Positions 1-48,569 of a DNA stretch of 48,569 nt are shown piece by piece (within the stretch, counting starts at the first letter, position 1; each line of letters opens with the position of its first letter). The DNA lies in contig NZ_RAWE01000057.1 of NCBI RefSeq assembly GCF_003611695.1, positions 1 through 48,569 of the forward strand. Direction: 5' to 3'. This DNA comes from Corallococcus carmarthensis. GTDB taxonomy: Bacteria; Myxococcota; Myxococcia; Myxococcales; Myxococcaceae. Both the position numbers and the translations under genes were made by a program. The notes below the pieces were generated by a model. It saw only the letters and a program-made list of their open reading frames with translations, did no database searches and had not been told where the DNA came from.

Positions 1-10
1 CCCTCGCGCC

Positions 11-601
11 GTGCGCCCCGACCCCGCCGGCATGGCCCGGGCGGTCCGCGACTTCCTCACCGCCGCGGGGCTCGACCTCCAGGACGTGAACCTGGTGGAC
101 ACGCCGACGCGCGTGGCCGACGTGTGGGCCAACGGCTTCCTCGACGGCTACGGCCGCACGCCGGAGGAGGTGCTCGGGAAGACCTACCCCGCGCCCGCGG
201 ACTCTTCTGGAGAGCTGGTGGTGATCACGGACCTGCGCTTCCACTCCATGTGCCCGCACCACCTGCTGCCCTTCACCGGCCGCGCGCACGTGGCCTACGT
301 GCCGGGTTCGCGCGTGGTGGGCTTCGGCCGCATCGGGGCGCTGGTGGACTGCTTCGCGCACCGGCTCATCCTCCAGGAGGACCTGGCCCGGCAGGTGGCG
401 CGTTCGCTCGCCCGCGTGCTCGGCAGCCCCGCCACCGCCTGCATCCTGGAGGCGGAGCAGGCGTGTCTGCGGTTGAGGGCCGACCACCAGCGTGACGCCG
501 TCACCCACGCGGAGGCCTACGAAGGGCGCCTGCGCCGTGACGGTCCGCTGCGCCGCGAACTGTGGGCCCGCCTGGGTGCGCGCACGGGGGCAGGGCGATG
601 A
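11..601 (+). CDS. folE: GTP cyclohydrolase I (FolE-like), divergent; start uncertain at window edge
   Basis: FolE opens GTP to 7,8-dihydroneopterin triphosphate, the first step of folate synthesis, using a zinc ion. The T-fold core is clear: HSMCPHHLLPF (residues 78-88) supplies the Cys81 and His84 zinc ligands, FGRIGALVDCFAHRLILQE (105-123) is the conserved central helix, and Cys152 is the third ligand. Two things are odd. The catalytic His two residues before the last Cys (His179 in E. coli) is Gln150, and the usual CEHH is CPHH. The RGV..S.T.T tail signature is also replaced. It may be a low-activity or re-purposed paralogue. The first start seen is GTG at 11, but the frame is open to base 2, so the true start may lie upstream. 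Its stop overlaps the next start (ATGA at 598-601), so the two are translationally coupled. Confidence 0.8.
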   Translation: MRPDPAGMARAVRDFLTAAGLDLQDVNLVDTPTRVADVWANGFLDGYGRTPEEVLGKTYPAPADSSGELVVITDLRFHSMCPHHLLPFTGRAHVAYVPGSRVVGFGRIGALVDCFAHRLILQEDLARQVARSLARVLGSPATACILEAEQACLRLRADHQRDAVTHAEAYEGRLRRDGPLRRELWARLGARTGAGR

Positions 602-2025
602 ACCCCGCCGCCCAGACCTTCGAACGGGTGGCGCCCGAGCGCGTGGCGAAGGTGCTGGAGGCCCTGACGGCCGTGCTGTCCGACGGCCAGGTGAAGCGCG
701 ACGCGGACACGCTCGACGCCTACGCGCGCGACGAGTCCGACAGCGGCGTGTACCGGCCCGACGCGGTCCTCCTTCCGGAGACGACCGCGCAGGTGTCCGC
801 CATCTTCAAGGCCTGCCAGGCGCACGGCGTGCCCTTCACCCCCTGTGGCGCGCGCAGCGGCAAGAGCGGCGGCTCGCTGCCCCTGAAGGGCGGCATGGCG
901 GTGAGCCTGGAGCTCATGAACCGCATCCGCTCCATCTCCAAGGAGGACCTCACCGCGGTGGTGGAGCCCGGCGTGGTGACGGGCGCCCTGATGAAGGCAG
1001 TGGAGGCGGAAGGCCTCTTCTATCCACCGGATCCGAACTCCTGGGAGTTCTGCACGCTGGGCGGCAACGTGGCGGAGAACGCCGGCGGCCCCCGCGCCTT
1101 GAAGTACGGCGTCACGCGCGACTACGTCATCGGCCTGGAGTGGGTGATGCCGGACGGCGAGGTGCTGCGCGTGGGCCGGCGCACCATCAAGGGCGTGGCC
1201 GGCTATGACCTGGTGGGGCTCTTCGTCGGCTCCGAGGGCACGCTCGGCGTGGCCACCGAAATCACGGTGCAGCTGATTCCACTGCCCCGCCAGGTGATGA
1301 CCGCGCTGGTGGTGTTCCCCTCCGTGCTGGATGCGGCGCGGGGCGTCTCCGCGGTGCTCGCCGCCGGCATCCTGCCGCGCTGCCTGGAGCTCATCGACGA
1401 GGTCGCCGTCCAGGCCATCGTGCACCGGGGCAGCTTCCAGTTCCCCCCGGACGCGGGCGCCGCCCTCATCGCCGAGGTCGACGGCAACACCCCCGAAGGC
1501 GTGCTCGCGGAGCTCCAACTGTTGGGGGACATCTGCAACCAGCACAGGGCCACCCAGACCCTGGTGGCCCAGGACGAGTCCCAGCGCGAGAAGCTGTGGG
1601 CCGCGCGGCGCGTGATTTCGCCGGCCCTGCGCGCGCTCAAGCCAGCCAAGATTTCCGAGGACATCGTCGTACCCCGCTCGAAAATTCCCGAAATCATCGA
1701 GCGGCTGAAAAAGATGGGCGGCGAGCTGGGGCTCACCGTGGCCACCTATGGCCACGCGGGCGACGGCAACCTGCACGCCAACATCCTGTACGACGGCCCC
1801 GCCCAGCGCCCCCTCGTCGACGAGGCGCTGCGCCGCATGCTGGTGCTTACCGTGGAGTTGGGCGGCACCATCACCGGTGAGCACGGCGTGGGACATGCGA
1901 AGCGGGAATATCTGGCGCTGGAGCAGGCCCCCGCGCTGCTGGACCTGCAGCGCCGCCTGAAGGCCTTTTTTGATCCATCAGGCCTGCTCAACCCCGAGAA
2001 AATCTTCCCCGCTCCCAAGCGTTGA
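598..2025 (+). CDS. glcD: FAD-linked oxidase, GlcD / D-2-hydroxyacid dehydrogenase type
   Basis: A 475-residue flavoprotein of the vanillyl-alcohol-oxidase/GlcD family, which oxidises 2-hydroxyacids such as glycolate or D-lactate. An N-terminal PCMH FAD-binding domain carries the GARSGKSGGSLPLKGG loop. The C-terminal FAD-oxidase domain carries GHAGDGNLHANI (around residue 385) and GEHGVGHAKREYL (around 427), both hallmarks of this family. The ATG at 598 is chosen because it overlaps the folE stop (ATGA); an in-frame ATG at 562 would run deep into folE. GlcE and GlcF partners are not adjacent, so it may act alone like D-lactate dehydrogenase. The substrate cannot be told from sequence. Confidence 0.88.
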   Translation: MNPAAQTFERVAPERVAKVLEALTAVLSDGQVKRDADTLDAYARDESDSGVYRPDAVLLPETTAQVSAIFKACQAHGVPFTPCGARSGKSGGSLPLKGGMAVSLELMNRIRSISKEDLTAVVEPGVVTGALMKAVEAEGLFYPPDPNSWEFCTLGGNVAENAGGPRALKYGVTRDYVIGLEWVMPDGEVLRVGRRTIKGVAGYDLVGLFVGSEGTLGVATEITVQLIPLPRQVMTALVVFPSVLDAARGVSAVLAAGILPRCLELIDEVAVQAIVHRGSFQFPPDAGAALIAEVDGNTPEGVLAELQLLGDICNQHRATQTLVAQDESQREKLWAARRVISPALRALKPAKISEDIVVPRSKIPEIIERLKKMGGELGLTVATYGHAGDGNLHANILYDGPAQRPLVDEALRRMLVLTVELGGTITGEHGVGHAKREYLALEQAPALLDLQRRLKAFFDPSGLLNPEKIFPAPKR

Positions 2026-2255
2026 AGACTCCGTGGCCGGAAACGTAGGTGCTGTCCCACCCGTCGCGTCGCGCGCTTCCAGAGGCCCGGAAGGGCGACT
2101 GCGTGACGGGCTTTTGACAAGGGTAAGGGGCCGAAATGCCCTTCTTGGCAGGAATGAGAAACCCTTTCCGTCGTTGCGCGTCCTAGTCACAGGTGGACGC
2201 GGTTCGTCGGGGGATTCATCGCGTCCGGCAGTTTCGAACGGAAGGACGGGAAATC

Positions 2256-2996
2256 ATGGCCAACTCGACGAAGTTCGCGGCAGAGGGCCTTTCGCATTAC
2301 CTGCGTCACCTGGGCGGGCACCAGCAGCTCACGCGTGAACAGGAGTATGAACTGGCTCGCCAGGCCCGTAAGGGTGACGAGAGCGCCCGACAGACGCTCG
2401 CCAGCTCCAACCTCGCTTTCGTGGTCGCCGTGGCGAAGAAGTTCGCCAACCGCGGCGCCCGCCTGGACGACCTCATCCAGGAAGGCAACGTGGGCCTGAT
2501 GAAGGCCATCGAGCACTTCGACCCGAAGAAGAACGTGCGCTTCGCCACCTATGCCGTGTGGTGGATCCGCGCCTACATCACCCGCTATCTGAAGGACAAC
2601 CGCAGCCAGGTGCGCGGCGGTGAAGCGGAGCGCGGCAGCATGGTGGACTTCTCGCTGGACGCCACCATCGACGAAGAGGGCGAAACCACCTTCCTCGACC
2701 GCATCGAGGACGGCGGTCCCTCGCCGCAGGAGACCTTCCTCTCCCGGGAGCAGGACACCGAAATCCAGGAGGCCCTGGCCAAGGTGCGCAAGCGCATTGG
2801 CGACCTGGGCTGGGACATCCTCCAGGAGCGCCTCACGCAGGACAAGCCGCTGACGCTGGAGGAGCTGGGCCAGCGCTGGGGCGTGTCGCGCGAGCGCGTG
2901 CGCCAGGTGGAGCTCAAGACGAAGAACTTCCTGGAGCGCTACCTCATCGCGTTCAACGAGAACGAGGAGCACACCGCCACGGCCGACGCGGCCTGA
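2256..2996 (+). CDS. RpoH-like alternative sigma factor with shortened region 3
   Basis: A sigma-70-family factor of 246 residues that directs RNA polymerase to a special promoter set. Region 1.2/2.1 begins at LSHYLRHLGG. Region 2.2 is LDDLIQEGNVGLMKAIEHFDP, and 2.3-2.4 is FATYAVWWIRAYITRYLKDN. Region 4.2 is LTLEELGQRWGVSRERVRQVE. Between 2.4 and 4, where E. coli RpoH has the QRKLFF box and region 3 (about 45 residues), there is only a short acidic linker. The ATG at 2256 follows a strong GGAAGGACGG site; an upstream GTG at 2193 lacks one. The gene stands alone between a 230-base upstream gap (a TTGACA at 2114-2119 but no good -10) and a terminator. It resembles the SigB/SigC class of Myxococcus, though which one is not certain. 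Confidence 0.85.
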   Translation: MANSTKFAAEGLSHYLRHLGGHQQLTREQEYELARQARKGDESARQTLASSNLAFVVAVAKKFANRGARLDDLIQEGNVGLMKAIEHFDPKKNVRFATYAVWWIRAYITRYLKDNRSQVRGGEAERGSMVDFSLDATIDEEGETTFLDRIEDGGPSPQETFLSREQDTEIQEALAKVRKRIGDLGWDILQERLTQDKPLTLEELGQRWGVSRERVRQVELKTKNFLERYLIAFNENEEHTATADAA

Positions 2997-2999
2997 AGC

Positions 3000-3072
3000 G
3001 GGGCAGGAACTGTTGCACCGGTGACGGGGCCTGGCGGGGTGTTCGCACCTTGCCTGCCCCGTCTTCTTTTTT
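3000..3072 (+). terminator. Rho-independent terminator after the sigma factor gene
   Basis: GGGGCAGG (3000-3007) pairs perfectly with CCTGCCCC (3053-3060), and a run of six T follows at 3067-3072. The loop is long (45 bases), so the element may fold as a branched structure. Confidence 0.6.
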
Positions 3073-3133
3073 GCCGCGCTGCGTCTGGCGCGTTCGGTTG
3101 ATGGTCGGCAAGCGTGCGTGCTAAGGCATTTCG

Positions 3134-3874
3134 ATGCGCTTGAAATTGCTTGCCCTTTGGGTGCTTTGGGCCATCCCGGCACACGCTGCGGATCCCGCGC
3201 TGCTCGACCAACTCGACGCGTTGTACGCGAAGCGCGGTGACGCGGAATCCGTCAAGGCGTTGGACACGGGGCTGTCGGATGCCCTGAAGGCCACGCCGGA
3301 CGACTTCGACCTCGCGTGGCGCAAGGCCCGCCTCCTCCAGTGGCAGGCCGACGGCGCCACGGAGAAGAAGCTCAAGATGGTCCTGGGCAAGCAGACGTGG
3401 GAGGCCGGGGACAAGGCCTCCAAGCTCCAGCCCGCGCGCGTGGAGGGCTACTACTTCGCGGCGTGCGGCATCGGCTCGTACTCGCAGGCCGTGGGCATCA
3501 TGAAGGCGTTGGGCGACGGGCTGGAGGGCAAGTTCAACGAGCGCCTGGACACCGCGCTGAAGATCGACCCCACGTACGAGTACGGCGGTCCCTGGCTGGT
3601 GAAGGGGCGTTATTTCTATGAGTTGCCCTGGCCCAAGCGCGACCTGGGCAAGTCCGCCGAGTACTACCAGAAGGCCATCACCAAGTTTCCGCAGTCGCTG
3701 CGCGCGCACTTCTACCTGGCCGAGACGCTGTTGAAGGACGGCAAGGCGAAGGAAGCGAGCGCGGCCATCGAGAAGGTCAAGCAGGGAAGCACCGCGTACA
3801 ACCCCGCGGAGGGGCAACGCGTGCAGCAGTGGGCCAAGAAGGTGGATGCCGACATCCAGGAGGAGCTCAAGTGA
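3134..3874 (+). CDS. Exported TPR protein, TRAP transporter TatT-like
   Basis: A 246-residue protein with an N-terminal signal peptide (hydrophobic LKLLALWVLWAIPAHAA, cleavage near residue 19) and helical repeats of TPR type. Examples are DFDLAWRKARLLQWQ, ARVEGYYFAACGIGSYSQAVG and LGKSAEYYQKAITKFPQSLRAHFYLAETLLKDGKAKEA. The layout fits the TRAP-transporter T-component (TatT) family of periplasmic or lipid-anchored TPR proteins, but it lacks a lipobox Cys. It is coupled to the downstream acyl-CoA synthetase by a GTGA overlap, which suggests a role in lipid uptake or handling. No TRAP permease genes are nearby, so the function is open. Confidence 0.7.
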   Translation: MRLKLLALWVLWAIPAHAADPALLDQLDALYAKRGDAESVKALDTGLSDALKATPDDFDLAWRKARLLQWQADGATEKKLKMVLGKQTWEAGDKASKLQPARVEGYYFAACGIGSYSQAVGIMKALGDGLEGKFNERLDTALKIDPTYEYGGPWLVKGRYFYELPWPKRDLGKSAEYYQKAITKFPQSLRAHFYLAETLLKDGKAKEASAAIEKVKQGSTAYNPAEGQRVQQWAKKVDADIQEELK

Positions 3875-5739
3875 GGGCAGAGAGTCAGGTCACGACGGCT
3901 CCCGCAGCGGGCGGGACGCAGGAGCAGAACCTCGTCCAGTTGCTCGTTCAGCGGGCCCAGAACGCTTCCAAGGTGGGAGTGACCCACAAGAAGGACGGGC
4001 GCTGGCAGGACGTCACGTACGCGCAGGTGCTGGAGGACGTGAAGGCGCAGGCGGCGGGCCTCATCGCCCAGGGTGTCCAGCCCGGGGACCGGGTGGCCAT
4101 CTTCGCCAACACCAGCCTGCAGTGGATCATCGCGGACCTGGCCGTCAGCGCGGCCCAGGCCATCACGGTGCCCATCTATGGCTCCAACACGCCGGATGAG
4201 TGTCACTACATCCTGAACCACTCGGAGACGAAGCTGCTGCTCGTCGACTCCGATGAGAAGGACGCCAAGCAGGCGGGCCGCCTCACGCGCGTGCGCTCCA
4301 AGCTCGCGGACATCCCGTCGCTCCAGAAGATCGTCGTCTTCGAGGGCCCGGTCTCCGGCGACAAGGAGATGTCGCTCGCGGACATGGTCGCTTCCGGCAA
4401 GGGCCACCCGCAGGCCGCGGAGTCCGCGTTCGCCGAGCGCGTGGCGCAGGTGAAGTCGGACGACACCAACCTGCTCATCTACACCTCCGGCACCACCGGC
4501 GCCCCCAAGGGCGTCATCCTCACCCACGGCAACTGGGCCTATGAAGCGAAGGCCACCCAGGCCATGGGCATGATGAAGCCGGAAGACTCCGTCATGCTGT
4601 TCCTGCCCCTGGCGCACGTGTTCGCCCAGGTGGTGAAGGCCGCGTGGCTGTCCATGGGCTTCCGCCTCATCATCGCGGAGTCGGTGGACAAGCTGCTGGC
4701 GAACCTGGCGGAGACGCGCCCCACGGTGCTGCCGTCCGTGCCGCGCGTGTTCGAGAAGGTCTACAACAACGTCGTGGCCAACGGCTCCGCCGCCCCGGGC
4801 ATGAAGGGCAAGCTGTTCAAGTGGGCCTTCGGCCTGTTCGACGAGTACTCCGAGGCCAAGGGTCAGGGCCGCGAGTACAGCTCGCTCCAGTTCTCCCTGG
4901 CGAAGAAGCTCGTGTTCTCCAAGGTGCGCAAGACGCTGGACGAGAAGCTGGGCGGCAACATGCGCATCTTCATCTCCGGCGGCGCGCCGCTGTCCCGGAA
5001 GATCGCCTACTTCTTCGACCTGCTCGACCTCAAGGTGCTGGAGGGCTACGGCCTCACGGAGACGAGCGCCCCGTGCAACGCCAACCGGGTGGAGAAGATC
5101 AAGATCGGCACCGTGGGCCCGCCGGTGCCGGGCACGGAGATCAAGATCGCCGCGGACGGTGAGATCCTGGTGCGTGGCCCCTGCGTGATGAAGGGCTACT
5201 ACAAGAACGAGGAGGCCACCCGGGAGGTGCTGGATCCGGACGGCTGGTTCCACACCGGTGACATCGGCGAGGTGGACTCCGACAACTACCTGCGCATCAC
5301 CGACCGCAAGAAGGACATCATCGTCACCGCGGGCGGCAAGAACGTGGCGCCTCAGAACATCGAGAACACGCTCAAGACCTTCCCGCTCATCAGCCAGGCC
5401 ATGGTGTACGGCGACAAGCGGCCGTTCCTGGTCGCGCTGATCACCGTGTCCGAGGAGCCGGCGCGCAAGCTGCTGGAGGACAAGGGCATCGCGGTGGGCA
5501 CCTACGCGCAGAACTCCCAGCGGCCGGAGATCAAGACGGCCGTCGAGGAGATCATCAAGAAGGTGAACGCGGAGATCCCCCCGTACTCCAGCATCAAGAA
5601 GATCGCCGTCATGGACGCGGACTTCACGCAGGAGTCCGGTGAGCTCACGCCCACCCTCAAGGTGAAGCGCAAGGTCGCCAGCCAGAAGTACATCAAGACC
5701 ATCGACGCCATGTACGAAGGCGCGAAGGTGATGGACTGA
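3871..5739 (+). CDS. fadD: Long-chain fatty acid--CoA ligase
   Basis: A 622-residue adenylate-forming enzyme that makes acyl-AMP and then acyl-CoA from a long-chain fatty acid. The AMP-binding P-loop is YTSGTTGAPKGVILTH (around residue 204). GYGLTET follows at about 392, HTGDIGEVDSDNYLRITDR near 461, and the catalytic lysine region LTPTLKVKRK near 592. Length and the long insert between core motifs fit the FadD15/FAA type used by actinobacteria and myxobacteria. The GTG at 3871 overlaps the stop of the TPR gene (GTGA) with AGGAGCT just upstream. The longer reading frame from 3829 would overlap that gene heavily and is rejected. Confidence 0.92.
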   Translation: MRAESQVTTAPAAGGTQEQNLVQLLVQRAQNASKVGVTHKKDGRWQDVTYAQVLEDVKAQAAGLIAQGVQPGDRVAIFANTSLQWIIADLAVSAAQAITVPIYGSNTPDECHYILNHSETKLLLVDSDEKDAKQAGRLTRVRSKLADIPSLQKIVVFEGPVSGDKEMSLADMVASGKGHPQAAESAFAERVAQVKSDDTNLLIYTSGTTGAPKGVILTHGNWAYEAKATQAMGMMKPEDSVMLFLPLAHVFAQVVKAAWLSMGFRLIIAESVDKLLANLAETRPTVLPSVPRVFEKVYNNVVANGSAAPGMKGKLFKWAFGLFDEYSEAKGQGREYSSLQFSLAKKLVFSKVRKTLDEKLGGNMRIFISGGAPLSRKIAYFFDLLDLKVLEGYGLTETSAPCNANRVEKIKIGTVGPPVPGTEIKIAADGEILVRGPCVMKGYYKNEEATREVLDPDGWFHTGDIGEVDSDNYLRITDRKKDIIVTAGGKNVAPQNIENTLKTFPLISQAMVYGDKRPFLVALITVSEEPARKLLEDKGIAVGTYAQNSQRPEIKTAVEEIIKKVNAEIPPYSSIKKIAVMDADFTQESGELTPTLKVKRKVASQKYIKTIDAMYEGAKVMD

Positions 5740-5790
5740 CGCACCCTGGCCGCTGCTCCCCGTGACCCGAGGTCGCGGGGGGCAGGGGGC

Positions 5791-5846
5791 CCCAAAAGCC
5801 CGACGCCCGTCCGCAGCCGCTTCGGAGCGGTCACGGTACGGGCGTC
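5791..5846 (-). terminator. Terminator of tatA (minus strand), possibly bidirectional
   Basis: GACGCCCGT (5802-5810) pairs with ACGGGCGTC (5838-5846). Nested inside is CCGCT-TCGG-AGCGG (5817-5830). Read on the minus strand the stem is followed by GGGCTTTTGG, a normal intrinsic terminator tail for the tatA transcript. A T-run at 5869-5874 could serve fadD on the other strand. Confidence 0.65.
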
Positions 5847-5913
5847 ACGGGTGAACGTCGCTGGATGGTTTTTTCCGCCGGGGCGGGGCCTTCCCGGGCC
5901 CACCCGGACGGAA

Positions 5914-6150
5914 TCAGGCGTGGTGGCTGGGCGACTTCGCGGCGACGTCCTTGTCCACGGTGGTGGACGCGGACAGGGTGCCGGTCTTCTTGTCGCTGGC
6001 GTCGTCCTTCTCCTCGTCGCTGGAGAAGCCGCGCTTGAAGTTGCGGAGCGCGCTGCCCAGGGACGAACCGAGCTGCGGCAACCGCGAGCCGCCGAACAGC
6101 AGCAGCAGCGCCGCGAAAATCAGAAGAATCTCAGGAAGTTTCAAACCCAT
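5914..6150 (-). CDS. tatA: Twin-arginine translocase subunit TatA/E
   Basis: A 78-residue Sec-independent translocase pore subunit. One N-terminal membrane helix (EILLIFAALLLLFGG) is followed by the short hinge and amphipathic helix SRLPQLGSSLGSALRNFKRGF, the TatA signature with the conserved FKRG. The tail is charged and disordered (SSDEEKDD...). A GAGGAG site precedes the ATG at 6150. tatB and tatC are not in the window. It lies 78 bases downstream of the histidine kinase gene on the same strand and may be read from it as well as from its own promoter. Confidence 0.92.
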   Translation of the reverse strand: MGLKLPEILLIFAALLLLFGGSRLPQLGSSLGSALRNFKRGFSSDEEKDDASDKKTGTLSASTTVDKDVAAKSPSHHA

Positions 6151-6228
6151 GGCTTCGCTCCTCGCGAAATGCGCGGGGGAGCATACCGGTGGGAAGTGGG
6201 TCGCGCTAGCAACTCTGGCGGCCCGGAC

Positions 6229-7299
6229 TCACGCCTGCCAGCCCGCTGGATGCCCGAGTTCTCTTGTTTCTGATGCCGCCAATGACACCGGCAGCGTGAG
6301 GAACAGGGTGGTACCGCCCGCGTCCGCCTGGGCACCCACCTGGCCACCGTGGGCTTCCACCTCCTGGCGGGCCAGGAAGACGCGCAGCGGATCCTCCAGC
6401 TTGCGCTCGCGGAAGGCGCGCTCCTCGCACTGGAAGACGGCGCTGATGTCCTCTTCCGGAACGGCGGCGCCGTCCCGGCGCACCTCCACCCTCACCTCGT
6501 GCCCCACTCGCGCGGCTCGCACGTGGAGTGACTCGCCCGGCTGCGCGCGTCCCAGCAGGTGATGCACGAAGGACTCCACGGCGTGCTGGATGCGGCCCGC
6601 GTCCACCTCCACGTTGGGCAGCTCCGGCAGGTCGTCCAGCGCCAGCGCCACGTTGGCGGCGGACGCGGCGGCCCGCGTGCGCTCCACCGCGGCGTCCAGG
6701 ATGGGCAGCAGTTGCTGCCGCTCGCGCTCACACGCCAGCGCGCCCAGGTCCGCGCGGCTGGAGTCGAAGAAGTCCTGGGCGAAGGAGAGCGCCCGGTCCG
6801 CGTTGCGCAGGATGGTCTCCAGCCCGCGCTGCGCCTTGGGCTCCAGCGGGATGCGCCCGTTGAGCAACAGCGCCGCGTACGAGCGGATGTTGGCCAGCGA
6901 CCCGCGCAGGTCGTGCGACGCGAGCGACAGGTAGCGCACGCGGTCCGCCACGCGCTCCCCCGTGGGTGAAGCCTGGGACACCGGGGACGCGGCCTGGCTC
7001 GCGCTCCAGGGCACCGGCAGCGCCCACACCAGCCGCCCGCCGTCCTCCAGCGGCTCCTCGCCCACCAGCAGGGTGCGGTCCTCGCGCTCCCACAGGTTCC
7101 GGGCGCCATCCCTCCGGAGGAAGCCCGCGGCGGCCATCAGCCCGTCGATGCCCGTCGCGCCCGGCATGGGAGGCAGGGCCTCCAGCCCCAGGTAGTCCAG
7201 GAGCAGGGGACCGAGCAGGCGTGGCGTCCCCTGCCGGGGCAGCAGCGCGAGCCCCGGCGCCGCCTCGTTGCTCCCAGATGTCTCCCCCATCCACGTCAC
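6229..7299 (-). CDS. Histidine kinase-like protein with degenerate ATPase domain
   Basis: A 356-residue soluble sensor-kinase-like protein. After a poorly conserved N-terminal sensor region comes a clear HisKA dimerisation helix, SLASHDLRGSLANIRSYAALL, with the phospho-acceptor His129. The C-terminal part aligns with a HATPase fold but the motifs are eroded. The N-box reads RIQHAVESFVHHLL without the usual Asn pair, no DxGxG G1 box is visible, and only GGTTLFLTLP recalls the end of the domain. No membrane segment is present. The GTG at 7299 has a GGGAGG site 5 bases upstream; the ATG at 7290 is the alternative. It is divergent from a single-domain response regulator, its likely partner. Confidence 0.72.
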   Translation of the reverse strand: MTWMGETSGSNEAAPGLALLPRQGTPRLLGPLLLDYLGLEALPPMPGATGIDGLMAAAGFLRRDGARNLWEREDRTLLVGEEPLEDGGRLVWALPVPWSASQAASPVSQASPTGERVADRVRYLSLASHDLRGSLANIRSYAALLLNGRIPLEPKAQRGLETILRNADRALSFAQDFFDSSRADLGALACERERQQLLPILDAAVERTRAAASAANVALALDDLPELPNVEVDAGRIQHAVESFVHHLLGRAQPGESLHVRAARVGHEVRVEVRRDGAAVPEEDISAVFQCEERAFRERKLEDPLRVFLARQEVEAHGGQVGAQADAGGTTLFLTLPVSLAASETRELGHPAGWQA

Positions 7300-7462
7300 G
7301 CGGACCTCCCCTGCCCGGGCCTCGAATCAACGGAAGGGTGGGCAGTGACTGTCGGTTTTGCAACGGGCTCCCTCTCTGGGCGAAGGGCCCTTGATTTCTT
7401 GCGCCAGGGGGGCCAGTGATCGTGGATGATCGATTCCCGGTAGCGGCATCGAGGAGACACCT

Positions 7463-7876
7463 CTGACCTCGCTCAACGCACAGCACACTGGTGCACCCGT
7501 GGTTCTTGTCGTGGACGATGATCCCGACATCCTGGAGGCCCTGTCGGAGATCCTCGAGGCCGAGGGCTTCGAGATCCGCCGGGCCCGCAACGGCAAGGAG
7601 GCCCTGGAGCGCCTGGATCCGGACCCTCCCGACCTCATCCTGTTGGACCTGATGATGCCGGTGATGGATGGCTGGGAGTTCGCCCAGCGCATGCGCCAGA
7701 AGCCGCCGGCCGTCGCGGGCATCCCGCTCATCGTCCTCAGCGCGGACCGCAACGTCGGCAGCAAGGCGAAGGACATTGGCGCGGTGGGCCATCTGGCCAA
7801 GCCCTTCGAGCTGAACGACCTCTTGTCGATGGTGCGACAGTCCCTCAGCCCCCCGGTGGACACGTCCCGCGTCTGA
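7463..7876 (+). CDS. Single-domain response regulator, probable CTG start
   Basis: A receiver-only protein (137 residues if started at CTG 7463). Numbering from there, the acidic pair is in VVDDDP (Asp18-20), the phospho-acceptor is Asp62 in LILLDLMMP, and the Thr/Ser and Lys switch residues lie in VLSAD and LAKPF. All are intact, so phosphorylation should work. There is no output domain. The first standard start is GTG at 7499, which begins exactly at the first strand and has no ribosome site. CTG at 7463 has GAGGAG (7451-7456) at ideal distance and adds a normal 12-residue lead. It is divergent from the histidine-kinase-like gene. Confidence 0.85.
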   Translation: MTSLNAQHTGAPVVLVVDDDPDILEALSEILEAEGFEIRRARNGKEALERLDPDPPDLILLDLMMPVMDGWEFAQRMRQKPPAVAGIPLIVLSADRNVGSKAKDIGAVGHLAKPFELNDLLSMVRQSLSPPVDTSRV

Positions 7877-7896
7877 GCACGCCGCATGGGCCGTGC

Positions 7897-7951
7897 TTGA
7901 CCCGGCGGTGGGGCGCCATTACGGTCCGCGCAGGCTTGATTCACCAATCAA
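7897..7951 (+). promoter_or_regulatory. Promoter and palindromic operator of the SCP2 gene
   Basis: TTGACC (7897-7902), a 17-base spacer and TACGGT (7920-7925) form a fair sigma-70 promoter with a start site near 7932. Immediately downstream is TTGATTCACCAATCAA (7936-7951), perfect 6-base arms around 4 bases. This position suits a repressor site. A close relative of the same palindrome lies in front of the acyl-CoA dehydrogenase gene at 20839-20854. Confidence 0.6.
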
Positions 7952-7977
7952 CGCTGATCATTCATAAGGAGCGAGTC

Positions 7978-8307
7978 ATGGCGACCGCGAAGGACATCAT
8001 CGAGACGCAGATTCCCGCAGTTCTGGCGGCCAAGCCGGAACTGGCGAAGGAGCTCAACGCCATCATCCACTTCGACGTCTCTGGCGACGGCGGTGGCAAG
8101 TGGACGCTGGACACCACCAAGTCCGAGGGCTGGGTGTCCGAAGGGCTCAGCGGCGCGTCGAAGATGACGGTCACCGTCAGCAACGACGACTTCGTGAAGA
8201 TCCGCGAAGGCAAGCTGAACGCGCAGATGGCCGCCATGCAGGGCAAGCTCAAGTTCAAGCCGATGGACATGGGCCTCGCCATGAAGCTGGCGAAGCTGCT
8301 GAGCTAA
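7978..8307 (+). CDS. SCP2 sterol-binding domain protein
   Basis: A 109-residue single-domain protein of the sterol carrier protein 2 family, which binds acyl-CoAs, sterols and other lipids in a hydrophobic tunnel. Visible features are the GKWTLDTTKSEGWVSEG strand pair, the KMTVTVSNDDFVKIREGKLNAQMAAMQGKLK core typical of SCP2 (a hydrophobic strand, then DF..I..GKL....F..GKLK), and a final amphipathic helix MDMGLAMKLAKLL. The ATG at 7978 has AAGGAG 6 bases upstream; the reading frame from 7897 would start inside the promoter. It precedes a CoA-transferase/racemase gene and is probably part of fatty-acid or sterol metabolism. Confidence 0.88.
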   Translation: MATAKDIIETQIPAVLAAKPELAKELNAIIHFDVSGDGGGKWTLDTTKSEGWVSEGLSGASKMTVTVSNDDFVKIREGKLNAQMAAMQGKLKFKPMDMGLAMKLAKLLS

Positions 8308-8397
8308 GCCTCCCCGTATCGTGTCGTACCGACGGCGCGTCACCCTTCGCGGGGGCGCGCCGTCTGCATGTCTCCACTTCCCCCTGGAGCCCCCTCC

Positions 8398-9576
8398 ATG
8401 CCTGAGCCGTCTGCCCCCCTCGCGGGCCTGCGGGTGTTGGACCTGTCACGTCTATTGCCCGGCCCCTACGCGACGCTCGTGCTGGCGGACCTGGGCGCCA
8501 CCGTCGACACCGTGGAGGACCCGGACGTGGGGGACGCCACCCGTCACATGCCGCCGCACCGCGACGGGGAGGGGGCGCTCTACTACGGGCTGCACCGCAA
8601 CAAGCGCTCGCTCGCGCTGAACCTCAAGACGCCGGAGGGCCGCGACGCGCTCCTGCGCCTCGTGCCGCACTACGACGTGCTGGTGGAGAGCTTCCGCCCC
8701 GGCGTGATGGACAAGCTGGGCGTGGGCGAGGCGGTGCTGCGTCAGAAGAACCCGCGGCTCATCTACTGCGCCATCTCCGGCTACGGCCAGACGGGCCCGG
8801 ACCGGCTCAAGGCGGGGCACGACCTCAACTACGTCGCCCGCGCGGGGCTCCTGGGCTACGGCGGTGAAGCCGGTGGCGCGCCCGCGTTCCCGGGCGTGCA
8901 GATGGCGGACATCGGCGGGGGAAGCCTCTTCGCGCTGGTGGGCATCCTGGCCGCGCTGCACGAGCGCGAGCGCACCGGCGTGGGCCGCGCCGTGGACGTG
9001 TCCATGACGGACGGCGCGCTGGCGTTCCTCCACCTGCACCTGGCCTCGCGCCTGTTCATGGGAAGCGAAGGCACGCCGCTGCGGCGCGGAAGCGAGGCGC
9101 TCAACGGCGGCTACCCCAGCTACGGCCTGTACCGCACCGCGGATGAGCGCTGGCTCGCGGTGGGCGCGCTGGAGCCCAAGTTCTTCGGTGCGCTGTGCGC
9201 GAAGCTGGGCCGCCCGGAGTTGCTGGAGGACGCTTACATGGGCGGTGAAGCCAGCGCGCGGGTGAAGGCGGAGCTCACCCGCATCTTCGCGAGCGAGCCC
9301 CTCGCGCACTGGCGCGAGCAGCTCTCCGGCGCGGAGTTCTGCGTGGAGCCGGTGGCGGAGGGTGACGAGGTGCTCGCGGATCCGCAGCTGCGCGCGCGCG
9401 GCCTCTTCGCGGAGACGGATGATGCGCAGCGCGGCATTCGCGTTACGCACCTGCTCACGCCGCTGCGCATGGGCGACGTCGCGCTGCGTCCACCGCCCAC
9501 GCTGGGACAGCACTCGCGCGTCATCCTCGAAGACGCGGGTTTCACTGCCGAAGAAATCTCGCGCCTGATTGCATGA
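8398..9576 (+). CDS. CaiB/BaiF CoA-transferase family, alpha-methylacyl-CoA racemase-like
   Basis: A 392-residue class III CoA-transferase fold enzyme, closest to alpha-methylacyl-CoA racemases that invert the 2-methyl centre of branched acyl-CoAs. The family start LAGLRVLDLSRLLPGPY is present. The three racemase catalytic residues can be placed: His141 in AGHDLNY, Asp171 in MADIGGG and Glu259 in LEPKFF. The His-to-Asp spacing of 30 equals that of M. tuberculosis MCR (126/156). The ATG at 8398 has GGAG eight bases upstream; the ATG at 8368 does not. The 90-base gap from the SCP2 gene and same orientation suggest cotranscription. Racemase is favoured over transferase because of these residues. 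Confidence 0.85.
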   Translation: MPEPSAPLAGLRVLDLSRLLPGPYATLVLADLGATVDTVEDPDVGDATRHMPPHRDGEGALYYGLHRNKRSLALNLKTPEGRDALLRLVPHYDVLVESFRPGVMDKLGVGEAVLRQKNPRLIYCAISGYGQTGPDRLKAGHDLNYVARAGLLGYGGEAGGAPAFPGVQMADIGGGSLFALVGILAALHERERTGVGRAVDVSMTDGALAFLHLHLASRLFMGSEGTPLRRGSEALNGGYPSYGLYRTADERWLAVGALEPKFFGALCAKLGRPELLEDAYMGGEASARVKAELTRIFASEPLAHWREQLSGAEFCVEPVAEGDEVLADPQLRARGLFAETDDAQRGIRVTHLLTPLRMGDVALRPPPTLGQHSRVILEDAGFTAEEISRLIA

Positions 9577-9639
9577 ATGCCGCGTGAAACGACCCGTGAA
9601 GGCGGGTTCGTACGCGGAGCCAAAGTGACCCGTTGCTGA

Positions 9640-9692
9640 TTGACAGCTCTGGAGCCACAGTTAGATCTTTCCTGTTTTCTGACTGGGAAAAC
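9640..9692 (+). promoter_or_regulatory. Promoter and inverted-repeat operator of the ACP-to-FAAL lipid operon
   Basis: A consensus -35 TTGACA (9640-9645), a 16-base spacer and TAGATC (9662-9667) predict a start near 9674. Exactly there lies GTTTTC (9674-9679), seven bases and GAAAAC (9687-9692), a perfect 6-base inverted repeat in an otherwise GC-rich region. It is positioned for repression of the six-gene operon that follows. Confidence 0.55.
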
Positions 9693-9723
9693 GACTTTCA
9701 AGCCCTGGGAAGGAAGGTCCCCC

Positions 9724-10020
9724 GTGCCCGACGCGCAGGAGCTCGAGTCATACATCCGACGGAAGTTTGCGGAAAACGTGGGTCTCACGGAGGCGGAGCT
9801 TTTCTCCGAAGACCTGTCACTCGCGGCGCTGATCACGCGCTCCGAGCGCATGACCAACAGTGTTGACCTGATGGAAGCCTTTGCCCGCACGTCCAACGGG
9901 CTGCGCAAGGATTTTGGACTGCGGGTGCGCCTGCCCGCACTGTCACTGGATACACCTGTGTCAAAGGTCCTGGCGGTTTTCATGGGTGAAGTCACGAACC
10001 CAGAGCGGAAGTCGGCATGA
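9724..10020 (+). CDS. Acyl carrier protein, dedicated to the lipid operon
   Basis: A 98-residue acidic helical protein that I read as an acyl carrier protein. The phosphopantetheine site is NSVDLMEAF with Ser46; the usual DSL Asp is Asn45. Helix 1 is AQELESYIRRKFAENVGL and the C-terminal helix is TPVSKVLAVFMGEV, as in stand-alone carrier proteins. The GTG at 9724 is chosen because AGGAAGG (9711-9717) lies 6 bases before it; frames opening at 9640 start inside the promoter. The stop overlaps the desaturase start (ATGA). The presence of a holo-ACP synthase gene two genes downstream supports the call. Confidence 0.8.
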   Translation: MPDAQELESYIRRKFAENVGLTEAELFSEDLSLAALITRSERMTNSVDLMEAFARTSNGLRKDFGLRVRLPALSLDTPVSKVLAVFMGEVTNPERKSA

Positions 10021-10979
10021 GCGTCCTGGCGCGCAGCCTCGAGCACGAAGAAGCGACCGTCGCCTCCCCCTCTCATCCCCTCCCGCACGAAGGCCGCCCG
10101 GCCATCATGGCGGAGCTGTACGAAGCCCTGACCCAGCGGGGCCTGTCGCTGGTGGACATCACCTGGGAGCAGCAGCGGTTGCATGAGTCGCGGCGCTGGA
10201 GCGTGGTGGAGATGCTCTCCTCGGTGGACTTCACGCACGTGGGTGAATCCGACCGGCACCTGGTGTGGAACGCGGGGCGCGCGGAGCTGACGACGAAGCC
10301 GGGCGCGGACCGGTTGGAGCGGCTGGCGGACGTGGAGTGCCGCCGGTGGCAGGAGAAGAACCCCACCGTCGCGGCCATCATGCAGGCGTGCGGCACGTGG
10401 AGCAGGTACTGGAACGAAGAGGAGGCGCACCACGAGACGGCGTTCAACCGCCTGTCCACGGTGCTGCGGCTGGAGCCCATCTCCGACGCCACCTTCATCG
10501 AGTTCCGCAAGGTGTTCCCCGACGACGACATGCTGCGCACGCTCACGCTGCTGGCCATCTCCGAAGTGGTGGCGGCGGTGGACTACGGCCAGTGCTCGCA
10601 GATGGTCCAGGACCCGGGCCTGCGCGCGTTGTTCAAGCAGGTGGCCGCGGACGAGGTGCAGCACATGACCTACTTCGTCGCCTTCGCCAAGGCGCTGGTG
10701 GACAGCGGCGCCTACCAGGCGAAGGAGGCGTTCGCGGTGGCGCACCTGTTCCTGCGCGACGGCGGCGAGGTGCACGGCAGCAAGCGCGAGCGCGTGGAAT
10801 CCCGCGACACCCACGTCAACTGGTGGGATCAGCTGGAGCACCGCGAGGGCTTCTACGCGCCGGACGCGCTGCGCAAGAAGGAGCAGCTCATCTTCCACGC
10901 GCTCAAGCGCATCACCGGCATCACGGTGACGTCGCGCGAGGACGTGGAAGACACCTGGATGGACCTCGTCGGGTGTTGA
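10017..10979 (+). CDS. Soluble diiron acyl-ACP desaturase-like enzyme
   Basis: A 320-residue ferritin-like protein that aligns with plant stearoyl-ACP desaturase and mycobacterial DesA. The segment WSRYWNEEEAHHETAFNRL matches [20 protein letters not shown] and gives Glu136 and His139. Glu183 (ISEVVAAVDYG) matches the third-helix ligand. AADEVQHMTY gives Glu213 and His216. I could not place the first-helix Glu with certainty. Such enzymes use two irons and O2 to put a double bond into an acyl chain held on ACP; related diiron enzymes hydroxylate, decarboxylate or make alkynes. It is coupled to the ACP gene on one side (ATGA) and to acpS on the other (TGATG). Confidence 0.82.
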   Translation: MSVLARSLEHEEATVASPSHPLPHEGRPAIMAELYEALTQRGLSLVDITWEQQRLHESRRWSVVEMLSSVDFTHVGESDRHLVWNAGRAELTTKPGADRLERLADVECRRWQEKNPTVAAIMQACGTWSRYWNEEEAHHETAFNRLSTVLRLEPISDATFIEFRKVFPDDDMLRTLTLLAISEVVAAVDYGQCSQMVQDPGLRALFKQVAADEVQHMTYFVAFAKALVDSGAYQAKEAFAVAHLFLRDGGEVHGSKRERVESRDTHVNWWDQLEHREGFYAPDALRKKEQLIFHALKRITGITVTSREDVEDTWMDLVGC

Positions 10980-11344
10980 TGGGGTTGGGCCATGACCTCC
11001 AGGCCGTCACGGAGCTGGAGGCCTCACGGGCCCTGCGGGAGCCGGACATCTTCTTCACCGCCGCGGAGCTCGCCCACTTCGAGCACGCGGCGAACCCGGT
11101 GGAGAGTCTGGCCGCGGGGTTCAGCGCGAAGGAGGCCCTCTTCAAGGCGCTGCCCGCGGTGGAAGGTTGGTTCTGGACTGACGCCGAGCTCGTCCACGAC
11201 GCCCGGCACGCGCCACGCTTCCGGTTCCACGGCGCGCTCGCGGCGCACCTGGCCCGCGAGGGCCTGCAGGTCGCTGTATCGCTGTCGCATAGCGGAGGGT
11301 TCGTCTCGACGGTGGTCATCGTGACGCGCGCTCCGTCCCCCTGA
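10979..11344 (+). CDS. acpS: Holo-ACP synthase (4'-phosphopantetheinyl transferase)
   Basis: A 121-residue AcpS-type transferase that moves phosphopantetheine from CoA to the carrier Ser. The magnesium-binding Asp6 is in GLGHDL, and FSAKEALFKAL supplies Glu52 and Lys51. VSLSHSGGFV is the final conserved strand of the family. The ATG at 10979 overlaps the desaturase stop (TGATG). A dedicated AcpS inside an ACP operon is typical of secondary lipid or polyketide pathways rather than of housekeeping fatty-acid synthesis. Confidence 0.85.
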   Translation: MGLGHDLQAVTELEASRALREPDIFFTAAELAHFEHAANPVESLAAGFSAKEALFKALPAVEGWFWTDAELVHDARHAPRFRFHGALAAHLAREGLQVAVSLSHSGGFVSTVVIVTRAPSP

Positions 11345-11384
11345 AGTCGCTGTCCTCCCCCGGCAGCCCGAAGGACATCCCCCC

Positions 11385-11831
11385 GTGCACTTCCAAGAGT
11401 CCACCCTCACTCTGCGCGTGCGTCCCAACGACCTGGACATCCTGGGGCACGTGAACAACGCCACCACGCTGGAGTACCTGGAGGCCGGCCGTTGGGCCTG
11501 GCTGGAGCGGCAGGGGCTGACGCGCGGCGGGCCGGTGGTGGCCGTGGTGTCGCGCGTGGAGGTGGACTACCGCCGGGAGATTCCGCCGGGTGACGTGGTG
11601 GTGCACACGGAGCTGGAGTCGCCCGCCGCGGACGAGCTGGAAGCGGACGGCCTCAACTACCGCGCGCGGTTTCGTCAGCGCGTGTTCCTCGCGACGGACG
11701 GGCCGGTGGCGGTGGAGGCCCTGGTGAGCGTGGCCTTCCTGGATGCGCGGGCCCGGTCACTCGCGTCCCTGCAGCAGTTCCTGGCCGCCGCGCGCGCGCC
11801 GGCATCCACCGTCGAGGAGCCTCGTCCATGA
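11385..11831 (+). CDS. Acyl-CoA/acyl-ACP thioesterase, hotdog (4HBT) fold
   Basis: A 148-residue single-hotdog thioesterase. The signature RPNDLDILGHVNNATTLEYL carries the likely catalytic Asp18 followed by GHVNN, and RVEVDYRREIPPGD is the second conserved strand-loop. It would release the modified acyl chain from ACP or CoA. The GTG at 11385 has GAAGGA about 11 bases upstream. The stop is overlapped by the next gene (ATGA at 11828-11831). It is cotranscribed with the ACP/desaturase genes. Confidence 0.85.
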   Translation: MHFQESTLTLRVRPNDLDILGHVNNATTLEYLEAGRWAWLERQGLTRGGPVVAVVSRVEVDYRREIPPGDVVVHTELESPAADELEADGLNYRARFRQRVFLATDGPVAVEALVSVAFLDARARSLASLQQFLAAARAPASTVEEPRP

Positions 11832-12745
11832 GCACGAACGCGAAGCCGGACTTCGCCTCGCAGGAGTTCTGGGTCCCCACGTCCCAGGAGCACGCGCTGC
11901 ACGTCGTGGAGGCGCGCATGTCCGGGACGCCGGCCTCCGCGCCCGGCATCCTCTTCGTCCCGGGCCTGTTCTCCGACGGCCGCTTCTTCCTGGGCGGGCA
12001 GGGTGACGGCCCCGCGCGCTTCTTCGTGGACGAGGGCTGCGTGGCCTATGTCGCGTCCCTGCGGGGCCATGGCAAGAGCCGCTGGCCCGCGAAGCGCGCG
12101 CACGACTGGAGCTTCGACACGTACGTGCGCCACGACGTGCCGGACCTGGTGCGGGCCGTGCGCGCGCGCCACCCCGGACCGGTGTTCCTGCTGGCCCACA
12201 GCATGGCGGGCTACGCGGCGCTGGCGGCCCTGGGCGTGGACCCCTCGCTCCAGGAGTCGTTGTCTGGCGTGGCCACGCTGTCCTCGGCGGTGAATGACTA
12301 CAGCGACGGCGGGTTCAAGAAGCGCTTCCAGCTGGGCTTCTCGTCCACGGTGGCGGGGCTCCTGGGGCGCTTCCCGGCGAAGGCGCTGAAGCAGGGGCCG
12401 TGGGATGAACCGGCGGGCGTGATGCGGCAATTCACGGACTGGGCGCCCACGGGCGCGTTCCGGAGCGCGGACGGCGCGACGGACTACTGGAGCGCGCTGG
12501 GCAAGGTGACGCTGCCGGTGTTCGCGGGCGTGGGCGCGGCGGACATGTTCCATGCGTCGCCGGTGCGCGCGCAGAAGCTGGTGGCCCACCTGGGCAGCGC
12601 TCGCAAGGAGCTGGCCGTGCTGGGGCGCGCGCAGGGGTTGAGCTGGGACGCGGGTCACTTCGACGTGGTGCGCGGAGAGCGCGCCCGGGCCGAGGTGCTG
12701 CCCCGCGTGCTCACGTGGATGCGCCAGGTCGCGCCCGCGCACTGA
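11828..12745 (+). CDS. Alpha/beta hydrolase
   Basis: A 305-residue cytoplasmic hydrolase (no signal peptide). The nucleophile elbow is AHSMAG with Ser125, a variant of GxSxG with Ala on both sides, and the catalytic His is His277 in DAGHFD. FVPGLFSDGRFF forms the oxyanion strand-loop and ASLRGHGKS the next conserved loop. The substrate is unknown; from context a fatty ester or thioester. It is translationally coupled to the thioesterase gene and lies 26 bases before the fatty acyl-AMP ligase start. Confidence 0.83.
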   Translation: MSTNAKPDFASQEFWVPTSQEHALHVVEARMSGTPASAPGILFVPGLFSDGRFFLGGQGDGPARFFVDEGCVAYVASLRGHGKSRWPAKRAHDWSFDTYVRHDVPDLVRAVRARHPGPVFLLAHSMAGYAALAALGVDPSLQESLSGVATLSSAVNDYSDGGFKKRFQLGFSSTVAGLLGRFPAKALKQGPWDEPAGVMRQFTDWAPTGAFRSADGATDYWSALGKVTLPVFAGVGAADMFHASPVRAQKLVAHLGSARKELAVLGRAQGLSWDAGHFDVVRGERARAEVLPRVLTWMRQVAPAH

Positions 12746-12771
12746 AGAAACCAGAGGAGGGGAGGTTCCGC

Positions 12772-14523
12772 ATGCTCGACATCATCCAGCGGCTGGAGTC
12801 GGTGGACCCGCGACGCGGCCTGTATCTCTATGAAGACTTCGTCGGACCGCCGGAGTTCGTGCCCTACCGGGAGTTCGCCTCCCGGGTGGCCGGAGCGGCG
12901 GAGCACTTCCGCGCGCGCGGCGTAGCGCAGGGCACGCGCGTGGTGCTGCCCTTCGAAACCTCGTCGTCCGTCATCTTCGCCTTCCTGGGGCTGATGGAGC
13001 TGGGCGCGGTGCCGCTGTCCGTGAAGCCGTACATCCTGAGCACGCCGAAGGGGCCCTACCGGGACTTCCTCGCGCGCATCCGCGAGCGCTACGGCGCCTC
13101 GCTCGTGCTGGACGCGCCGAGCCTGTCCGGACTGGAGCTGCCCCTGGAGCGGCTGCCGCTGCCGCCCGCGGGCGCGAAGGTCGCGGGCGCGAAGCTGCGC
13201 GAGGTGGCACCGGGAGAGCTGGCGTTCGTGCAGTTCTCGTCGGGGTCCACGTCGTTCCCCAAGGGCGTGCCCATCACCCAGGAGAACCTGGCCGCGAACC
13301 TGCGGATGATCACCCGGCATGACGGCCGCACGACCGGGGACCGGGTGACGAGCTGGCTGCCGCTCTACCACGACATGGGGCTCATCGGCGGGCTGCTCAC
13401 CTGCATCGCGGTGGGCAATGATCTGCTGCTGTCCCAGCCCGCCTCGTTCCTGATGGATCCCATGGGCTGGCTGGAGCTCATCTCCAGCGAGCGGGTGATG
13501 GGCTCCGTCATCCCCAACTTCGCCATCGACTACGCGCTGAAGACGCTCAAGTCAGCGGACGCGGACGACCTCAAGCGGTTGGACCTGTCGCGCGTGCGGA
13601 GCATCTACCTGGGCAGCGAGCCCATCAACATCCCCAACCTGGAGCAGTTCCTGGACATCCTCGCCCCGTGCGGCCTGCGGCGTGACGTGTTCATGCCCTG
13701 CTACGGCATGGCGGAGACGGTGCTGATGGTCGCGAGCGTGCCGCCGGGCCAGACGGTGCGCGTCATCACCGCGCCCAACGGGCAGCCCGCCATCTCCGTG
13801 GGCCGGCCGCTGACGGAGTTCGAGGTGCGGCTGCGCACCGAGGACGGCCGTCTGTGCGGCGAGGGCGAGCTGGGCGAAATCGAGCTGCGCGGTGGCAGCC
13901 TGGCGCCGTCGTACTACCAGGACGACCGTCCCCTGCGCGGCGACGAGGGCTTCTACGCCACGGGCGACCTGGGCTTCCAGAAGGCCGGCGAGCTCTTCAT
14001 CACCGGGCGGATCAACGACCGCATCAAGGTGAACGGCCAGAGCTTCTTCTCCGCGGACTTCGAGCAGGCCGTGGAGCGGCTGGCCTTCATCCGCCCGGGC
14101 CGCACCGCCGTCATCCAGGTGAAGGGGCGCCTCGTGGTGCTGGCGGAGGTGAACCATCCGTCCGCGCTGGAGCGCCTGGAGGACAGCCGCAAGCAGGTCT
14201 GCCAGTCGGTGCTGGAGACGGTGGGCGTGACGCTCCCGCCCCAGGACGTCCTCTTCATCCGCTACGGCCAGCTCCAGAAGACGAGCAGCGGCAAGCTCCA
14301 GCGCCGCTCCATCACGGAAGCCTACGAGCAGGGCCGCATCCGCACCGTGACGCCCATGGAGCTGCGCGCGGACCTGCTCCAGATGCGCGCCCAGCGCATC
14401 GTCCTGGGCTCGGTGATGGTCGCGCGGCAGCGGGGCCGCCGGTGGATGGCCTCCGGGAAGGCGGCGCTCTCCGCGGGCCTCCAGCGGCTGCGGCCAGGAG
14501 GCCAGCGTCAGGACGGGCCCTGA
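12772..14523 (+). CDS. Fatty acyl-AMP ligase (FAAL)
   Basis: A 583-residue adenylate-forming enzyme of the FAAL type, which activates a free fatty acid as acyl-AMP and passes it to a carrier protein rather than to CoA. Key motifs are FVQFSSGSTSFPKGV (P-loop, around residue 154), SWLPLYHDMGLIGG (the FAAL/FadD32-type core), MPCYGMAET and FYATGDLGF. Unlike most FAALs the region after GYGMAE is compact, and the C-terminal Lys is in SSGKLQRRS. The ATG at 12772 has a strong GGAGGGGAGG site; the ATG at 12715 lies inside the hydrolase gene. As last gene of the operon it supplies the substrate for the ACP. Confidence 0.87.
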   Translation: MLDIIQRLESVDPRRGLYLYEDFVGPPEFVPYREFASRVAGAAEHFRARGVAQGTRVVLPFETSSSVIFAFLGLMELGAVPLSVKPYILSTPKGPYRDFLARIRERYGASLVLDAPSLSGLELPLERLPLPPAGAKVAGAKLREVAPGELAFVQFSSGSTSFPKGVPITQENLAANLRMITRHDGRTTGDRVTSWLPLYHDMGLIGGLLTCIAVGNDLLLSQPASFLMDPMGWLELISSERVMGSVIPNFAIDYALKTLKSADADDLKRLDLSRVRSIYLGSEPINIPNLEQFLDILAPCGLRRDVFMPCYGMAETVLMVASVPPGQTVRVITAPNGQPAISVGRPLTEFEVRLRTEDGRLCGEGELGEIELRGGSLAPSYYQDDRPLRGDEGFYATGDLGFQKAGELFITGRINDRIKVNGQSFFSADFEQAVERLAFIRPGRTAVIQVKGRLVVLAEVNHPSALERLEDSRKQVCQSVLETVGVTLPPQDVLFIRYGQLQKTSSGKLQRRSITEAYEQGRIRTVTPMELRADLLQMRAQRIVLGSVMVARQRGRRWMASGKAALSAGLQRLRPGGQRQDGP

Positions 14524-14542
14524 GGCTCGCGAGGCCCGGGCC

Positions 14543-15652
14543 TCAACGCGCCTTCGCGGAAGCCCACAGGTCCCAGCCGCGCGCCGCGTGGCACGCATCG
14601 CCCACCAGGTCCAGGGCGAGCTGGGGCTGTGTCCGGGATAGCGCCTCGGTGTCGCGGAAGGCGCCCGTGGCCTCCAGCCGGAGCGTGGCGTGCTCCAGCG
14701 CGGCCTTCGCCTCCTCCACCGCGCGGGCCTGCGCGGGCGTGGGCTTCCAGCCCGTCTCGTCCCGGTAGCGCCCCAGGGCCTCCAGGAAGTGGCCATGGAA
14801 CTTCACCATCTGCACCAGCACCGGGACGCGGTACGCGGGCGCGGCGGTGAGCGCGGCCTCGTACTGCCGCGACTCCGAGGCCAGCCGGTACACCAGCACG
14901 TCCACCTGCGCGTCCAGCCGCGGACCCCACGCCTTGCGCACGGAAGGGAAGCGCGCCCAGCCCGCGACGGCCTGGAAGAAGTGGAGCCCGCCACACGGGT
15001 GCGCGTAGATGCCCTGCTTGTTCTTGGGCAGCTGGGGAAGGCCCGCCTTCATGCCCCGGGCCAGCTCCGCCTGCGCGGCCTCCAGCGTGGCGAGCGCGGT
15101 GTCCATGACCGCGTCCATTCGCACCGTCTCACCCGCGCCGTTGACGAAGGACTGCCCGGGCTCCAGCACGTGCGACAGCGCGTCCAGCGCCCACGCTCCA
15201 TCCGGCGACGCGGCGAGCGCGGGGCGGAAGTCATGTTGGAGTGACGCCACCAGTTCGCGCAGCGTCACCTGGCCCCACGCCGTGCGGAAGGAATGCGAGC
15301 GCGGGTATCCAGCGAGCAGGAACGTCTTCACCTGGAGCGCCGGGTGCGGCTCCACGGGCGTGCCGTCCGGGGTGAAGGCGTCGAAGAAGTAGCGGGCCGT
15401 GCCTCCCGCGTCGGGGGCGTCGCGGCGCAGGAACCCCGCGACGATGGCGTCCGAGGCCGGGCGGCCGTCACGCGCGCGGAAGGCCTTCCCGTCCAGGTCC
15501 ATGCCGTGCGCGAGCGCCCAGGGCCGGGACGGATCCGCCGCGTGCGTGCGGCACTGCGCGTGGAGCAGCGCGGACGCGGAAGGCGCGGCGGGGGAGGGTG
15601 GGGGAGCGGCGCTCAGGCCAAGCCCGAGCAGGGCCACGAAGGAGGGGAGCAT
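14543..15652 (-). CDS. Secreted protein of unknown function
   Basis: A 369-residue protein with an N-terminal signal peptide (LPSFVALLGLGLSAAPPPSP). I do not recognise a family. The body is helical, and conserved-looking stretches include YAHPCGGLHFFQAVAGWA, MVKFHGHFLEALGRYRDETGW and LDLVGDACHAARGWDLW. Three His and two Cys cluster in these, which might bind metal. The start is uncertain: ATG at 15652 gives the better signal peptide but has no clear ribosome site; an in-frame GTG at 15691 is the alternative. It is convergent with the FAAL gene and lies 51 bases downstream of the marR stop, so it may be read as the last gene of the efflux operon. Confidence 0.55.
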   Translation of the reverse strand: MLPSFVALLGLGLSAAPPPSPAAPSASALLHAQCRTHAADPSRPWALAHGMDLDGKAFRARDGRPASDAIVAGFLRRDAPDAGGTARYFFDAFTPDGTPVEPHPALQVKTFLLAGYPRSHSFRTAWGQVTLRELVASLQHDFRPALAASPDGAWALDALSHVLEPGQSFVNGAGETVRMDAVMDTALATLEAAQAELARGMKAGLPQLPKNKQGIYAHPCGGLHFFQAVAGWARFPSVRKAWGPRLDAQVDVLVYRLASESRQYEAALTAAPAYRVPVLVQMVKFHGHFLEALGRYRDETGWKPTPAQARAVEEAKAALEHATLRLEATGAFRDTEALSRTQPQLALDLVGDACHAARGWDLWASAKAR

Positions 15653-15703
15653 GGGCGCGGGCAGTGTCGCAGCCCGCGCCCCTCCACGCACCTGCCGTGC
15701 CCG

Positions 15704-16266
15704 TCAGCGCGGCGGGGCGCCGCACTTCATGCGGGCAAGCATCCGCTCGATGATGCCGAAGAGCGCCTCGCGGTCCTCCTCGGGGAGCAGGCCCATCAGG
15801 CGCCGGATGCCGGCGTCCGTCATCAGCTGGATGACCTGGTAGATCTCACAGCCCTTGTCGGTGAGCTTCGCGGTGACGGCGCGGCGGTCCTCCGCGTCCC
15901 GGCCGCGCTCCACCATGCCCATGTCCTCCAGGCGGTCCACCACGCCGGTGATGGTCTTCTTGGTGATGCCGATGCGCTGGGCCAGCACGCCCACCTGGAT
16001 GGGGCCGTCCATGCCCAGCCAGCCCAGGGCGTGCACCTGCGTGGGGGTCAGCCGCATGTCGTCGCAGAGGCTCGCCAGCGGATCCCTCAGGGAGCGGAAG
16101 TGGGCCAGCTCCCGGATGAGCCCCAGGAAGCGGCGCGAGTCCGGCGTGGACTGGTCCCCTTCCTGGAGCAGTCGCTCCATCGCGGCCTTCTCTTCGGCGG
16201 CCTCGTCCTTCCCCTCGGAGCGCGCGTCGGCGTCCGAGGGGGGCGCGATGGAGGTGGGGCGGCGCA

Positions 16267-16267
<1 letters not shown>
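15704..16267 (-). CDS. MarR-family transcriptional regulator
   Basis: A 187-residue winged-helix repressor. A charged N-terminal extension of about 45 residues precedes the MarR core: TPTQVHALGWLGMDGPIQVGVLAQRIGITKKTITGVVDRLEDMGMVERGRDAEDRRAVTAKLTDKG. The helix-turn-helix and the wing with the DxRR motif are visible. Its ATG overlaps the stop of the RND gene (ATGA at 16267), so it is the third gene of the adaptor-RND-MarR operon and probably represses its own operon from the promoter near 20630-20656 in response to a pump substrate. Confidence 0.9.
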
Positions 16268-19416
<3,149 letters not shown>

Positions 19417-19452
19417 TCAGATACCCAGGGAAGAAGAGGGGAGGAGGGACCG

Positions 19453-20553
19453 CTACTGCGCGACGCGCACGGCGGTCCCCTCCTTGACGTCCAACGAGGC
19501 GTCGGCGAGCACGCGCTCCTCCGCCGTCAGGCCCTGCAGCACCTTCACGTAGCCCGGCAGCACGCGCTGCACGCGCACGTCGCGCTTGCGCACGGTGCCG
19601 TCCTGCACCACCCACACGAAGCCGTCCTGGCCCTTGCTGCTGACCGCCTGCGCGGGCAGGAACAGGCCGTTGCCCGCGTCGCCCGCGGCCTTGGAGAAGT
19701 CCATCTCCACCAGCGCGCCCGGACGCAGCGGGTGATCCGTCTTACCGGTCACGTCCGCCAGCACCTCCACGGTGCGGCTCTGCGCGTCGATGACGGCGCC
19801 CACGTTGGCCACCTTCGCCTCGAAGCGCATGCCGCTGGGGTTCACGGTGCCCGGCGTCACGATGCCCGGCGTCACGTTGTCGATGACGGACTCCGGCACC
19901 ATCATCCGGATCTCCAGCCCGTCGGCGTCCACGATGGAGAACACCGGGGTGGAGGGCGTCACCGCCACGGAGTCACCCACGTTCTTGTTGCGCGCGGTGA
20001 TGATGCCGTTGAAGGGCGCGATGATGGAGTGATCCCGCAGGTTCTCCACCGCCAGCCGGTAGGCCGCGCCGGCCTGGGCCGCCTGGGCCGCGGCCTGCTT
20101 CTGGCCAATCTCCACCTGCTCCAGCGCGTTGGCCGCGACGCCGCCGGACTCGGCCACCTTGCGCGTGCGCTCCAGGTTGCTGGAGGCCAGCTGCAGCGCG
20201 GCCTCCGCCATGTCCTTGGCCGCCTTCGCCTGGTCCACCGCGATGCTCACGTTGGACGTGTCCAGCTGCGCCAGCACGTCGCCCTTCTTCACCTTGTCGC
20301 CCACCCGGACGTTCACCTTCGCGAGCGTGCCCGTGGCCTGGGGACCCAGGACGGCCTCCTGCTTGGAGCGGACCTGGCCGGTGACGCGCGTCACGTTCTG
20401 CTCCAGCTCGGTGGCCGGGGTGATCGCCTTGACTCCCAGCGCGTTGGAACCCTCCTGCTGCGCCGGCAGCTGCGCCTTCTCCGCGCCCGCCTTCGAGCAC
20501 CCCGCCGTCGACACAGCCACGGCCACCACGGCAGCCAAGATTCGCTGATTCAC
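19453..20553 (-). CDS. RND periplasmic adaptor lipoprotein (membrane fusion protein)
   Basis: A 366-residue membrane fusion protein that links the RND pump to an outer-membrane channel. The lipoprotein signal AVSTAGC puts the lipidated Cys at residue 19. The lipoyl half-motifs are GTLAKVNVRVGDKVKKGDVLAQLD and LRDHSIIAPFNGIITARNKNVGDSV, flanking an alpha-helical hairpin rich in Ala/Gln. A beta-barrel and a membrane-proximal domain (ending GTAVRVAQ) follow. The start is GTG at 20553 with AGGAG nine bases upstream. It is the first gene of the adaptor-RND-MarR operon. Confidence 0.93.
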   Translation of the reverse strand: MNQRILAAVVAVAVSTAGCSKAGAEKAQLPAQQEGSNALGVKAITPATELEQNVTRVTGQVRSKQEAVLGPQATGTLAKVNVRVGDKVKKGDVLAQLDTSNVSIAVDQAKAAKDMAEAALQLASSNLERTRKVAESGGVAANALEQVEIGQKQAAAQAAQAGAAYRLAVENLRDHSIIAPFNGIITARNKNVGDSVAVTPSTPVFSIVDADGLEIRMMVPESVIDNVTPGIVTPGTVNPSGMRFEAKVANVGAVIDAQSRTVEVLADVTGKTDHPLRPGALVEMDFSKAAGDAGNGLFLPAQAVSSKGQDGFVWVVQDGTVRKRDVRVQRVLPGYVKVLQGLTAEERVLADASLDVKEGTAVRVAQ

Positions 20554-20628
20554 GCGTCCGAACTCCTGCCGGGTCGCCGGCGGGACACCCGCCCTGGCAC
20601 CTGCTCCGGCTAATTCTTTGTGGGCTAG

Positions 20629-20656
20629 AAATTACCGACACTCGATTATCTGTCAA
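20629..20656 (-). promoter_or_regulatory. Sigma-70 promoter of the adaptor-RND-MarR operon
   Basis: On the minus strand TTGACA (20656-20651), a 16-base spacer and TAATTT (20634-20629) give a near-consensus promoter. The start would be near 20622, leaving a 69-base leader before the adaptor GTG. The adjoining palindrome ACTCCGGAGT (20663-20672), just upstream of the -35 box, is a possible regulator site. Confidence 0.65.
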
Positions 20657-20838
20657 GAGGATACTCCGGAGTGCGGACTATCCACTCCCCAGTCATCCTG
20701 CGGGCTTGGCTGCTTGCCCTCCAGGGCTCAAGACTTCTTCACAACCCCGTCACCGGCGCGCTGCGTCACCGCTGGAGAGGGGGGCAGGCGGGGCCTGGAC
20801 GAGGTTCGTCGCTTGTGGCTGACGGCGGGCGCCTGTTA

Positions 20839-20854
20839 TTGACTCGCGAATCAA
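20839..20854. promoter_or_regulatory. Palindromic operator before the acyl-CoA dehydrogenase gene
   Basis: TTGACTCGCGAATCAA has 6-base arms around CGCG with one arm mismatch. It matches the perfect palindrome before the SCP2 gene (7936-7951) at 13 of 16 positions, including all of the right arm AATCAA. It ends 31 bases before the ATG at 20886, a typical place for a repressor site. A weak promoter (TTGTGG at 20813, TATTGA near 20837) would overlap it. Confidence 0.5.
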
Positions 20855-20885
20855 CCCGCACCGGGACAACCCAAAAGGACTCGCG

Positions 20886-22025
20886 ATGCTCAACCCGTTC
20901 ACCGAGGAGCATGAAGCGTTTCGCAGGACGGTCCGCGCCTTCGTGGAGAAGGAGATGGCGCCCTACGGTCTGGAGTGGGACCGGGCAGGCATCTTCCCCC
21001 GCGAGCTGTTCAAGAAGTGCGGCGAGCTGGGCTTCCTGGGCATCAGCCACGACCCGAAGTTCGGCGGCAGCGGCCTGGACTACTGGTACGTGACGGCGTT
21101 CGCGGAGGAGCTTTCCCGCAGCCGCAACGCGGGCGTGAACATGGCGCTGCTGGTGCAGAGCCAGATGGCCACGCCCATCATCAACGAGATCGGCACCGAC
21201 GAGCAGAAGCGCGAGTTCCTGGAGCCCGCGCTCAAGGGCGAGCGCATCGCGGCGCTGGGCGTGAGCGAGCCGGGGTGCGGCTCGGACGTGGCGAGCATCA
21301 AGACGACGGCGCGCCGGGATGGCGACGACTACGTCATCAACGGCTCCAAGATGTGGATCACCAACGGCACGCGCGCGGACTTCATCACGCTGGCGGTGCG
21401 CACCGGTGAGCAGGGCTACGGCGGCATCTCGCTGGTGACGTTCCCCACGGATGTGAAGGGGTTCAGCATCTCCAAGAAGCTGGACAAGATTGGCAACCTG
21501 TCCTCGGACACGGCCATCCTCTACTTCGAGGACTGCCGCATCCCCGCGCGCTACGTGCTGGGCGAGGAGAACCAGGGCTTCTACCACATCATGACCAACT
21601 TCCAGGGCGAGCGCCTGGTGGGGGCCATCACCACGGTGGGCGGCATGGACCGGATGCTGGAGGACGCGCTCCAGTACGGCAACGAGCGCGAGGCGTTCGG
21701 CCGGCCGCTGATCAAGTTCCAGGTGTGGCGCCACAAGTTCGTGGAGCACCTGACGGCGGTGGAGGCGGCGCGGCGGCTCAACTACTACGCGGTGGACCTC
21801 TACGACCGGAAGGAGAACCCGGTGAAGGAGATCTCCATGGCGAAGCTGTTCGCCGGAGACCTGGCCCAGCGCGTGGCCTACGACTGCCAGCAGTTCTTCG
21901 GCGGCATGGGCTACATCGAGGAGACGCCCATCGCGCGCATGTGGCGCGACGTGCGGCTCATCACCATCGGCGGCGGCACCTCCGAGGTGATGAAGGAGAT
22001 CATCTCCAAGCTGTACGGCTTCTAG
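20886..22025 (+). CDS. Acyl-CoA dehydrogenase, long-chain (LCAD) type
   Basis: A 379-residue FAD enzyme that introduces the trans-2 double bond in acyl-CoA during beta-oxidation. The N-terminal helical domain, the middle beta-domain with [18 protein letters not shown] and [11 protein letters not shown], and the C-terminal helical domain with [17 protein letters not shown] are all present. The usual catalytic Glu of the YEGT motif is Gly ([12 protein letters not shown]). As in LCAD and isovaleryl-CoA dehydrogenase, the base is instead likely Glu259 in [10 protein letters not shown]. The ATG at 20886 has AAAGGA upstream. A palindromic operator shared with the SCP2 gene lies just before it. Confidence 0.92.
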
Positions 22026-22313
22026 CTACTTCCTGCCGAAGAGGGCCTCCGCGGCGCTGACCATCGCGTCGCGCGAGGCCTTCTGGTGCAGGCCGCCTTC
22101 GCCCAGCTGGAAGAACTCGCAGAAGTTGGCCTCGTCCTTGTCGCGGGGCGCTTCCGCGAAGGGCTCCTTGCAGGCCTTGGCCACGGACTCGTCGAAGTGC
22201 CGGCAGTTGCGGCACGAGCGCAGGTCCTCTTCACAGCCGGGGCACGTGTCGCGCCGGCCCACCTGGTTGGCGATGATGTCGAGCGTGTGTCCGCAGTGCG
22301 CGCAGCCGGGCAT
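22026..22313 (-). CDS. Small cysteine-rich zinc-ribbon-like protein
   Basis: A 95-residue protein with four Cys pairs or singles set as metal ligands: CAHC (4,7), CPGC (24,27), CRNC (34,37), Cys48 and Cys65. The first two pairs form a zinc ribbon. RNCRHFDESVAKACKEPFAEAPRDKDEANFCEFF looks like a second Cys-bearing module seen in small hypothetical proteins of proteobacteria. The ATG at 22313 has GGGAGGA upstream. Its stop abuts the acyl-CoA dehydrogenase stop with no bases between (convergent). Function is unknown; a nucleic-acid or protein-binding role is only a guess. Confidence 0.75.
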   Translation of the reverse strand: MPGCAHCGHTLDIIANQVGRRDTCPGCEEDLRSCRNCRHFDESVAKACKEPFAEAPRDKDEANFCEFFQLGEGGLHQKASRDAMVSAAEALFGRK

Positions 22314-22362
22314 GGCGGTCCTCCCCGTTCAGGAAACAACGGGGTGGCATCCTGCCAGAGTC

Positions 22363-22770
22363 CTAGCGCTGGACGCTGGGCGTGAACGCCGGAGCGGGCA
22401 GGGAGGAGGCTTCCTGGGGCCGGCGCAGCTCGCCGGTGGCATCCAGGAGCTGGTCGTCCAGCCGCTTGAGGAGGAAGAGGACGTAGGCGGACAGCGCGGA
22501 CAGGACGGCGGCCATGATGCCCAGCAGCATGCCGCGCTGCCAGCGGTGGGCCTGCTCCATCACGCCACGGCGTTCCTTGAAGGTCTTCAGCTGGGCGTCC
22601 ACGGAGGTGCCGTCCAGCTTCTGGGCGAAGTCGGAGGCCTGGGCGCTGCCCCGGGCCATCAGCCAGCGGCCCTCCGCCTGGAGGCCTTCAGCGCGCGCGT
22701 AGCAGAACGCAGCCCCGCCCGTGAAGAACAGGGAGATGCACAAGGCCGCTGTCACGCTCCGGGTGCCCAT
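22363..22770 (-). CDS. Small membrane protein of unknown function
   Basis: A 135-residue protein with two hydrophobic helices, at about residues 5-24 (VTAALCISLFFTGGAAFCYA) and 82-101 (LLGIMAAVLSALSAYVLFLL). Between them is a polar, helical stretch of about 55 residues, probably periplasmic, and the C-terminal tail is cytoplasmic and Pro-rich. I recognise no family. It lies 49 bases upstream of the zinc-ribbon gene on the same strand, so the two may form an operon. It is divergent from rlmE. Confidence 0.6.
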   Translation of the reverse strand: MGTRSVTAALCISLFFTGGAAFCYARAEGLQAEGRWLMARGSAQASDFAQKLDGTSVDAQLKTFKERRGVMEQAHRWQRGMLLGIMAAVLSALSAYVLFLLKRLDDQLLDATGELRRPQEASSLPAPAFTPSVQR

Positions 22771-22871
22771 GCCACCAACCCTCCGGAATATCCGTTGGCG
22801 CGGCGAACGAACAGGCCGCGACTGCTCCGGCTTTCCGAAGACAGTAGCGGATGCTAGGGACGGCTTCTGAC

Positions 22872-23492
22872 ATGGGCAAGCCCTACCGTCCTAAAGACCA
22901 CTATTTCCAGAAAGCCAAGCAAGAGGGACTGCGCGCGCGTTCCGCGTTCAAGGTCGATGAGATCCTCAAGCGCTTTCCTGCGTCCGTGAAGAAGGGCGCG
23001 GCGGTGCTGGATCTGGGCGCGGCGCCGGGCGGCTTCCTCCAGATTCTCGCGGACGCGGTGGGCATGCACGGGCGCGTCATCGGCGTGGACATCTCGGCCA
23101 TCCGGCCGTTCTCCCAGAAGTGGGTGACGACGGCGGTGCTGGACGTGCTCGCGGACGACTTCGACGCGAAGCTGGCCGCGCTGTACGACGGTCCCTACGA
23201 CGCGGTGATTTCCGACATGGCGCCCAAGACGTCCGGCATCAAGGGCACGGACGAGGCGCGCAGCCTGCGGCTCGCGGGCAAGGCGCTGGAGGTGGCCGCC
23301 ACGCGCGGCAGGCCCGGCGCCACGTTCGTGGCCAAGGTCTTCATGGGCGGCGACTTCGAGGCCTTCCGTGACGAGGTGCGCCAGCACTTCGAGGAGGTGA
23401 AGATCGTCCGCCCGGAGGCCACGCGCGGCGCCAGCATGGAGGTCTACGTGGTGGGGCTGCGGCGCCGGGCACCCGCGCCCGCTGCTTCCTGA
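22872..23492 (+). CDS. rlmE: 23S rRNA 2'-O-ribose methyltransferase RlmE (FtsJ)
   Basis: A 206-residue SAM-dependent Rossmann methyltransferase that methylates the ribose of U2552 (E. coli numbering) in the 50S A-loop. The SAM motif is VLDLGAAPGGFLQ. The catalytic K-D-K-E tetrad is Lys27 (RSAFK), Asp115 (SDMAP), Lys155 (VAKVF) and Glu190 (SMEVYV). The start MGKPYRPKDHYFQKAKQEG is the family's usual N-terminus and has AGGGACGG upstream; an ATG at 22851 lacks a site. It stands alone, 51 bases before the alpha-2-macroglobulin gene. Confidence 0.92.
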   Translation: MGKPYRPKDHYFQKAKQEGLRARSAFKVDEILKRFPASVKKGAAVLDLGAAPGGFLQILADAVGMHGRVIGVDISAIRPFSQKWVTTAVLDVLADDFDAKLAALYDGPYDAVISDMAPKTSGIKGTDEARSLRLAGKALEVAATRGRPGATFVAKVFMGGDFEAFRDEVRQHFEEVKIVRPEATRGASMEVYVVGLRRRAPAPAAS

Positions 23493-23543
23493 AACGGAGA
23501 AGGGACCGCCAGGGACGCGGGCGGCGTCTAGAGTGCCGCCCCT

Positions 23544-26500
23544 ATGTCTTCACCTCCGCGCCCGCGTACATCCGCCGTCGTGCTGTGCCTGCTGTCCCTC
23601 GTGTTGTCCTCCGTGTCCGTGGCTGCCCCCGAGAAGGCGCTCCCGACGTGGAAGGCCATCGACGCGCTCGTCGAGGACGACAAGGTGGAGTCCGCCGCGC
23701 AGGGGGCCGAGGCCCGGCTCGCCGCGGCGAAGGCCCAGGGTGACGCGGACGAGTGGACGCGCGCGCTGATCCGCACGGTGCAGCTGCGCACGCGGCTGCA
23801 TGGCTATGAGACGGCGGTGCGCTTCCTGCGCGAGCAGCCCTGGCCAGAGGGGCTGCGGCCGCAGGCCACGCTCCACCTGTTCCAGGCGGCGGTGATCGCC
23901 AACTACGTGCAGGCGTACGGCTACGAGATTGGCCAGCGCGAGCAGGTGGTGACCTCCGGGACGGTGGACCTGAAGGCGTGGACGAAGGATCAGCTGTCGG
24001 CGGAGATCCAGCGCGAGTACGCGGCCGTCTGGGAGCTGCGCCAGAAGTTCGGCACGGAGCCCGTGAAGGTGCTGTCCGAATACGTCACGCCCAACACGTA
24101 TCCGGAGGGCATCCGCTCCACGGTTCGCGACGCGGTGACGTACCTGTGGGTGGCGTCACTGGAGAGCACGGACCTGTGGCGCCCGGAGCAGGAGCAGGGG
24201 GTGTACCGGCTGGACCTGGGCGCGCTCCTGGAGGGCACGCCGAAGGTGGAGCTGAAGGAGCCGTCCGCGCATCCGCTGTTGAAGATCGCGGCGGTGCTGG
24301 GCGACCTGGAGGCGTGGCACCTGGCGGCGGGCCGGCGCGAGGCGGCGCTGGAGGCGCGGCTGCGGCGCTACGAGGTGCTGGCGGCGTCCTTCACCGACGT
24401 GGCGGATCGCCAGCGCATCCGTGAGCACCTGGCCGCGCACCTGAAGGGCTTCCGGGACGTGCCGTGGTGGTCCATGGGCCAGCACCAGCTCGCGACGATG
24501 GAGCAGTTGGCGGGCCGGCGGGTCACGGCGCACGCGCTGGCGAAGGCGGGCGTGGAGGCGTGGCCGAAGTCGGTGGGTGGCGCGCAGTGCGCGGAGCTGG
24601 TGGCGAGCCAGGAGGCGCCGGAGCTGTACGCGTCCGTGATGCAGGTGGACGGGCCGGGCAAGCGTTCCATCGCGGTGCAGCACCGCAACGTGGGCACGCT
24701 GTACTTCCGGGCGTTCGCGCTGGACGTGGAGGCGCAGCTCGCGAAGCCGGATGCGAACCTGATGCTGTCCACTTCGAACAAGGAGGTGCTGCGCATGGTG
24801 GCGTCGCGCAAGCCCGACGCCGTCTGGAGTACGGCGCTGCCGCCCACGCCTGACTTCCAGAGCCACCAGACCTTCGTGACCCCGCCGGCGCTCAAGCCGG
24901 GCACGTACATCATCGTCCTGTCCACGCGCGAGGACTTCGAGAAGAAGAACAGCAAGCTCCTCTCCCTGCCGCTGTCCGTGTCGCCCTGGGCGGTGACGGT
25001 GCAGAAGGCCAACCCGAACCAGGCGGAGCTGCGCGTGGTGGACGGCGCCACGGGGGCGGGCGCTCCGAACGTGGAGGTGCGGCTGGTGAAGCCGGACTTC
25101 CGCACGCGCCGCTTCGGCATCACCAGCCGCCGCACCGACGCGAACGGCGACCTGGTGCTGGAAGGCACGGACGCCAACCGCTACGACGAAATGCTGCTGG
25201 TGGTGGGCCGGGGGCAGGGCGCCATGGTGTTCCCGGGCTCGGTGTACCTGTCCCCCCTCTATGAATCATCCCCGCAGGACCAGGCGCTCATCTACACGGA
25301 CCGCGCCGTCTATCGCCCCCAGCAGAAGCTGCTGTGGAAGGTGGTGGCGTACCGCCCGGAGGAGATGTCGAAGCGCTACCGCGTCCTTCCGGATTCGCCG
25401 GTGACGGTGACGCTCGTCGATCCCAACGGTCAGGAGGTGGCCAAACGCGAAGCGCGCACCAACACGTTCGGGTCGGTGGCCGGAGAGTTCGGCATCCCGT
25501 CGGGACGTCCCCTGGGCCAGTGGTCCGTGCGCACGAGCCCCAGTGGCTACGCGGGCGTGCGCGTGGAGGAGTACAAGCGGCCCACCTTCGAGGTGACGCT
25601 GAAGGACGCGCCGGATGCGCTGCGGCTCAACCGGCGCGCCACGTTCCAGGGTGAAGCGCGCTACTACTTCGGCCTGCCGGTGACGCGCGGCGCGGTGAAG
25701 TGGCGCGTGTCGCGCGAGCCGGTGCTGCCGCCCTGGTGGTTCTGGGAGCGCATCCCGGCCACCTCTCAGCTGGTGGCCTCGGGTTCGGCCCCGGTGGGAG
25801 AGGACGGCGGCTTCACGGTGGCGTTCACGCCGGAAGCGGACGAGCGGCTCGCGAAGGCGCAGGGCGTGTCGTGGCGCTACCGCGTGGAAGCGGACCTGAC
25901 GGACGAGGGCGGTGAGACGCGCTCGGCGAGCCGTTCCTTCCGCCTGGGCTTCGTGTCGGTGGAGGGCCGCGTGGAGTCCGACGTGGGCTTCGTCCGCGAG
26001 GACCTCCCGTCGGAGGTGCGGCTCGTCCGCGCGAATCTGGACGGTGCTCCGCAGGCCGGACCGGGCCGCTGGCGGCTCATCGCCTTGAAGGCACCTGGAC
26101 GTCCGCTGATGCCGTCGGAGGTGCCGGTCGAAGCGCCCCGGCCCCTGGACGCGGCAGCGCAGGAGCGCAAGGAGGTGTCCCCCACGCCGGGGGATGCGCT
26201 CAAGGCGCGCTGGGAGTCGGCCTTCGACGTGGATCAGACGCTGCGGAGCTGGGACGACGGCGCGGAGGTGGCGCAGGCGGCGGTGACGCACGGCACGGAC
26301 GGTGTCGCCGCCGTGAAGCTGCCGGCGTTGCGCGCGGGGGCGTACCGCCTGCGCTACGAGACGACGGATGCGTTCGGCCAGAAGGCCACCGCGCAGCGGG
26401 ACTTCCTGGTGGCGGGTGTGCGGGCCCCGGCGGGGTTGCCGGCCGTGCTGGAGGCGGAGCGCGCTTCCGTGCGCGTGGGTGAGGTGGCGCGGTTCCTGGT

Positions 26501-29500
26501 GGCGTCCGGCTTCGAGGGACAGCCGCTGGTGATGGACGTGTACCAGGGACGCCAGCGCATCGAGCACCGCCAGTTGAAGGCGGGGCAGGGGCGCGCGGTG
26601 GTGGAGATTCCGGTGACGGAAGGCCTGCGCGGCGGCTTCACCGTGGTGCTCTCGCTGGTGCACGACTGGCAGCCCCTGCACTTCCAGCAGACGGTGTCCG
26701 TGCCCTTCGACGACAAGGAGCTCAGCCTGGAGTTCGCCACGTTCCGCGACACGCTGCGGCCCGGCGCGAAGGAGACCTTCCGCGTGACGGTGAAGGGGCC
26801 GAAGGGCGCGAAGCTGGAGGCCGGGGCCGCGGAGCTGCTCGCGTACATGTACGATCAGTCGCTCAACGTCTTCGGACCGCACACGCCGCCGCAGGTGGCG
26901 CAGCTGTATCCGCAGCAGACGGCGTACGTGGACTTCCGCTCGTCCGGGGGCAGCTCCAGCGCGGACTGGCTCTTCGACGAGCTCGACCGGGGCCGGCCTT
27001 CCGCGCCGGCCCCTTCCGACGATTCGCTGAAGTTCGAGGACGGCTACGGGCTGGGCGGCCCGGGCTTCCGCCACGGCTACGGTTACGGGAGGGGCGGCAT
27101 GCGCATGCGTGCCATGGCCGCGAAGCCCGGGGCCGTGCAGCGGGAGTCGGCGGACGCAGCGCCTCCTCCGCCCCCTCCGCCTGCTCCGTCGTCCCCCTCC
27201 GCGTCGGGAAGACCGGTGCTGGAGCAGAAGCGGCGTGAGATCATCCAGATCATCAAGGGGGCGCCCGGCGCTCCGGAACCGGGGGAACCGGAGCAGCCGC
27301 TGCGCTCCAACTTCGCGGAGACGGCGTTCTGGATTCCGCAGCTGCTCACCGGTCCGGACGGCGCGGCGGTGCTGGAGTTCACGGTGCCGGACTCGGTGAC
27401 GGCGTGGGACGTCTGGGTGCACGCGCTCACGCGCGACCTGCGCGGTGGCTCCACGCAACGCGCCACCCGCAGCGTGAAGGAGCTGATGGTGCGCCCCTAC
27501 CTGCCGCGCTTCCTGCGCGAGGGGGACCGCGCGGAGCTGGAGGTCGTGGTGAACAACGCGGGAGCGCAGGCGCAGCAGGGCCAGCTCACGTTCGACATCG
27601 TGGACCCGGACACGCAGAAGAGCCTGGCCGCGGACTTCGGCGTGAAGACGGCCACGCAGGCCTTCACGGTGGCGGCGGGGAAGGGCACGCATCTGCGCTT
27701 CCCCATCACCACGCCCGCGCGCGTGGGCCCGGTGGCCTTCCGCGTCATCGCGAAGACGGGCGCGTTCAGCGACGGTGAGCTGCGGCCCCTGCCGGTGCTG
27801 CCTGGCCGCATGCACCTGTCCCAGTCGCGCTTCGCGATGCTGAGCGACAAGGACCGCAGGACGCTGACGTTCGACGACCTGAAGCGCACCGATGACCCCA
27901 CGCGGGTGAACGAGCAGCTCGTGGTGACGGTGGACGCGCAGCTGTTCTACTCCGTGCTCCAGGCGCTGCCGTACCTGGTGGACTACCCCTATGAGTGCAC
28001 GGAGCAGACGCTCAACCGCTTCGTGTCCACGGGCATCGTCTCCAGCCTCTTCGACAAGTATCCGGCGGTGGCGAAGGTGGCCAAGGACCTGAGTCAGCGC
28101 AGCACGCGCTTCGAGACCTGGGACGACGTGGATCCGAACCGGAAGATGACGCTGGAGGAGACGCCCTGGCTCAACGAGGCGAAGGGCGGGACCGGAAACG
28201 ACGACGCGCTCCTGCGCGTGCTGGATCCGAAGGTGGCCAGGGCCCAGCGCGCGTCGTCGCAGGAGAAGCTGCGCAAGGCGCAGAACGCCGACGGTGGCTT
28301 CCCCTGGTGGCCGGGCGGCCCGTCGTCGCCGTACATGACGCTCTACATCCTGCATGGCCTGTCGCGCGCCATGGAGCACGGGGTGGACGTGTCGCCCGCC
28401 ATGACGGAGCCGGCGTGGGGCTACCTGGCCACGCACTTCCGGAACGACTACGCGAACCGGCTGATGAAGAAGGACCTGGGCTGGGAGTTCCTCACGTTCC
28501 TCAACTTCGTGGCGTCGGCGTATCCGGACGCGCGCTACACGGGCGAGGCGCTCACGGCGGCCGAGCGACAGCGCATGCTCGACTCCTCCTTCAAGCACTG
28601 GAAGGAGCACTCGCCGTACCTCAAGGGGTACCTGGCGCTCACGCTGAACCGGGCGAAGCGCGGCAAGGACGCGATGAAGGTCTGGGACAGCGTGATGGAC
28701 TCCGCGAAGACGACCCGGGACCAGGGCACGTTCTGGGCGCCGGAGGACCGGAGCTGGCTCTGGTACAACGACTCCACGGAGACGCACGCCTTCGCGTTGC
28801 GCACGCTGTCGGAGCTGAGTCCGAAGGACCCGCGCCGCGCGGGCCTGGTGCAGTGGCTGCTCCTGGACAAGAAGCTGGGCCACTGGAAGTCCACGCGCGC
28901 CACGGCGGAGGCGCTCTACGCGCTGGTGAACTACATGGAAGCGGAAGGTTCGCTGGCCGCGCGCGAGGAGCTGAAGGTGACCGTGGGCCCGAAGGTGGTG
29001 ACCATGAGCTTCTCGCCGGACGTGTACACGGGGAAGAAGAACCAGGTGGTGCTCACCGGGCCAGAGGTGAACGCGGGCACGGCGACCACGATTGTGGAGA
29101 AGACGACGCCGGGCTTCGCCATCGCCTCCGCGACGTGGCACTTCTCCACGGAGGAGCTGCCGAAGGAGGAGCGCGGCGACTTCTTCCAGGTGTCGCGCCG
29201 CTACTTCGTGCGGATCCGCGAAGGCAACCAGACGCTGCTTCGCCCACTGGCGGATGGTGCGCGGCTGCAGCCCGGCGACGAGGTGGAGGTGCAGCTGTCG
29301 CTGCGCACCAAGCACGCGGCGGAGTACGTGCACCTGCGAGACCCGCGCGCCGCGGGCCTGGAGCCGGAGAACGCGCAGTCCCGCCACAAGTGGGACCTGG
29401 GCATCGTCTGGTACGAGGAGACGCGCGACTCGGGGACGAACTTCTTCTTCGAGCAGCTGCCGGCCGGTGAGTACACGTTCAAGTACCGGCTGCGCGCCAA

Positions 29501-29609
29501 CCTCGCGGGCACGTTCCGCGTGGGCCCGGCGACGGTGCAGTCCATGTACGCGCCGGAGTTCACCGCGTACTCCACGGGCGCGGTGCTCACCGTGGACAAG
29601 GCGCCGTAG
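23544..29609 (+). CDS. Bacterial alpha-2-macroglobulin with thioester motif
   Basis: A 2021-residue exported protein. After a signal peptide (AVVLCLLSLVLSSVSVAAPEK) comes a helical N-terminal part, then macroglobulin beta-sandwich domains (YTDRAVYRPQQKLLWK near residue 585 is the MG2/MG3 signature). A Gly/Tyr/Arg-rich stretch and a poly-Pro linker (about residues 1166-1215) follow, then the alpha-2-macroglobulin domain beginning FWIPQLLTGPDGAAVLEFTVPDS, and the thioester domain with CTEQ (Cys1485-Gln1488) in YPYECTEQTLNRF. Family members trap proteases by covalent attachment. There is no lipobox, so it is soluble or otherwise anchored. The peptidoglycan enzyme PbpC that accompanies it in enterobacteria is not adjacent. 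Confidence 0.9.
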   Translation: MSSPPRPRTSAVVLCLLSLVLSSVSVAAPEKALPTWKAIDALVEDDKVESAAQGAEARLAAAKAQGDADEWTRALIRTVQLRTRLHGYETAVRFLREQPWPEGLRPQATLHLFQAAVIANYVQAYGYEIGQREQVVTSGTVDLKAWTKDQLSAEIQREYAAVWELRQKFGTEPVKVLSEYVTPNTYPEGIRSTVRDAVTYLWVASLESTDLWRPEQEQGVYRLDLGALLEGTPKVELKEPSAHPLLKIAAVLGDLEAWHLAAGRREAALEARLRRYEVLAASFTDVADRQRIREHLAAHLKGFRDVPWWSMGQHQLATMEQLAGRRVTAHALAKAGVEAWPKSVGGAQCAELVASQEAPELYASVMQVDGPGKRSIAVQHRNVGTLYFRAFALDVEAQLAKPDANLMLSTSNKEVLRMVASRKPDAVWSTALPPTPDFQSHQTFVTPPALKPGTYIIVLSTREDFEKKNSKLLSLPLSVSPWAVTVQKANPNQAELRVVDGATGAGAPNVEVRLVKPDFRTRRFGITSRRTDANGDLVLEGTDANRYDEMLLVVGRGQGAMVFPGSVYLSPLYESSPQDQALIYTDRAVYRPQQKLLWKVVAYRPEEMSKRYRVLPDSPVTVTLVDPNGQEVAKREARTNTFGSVAGEFGIPSGRPLGQWSVRTSPSGYAGVRVEEYKRPTFEVTLKDAPDALRLNRRATFQGEARYYFGLPVTRGAVKWRVSREPVLPPWWFWERIPATSQLVASGSAPVGEDGGFTVAFTPEADERLAKAQGVSWRYRVEADLTDEGGETRSASRSFRLGFVSVEGRVESDVGFVREDLPSEVRLVRANLDGAPQAGPGRWRLIALKAPGRPLMPSEVPVEAPRPLDAAAQERKEVSPTPGDALKARWESAFDVDQTLRSWDDGAEVAQAAVTHGTDGVAAVKLPALRAGAYRLRYETTDAFGQKATAQRDFLVAGVRAPAGLPAVLEAERASVRVGEVARFLVASGFEGQPLVMDVYQGRQRIEHRQLKAGQGRAVVEIPVTEGLRGGFTVVLSLVHDWQPLHFQQTVSVPFDDKELSLEFATFRDTLRPGAKETFRVTVKGPKGAKLEAGAAELLAYMYDQSLNVFGPHTPPQVAQLYPQQTAYVDFRSSGGSSSADWLFDELDRGRPSAPAPSDDSLKFEDGYGLGGPGFRHGYGYGRGGMRMRAMAAKPGAVQRESADAAPPPPPPPAPSSPSASGRPVLEQKRREIIQIIKGAPGAPEPGEPEQPLRSNFAETAFWIPQLLTGPDGAAVLEFTVPDSVTAWDVWVHALTRDLRGGSTQRATRSVKELMVRPYLPRFLREGDRAELEVVVNNAGAQAQQGQLTFDIVDPDTQKSLAADFGVKTATQAFTVAAGKGTHLRFPITTPARVGPVAFRVIAKTGAFSDGELRPLPVLPGRMHLSQSRFAMLSDKDRRTLTFDDLKRTDDPTRVNEQLVVTVDAQLFYSVLQALPYLVDYPYECTEQTLNRFVSTGIVSSLFDKYPAVAKVAKDLSQRSTRFETWDDVDPNRKMTLEETPWLNEAKGGTGNDDALLRVLDPKVARAQRASSQEKLRKAQNADGGFPWWPGGPSSPYMTLYILHGLSRAMEHGVDVSPAMTEPAWGYLATHFRNDYANRLMKKDLGWEFLTFLNFVASAYPDARYTGEALTAAERQRMLDSSFKHWKEHSPYLKGYLALTLNRAKRGKDAMKVWDSVMDSAKTTRDQGTFWAPEDRSWLWYNDSTETHAFALRTLSELSPKDPRRAGLVQWLLLDKKLGHWKSTRATAEALYALVNYMEAEGSLAAREELKVTVGPKVVTMSFSPDVYTGKKNQVVLTGPEVNAGTATTIVEKTTPGFAIASATWHFSTEELPKEERGDFFQVSRRYFVRIREGNQTLLRPLADGARLQPGDEVEVQLSLRTKHAAEYVHLRDPRAAGLEPENAQSRHKWDLGIVWYEETRDSGTNFFFEQLPAGEYTFKYRLRANLAGTFRVGPATVQSMYAPEFTAYSTGAVLTVDKAP

Positions 29610-29628
29610 GACGGCAGCAGGGCAGGGG

Positions 29629-29655
29629 GCCCGCGTCCTTCAGGGGCGCGGGTCC
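29629..29655. terminator. Bidirectional terminator between alpha-2-macroglobulin and EndoU-like genes
   Basis: GCCCGCGTCC (29629-29638) and GGGGCGCGGGTCC (29643-29655) form a GC-rich hairpin with a four-base loop, in the 47-base gap between two convergent genes. There is no clear T-run. Confidence 0.5.
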
Positions 29656-29656
29656 G

Positions 29657-30832
29657 CTACTCCGAGCAGGTGGCGGCCTCGTCGGTGGGGTGCAGCGTGG
29701 CGATGCCGTAGGTCCCGTTGCGCGTGCCGCACCAGATGCGCCAGTTGCCGCCCTCGACGTCCGGCGCCGAGTACACGCCGCCTTCCTTCTTTGCCCCACC
29801 ACGCGCGCAGCAGCGCGCGAACGCGCGGGTTCCGATGGCGGCGATGGAGACCGCGTCCTGCGACGTCGGGAAGCCGCCCATCCGCTTCACGCCGCAGGAC
29901 CAGGGCGACAGACCCTTGAAGCGGATGAGGTACTGCTCTCCCCGCACCGCCTCTTCGCCCTTCACGGGGCCCTGGTAGCAGACCTTCCCCTCCGCCTCGA
30001 GCTGCGCGTAGCGGGGCAGGAAGTGGAGGCCGCCAATCGGGCCGCGCTGCCAGTCGTCCCCGCAGAAGACGTGCGTGAACGCGTTGCGCGGGCCGGTGCT
30101 CACCCACAGGCTCGTGAGCCATTCGATGTTCGCCTGCCGCGAGCCCGGCCGGCCCGCCGCGGACAGCGCGCGCTGCACCCGCGCGTCGTCGTAGTGCTTC
30201 GCGAAGAAGCGCTGCACGTCTCCAGCGCTCACGCTCGCATCAGGACGCGCGGGGCACAGGTCCAGCACCTCACGGTCCAGCGCGGACAGCGCCGGGGCCT
30301 TCGCGAAGAGGGGCGCCTGCTCACAGGTGCTCGCACACGCCGCTGCTTCGCCCGGCGCCGCCGCACGACCCGCGGGCGCACGGACCTCCACGGCGCCCGC
30401 TTCCCCGTCGTCCGACTCCGTCCCGAGCGCGCCCGCACCTGACCCGCCCCCGAGCGACTTCGCCGCCTCCGCGAGGGATGATCCACCGCCCCGCGATGCC
30501 TGCTGCTGGCGCGTGTTCTCGTGGTCCGCTCGCACGAGCGCGTCCGTGCCGGGCGCCTTCTGGACGGCATCCGTGGGCGTGCCATCGCAGAGCACCCAGC
30601 CCTCGGCCTTCGGCCCCTGGAGCTTGCACCACACGCGGTCCGGGCCCCCCTTCTTCATGAGCGGATAGGACACGCCGGGCTGCACGGAGAAGACGACCTT
30701 GGCGGACTCGGGCTGCTCCACCGCGTCCACGGACTCTTCGGTGACGAAGACGCCGCTCCCCGCGAGGGCAGCGGGGGACACGGAGAGGGCGAGGGCCAGG
30801 AAGAAGCAGGCGAGCGACCCGGAAAGGCGCAT
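29657..30832 (-). CDS. Secreted EndoU-like (XendoU-type) endoribonuclease-domain protein
   Basis: A 391-residue exported protein. A signal peptide (LSGSLACFFLALALSVSPAALA) is followed by an SH3-like domain (about 25-90), a low-complexity linker, and a C-terminal domain (about 245-390) matching the eukaryotic EndoU fold. FTHVFCGDDWQRGPIGGLHF lines up with FEHVF....GKVTGFHNW, GVKRMGGFPTS with YKEVGSAFIGSS, and GTYGIATLHP with KKYIATAYP. The implied catalytic residues His254, His270 and Lys316 have spacings 16 and 46, the same as His162/His178/Lys224 of XendoU. The Glu before the first His is Thr. Several Cys suggest disulfides. ATG at 30832 is chosen for the signal peptide. Confidence 0.7.
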   Translation of the reverse strand: MRLSGSLACFFLALALSVSPAALAGSGVFVTEESVDAVEQPESAKVVFSVQPGVSYPLMKKGGPDRVWCKLQGPKAEGWVLCDGTPTDAVQKAPGTDALVRADHENTRQQQASRGGGSSLAEAAKSLGGGSGAGALGTESDDGEAGAVEVRAPAGRAAAPGEAAACASTCEQAPLFAKAPALSALDREVLDLCPARPDASVSAGDVQRFFAKHYDDARVQRALSAAGRPGSRQANIEWLTSLWVSTGPRNAFTHVFCGDDWQRGPIGGLHFLPRYAQLEAEGKVCYQGPVKGEEAVRGEQYLIRFKGLSPWSCGVKRMGGFPTSQDAVSIAAIGTRAFARCCARGGAKKEGGVYSAPDVEGGNWRIWCGTRNGTYGIATLHPTDEAATCSE

Positions 30833-30918
30833 GGTGCGCCGGACTCTAACAGGGGCGCCCACGGCCCGCTGTTCCCCGGTTGCGCATGGCGCCGCACCGC
30901 GAAATAAGAGCGCCCGAC

Positions 30919-31743
30919 ATGAAACCGATGAATTTCCGAGGCCGCTGGGTGCTCATTACCGGTGCGTCGTCCGGCCTGGGGCTGGAGATGGCCCGCCTGC
31001 TCGCCAAGGAGCACGGCGCCCACATCATCGCCGTCGCACGGCGCGAGGACCGGCTCACCGCGCTCAAGGCGGAGCTGGAATCCGCGCACGGTGTGCAGGT
31101 GCTGCCCCTGTCCGCGGACCTCACCCGGCCCGGCGAGGCGGCGCGCGTCTTCGAGACCGCCACCACGGGCCGCACCGTCGACGGCGTCATCCTCAACGCC
31201 GGCGTCACCTACTTCGGCCACGCGCTGGAACAGCCGCCCGAGTCCTTCGACGCGATGCTGGCCACCAACATCACCAGCGTGGTGCGCATGTCCCAGCTCT
31301 TCGGCGCGCACTTCGTGAAGCGGGGTGGGGGAGGGGCGCTGATGCTCGTCGCGAGCACCGCGGGCTTCGCGCCGCTGCCGTACCAGACGGCCTACGCGGC
31401 GACGAAGTCGTTCGTGATCAGCTTCGGACGAGGCCTGGCCTACGAGCTGCGCAAGGCGGGCGTGTCCGTCACTGTCTTCGCGCCGGGCGGCATCGCCACG
31501 GAGATGCTGTCGCTGTCAGGACTGGACCGGAAGTTCAAGGCGGGCGACCTGGGCATCATGTCCGCGGAGGCCTGCGCGCGCATCGCCGTGGACGCCTTCG
31601 AGCACCGCCGCGAGCTCGCCGTGCCCGGCGTCCTCAACCGCTTCCTCGCCACGATGATGAAGCTGTTGCCCCACGGCTTCCTCGTCCAGCGCTCCGCCGC
31701 GCTGTACGAAGGCGCGATGCCGAAGGAGCCGCCCGCGCCCTGA
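30919..31743 (+). CDS. Short-chain dehydrogenase/reductase (SDR)
   Basis: A 274-residue classical SDR. The NAD(P) motif is TGASSGLGLEMARLL. ARRED after strand 2 suggests NADP preference, NAGV is the stabilising motif, and the catalytic residues are Ser146 (VASTAG), Tyr159 and Lys163 (YAATK). The C-terminal hydrophobic stretch FLATMMKLLPHGFLV resembles that of membrane-associated SDRs acting on lipids (DltE/SDR-type ketoreductases). The start is ATG 30919, with an alternative at 30928; neither has a strong ribosome site. It is divergent from the EndoU-like gene and convergent with tyrS. Confidence 0.88.
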   Translation: MKPMNFRGRWVLITGASSGLGLEMARLLAKEHGAHIIAVARREDRLTALKAELESAHGVQVLPLSADLTRPGEAARVFETATTGRTVDGVILNAGVTYFGHALEQPPESFDAMLATNITSVVRMSQLFGAHFVKRGGGGALMLVASTAGFAPLPYQTAYAATKSFVISFGRGLAYELRKAGVSVTVFAPGGIATEMLSLSGLDRKFKAGDLGIMSAEACARIAVDAFEHRRELAVPGVLNRFLATMMKLLPHGFLVQRSAALYEGAMPKEPPAP

Positions 31744-31773
31744 AGCAGGCCCGGGCGGCATCCCGCGCGGCGC

Positions 31774-33036
31774 TCAGGACAGCTTCACCCGCGTGACCTT
31801 CAGCTTGCCCACCTGCACGGTGTATTCACCGGCCCCCAGCTCCGCCTTGGGGTCGGTGATCTTCTCACCGTTCACCTTGACGCCACCCTGGCCCATCATC
31901 TTGCGCGCCTCGGTGGCGGAGGCGACGAACTTCGTCTCCGGCAGCAGCTTCGTCACCAGCAGCTTCTCCGCGCCCGCGAGCGACACCTCCACGAGCGGCA
32001 GGTCCTCCGTCGACAGCTCCTTCTTGGCGAAGCGCTTCTCGAAGTCCTCCGCGGCCTTGCGCCCGGCCTCTTCACCCTGGAAGCGCGCCGCCATCTCCTG
32101 CGCGAACGCGACCTTCGCGGCCTTGGGGTGCGCCGCGCCGGACTTCGTCTTCTCCTCCAGCTCCAGCACCTGCTTGAGCGGCATGGAGGACAGGAGCTTG
32201 TAGTACCGCCACATCAGGTCGTCGGTGATGCTCATCAACTTGCCGAAGATGCTGTCCGCCGGCTCGTCGATGCCCACGTAGTTGTCCAGGCTCTTGGACA
32301 TCTTGTCGCCGGTGATGACGCCGTCCACGAGCTTCGCGTCCAGGCCCTCCAGGATGGGGCCCGTCATGATGACCTGCGGCTCCAGGCCCTCTTCCTTCAT
32401 CAGCTGACGGCCCACGCCCAGGTTGAAGAGCTGATCCGTCGCGCCCAGCTCCACGTCCGCCTTCAGCGCCACGGAGTCGTAGCCCTGCAGCAGCGGGTAG
32501 AGGAACTCATGCAGGGAGATGGAGCGGTTCTCCCGGTAGCGGGTCTTGAAGTCGTCGCGCTCCAGCATGCGCTGCACGGAGTAGCGCGAGGCCAGGCGGA
32601 TCATCCCCTCGGTGCCCAGCGCGTCGAGCCACTCCGAGTTGAACTTCACCACCGTCTTGTCCGGATCCAGGACCTTGAAGACCTGCTGCTTGTACGTCTC
32701 CGAATTGACCTTCACCTCGTCCCGGGTGAGGGCCGGCCGTGTCGCGTTCTTGCCGGTGGGGTCGCCGATGAGGGCGGTGAAGTCACCGATGAGGAACACC
32801 ACCGTGTGGCCGAACTCCTGGAAGCGCCGCATGCGCGTGAGCAGCAGCGAGTGGCCCAGGTGCAGGTCGGGACGGCTGGGGTCGAAGCCCGCCTTGATGA
32901 CGAGCGGCTTGCCCTTGTCATACGAGCGCTGGAGCTTCTTCTTGAGGTCCTCCGGCACCTGCAAATCCACGGTGCCGCGAGTGACTTCTTCGAACTGTTC
33001 TTCGGGGGTCGCCTTGCGCAGTGCGTCCGGGTTCAT
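31774..33036 (-). CDS. tyrS: Tyrosyl-tRNA synthetase
   Basis: A 420-residue class I aminoacyl-tRNA synthetase that charges tRNA-Tyr. The HIGH motif is HLGHS (around residue 60) after KAGFDPSRPD, and the KMSKS motif is intact (KMSKSLDNYVG, around 250). The C-terminal S4 RNA-binding domain (SATEARKMMGQGGVKVNGEKI, about 355-415) is present. The TyrZ-like subgroup is indicated by length and the DPSRPDLHLGHS sequence. It has an ATG start and lies 93 bases downstream of the 5-formyltetrahydrofolate cyclo-ligase gene, past a strong terminator, so it needs its own promoter. Confidence 0.96.
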   Translation of the reverse strand: MNPDALRKATPEEQFEEVTRGTVDLQVPEDLKKKLQRSYDKGKPLVIKAGFDPSRPDLHLGHSLLLTRMRRFQEFGHTVVFLIGDFTALIGDPTGKNATRPALTRDEVKVNSETYKQQVFKVLDPDKTVVKFNSEWLDALGTEGMIRLASRYSVQRMLERDDFKTRYRENRSISLHEFLYPLLQGYDSVALKADVELGATDQLFNLGVGRQLMKEEGLEPQVIMTGPILEGLDAKLVDGVITGDKMSKSLDNYVGIDEPADSIFGKLMSITDDLMWRYYKLLSSMPLKQVLELEEKTKSGAAHPKAAKVAFAQEMAARFQGEEAGRKAAEDFEKRFAKKELSTEDLPLVEVSLAGAEKLLVTKLLPETKFVASATEARKMMGQGGVKVNGEKITDPKAELGAGEYTVQVGKLKVTRVKLS

Positions 33037-33056
33037 GGCGCCGCGGACACTAGCCC

Positions 33057-33104
33057 AAAAAAGACAACGGGCAGGGCGGGACTTCTGCAGTCCGCCCCAC
33101 CCGT
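33057..33104 (-). terminator. Strong rho-independent terminator after the 5-FCL gene
   Basis: On the minus strand a 16-base GC-rich arm (33104-33089) pairs with the arm at 33083-33067 around a five-base loop, with one or two mismatches, and is followed by TGTCTTTTTT (T-run at 33062-33057). It is a textbook intrinsic terminator separating the 5-FCL gene from tyrS. Confidence 0.8.
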
Positions 33105-33129
33105 GGCTGTCACCCCATCCGCCCGAAGG

Positions 33130-33762
33130 CTAGGTGTCCAGGAAGTCGAAGCTGCGGCACAGCCCGCGCAGCGTCTGGCTCTCCGTGACGATCTGGTCCA
33201 TGTCCACGTCGTCGCTCGTCGTGGGCAGCGCCTGGACGATCTGGTCGTTGAAGGCCAGCCCCACCCGGCGGCTGCGTGAACTGGCCGCCTTGAGGGTGGC
33301 GTCGTAGTAGCCACCGCCGCGCCCCAGCCGCTTGCCGTCCGGGCTGAAGCCCAGACCGGGCACCACGAACAGGTCGATCTGATCCACCGCAATCAGGTCC
33401 GAGGAGTTCGTGGGCTCCCGGACGCCCAGGCGTCCCGGCTCCAACTCGCTCTCCGACTTGATGGCCCGGAAGGCCAGGATGCGCCCATGCACGTGGGACA
33501 GCGGGTAGCAGACGATCTTCTCGTCCTGCAATGCCGCGATGAGGATGTCCCGGGTGGGCACCTCGCCCCGGATGGGGGCGTAGAGGGCCACCGTCCGCGC
33601 CTTGTGATAGTAGGGCGATGCCAGGAATCGAGACTGGACCTTGAGGCCTCGCTCATCGATGAGGTCATTGGTCATCGCCTTGCGGCGCGCCGTGAGCTCC
33701 TCACGAAGCGTTACCTTCTTCTCCGCCGCCGCCGCCACCGTATCCGCCGCCGTCTCGCTCAC
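33130..33762 (-). CDS. ygfA: 5-formyltetrahydrofolate cyclo-ligase
   Basis: A 210-residue enzyme that uses ATP to convert 5-formyl-THF to 5,10-methenyl-THF, recycling a folate storage form. The family motif FSPDGKRLGRGGGYYDATL (ATP and substrate loop) is intact, and LRKEL/R..M is represented by LREELTARRKAM. The start is GTG 33762 with GGAG nine bases upstream. Just upstream on the same strand is a non-coding region that folds like 6S RNA, the usual ssrS-ygfA gene pair. Confidence 0.93.
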   Translation of the reverse strand: MSETAADTVAAAAEKKVTLREELTARRKAMTNDLIDERGLKVQSRFLASPYYHKARTVALYAPIRGEVPTRDILIAALQDEKIVCYPLSHVHGRILAFRAIKSESELEPGRLGVREPTNSSDLIAVDQIDLFVVPGLGFSPDGKRLGRGGGYYDATLKAASSRSRRVGLAFNDQIVQALPTTSDDVDMDQIVTESQTLRGLCRSFDFLDT

Positions 33763-33779
33763 CGCCGCCGCTCCAAAGA

Positions 33780-33980
33780 AAGAGTCCCCCGCCGAGCCGT
33801 GTGTCCAGCGTCCATTGAACCCTTAGAAGCCAGGTGGGGACCGAAATCATGTCACCGCAGGCTTCCCTCATCCCCGGTGAAGGGGGAGGGCTTGCACATG
33901 GCGACCGAAACGGACCCCGGAATGGACGTATCGGTTCGAATTTCTGCTGGGCATCACGCACCCCGCAGGGAACAGACCTT
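33780..33980 (-). ncRNA. ssrS: 6S RNA (probable)
   Basis: 6S RNA binds the sigma-70 holoenzyme and mimics an open promoter. On the minus strand this segment folds into one long interrupted hairpin of about 200 bases. The closing stem is GTTCCCTGC (33973-33965) with GCGGGGGAC (33792-33784). An inner stem is CGTCCATT (33928-33921) with AATGGACG (33816-33809), perfect over 8 pairs, with a large asymmetric bubble beside it. Further in are GGGG.CCG/CGG.CCCC and CATGT/ACATG stems and a CCCTCCCC-loop-GGGG..GAGGG apical hairpin. Segments such as GAACCGAT and TCGGTCC resemble conserved E. coli 6S blocks. It sits directly upstream of the 5-FCL gene, the classic location. A T-rich tail (33781-33773) follows. 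Exact ends are not determined. Confidence 0.72.
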
Positions 33981-34044
33981 TTACTGCTCAAATCGCGCTA
34001 CAAGTCCTTAGAATCACTGGGAAATCCCAGGGCGTTCTGGGAAA

Positions 34045-34073
34045 ATGATAAGGATGGAGAAGCGTGCGGTCAA
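34045..34073 (-). promoter_or_regulatory. Promoter of the 6S RNA / 5-FCL transcript
   Basis: On the minus strand TTGACC (34073-34068), a 17-base spacer and TATCAT (34050-34045) make one of the best sigma-70 promoters in the window. The start would be near 34038, so the 6S precursor would carry a leader of about 60 bases that could be processed. Confidence 0.7.
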
Positions 34074-34132
34074 GCCGTCCTCGCGCGTTTACAAGCCGCC
34101 CCGTGGACTTCTATGATGCCCGGGTCCCCGAC

Positions 34133-35128
34133 ATGTCGCCCCCGACCTCAACATTGGCTCTCGCGGCGGTAGTCTGCCTCGCTTCCGGATTCGCCTGGGC
34201 GGGTCCGCAGCTGAACAGCACCTACCAGGCAGATGCCTTCGGCCCCATCGAGTTGCGCTCGGACGGGGAACATCTGCTCGGCACCGCGCCGGCAGGCGGG
34301 CCCTGCCAGCGCCCGGTCGCCGAGCAGATCCTGACGGGCGACTTCCAGGGCAACGTCTTCCTGGGGGAGATCACGCTCTGTCAGACAGGGGACACCTGCA
34401 CCCCGTCCCGGAGCTTCCCCGTCATGCTCGTCTACAACGTGGAGGAGCGGGCACTGGGCGGCGTGGTGAAGCTGGAGGACGACTGCGAGTCCCCGGCCCT
34501 GCCCAAGAACCGGATGCTGGTGCTGCGGGCGACGGACCAGGGCGCGGCCCTGACGCCCCCCGTCGCGGCCCCGGCGCCGGAGCAGCGTCAGGCGCAGGCC
34601 GCTCCCCCGCCGCCTCCGTCTGGTGGGGCCGCGCAGGTGGCGGCGCAGCGCCGGCTGGAGCCGGTGGACGTGGCGGCCACGTTGAAGCTGGGCCAGTCCC
34701 TGCTGGCGCAGAGCCCCATCGCGGCGTCGCAGCAGTTCCAGTTGGTGCTGGCCCAGGAGAAGGAGAAGAACAACGCCTGGGCGCTGACGGGCATGGGCGT
34801 GGCGCACTACCTGCGGAAGCAGCATCCGGAGGCGCTCCGGTTCCTGGAGCAGGCGCGCAGCGTGGGCAGTGGCGCAGCGCGGGCGGAGGCCTTCTTCTGG
34901 ACGGCGTGCGTGAAGCGGACGGCGCAGGAGTCGCGGCTCGCCCAGGAAGCGCTGCGCCGCGCGCTGGCGGAAGGCTGGTCCCCTCCGGAGGGCAACGTGC
35001 TGGTGGAGCGCGAGCTCCAGCAGTTCTCCAATGAAGGGGCGTTGTACGAGGCGCAGTTGAAGCAGGCCCGCGGCCGCAAGCGGGTCCAGGGTCGTGAGTC
35101 GCAAGGAGCTGGAAGCGCCAGCCCGTGA
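34133..35128 (+). CDS. Exported TPR-containing protein
   Basis: A 331-residue protein with a signal peptide (STLALAAVVCLASGFAWAG). A beta-rich domain of about 110 residues follows, with four Cys (CQRPV, LCQTGDTC, DDCES) that could pair. Then comes a Pro/Ala/Gln linker with a poly-Pro run, then TPR-like helices (LGQSLLAQSPIAASQQFQLVLAQEKEKNNAWALTGMGVAHYLRKQHPEALRFLEQA). I do not recognise the N-terminal domain. The ATG at 34133 is chosen for the signal peptide; an in-frame ATG at 34064 lies in the 6S promoter. It is coupled by GTGA to the kinase gene, which suggests that the two work together, perhaps as sensor partner and kinase. Confidence 0.68.
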   Translation: MSPPTSTLALAAVVCLASGFAWAGPQLNSTYQADAFGPIELRSDGEHLLGTAPAGGPCQRPVAEQILTGDFQGNVFLGEITLCQTGDTCTPSRSFPVMLVYNVEERALGGVVKLEDDCESPALPKNRMLVLRATDQGAALTPPVAAPAPEQRQAQAAPPPPPSGGAAQVAAQRRLEPVDVAATLKLGQSLLAQSPIAASQQFQLVLAQEKEKNNAWALTGMGVAHYLRKQHPEALRFLEQARSVGSGAARAEAFFWTACVKRTAQESRLAQEALRRALAEGWSPPEGNVLVERELQQFSNEGALYEAQLKQARGRKRVQGRESQGAGSASP

Positions 35129-36120
35129 ACGCGCCGACCCCCGTGTCGAAGCCCGTCCGGGTCTTCGGCAACTACGAAATCCTGTCGTTGCTGGGCAAGG
35201 GCGGCATGGCCGAGGTGTACCGCGCGCGCGTGCGCTCCGGTCCGTACGAGGGCTGGACGGTAGCGCTCAAGCGGCTCCTGCCCGCGCTCACCCGCGACCC
35301 GGCGTCGGTGGACCTCTTCCGCCGCGAGGCGCAGCTGTCGCGCCAGCTGGACCACCCGAACATCGTGAAGGTGTTGGACGCCGGGATGCTGGACGACGTG
35401 TCCTTCCTGGTGATGGACCTGGTGGACGGGCGCGACCTGGGCCACATCCTGCGCCGGTGCAAGGCGCGCGGGATTCCGCTCCCCGTCGACTTCGCGGTGT
35501 ACCTGGCGAAGGTGTTGCTGGAGGCGCTCGCGTACGCGCACACCGCCACCGGACCGGACGGGACGCCGCTGGGCATCGTCCACTGCGACGTGTCCCCGTC
35601 CAACCTGTTCATCTCGCGGGTGGGGGAGATCAAGCTGGGCGACTTCGGCGTGTCGCGCGTGCTGGTGGACGGGAAGCTCCAGGGCGGCGAGGTGCTGGGC
35701 AAGCCGTACTACCTGTCCCCGGAGTCGCTGCAGGGCGCCGTCGCACCGGAGGCGGACCTGTGGGCCGCGAGCGTGGTGCTCTACGAGCTGCTCACGCTGG
35801 GCCGGCCCTTCGTGGGCACGACGCCGGAAGAGGTCTTCGCGGGCATCCTGTCGCGCAAGTACCGGCCCCTGAGGTCGGTGCGGGCGGACATCCCGGAGGC
35901 GCTGGACGCGGTGCTGGCGCGCGCGTTCGCTGAGAACCCCGAGGACCGCTTCCCGTCCGCGGAGGAGTACGCGAAGGCCCTGTCGCCGCACTTCGACGAG
36001 AACGTGGGCACGCCGCTGGCCATCGCTGCGGTGGTGCGCGGCCTGTTCGGCACCACGGACGAGATGCCCGTGTACCGGGGCTCGCCGCCGGCCAACGGCT
36101 CCCCTGACGACAACGGGTAG
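35125..36120 (+). CDS. Ser/Thr protein kinase (Pkn type), non-RD
   Basis: A 331-residue Hanks-type kinase. The Gly loop is GKGGMAEVY (24-32), the ATP Lys is Lys49 (VALKRL), and Glu is in FRREAQL. The catalytic loop is HCDVSPSN with Asp155, DFG is at 173, and APE is replaced by SPESL. The catalytic Asp and Asn are intact, but the Arg of HRD is Cys154, making it a non-RD kinase that would not need activation-loop phosphorylation in the normal way. No membrane helix or sensor domain follows; the C-terminus is a short tail. The GTG start overlaps the TPR gene stop. Myxobacteria carry many such kinases. Confidence 0.92.
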   Translation: MNAPTPVSKPVRVFGNYEILSLLGKGGMAEVYRARVRSGPYEGWTVALKRLLPALTRDPASVDLFRREAQLSRQLDHPNIVKVLDAGMLDDVSFLVMDLVDGRDLGHILRRCKARGIPLPVDFAVYLAKVLLEALAYAHTATGPDGTPLGIVHCDVSPSNLFISRVGEIKLGDFGVSRVLVDGKLQGGEVLGKPYYLSPESLQGAVAPEADLWAASVVLYELLTLGRPFVGTTPEEVFAGILSRKYRPLRSVRADIPEALDAVLARAFAENPEDRFPSAEEYAKALSPHFDENVGTPLAIAAVVRGLFGTTDEMPVYRGSPPANGSPDDNG

Positions 36121-36228
36121 CCGGGCGGGCAGGGCCCTGGCGCGCGGCTTCCCAGCCGGTGGAGCCCGCTGCGGCACCTGCCCCGGATGATGACCTTTCC
36201 TCCCGCGAACATGCACCGGGAGGAATCC

Positions 36229-36402
36229 ATGGCGACCGAGCGAAAGCAGCAGAAGCCCGAGAAGGAACAGCCCACCCGCGAGACGCGGCACGGCGACGAG
36301 CGACTTCCGCCCAAGGCCGATGAGGCCAAGGAGGGCATGCCTGGCTACGGACAGCCCGACCCGGAGGTTCGCGAGAAGAACCTGCCCGACCAGAAGTGGT
36401 GA
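36229..36402 (+). CDS. Small charged hypothetical protein
   Basis: A 57-residue, highly charged, probably disordered protein (MATERKQQKPEKEQ..., ending PDPEVREKNLPDQKW). A GGGAGGA site five bases before ATG 36229 supports translation. It resembles small hydrophilic stress-type proteins in composition only. It lies 108 bases after the kinase gene, and its stop abuts the stop of the convergent cysteine desulfurase gene. Confidence 0.55.
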   Translation: MATERKQQKPEKEQPTRETRHGDERLPPKADEAKEGMPGYGQPDPEVREKNLPDQKW

Positions 36403-37545
36403 TCAGCCCAGCGCGCGCACCAGGGGCACGTGGGTGCACAGCGCTTCCACCACGCGCTCCACCTCCGCGCGCGTGGTGGACGGGCCCAGGCTGAAGCGCA
36501 GACTTCCGCGCGCCTGTGCCGGGGTGAGGCCCATGGCGCGCAGCACGTGGGATGGGGACAGCGTGCCGGACGCGCAGGCCGCTCCCGACGAGACGCGGAT
36601 GTCCTCCAGGTCCAGCGCCATTAACAGCGCTTCGCCCTCCACGCCGTCGAAGCGCAGGTTGCTGGTGTTGGGCACCCGGGGCGCGGGGGCTCCGTTCACC
36701 GTCACGCCGGGCAGCCGCTGGAGCACCTGCTGTTCGAAGGCGTCGCGAAGGGCGGCGAGCCTCACGGCGGTGCCGGACTGATCCGCGGTGGCCAGCTCCA
36801 GGGCCAGGGCCAGGGCCTCGGCGTAGGGCACGTTCTGCGTCCCTCCGCGCCGGCCACCTTCCTGGTGCCCGGGCGTCAGCGCCCGCACGTCCACGCCCTT
36901 GCGCACCACGAGCACGCCCACGCCCTGGGGTCCTCCGAACTTGTGCGCGGAGAGGGAGAGGAGATCCGCGTCCACTTCACGCAAGGACAGCGGCACCTTG
37001 CCTGCGGCCTGCACCGCGTCCGTGTGGAAGAGGATGCCGCGCTGACGGCACGCGCGCGCGGCTTCCGCCACCGGCTGCAGCACGCCCGTCTCGTTGTTGG
37101 CCCACATCAGCGAACACAGCGCGGTGTCCGGCGTCAGCGCCTCCAGCACGGCCTCCAGCGGCACGCGGCCGTCGGCAGCGGGGGACAGCCGCACCACCTG
37201 GGCGCCGTCCTTCTCCAGCTGCGTGAGGGCTCCCAGCGCTGACGGGTGCTCCACCGTGGTGGACACCACGCGGCGGCGCTCCTTCACCGGCCGGGCCGCG
37301 TACGCCCCCAGAAGTGCGAGCGCATCCGCCTCGCTGCCGGAGGCGGTGAAGGTGATCTCCTTCGGCTCGCAGCCGAGCACGCGCGCCACCTTCGCTCGCG
37401 CCGCATCCAGCCGGCCCCGGGCCTCGCGCCCTCCGCCGTGCACGCTGGACGCGTTGCCGAAGCCGCCTTCCGTGAAGGCCCGCGCGAGCAGCGCGCCCAC
37501 CTCCGCGCGCACCGGCGCGGCGGCGTTGTGATCCCAGTAGATCAC
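36403..37545 (-). CDS. Cysteine desulfurase (NifS/IscS-like)
   Basis: A 380-residue PLP enzyme that takes sulfur from cysteine for Fe-S clusters or thio-modification. The start MIYWDHNAAAPVRAEV is the family N-terminus, HTDAVQAAGKVPL is the PLP Asp region, and the Schiff-base Lys is in SLSAHKFGGPQGVG (around 202). The active Cys is in SSGAACASGTLSPSH (around 324) on the extended loop, as in class I. The GTG at 37545 overlaps the stop of the DHH gene (GTGA); longer frames run antisense to that gene's reading and are rejected. iscU and other isc genes are absent, so it may serve tRNA thiolation or act as a second desulfurase. Confidence 0.9.
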   Translation of the reverse strand: MIYWDHNAAAPVRAEVGALLARAFTEGGFGNASSVHGGGREARGRLDAARAKVARVLGCEPKEITFTASGSEADALALLGAYAARPVKERRRVVSTTVEHPSALGALTQLEKDGAQVVRLSPAADGRVPLEAVLEALTPDTALCSLMWANNETGVLQPVAEAARACRQRGILFHTDAVQAAGKVPLSLREVDADLLSLSAHKFGGPQGVGVLVVRKGVDVRALTPGHQEGGRRGGTQNVPYAEALALALELATADQSGTAVRLAALRDAFEQQVLQRLPGVTVNGAPAPRVPNTSNLRFDGVEGEALLMALDLEDIRVSSGAACASGTLSPSHVLRAMGLTPAQARGSLRFSLGPSTTRAEVERVVEALCTHVPLVRALG

Positions 37546-38663
37546 GTGTCCTGCGCGGACAGCAGCGACACCGGCCGCTCCTCGGCGACACCGAAGGCAT
37601 CGAGGAAGCGCGACACGACCTCGCGCTTGAGCGCCTTGCGCTTGTTCGCGCTGCCGGACAGGGGCAGCCGCGCGCCCGCCATGCTGCCGTGGCCGCCGGA
37701 CGAACCGCCCAGGTCCTCGCACAGCTCGCGGATGAGGCGGCCCGCGTTCATGCGCCGGTCCTTCACGCGCAGGCTCAGGAAGAGCTGGTTGCGGAACGTC
37801 CCGTACGCCAGGGACCACTTCATCCCTTCCAGGTACATCATCCGCTCGGCGACCTCCGCCACCATGTCCGGGGAGTAGACCTCCTCCAGGTCGGTGATGA
37901 TGGCGGTGCCGTAGACCTTCGCCTTCTCGATGGACGTGTGGAACAGCTGGAAGAAGCGCGCCGGCAGCTCCGGGTGCTCGATCTGTCCCAGCAGATCCTT
38001 GTCACAGCGGGGGAACAGCCACAGGTAGCTGTCCACGTCCGTCTGGGTCGTCTCACGGCCCAGGTCCCGCGTGTCCGCCTTGATGCCGTAGAAGAGCGCG
38101 GTGGCGATCTCCACGGACGGCTCCAGCCGGGCGGCCCGCAGGTACTCCACCAGCATCGTGGAGGTGGCGCCAAAGTCGCCGCCCACATCCGCGAAGGGCG
38201 CCAGCAGGCTCTCCTCGCGCAGCGGGTGGTGGTCCACCACCAGGTCCGCCCGGTAGCGCGCCGGCAGCGAGTGGTTGCGCACCGGCGGCTGCGTGTCCAC
38301 CAGGCCGAAGAGGTCGTACTGGCTGAAGTCGATCTGCGACACGTGCGACACCGGCAGGTGCAGCACGCGCACGAAGGCGACGTTCTCCGCGCGCCCGATG
38401 ATGCCGCCGTAGCCCACCTGGGCTTCGATGCCGGCCTTGCGCTCCAACAGGTGGGCGAGCGACACCGCCGCCGCCATGGAGTCAGGGTCCGGGTTGTCGT
38501 GCGTGAGGATGAGCGCCCGGCGATGGCCCTTGGCCACCTGGAGCAGGCGGCCCAGCTTGTCGGCGGCAGGCAACTTCGCCAACCGCGCTGGCGGAGGCTC
38601 CGTGAGCTCGCTCCCGGCGGGAAGCTGGGCGCGACGGCTTTGGAGGGTCGGGGTCACAGGCAT
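37542..38663 (-). CDS. DHH-family phosphoesterase (NrnA-like)
   Basis: A 373-residue two-domain phosphoesterase of the DHH/DHHA1 family, which includes nanoRNases, pAp phosphatases and c-di-NMP hydrolases. The metal motifs are THDNPDPDSMAAA, FGLVDTQPPV and VVDHHPLREES. The DHHA1 substrate loop is GGSSGGHGSMAGARL. An extra N-terminal segment of about 50 residues is low complexity. The ATG at 38663 is chosen because the segment before it reads as Pro/Gly-rich linker and overlaps a hairpin. It is coupled to the cysteine desulfurase gene by GTGA. Confidence 0.88.
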   Translation of the reverse strand: MPVTPTLQSRRAQLPAGSELTEPPPARLAKLPAADKLGRLLQVAKGHRRALILTHDNPDPDSMAAAVSLAHLLERKAGIEAQVGYGGIIGRAENVAFVRVLHLPVSHVSQIDFSQYDLFGLVDTQPPVRNHSLPARYRADLVVDHHPLREESLLAPFADVGGDFGATSTMLVEYLRAARLEPSVEIATALFYGIKADTRDLGRETTQTDVDSYLWLFPRCDKDLLGQIEHPELPARFFQLFHTSIEKAKVYGTAIITDLEEVYSPDMVAEVAERMMYLEGMKWSLAYGTFRNQLFLSLRVKDRRMNAGRLIRELCEDLGGSSGGHGSMAGARLPLSGSANKRKALKREVVSRFLDAFGVAEERPVSLLSAQDT

Positions 38664-38736
38664 GGGGATTCTTCTTTTACTTCCTCCGGCACGGGGATTC
38701 GAGAAGTCGGATGTTGTCCCCGTAACGTTCCGGAAA

Positions 38737-38753
38737 GGGTGTTTCCAACACCC
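38737..38753 (-). terminator. Possible terminator after the Fic-like gene
   Basis: GGGTGTT (38737-38743) and AACACCC (38747-38753) form a perfect 7-base hairpin with a TCC loop. On the minus strand it is followed by TTTCC. It lies in the 189-base gap between the Fic-like and DHH genes. Confidence 0.4.
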
Positions 38754-38852
38754 CAATGGTGTCGACGTGCCGCGCGTTCTTCATGCCGCGGCGGGGGACG
38801 GGCGGGACGGTTGCCCCCTCGCCAGTCCCCCCATGGCACGCCGCCCCACGCG

Positions 38853-39692
38853 CTACTCCACGGTCTTGTACTTGCGGCCCAGGTCGCGGAAGTACTTCAC
38901 GCCGTTGTCGAGCGAGTTCTCCATCGCGTCCATCAGCACCGTGCGGAAGACGGCCACGGGCGCGCGGAAGGACTCGTAGTAGCGCTGCCGGTCGATGGAG
39001 TGGATGACCGCGGGCATGTAGCCGTTGCGCAGCAGGATGAGGTTGCTGCACATGCGCCCCACCTTCCCGCTGTGCTCGGTGAAGGGGAAGATCTGCAGGA
39101 ACTCGTGCTGCACCACCGCCGCCTGCTTGATGGGGTGGAACTCGCGGAACTCCGCGCTGGCGGTGTGGTCCACCAGCTTCTCCAGCCGGGCCTGGATCTT
39201 CGCGGGCTGGGTGATGTCGTGGAAGTAGGTGCGGTGCAGGGGCATGTCCTTGCGCAGCCCCGCGCGGTCGCGCTCCTTGGCCAGTTCCTTCTCCGTGCGC
39301 TCGCGGCGTTCCATGCGCGCGCGCTCCGCCAGGGCCTCCGGCGTGTTGCCCAGGAAGAGGTCGTGCATCCGCTTGATGGTGGTGAGCGTGAGCGCGGACT
39401 GCTTCTTCGCGCCCGCGGCCTCCTCGCGGATGAAGTCCGCCACGGCCTTGTGGTTGCGGATCTCCAGCACCACCGGGATCATGGAGGCTTCGGCCGCGGT
39501 GCGCTCCGGGAAGAGCGCGGCCATCAGCTCCTGGTGCGTGTACACGACGCCTTCGAGCGCTGCGTCGTGGTAGATCCACGACATCTCGAAGCGGTCGAGG
39601 TACTCACGCGCTGGCGGCTTGCCCTTGTAGATTTCAAGGTACTCGCGCAGCTGCTCGTTCTTCTCGTCGATGTCCTGGTAGCGTTCCTTCAC
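38853..39692 (-). CDS. Fic-domain protein with lost catalytic His (pseudo-Fic)
   Basis: A 279-residue Fic-fold protein; active relatives transfer AMP or other phosphates to target Ser/Thr/Tyr. The N-terminal class II-like inhibitory motif region is SWIYHDAALEG, and the Fic core QHEFLQIFPFTEHSGKVGR ends in SNLILLRNGYMPAVIH, all as in the family. The motif IHPFx(D/E)GNGR has become IFPFTEHSGKVGR: the catalytic His is Phe202 (codon TTC) and the anion-hole GNG is SGKVG. It therefore probably cannot AMPylate in the known way. A long basic helix (RARMERRERTEKELAKERDRAG) is inserted. The start is GTG 39692 with AAGGAG upstream. Confidence 0.82.
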   Translation of the reverse strand: MKERYQDIDEKNEQLREYLEIYKGKPPAREYLDRFEMSWIYHDAALEGVVYTHQELMAALFPERTAAEASMIPVVLEIRNHKAVADFIREEAAGAKKQSALTLTTIKRMHDLFLGNTPEALAERARMERRERTEKELAKERDRAGLRKDMPLHRTYFHDITQPAKIQARLEKLVDHTASAEFREFHPIKQAAVVQHEFLQIFPFTEHSGKVGRMCSNLILLRNGYMPAVIHSIDRQRYYESFRAPVAVFRTVLMDAMENSLDNGVKYFRDLGRKYKTVE

Positions 39693-39813
39693 GGACTGCG
39701 GCTCCTTCTCGCTCCGGCCCGCCCCGGGCGCTGATTCTCAAGAGGCTGCGCCGGGAGGTACAACGGCACGCGGAGTCTAGAAATTCCGCGCGGTTGGAAC
39801 AAATAAAACCCGA

Positions 39814-41151
39814 CTAGAGATTCACCAGGAACACTTCGCAGGCCTGATCGAGCAGGTCTTTTGAAAGGGCTGGCGGGATTTGCCGGTATCGGGCCGCGTC
39901 CCGGATGAGCGACACCAGGTCGCGGGGGTGGCAGGAGCGCATCTCCATGCTGCGCGGCTTGTAGTAGTGCTCCACCAGGTAGGTGATGGCCTGGTCCACG
40001 TAGGGAATGCCCGCCGCCTCGCACACCCGGCGGAAGATCTCCCGGTAGGACTCTTCGTCCGGATTGCCTACTTCAATCTTGTACTTGATGCGCCGGAGGA
40101 AGGCTTCGTCCACCAGCTCCTTGGGGTCCAGGTTGGTGGAGAAGACGAGGAGCTGGTCGAACGGAATCTCGAACTTCTTGCCGGTGTGCAGGGTGAGGAA
40201 GTCCACCCGCTTCTCCAGGGGGACGATCCACCGGTTGAGCAGGTCCGTGGGGTGGACCTTCTGGCGGCCGAAGTCGTCGATGAGGAGCATGCCGCCGTTG
40301 GCCTTCACCTGGAACGGCGCCTCGTAGAAGCGGGTGCTCTCCGAGTAGATGAGGTCCAGCGTCTCCAGCGTCAGCTCGCCGCCCACCACCACGGCGGGGC
40401 GCCGGCAGAGCGACCAGCGCTTGTCCATTTCGAAGGTCTGCCGGCGGCCGCCGGAGTCGCGGCCAATCTCCAGCGGCACGGCCGTGTGGATGATGCTGTC
40501 GAAGACCTTGATGATCTGGTTGTCGATTTCGAGGCAGTGCGGGACGAACACCTCGCCGCCGAACATGTGCGAGATGGCCTCCGCCAGGCTCGTCTTGCCG
40601 TTGCCCGGCGGGCCGTAGAGGAAGAGCGAGCGGCCGGAGTTCACGGCCGGGCCCAGCTTGTCCATCAGCTCCGCGGGGACGGTGAGGTGGCCCAGGGCGG
40701 CGACCAGGTCCTCCTGGCCCACGACGGGCGTCTCCTCCGTCTGGCTGCTGATGAGGGCGTTGTACTGCTCGATGGGGACGGGGGCGGGGCCCACGTAGGT
40801 GGAGCGGGTGAGGGCGTCACGCGCGTACTCGCGGCCCTTCTCCGTGAGGGCGAACTCCACGGACGCGCGGCCAAAGCCCTTGCCGCCGCGCAGGTCCACG
40901 AGCTTCTCCGCGGCGAGGAAGTCCACCACGTGCTCGACGACGCCGGACCAGGGCAGGCACATGCTCTCCGCGATGGCCATGCCCGTGCCGGTGCCCGCGT
41001 AGTACAGGAACTTGAGGCCCAGGTCCGCGAGCAGACCCATCCTCAGTCCCGTGTCCTCCAGCGACTTCGGCTCCGCGGGAGCGATGTCGAGGACGGAGGG
41101 GTTCTCCAGCTTGAACGGATTGTCGTCGTACGCGTGGCCGGCGGGAGGCAT
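39814..41151 (-). CDS. AAA-family ATPase
   Basis: A 445-residue ATPase. The N-terminal 120 residues include a winged-helix-like segment (LTEKGREYARDALTRSTYVGPAPVP). The ATPase core has Walker A GPPGNGKTSLAEA, Walker B MLLIDDFGRQ and sensor 1 LLVFSTNLDP, followed by a helical lid with RRIKYKI (Arg finger region). It belongs to a bacterial AAA group often labelled chaperone-like. The target is unknown. It is in the same direction as ilvE (60 bases upstream) and the Fic-like gene (121 bases downstream). The ATG at 41151 is preceded by an inverted repeat rather than a ribosome site. Confidence 0.82.
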   Translation of the reverse strand: MPPAGHAYDDNPFKLENPSVLDIAPAEPKSLEDTGLRMGLLADLGLKFLYYAGTGTGMAIAESMCLPWSGVVEHVVDFLAAEKLVDLRGGKGFGRASVEFALTEKGREYARDALTRSTYVGPAPVPIEQYNALISSQTEETPVVGQEDLVAALGHLTVPAELMDKLGPAVNSGRSLFLYGPPGNGKTSLAEAISHMFGGEVFVPHCLEIDNQIIKVFDSIIHTAVPLEIGRDSGGRRQTFEMDKRWSLCRRPAVVVGGELTLETLDLIYSESTRFYEAPFQVKANGGMLLIDDFGRQKVHPTDLLNRWIVPLEKRVDFLTLHTGKKFEIPFDQLLVFSTNLDPKELVDEAFLRRIKYKIEVGNPDEESYREIFRRVCEAAGIPYVDQAITYLVEHYYKPRSMEMRSCHPRDLVSLIRDAARYRQIPPALSKDLLDQACEVFLVNL

Positions 41152-41211
41152 CGGGTACGGGTTCTACCCGATTCCCCCGGCCGCCGGGACTTCACGTCCG
41201 CGGACTGTCCG

Positions 41212-42162
41212 TCAAACGTAGGTCAGCCAGTCCGCATAGCGTTCTTCCTGGCCTCGCACGACGCGGAAGTACGTGTCCTGGACGAACCGGCTGATGGGGC
41301 CGGGCTTGCCGTCGCCCACCTGGCGGTTGTCCACCTCGCGCACGGGGGTGATCTCCGCGGCGGTGCCGGTGAAGAAGATCTCGTTGGAGATGTAGAGGGC
41401 GTCACGGGTGAAGGTGACCTCCTCGATGGTGGTGTGCCCGGCGTCGCGCAGCAGCTTCAGCACCGTGTCGCGGGTGATGCCGTCCAGGACGGGGGACGAG
41501 AGGGGCGGCGTCTTGATGATGCCCTTCTTGTTCACCATGAAGATGTTCTCGCCGGAGGCCTCCGCGACGAAGCCGCTGATGTCCAGGAGGATGGCTTCGT
41601 CGTAGCCGGCGAGCACCGCCTCGCGCTTGGCGAGGATGGAGTTGACGTACTGGCCGGTGATCTTCCCGCGCACCATGTTCACGTTCACGTGGTTGCGCGT
41701 GAAGGAGCTGACCTTGGCGCGGATGCCCTCCTTCATGCCCTTGTCGCCCAGGTACGCGCCCCAGTCCCAGGCGGTGATGCCCACGCGGGTGGGGTTCACC
41801 GCGCCCAGGCCCATGGCGCCGTCGCCCATGAAGGCCACCGGACGCAGGTAGGCGCCGTTGGCGAACTGCGCCTTCTGCTTGCGCAGCAGGTCCAGCGTGG
41901 CCTCGACCAGCTCGTCTTCGCTGTAAGGCATCTGCAGCATGATGATGTGCGCGGAGTCGAGCAGGCGGCGGATGTGCTCGCGCAGCCGGAAGACGGCGAG
42001 CCGGCCATCATGGGTCTTGTAGGCGCGGATGCCCTCGAAGACGCCCAGGCCGTAGTGGAGGGCGTGCGTCATCACGTGCACGTTGCCCTCGTCCCATTTC
42101 ATCAGCTTCCCATCGAGCCAGATGTGTTCGGCGCGCAGCACGGAGGATGAGGTCGAGCTCAT
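41212..42162 (-). CDS. ilvE: Branched-chain amino acid aminotransferase
   Basis: A 316-residue fold-type IV PLP aminotransferase for the last step of valine, leucine and isoleucine synthesis and the first step of their breakdown. The N-terminus IWLDGKLMKWDEGNVHVMTHALHYGLGVFEGIR is diagnostic. The PLP Lys is in NSILAKREAVLAGYDEAILLD, and the EXXENIF and TGTAAEITPV motifs are intact. In myxobacteria this step also feeds iso-branched fatty acids. A fair promoter lies 42 bases upstream. Confidence 0.95.
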   Translation of the reverse strand: MSSTSSSVLRAEHIWLDGKLMKWDEGNVHVMTHALHYGLGVFEGIRAYKTHDGRLAVFRLREHIRRLLDSAHIIMLQMPYSEDELVEATLDLLRKQKAQFANGAYLRPVAFMGDGAMGLGAVNPTRVGITAWDWGAYLGDKGMKEGIRAKVSSFTRNHVNVNMVRGKITGQYVNSILAKREAVLAGYDEAILLDISGFVAEASGENIFMVNKKGIIKTPPLSSPVLDGITRDTVLKLLRDAGHTTIEEVTFTRDALYISNEIFFTGTAAEITPVREVDNRQVGDGKPGPISRFVQDTYFRVVRGQEERYADWLTYV

Positions 42163-42204
42163 CGGGAAGGTCCTTGTCGGGCTAGGGGTGGGACGGCTTG
42201 GGGA

Positions 42205-42232
42205 CTTGTATCCAGGGCCACCGGGGACGCAA
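42205..42232 (-). promoter_or_regulatory. Possible sigma-70 promoter of ilvE
   Basis: On the minus strand TTGCGT (42232-42227), a 16-base spacer and TACAAG (42210-42205). It lies in the 124-base gap between ilvE and the MoxR gene, which also lacks a clear terminator. Confidence 0.4.
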
Positions 42233-42286
42233 AGCGTGAAACGCCAACGAACCGCCCAAGAGTCCCCTGGGGCGCGGCGCCCTGCG

Positions 42287-43228
42287 TCAGGCCTGGGCGA
42301 TGGTGGGCAGGTTGGCGCGGGCCTTCTCGATGTCGCCTTCGTATTTGAGGACGAGGTTGAGCGTGGCGGCGACGACGTCCGCGCTGAGCGCTTCGGCGTT
42401 GAGCAGCGCCAGGCTCTGCGCCCAGTCCAGCGTCTCGCTGATGGACGGGGCCTTCTTCAGGTCCAACGCGCGGATGGCGGCCACGGCCTCCACCACCTGC
42501 TCGGCCAGCACCTGGGGAACCTCCGGCAGGCGCGAGCGGACGATCTTCAGCTCGCGCTCGCGGTCCGGGAAGTCGATGTGCAGGTGCAGACAGCGGCGCT
42601 TGAGCGCGTCGGACAGCTCGCGGGCGTTGTTGCTGGTGAGGATGACGCGGGGGATGTGCTTCGCCCGGATGGTGCCCAGCTCCGGCACCGTGACAGCGTT
42701 GTCAGAGAGGACCTCCAGGAGGAAGGCCTCGAACTCCGGATCCGCCTTGTCGATTTCATCCACCAGCAGCAGGGCCGGCGTGGGCGACAGCTGGGCCTGG
42801 AGGATGGGGCGGGGGAGGAGGAAGCGCTCGGAGAAGAACACCGCGTCGCCGGACGCGAGCCGGTCCGCGGCCTCCGCCAGCGTGGACGTGCCCTGGGTCA
42901 GCTCGCCAATCTTGTCCTTGAGCAGCTGGGTGTAGAGCAGCTGCTTGGCGTACTCCCACTCGTAGAGGGCCTTGGCCTCGTCCAGGCCCTCGTAGCACTG
43001 GAGGCGGAGGAAGGTCCGGTCCAGCGCCTGGGCCAGGGCCTTGGCCAGCTCCGTCTTGCCCACGCCGGCCGGGCCTTCCACCAGGATGGGCTTGCCCATG
43101 CGGTCCGCCAGGAACACCGCCGTGGCGATCTCCGGCGAGGACAGGTAGCCCACCGCTTCCAGGCGACGCGCCGCGTCCTCCACGCTGGTGAACGAGCGAA
43201 TCTCCGGAGTCAGTTGAGGGGGGCTCAC
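42287..43228 (-). CDS. MoxR-family AAA ATPase
   Basis: A 313-residue MoxR-type chaperone ATPase. Walker A is GPAGVGKTELAKA, Walker B is LLLVDEIDKADPEFEAFLLEVL, sensor 1 is VILTSNNARELSDALKRRCL, and the helical lid follows. MoxR ATPases usually work with vWA-domain partners to insert cofactors or remodel proteins, but no vWA or DUF58 gene is adjacent here. The start is uncertain: GTG 43228 is chosen, while TTG 43237 or codons further up (frame open to 43369) would add residues that do not look like the family. A palindrome-rich region lies upstream. Confidence 0.85.
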   Translation of the reverse strand: MSPPQLTPEIRSFTSVEDAARRLEAVGYLSSPEIATAVFLADRMGKPILVEGPAGVGKTELAKALAQALDRTFLRLQCYEGLDEAKALYEWEYAKQLLYTQLLKDKIGELTQGTSTLAEAADRLASGDAVFFSERFLLPRPILQAQLSPTPALLLVDEIDKADPEFEAFLLEVLSDNAVTVPELGTIRAKHIPRVILTSNNARELSDALKRRCLHLHIDFPDRERELKIVRSRLPEVPQVLAEQVVEAVAAIRALDLKKAPSISETLDWAQSLALLNAEALSADVVAATLNLVLKYEGDIEKARANLPTIAQA

Positions 43229-43340
43229 GGCCGTCAACTTAACCGACGGTTTCCCGCCGACTGCGGCAAAAATGCCAGGGTTGTGGGGGCGTCGTCCGCA
43301 CTCTTGAGGGCCATGGGAGCTGTAACCCTGCGGAATCAGG

Positions 43341-43380
43341 GTGCGTAAATATTTGCGCACCGTGGGCATGCACCGTGCAT
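43341..43380. promoter_or_regulatory. Two palindromes in the divergent MoxR / membrane-protein control region
   Basis: GTGCGTAAATATTTGCGCAC (43341-43360) is symmetric at 18 of 20 positions, and one more G/C pair extends it on each side. Seven bases on, ATGCAC-C-GTGCAT (43368-43380) is a perfect inverted repeat. GTGCGTA recurs at 43387-43393. An AT core like this stands out in the GC-rich background and suggests dimeric repressor sites. Confidence 0.5.
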
Positions 43381-43419
43381 CGAAGCGTGCGTATCTCAGG
43401 ACGAACGAGGTCGCGGGTC

Positions 43420-43647
43420 ATGTGGGCGTGGATGAAGCTGGCGATGGCGGTGTTGGTGGTGGTGATGCCGGGGGGCTTCCCCCTCGTGCTGGCGTACATC
43501 GCGACGCGGACGTTGCTGGAGCGCTGGCGGCAGGCGCAGGCGCAGGCCCGGGAAGAGGGGCGGCCGGTGTCGGTGGTGCGGGACGTGGTGAGCGAGCTGC
43601 ACTTCCGGGACCTCATCCGTGAGGCGCGGGCGGCCACGGCGCTGTAA
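43420..43647 (+). CDS. Small single-pass membrane protein
   Basis: A 75-residue protein with one N-terminal membrane helix (KLAMAVLVVVMPGGFPLVLAYIA), then a basic, helical cytoplasmic tail (RTLLERWRQAQAQAREEGRPVSVVRDVVSELHFRDLIREAR). The helix is interrupted by MPGGFP. The ATG at 43420 is preferred; GTG 43375 is possible but falls inside the second palindrome. It is divergent from the MoxR gene and shares its control region. Function is unknown. Confidence 0.6.
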   Translation: MWAWMKLAMAVLVVVMPGGFPLVLAYIATRTLLERWRQAQAQAREEGRPVSVVRDVVSELHFRDLIREARAATAL

Positions 43648-43674
43648 CCGGCAGCACCCGTCTTGAGATGGACG

Positions 43675-43710
43675 AAGGGCCCGGCACTCCCTGGGAGTGC
43701 GCGGGCCCTT
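43675..43710. terminator. Strong bidirectional terminator between membrane-protein gene and aglZ
   Basis: AAGGGCCCG (43675-43683) pairs with CGGGCCCTT (43702-43710), and CACTCCC with GGGAGTG inside around a single T. This is a very stable hairpin between two convergent genes, with a GTCGTTT tail on the plus strand. Confidence 0.7.
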
Positions 43711-43771
43711 GTCGTTTCCGGCCGCTTCCTGTGGACGCGCCCTCCCGGTGAGGGGAGGGCGGGGCGCAGGG

Positions 43772-46700
43772 CTACTTGTCGAGCTCGTCGACGAGCGCCG
43801 TCCAGTCGTCCTCACCGCCTTCGGGGGCGGTGGGCAGCTGCATCACCATGGTGCGCTCCGGGGCGTCCTCGTCCACGGGGACGGGAGCCGGGGCGGCGGC
43901 CTTCTTCGCGGCGGGCTTGGCGGCGGCCTTCGCCGGGGGCTTGGCGGCGGCCGGGATGACCGGGTTCGCCTGGACCGTGGCGGCCAGGTGCTCGTCCTCG
44001 GTGGCCTTGGCGCCCGCCTTCGCGGCGGGGGCGGCGGCGGCCGGGGCCTTGGTCTTGTAGCGGGCCAGCTCCAGCTCGGCGACCTTGAGCGCCTTGCTCT
44101 TCTCCTGGACGGACGTCTGGAGACGGGCGACCTCCTGGGCCTTGATGGCCTCGCGGCGCTCGAGCTCCGCCTTCTGCTTGGCGTTGAGGTCCTCCAGCTC
44201 CTTGGCCTGCCGGGCCTCCAGGTCCTTGCGCTCCTTCTGCGCCGTGGCGGCCTTCGCGGCCGCTTCGTTGGCCTTGGTCTCCGCCGCGGCGACGCGGGCG
44301 TTGAGGTCCTTCTCCGCGCGGGCGCGGGTGCTCTGGGCGTTCTCCAGCGCCAGCTCCAGGTCCTGGGCCTTCTTGGTGCGGGCCTGCAGCTGGGCCTGGG
44401 CGTCCTTGAGCTTCGCGTCCGTGTCGGCGGCGGCCTTCTGGGCCTCCTGGGTCAGCTGCGCGATGCGCTGCTCCGCCTTCGCGAACTTCGCGGCCACGTC
44501 GTCGGCCTGCTTCTTCGCCTCGGCGGCGGCGGCCTGCGCCTGCTGGGCCTGCTGCTGCGCCTGGGCCTGGGCCTGCTGGAGCTGTCCGGCCAGTCCGTCG
44601 CGCTCGCTGGCGAGCTTCTTCTGCTGCTGCGCGGCCTGCTGCAGCTGCGCGTCGCGGTCCGCGACGGCCTTGCGCGCGCCGTCCAGTTCGCCGGAGACGT
44701 TGCCCAGCTGCTGGTTGAGCGCGTCCGCCTGCTTCTTCGCCTCGGAGGCCTGGGCCTCCAGCTGGCCTTCCAGCTGCTTCACCTGCTCCGTGCGGGTGGC
44801 GACCTCGCGGTTGAGCACCTCCGCCTGACGCATCTTCTCCTGCGTCACGTGCGTGAGCTTGCGGAGCGTGTCCGACAGCTCCTTGCCCTTGGTGTCGACC
44901 TCGTTCTGGAGGAGCTCCTCACGGCGCTGCGACTCGTGGGTGAGCGTCTGGAGGCGGTCCTCCAGGTGGTGCCGCGCGTTCTCCGTCTGCGCGAGCGTGG
45001 AGGACAGCTGCGTGACTTCCGACACGCGCGTGCCCAGCTCGTGCTTGGTGACGATGAGCTGTTCGGCCAGGTCCTCGCCGTTGGCCTGGGACTCGTTGAG
45101 CTGGCGCGTGAGCTCCGCCTGCATGCTGGCGGCGGCCTGGCGGGCCTGCGCGTGGGCCTGCTCCTCGCGGGCCAGCGCATCCTGGGTGCTGGCGAGCTGG
45201 CCCTGCGTGTCGGCCAGCTGCTGCGACGTGGCGTTCAGCTCCGCGAACAGGTTGTCTCGCTCGCCGGTGAGGGCGTTGATGCGCGCGGTGGTCTCCTCCG
45301 CGAGCGCCGCGTGGGCGGTGCGCTCGGCGTCGTAGAGCCCCTGCGTTTCGGACAGGTCCGCGCGCAGCTGGCCAATCTGGCCGGTGAGGTCCTGCTCCAG
45401 CGAGTCCTTCGCGGCGTTGAGCGCCTGCAGCTCCGCGATGCGCGCGTCGCGCTCCTCGGTGGTGCGGGCGAGGAGGCCGTTGGTCTCCTGGAGGATGTCG
45501 CGGGTCTCGTTCAGCTCCGCGTCCAGCTCGTCGCGGTGCGAGGTCACCTTCGCCAGGTCGCCGCGCGTCGCCTCCAGGGTCTCCTGGGTCTGCGTGAGCG
45601 TCTGGCTGGTGGCCTCCAGCTCGCCGCGCGTCTCCGCGAGCGTGCCTTCGGTGCTGGAGAGGGTGCCCTGCGTGTCGGAGAGCGTGGCCTCCGTGCGCGC
45701 CAGCGTGTCCTGCGTCTGCGCGAGCGTCGCCTCGGTGGTGGCCAGCGTCTGGCTGGTGGCCTCCAGCTCGCCCTGGGTGGACGCGAGCGTGGCCTCCGTG
45801 TTGGCGAGCCGCGACTGCGTGTCCGTCAGGGTCTGGCTGGTGGCTTCCAGCTCACCGCGCGTCTGCGCGAGCGTGCCCTCGGTGCTGGCGAGCGTGCCCT
45901 GCGTGTCGGAGAGGGTCTGGCTGGTCGCGTCCAGCTCACCGCGCGTGGTGGAGAGCGTCTCCTCCGTCTGCGCGAGCCGGGACTGGGTGTCCGCGAGGGT
46001 CTGGCTGGTGGCCTCCAGCTCGCCGCGCGTCTCCGCGAGCGTGCCTTCGGTGCTGGAGAGGGTGCCCTGCGTGTCGGAGAGCGTGGCCTCCGTGCGCGCC
46101 AGCGTGTCCTGCGTCTGCGCGAGCGTCGCCTCGGTGGTGGCCAGCGTCTGGCTGGTGGCCTCCAGTTCGCCGCGCGTGGTGGAGAGCGTCTCCTCCGTCT
46201 GCGCGAGGCGCGTCTGCGTCTCGGAGAGCTGCTGGCTGGTGGCCTCCAGCTCGCCACGCGTCTCCGCCAGCGTGCCTTCGGTGTTGGAGAGGGTGGTCTG
46301 CGTCTCGGAGAGCTGCTGGCTGGTGGCTTCCAGCTCGCCGCGCGTCTCCGCGAGGGTGGCTTCCGTGCTGGAGAGCGTGCCCTGCGTCTCGGAGAGCTGC
46401 TGGCTCGTGGCCTCCAGGTTGCCGGTCAGCTCGGAGATGCGCGCGTCGCGGTCGGCGACGTCGGTCTGCAGGCCCTCGATGGTGCTGTCGCGCTGCGCGA
46501 CGGTGTCCTCGAGCGAGGCCACGCGCGCGGAGAGCTGTTCGCCCTGGCGCTGGGCCGCGTCCAGCTGCTCGGTGAGCGCCTGGATCTGGCCGTTGAGGTC
46601 CGCCTCCAGGGCGTCCTTCGCCGCGCGCAGGTCCTCCAGCTGGCTGGTGAGGTCCTGCTCCAGCGCGTCCTTGGCCTGCTGGAGCGCCTGGATCTCGCCG

Positions 46701-48364
46701 TTCAGCTCGTTCTCGCGGTCCTCCAGGTGCGTCTTGACGGCTTCGACTTCGCCTTCCAGTTCACCGATGCGCTCGCGGTGCTGCTGGATGGTGGCGTTGA
46801 GCTCCGCCTCGCTGTTCTCGTTGCGGGCGATGGTCTCCTGCAGCTCGCGGTCGAGCGCGGAGATCTTCCCGTCGCGCTCCTCCACGCGCTGCGTGAGGTC
46901 CGCCTCCAGGGCGTCCTTGTCCAGCCGGAGCTGGTCGCGCTCGCCGGTGACGCGCGCGATGTCGGACTCCAGGTCCGCCACCTGCTGCGTGAGGCGCTGC
47001 TCCAGGGCGGCGCGCTCGGCGTTGAGGCGTTCAATCTCCGCGTCCGAACGGCTGGCGTGCTCCTCCGCCGTGGTGGACCGGGCCTCCAGGCCGCGCACGG
47101 TGGCGTCGCGCTCCTGCTCCGTCTGGGTCAGCCGCTCCTGGAGGGCCTGAAGCTCGCCGTCCAGTTCGGCGTAGCGCTGGTCGCGCTCGCTGACGGTGCG
47201 GGACAGCTCGGACTCGAACTGATCACCCCGGTCGCGCAGCTGGACGATGTCCGCCTCGTTGGCGCGGACGGTGTCCTGGAGCTTCTGCTCCTTGACCTCG
47301 AACTCCAGCGTGACGACGCCGAGGTGCTTCTCCAGCTTGTCGAACTCGTTGCGCCAGCTCTCCAGGTCCGTGCCGCGCCGGGCCAGCTCCTCGTCGCGGA
47401 GGTTGACCTCCTTGCGCAGGACGTTGATGTCCTTTTCCTTGGAGGCGACGACCTCGATGAGGTCCTTCTCCGAGGAGAACTTCTGGAGCAGCAGGTCGTC
47501 GACGGTGGCGCCGTGCTCGCGCTCCTTCTGGACGATGGACTGCTGCGCGTCGTTGAAGCGCCGCAGCAGGTCGTCCACCTGCATCTTCAGGCCCTGCAGC
47601 TCCACGTCCTTCTCGTGGAGGCGGTCCTCGACGGAGAGCAGCTCTCGCTCGCGGACGCTCCAGATTTCGGACAGGCGCGCGAGCTGGGCTTCCCGCGTCT
47701 TCAGCTCGTCCCGGAGGATTTGAATCTTGCCCTCGGGTGTGCCCATCAGCTCGCGGCGCGGGGGCGGGCGCTTGAGCTGGCGCGACTCGGCGAGCAGCTC
47801 CGCCTTGCGGTCCGCGATGGACGAGAAGGCCCGGTCCATGAAGGCCTTGTCCTCGTCCGTCATCGCGCTGCGGCGCTCGCGCTTGGGCAGCTTGGGCGGA
47901 GCGCCCGTGCGCACGCCGGGCATGGGCGGCGGGGCTTCACGCGGTGCGCCAGAGAGCGCGGCGTCCAGGTCCGCGTCCGTCTCGTCGGAGCCAGGGGGCA
48001 CGATGCCCGCGCTCATGGAGGCCAGCTCGCCCATCTCGAAGGGGATGACGAGGTAGCCGTCCGCGGCGGCCGGGGTCTCACGGTGTTTGTTCAGACCCTC
48101 CACGCCGGAATCGGAGGAGAGCAGGAGGACCTTCAGGTTCTGGCCCCACTTGCCCTTCTTGATCTGCCCACAGAGAGCGAAGCCGGACTGGTCCGGCAGC
48201 TCCGCGCGCACGACGACGAGGTCGGGTCGGCGCTTCTCCAGCTCCCGCTGCGCGTCTGACGCAGTGGTGGCCATGGCCGTGTTGTAGCCCGCGCTCTTGA
48301 GCACGGAGGCCATGCTGAGTGCGAAGTCGTTCTGGCTTTCGACGATGAGGACGCGACGCTCCAT
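43772..48364 (-). CDS. aglZ: AglZ-like gliding protein: pseudo-receiver plus giant coiled coil
   Basis: A 1530-residue filament-forming protein. Residues 1-125 are a receiver-like domain (RRVLIVESQNDFALSMASVLKSAGY). The phospho-acceptor Asp is replaced (LVVVRAELPDQSG) and the switch Lys is Ile (VIPFEM), so it is a pseudo-receiver. A linker with poly-Pro follows, then coiled coil from about 190 to 1420, an Ala/Pro/Lys-rich stretch, and a conserved-looking tail EDDWTALVDELDK. In Myxococcus xanthus AglZ scaffolds the adventurous-motility machinery and talks to the Frz pathway. FrzS has the same layout but is far shorter. The middle (about 648-921) is a run of L-x-x-T heptads with duplicated DNA. 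ATG 48364 has AAGG upstream; GTG 48376 is possible. Confidence 0.88.
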   Translation of the reverse strand: MERRVLIVESQNDFALSMASVLKSAGYNTAMATTASDAQRELEKRRPDLVVVRAELPDQSGFALCGQIKKGKWGQNLKVLLLSSDSGVEGLNKHRETPAAADGYLVIPFEMGELASMSAGIVPPGSDETDADLDAALSGAPREAPPPMPGVRTGAPPKLPKRERRSAMTDEDKAFMDRAFSSIADRKAELLAESRQLKRPPPRRELMGTPEGKIQILRDELKTREAQLARLSEIWSVRERELLSVEDRLHEKDVELQGLKMQVDDLLRRFNDAQQSIVQKEREHGATVDDLLLQKFSSEKDLIEVVASKEKDINVLRKEVNLRDEELARRGTDLESWRNEFDKLEKHLGVVTLEFEVKEQKLQDTVRANEADIVQLRDRGDQFESELSRTVSERDQRYAELDGELQALQERLTQTEQERDATVRGLEARSTTAEEHASRSDAEIERLNAERAALEQRLTQQVADLESDIARVTGERDQLRLDKDALEADLTQRVEERDGKISALDRELQETIARNENSEAELNATIQQHRERIGELEGEVEAVKTHLEDRENELNGEIQALQQAKDALEQDLTSQLEDLRAAKDALEADLNGQIQALTEQLDAAQRQGEQLSARVASLEDTVAQRDSTIEGLQTDVADRDARISELTGNLEATSQQLSETQGTLSSTEATLAETRGELEATSQQLSETQTTLSNTEGTLAETRGELEATSQQLSETQTRLAQTEETLSTTRGELEATSQTLATTEATLAQTQDTLARTEATLSDTQGTLSSTEGTLAETRGELEATSQTLADTQSRLAQTEETLSTTRGELDATSQTLSDTQGTLASTEGTLAQTRGELEATSQTLTDTQSRLANTEATLASTQGELEATSQTLATTEATLAQTQDTLARTEATLSDTQGTLSSTEGTLAETRGELEATSQTLTQTQETLEATRGDLAKVTSHRDELDAELNETRDILQETNGLLARTTEERDARIAELQALNAAKDSLEQDLTGQIGQLRADLSETQGLYDAERTAHAALAEETTARINALTGERDNLFAELNATSQQLADTQGQLASTQDALAREEQAHAQARQAAASMQAELTRQLNESQANGEDLAEQLIVTKHELGTRVSEVTQLSSTLAQTENARHHLEDRLQTLTHESQRREELLQNEVDTKGKELSDTLRKLTHVTQEKMRQAEVLNREVATRTEQVKQLEGQLEAQASEAKKQADALNQQLGNVSGELDGARKAVADRDAQLQQAAQQQKKLASERDGLAGQLQQAQAQAQQQAQQAQAAAAEAKKQADDVAAKFAKAEQRIAQLTQEAQKAAADTDAKLKDAQAQLQARTKKAQDLELALENAQSTRARAEKDLNARVAAAETKANEAAAKAATAQKERKDLEARQAKELEDLNAKQKAELERREAIKAQEVARLQTSVQEKSKALKVAELELARYKTKAPAAAAPAAKAGAKATEDEHLAATVQANPVIPAAAKPPAKAAAKPAAKKAAAPAPVPVDEDAPERTMVMQLPTAPEGGEDDWTALVDELDK
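45600..46165. repeat. Duplicated 167-bp segment within the aglZ coiled coil
   Basis: Bases 45600-45766 and 45999-46165 are identical over 167 bp, offset by 399 bp (133 codons, in frame). They encode the same 55-residue stretch containing LATTEATLAQTQDTLARTE. Shorter, less perfect 21- and 28-codon repeats fill the surrounding 45600-46420 region. Confidence 0.9.
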
Positions 48365-48439
48365 GAAGCCCTTCACCCAGCAAAAAGTGCAGTGAAAACC
48401 GCCACATCCTATCGGGCGGGCGCAAGGCTTGGGAAGTTT

Positions 48440-48454
48440 CCGAGCAGTGCTCGG
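48440..48454. promoter_or_regulatory. Perfect palindrome upstream of aglZ
   Basis: CCGAGCA-G-TGCTCGG has 7-base arms around one base, 76 bases before the aglZ ATG. It could be a regulator site or a terminator of a gene beyond the window. The remaining bases to 48569 show no gene. Confidence 0.35.
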
Positions 48455-48569
48455 TCGGCTGCCTCACGAGTTCTTGCCGCGAACCGCTCCCTGTCCGACA
48501 GGGGGGACCGACCCGGGGGACGCGTCCGCATCCGGATCCCGCCCGGGGAAGTTGGTGGGCGGGGTGGGC

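Follow-up and report, generated by a model that had tools for sequence, protein, structure and literature searches.

The window that we analysed is a stretch of 48,569 nucleotides of Corallococcus carmarthensis (contig NZ_RAWE01000057.1), in which 38 open reading frames were called; 19 of the encoded proteins, those of the operon and its neighbours included, were scanned against profiles. Six genes on the forward strand encode, in this order, a predicted acyl carrier protein (ACP), a predicted ferritin-like diiron enzyme, an AcpS-type phosphopantetheinyl transferase, a hotdog thioesterase, an alpha/beta hydrolase and a fatty acyl-AMP ligase-like enzyme. The original prediction of an operon with short overlaps at three junctions agrees with the open reading frame calls: all six genes are co-directional, the overlaps are ATGA at 10017 to 10020, TGATG at 10977 to 10981 and ATGA at 11828 to 11831, and the two remaining intergenic gaps measure 40 bp (11345 to 11384) and 26 bp (12746 to 12771). 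The proposed span of 9640 to 14523 is right in its gene set but not in its start, as the ACP gene begins with a GTG at 9724, preceded by GGAAGGAAGG, whereas position 9640 opens a TTGACA box (9640 to 9645, forward strand). This box is unchanged in 10 of 10 aligned sequences (the window and nine relatives), and a GTG or ATG start is aligned at 9724 in the same alignment. It is probably the -35 element, and the promoter of the operon likely lies here; a sigma-70 promoter scan scored no complete site for it. An operator had also been postulated, but a conserved palindromic operator was dropped, as the inverted repeat of the window is not exactly retained in the aligned relatives.

The first gene (9724 to 10020, forward strand, 98 amino acids) appears to encode a dedicated ACP. 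Sequence searches against Pfam and the PDB returned nothing useful: Pfam gave no match for the window protein, no PP-binding match was found in any of 20 members at E values up to 1, and the sole Pfam match over the 20 relatives, to NCKAP5, is due to chance (3 of 20, E of at least 0.15). With sequence profiles silent, we assign the protein because of its predicted fold, an invariant serine and the gene context. The AF2 model (pLDDT 87.5) shows a four-helix bundle with S46 at the start of helix II. In structural comparisons, carrier proteins made up most rows at a middling Z of 6 to 8, and Foldseek gave E values of at least 0.23, so that the structural support is middling. N45, S46, D48 and L49 are invariant in 20 of 20 aligned sequences, forming the motif NS[V/I]DL, and S46 is probably the phosphopantetheine serine.

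The AcpS-type transferase (10979 to 11344, forward strand, 121 amino acids) matches PF01648 at 39.3 bits, above the cut-off of 25, and its best solved relative is the holo-ACP synthase 2wdy (E = 4e-13). Residues D6, E52 and K56, which we take to be the catalytic positions, are invariant in 20 rows. The thioesterase (11385 to 11831, forward strand, 148 amino acids) is FadM/YbgC-like; it matches PF13279 (4HBT_2) at 60.7 bits against a cut-off of 25.5, and its solved relatives are 2fuj, 1njk (YbaW) and 2cye. Its probable active-site residue D18 is invariant in 22 rows, a count that excludes L041 and L046 (contig end, run-on frame). The hydrolase (11828 to 12745, forward strand, 305 amino acids) matches PF12146 (Hydrolase_4) at 48.6 bits against a cut-off of 27, and S125, D239 and H277, invariant in 18 rows, probably form its triad. 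The ligase (12772 to 14523, forward strand, 583 amino acids) contains an AMP-binding and a DIP2-like domain, both above the Pfam cut-off. Its best solved matches are fatty acyl-AMP ligases (FAALs; E of 1e-59 to 4e-31) and McyG, and some of these matches, deposited as acyl-CoA synthase, are presumably FAALs. Amino-acid adenylation domains follow from E = 2e-30, an AMP-dependent synthetase at 1e-19 and a long-chain CoA ligase at 1e-18. The ligase thus appears nearer to FAALs than to acyl-CoA ligases. It scored 206 bits with the NCBIfam model MbtM, whose cut-off is 621. Compared with 7r7f, 3pbk and 3kxw, it is 16 to 18 residues shorter in the stretch after YGMAE, where the FAAL-specific insertion presumably lies, and this counts against the reading that we prefer below.

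The second gene (10017 to 10979, forward strand, 320 amino acids) encodes an acyl-ACP desaturase-like protein. Its AF2 model (pLDDT 81, pTM 0.83) has a ferritin-like fold with EExxH and DExxH, giving two histidines and four carboxylates, and these are the motifs of plant acyl-ACP desaturases. The probable iron ligands, assigned by alignment, are E90, E136, H139, E183, E213 and H216. All six and both motifs are unchanged in each of the 9 rows chosen, which include type II, Nostoc and Xenorhabdus and leave out L054, whose diiron gene lacks about 20 residues including DExxH. Two alternative ligand choices, E107 and the E135/H138 pair, were dropped, as neither E107 nor H138 is constant once more sequences are aligned. 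Foldseek matched the model to R2lox, stearoyl-ACP desaturase and DesA2, with a best E of 1.7e-3 and no match at or below 0.001. With VIA, Z values were 15.3 to 17.1 among the matches listed, and acyl-ACP desaturases tied with R2lox, ribonucleotide reductase R2, VlmB and aldehyde deformylating oxidase. AurF and BioE were absent among the matches listed by VIA-align, which excludes neither. This closeness to R2lox and other ferritin-like oxidases would suit an enzyme that hydroxylates, epoxidises or cleaves, so that a cassette of the same logic would yield a hydroxy-, epoxy- or shortened acid, an outcome that we regard as possible but unlikely. Against it, the Pfam family FA_desaturase_2 matches 22 of 23 relatives and, with a best E of 1.2e-5, is the best of the eight families found at E up to 0.1 (Rubrerythrin matches 21 of 23 and COQ7 11 of 23), and among solved structures DesA2 is the nearest in sequence. 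Neither these matches nor the two motifs shared with plant desaturases are decisive. Several results count against a desaturase, as do the Rubrerythrin and COQ7 matches: the window protein itself reaches E = 5e-4 and 19.3 bits with FA_desaturase_2, below the cut-off of 22.7, Pfam at E up to 0.01 gave nothing for two type II enzymes, and the NCBIfam matches listed for one Nostoc and one type II enzyme were all weak (ferritin-like, DPS or R2lox). Judged from sequence and model, desaturation is the likeliest chemistry.

The gene order extends well beyond close strains, the point on which the original prediction had staked itself: we found 48 loci in four phyla, a genome stretch present twice being counted once. 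The 4-kb stretches L001 to L024 did not enter the count as separate loci, which leaves several genus members outside the 48. The cassette, mostly of five or six genes, occurs in myxobacteria, actinomycetes, cyanobacteria and Xenorhabdus, that is, in Myxococcota and Actinomycetota and also on plasmids of Cyanobacteriota and Pseudomonadota. The ACP and diiron genes are adjacent in all 48 loci, the thioesterase gene follows in 47, and the ligase gene lies downstream on the same strand in 45; it is upstream in L054, L071 reaches a contig end, and L090 has neither thioesterase nor ligase nearby. AcpS is present in 36 loci and missing in 12. No locus was seen to combine a crotonase with a hydrolase gene, and 18 loci have neither; L071, whose contig ends within the thioesterase gene, and L054, whose contig ends shortly afterwards, are not judgeable here. 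Hyalangium carries tandem ACP-diiron pairs. Between the ACP, diiron enzyme, thioesterase and ligase, pairwise distances show correlations of 0.77 to 0.90 (31 loci, type II left out); Nostoc and Xenorhabdus were left out of the tree. No relative of the cassette was found in viral contigs, searched with two peptide patterns, or in phage records.

Conjugative plasmids of Nostoc carry the genes for ACP, diiron enzyme, AcpS, thioesterase and ligase with integrases and transposases nearby and no other evident pathway beside them. Two hypothetical genes lie 5' of the ACP gene on both plasmids, and therefore the five genes are possibly not the whole set there. In two Corallococcus genomes the flanking genes tested are kept and exactly these six genes are absent; the match to the CoA-transferase gene lies about 118 and 25 bp from that to the next gene. 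The CoA-transferase, SCP2, MarR and RND-pump genes, which remain where the operon is missing, are thus not members of the unit, and neither are the second FAAL, ThiS-like protein and acyl-CoA dehydrogenase next to Streptomyces loci, as most loci are without them. The idea of a self-contained unit that activates, tethers, modifies and releases a fatty acid is upheld for the genes, which stay together in four phyla, stand alone on the Nostoc plasmids and are cleanly absent from two syntenic Corallococcus genomes; the four activities themselves we infer.

We think, with slightly better than even confidence, that the cassette is a horizontally moved, free-standing fatty-acid tailoring unit, with a double bond as its most likely outcome. 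The ligase would adenylate a free fatty acid and hand it to the dedicated carrier, primed beforehand by the AcpS of the cassette. The diiron enzyme, which may be co-adapted with the carrier, would oxidise the acyl chain using O2 and host electrons, most likely removing two hydrogens to leave a double bond, and the hotdog thioesterase would set the modified fatty acid free. The alpha/beta hydrolase, or a crotonase-fold protein in other lineages, may serve for optional finishing or clean-up. No electron-transfer gene lies within the six-gene operon, and this also counts against the proposal, as do the 12 loci that lack AcpS, the 18 with neither hydrolase nor crotonase and the middling structural support for the ACP.

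The logic of such a cassette is already known from JamABC, the polyyne clusters and CylABC. The soluble desaturases of acyl-ACP, such as plant SAD and mycobacterial DesA, have the ferritin-like fold in common with our enzyme, with a sequence match that is borderline only, but take their substrate on the ACP that serves fatty-acid synthesis in general. MbtM-MbtL-MbtN of mycobactin also combine a ligase of similar type, a carrier and dehydrogenation of acyl-ACP, but there the dehydrogenation is done by a flavin enzyme, MbtN, and the product becomes part of a siderophore. The polyyne desaturases are membrane-bound. Polyyne clusters (cepacin, caryoynencin, collimonin, protegencin) combine jamABC with two desaturases, a thioesterase and a rubredoxin and are described as transmissible in the accessible text of PMC8406139. 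They resemble our cassette in a ligase that loads a dedicated carrier, in desaturation, in the thioesterase and in having no PKS or NRPS among seven common genes; they differ in that their desaturases belong to IPR005804 (PMC8406139) and form a triad with the rubredoxin, whereas our cassette has one ferritin-like diiron enzyme and usually its own AcpS. No rubredoxin was found among the 19 window proteins or annotated on the Nostoc plasmid stretches, whose gene table is incomplete, and the JamB-type Pfam family is absent from the eight families matched by the 23 diiron members at E up to 0.1. JamABC likewise unites ligase, carrier and desaturase, but as far as the available portion of PMC11837247 describes, it feeds a PKS/NRPS line. 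The trio is without AcpS or thioesterase and has a desaturase of another family. The absence of PKS and NRPS genes, which holds for the 19 scanned window proteins, had been put forward as a distinguishing mark; this was too strong, as the accessible texts on polyyne clusters and CylABC/NocLMO provide precedents (PMC8406139, PMC8406957, PMC12101540).

It is conceivable, although we hold it only tentatively, that the cassette is mobile and makes an antibiotic or signal, the soluble diiron enzyme and its own carrier replacing the membrane desaturases of polyyne systems, and that repeated or site-selective dehydrogenation gives a free acid that is conjugated, alkynyl or alpha,beta/beta,gamma-unsaturated. 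If so, a second unsaturation would come from the tandem pairs of Hyalangium, and the crotonase-fold protein that replaces the hydrolase in actinomycetes would move the bond. Ordinary membrane-lipid housekeeping, in which scavenged fatty acids are recycled and desaturated for phospholipids, would fit the wide occurrence of the cassette within the genus (14 of 16 genomes) and the missing PKS/NRPS genes. We judge it improbable: the distribution is patchy outside the genus (near full-length matches in 24 of the 145 genomes from the order; 8 of 295 in a Streptomyces-genus sample, already-known loci included), the cassette is plasmid-borne in places, it has its own carrier and usually its own AcpS, it left no trace in two sister genomes, and half of the actinobacterial type I loci (8 of 16) have a gene for an MFS transporter upstream in the same orientation. 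A halogenating cassette is very improbable: CylABC and NocLMO also pair a ligase and carrier with a soluble ferritin-like diiron enzyme acting on acyl-ACP (PMC8406957, PMC12101540, as far as accessible), but theirs is a halogenase with a three-histidine site and a QExxH/HxxDExxH signature (PMC12101540), whereas ours has EExxH and VxxDExxH, with E135 for the glutamine and V209 (V or I in aligned relatives) for the third histidine, residues that speak against a CylC-type enzyme. The acidomycin and diazo clusters were considered as assignments, and the accessible parts of PMC13336041 and PMC13061610 showed no agreement in gene content. Among the titles and opening lines of abstracts listed for open text in PubMed Central, none describes the cassette, a scope outside which subscription papers and preprints fall. 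What looks new is the class of the oxidase, the presence of a dedicated AcpS and the occurrence of a free-standing unit in several phyla.

If the tailoring reading that we prefer is correct, the cassette would form a complete pathway that converts an ordinary free fatty acid into an oxidised one and is compact enough to be moved as a whole. It supplies its own carrier and, in most cases, the primer for it, and its host phyla compete in soil and symbioses. Sister Corallococcus genomes either have the unit at the one locus or lack it cleanly, and therefore its product can be sought by simple comparison. The conserved diiron family with its cognate carrier would offer a new entry to acyl-ACP C-H chemistry beyond the halogenases and membrane desaturases.

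The six genes lie on the + strand at 9724-14523, and the overlaps of 1-4 bases described at three junctions were confirmed in the window. The original prediction placed the start at 9640, which needs correction: the first gene starts with GTG at 9724, and 9640-9645 is a TTGACA that is invariant in 10/10 aligned sequences, window included. The nearest named matches to the window are Corallococcus, and by sequence comparison its source is a Corallococcus-type genome. AcpS, the hotdog thioesterase, the alpha/beta hydrolase and the AMP-binding ligase scored above the Pfam cut-off; the window diiron enzyme matched FA_desaturase_2 below the cut-off only, and the Pfam scan of the window carrier protein gave no match. 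The AlphaFold model of the carrier (on 20 sequences) is a four-helix bundle (pLDDT 87.5) in which the invariant S46 opens helix II. Carrier proteins by title are the majority of the 50 rows from structure comparison (VIA). Two 85-residue chains from chloroplast motor complexes, left unnamed in the entry titles, lead the list (Z 8.6 and 8.0); among the rows titled ACP, 8z5e and 4zjb score best (Z 7.8, rmsd 2.9-3.0, 76 aligned). As these Z values are middling on VIA's own grading and Foldseek alone gave E>=0.23, the serine and the context also weigh in the identification as an ACP. From what is known of these families, the ligase would convert a free acid and ATP into acyl-AMP, the acyl group would then pass to the holo-carrier, the diiron enzyme would carry out an O2-dependent oxidation of the tethered chain, and the thioesterase would release the product from the carrier.

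The predicted fold of the diiron enzyme (pLDDT 81, pTM 0.83; best Foldseek E 1.7e-3) gave, in the VIA rows shown, comparable matches to R2lox, ribonucleotide reductase R2, VlmB, an aldehyde deformylating oxidase and acyl-ACP desaturases (Z 15.3-17.1, 226-245 aligned, rmsd 3.2-5.3). Because Z is similar across several enzyme types, the fold settles the superfamily and not the reaction. E90, E136, H139, E183, E213 and H216 are invariant in 9/9 rows of a chosen set covering type I (with a window-like diiron enzyme), type II (distant actinobacterial cassettes), Nostoc and Xenorhabdus, the truncated L054 being excluded. The diiron gene of this locus, from a Deltaproteobacteria MAG (L054:6905-7762), lacks about 20 residues including DExxH and may be either a dead copy or an assembly error. 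Desaturation is the favoured reaction, because FA_desaturase_2 is matched by 22/23 members (best E 1.2e-5), the best solved relative is DesA2 (E 0.005 in the sequence search, 3.6e-5 in the profile search) and the EExxH/DExxH pattern is present. The sub-threshold score makes this reading less secure, as do matches to Rubrerythrin (21/23) and COQ7 (11/23).

The expectation that gene order would be conserved beyond close strains was borne out in 48 loci: the window, 20 Myxococcota loci (18 genomes), L054, 16 actinobacterial type I loci, 7 type II loci and 3 plasmids. The ACP and diiron genes are adjacent in 48/48, Actinomycetota and plasmids included; a thioesterase is present in 47, a downstream ligase in 45 and AcpS in 36. 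The hydrolase occurs in 22/48, a crotonase in 8/48 (two on the opposite strand) and neither in 18/48. The two were never seen together in the 48 loci, of which L071 and L054 end too early to judge. Eight of the 16 actinobacterial type I loci have the hydrolase and eight the crotonase, each of the 15 judgeable ones having exactly one. On the diiron tree, where some forks are weakly supported, this pattern needs at least two changes, the Corallococcus neighbours having the hydrolase; given shared ancestry it is not convertible to a probability. The crotonase belongs to ECH_1, with no closer assignment found, and its substitution hints at chemistry that would lie near the thioester end of the acyl chain. 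Type II loci, found in Streptomyces and the Saccharothrix family, keep the order ACP-diiron-AcpS-thioesterase-ligase in 7/7, with a diiron enzyme only 34-40% identical. In all seven (L063-L067, L100, L101), Abhydrolase_3, a class I/II aminotransferase and an MDMPI_N-domain protein precede the cassette. Separately, five Streptomyces and Saccharothrix loci (L042, L043, L068, L069, L049) have other genes next to the cassette: these encode a second, divergent FAAL, an acyl-CoA dehydrogenase, an uncharacterised protein of 276 aa and a ThiS-family protein with GG at its end, and may form a cluster for a sulphur-containing lipid.

In the genus, 14/16 genomes have a near full-length relative, and in the order 24/145; some match at E<=0.001 was found in 31/145 of the order, including 7 that are short and 27-30% identical; the phylum gave 24/195. 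Counting each sample's centre genome, relatives were found in 8/295 genomes of the Streptomyces sample (3 at 70-72%, 5 at 37-39%), and in 2/150, 3/35 and 6/200 genomes of the families to which the Catellatospora, Frankia and Saccharothrix loci belong. When 396 Actinomycetota genomes were drawn evenly, the centre genome was the only one with a relative; the cassette is thus rare, with a patchy distribution. Among 72,556 plasmid records three carry it: two Nostoc conjugative plasmids (both ACP-diiron-AcpS-thioesterase-ligase; 48-61% identity to the window proteins) and one Xenorhabdus plasmid (ACP-diiron-thioesterase-hydrolase-ligase; 39-60%). Their ACP genes are annotated hypothetical, and we read them as putative ACPs from the NS[V/I]DL motif. 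Integrases, transposases and other hypothetical proteins are encoded on these stretches too. In both Nostoc plasmids the ACP gene is preceded by two hypothetical genes, and on pNsp_b a gene for an FAD-dependent oxidoreductase follows some 2 kb further along, on the opposite strand.

The actinobacterial type I diiron enzymes fall into a single clade (100/99), which joins Corallococcus at 95/97, inside the myxobacterial rows of the midpoint-rooted tree; this nesting points to transfer of the cassette between phyla, in either direction. For ACP, diiron enzyme, thioesterase and ligase, the pairwise distances in 31 loci show correlations of 0.77-0.90, matched by 0/2000 permutations for each of the six pairs, although kinship among rows inflates the values. 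Only the six operon genes are missing from genomes G065 and G071, where the matches on either side lie about 25 and 118 bp apart; both genomes keep the kinase, regulator, SCP2, CoA-transferase, unknown gene, MarR, RND pump, membrane-fusion protein and acyl-CoA dehydrogenase. Three operon-free genomes of other genera (G042, G043, G072) keep the upstream genes as far as the CoA-transferase, and in the four Hyalangium-group loci examined (L085, L087, L092, L093) the operon occupies the same site, between CoA-transferase and unknown gene. Directly downstream in the window are the unknown protein, the MarR regulator (named by Pfam), and the RND pump and fusion protein, both named from reading of the sequence (14546-20553, -); these genes are syntenic also in two sister genomes that lack the operon. 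The window also contains a 6S RNA gene (33782-33974, -; 68.3 bits).

Polyyne and CylABC cassettes follow the same logic. On the tested features the present cassette belongs to neither: it is without the JamB-family desaturase and rubredoxin of the former, and its diiron enzyme lacks the 3-His signature of the latter. In the titles and abstract openings listed by searches of PubMed Central open text, no description turned up of a free-standing unit in which a ferritin-fold enzyme resembling desaturases is combined with a carrier, an AcpS and a thioesterase of its own.

In L090 (G081) the ACP-diiron pair has neither thioesterase nor ligase nearby; in L044, a copy of that contig, an MFS transporter adjoins it, and G081 has a fuller operon in L091. 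Two Hyalangium loci, L085 and L088, each have two tandem copies of the pair. Identity to the window is 73-76% for the pair in L084, against 83-91% for its AcpS, thioesterase, ligase and CoA-transferase, as if the two genes had been replaced together. The tandem pairs and the L084 identities would fit a diiron enzyme that is tuned to its own carrier.
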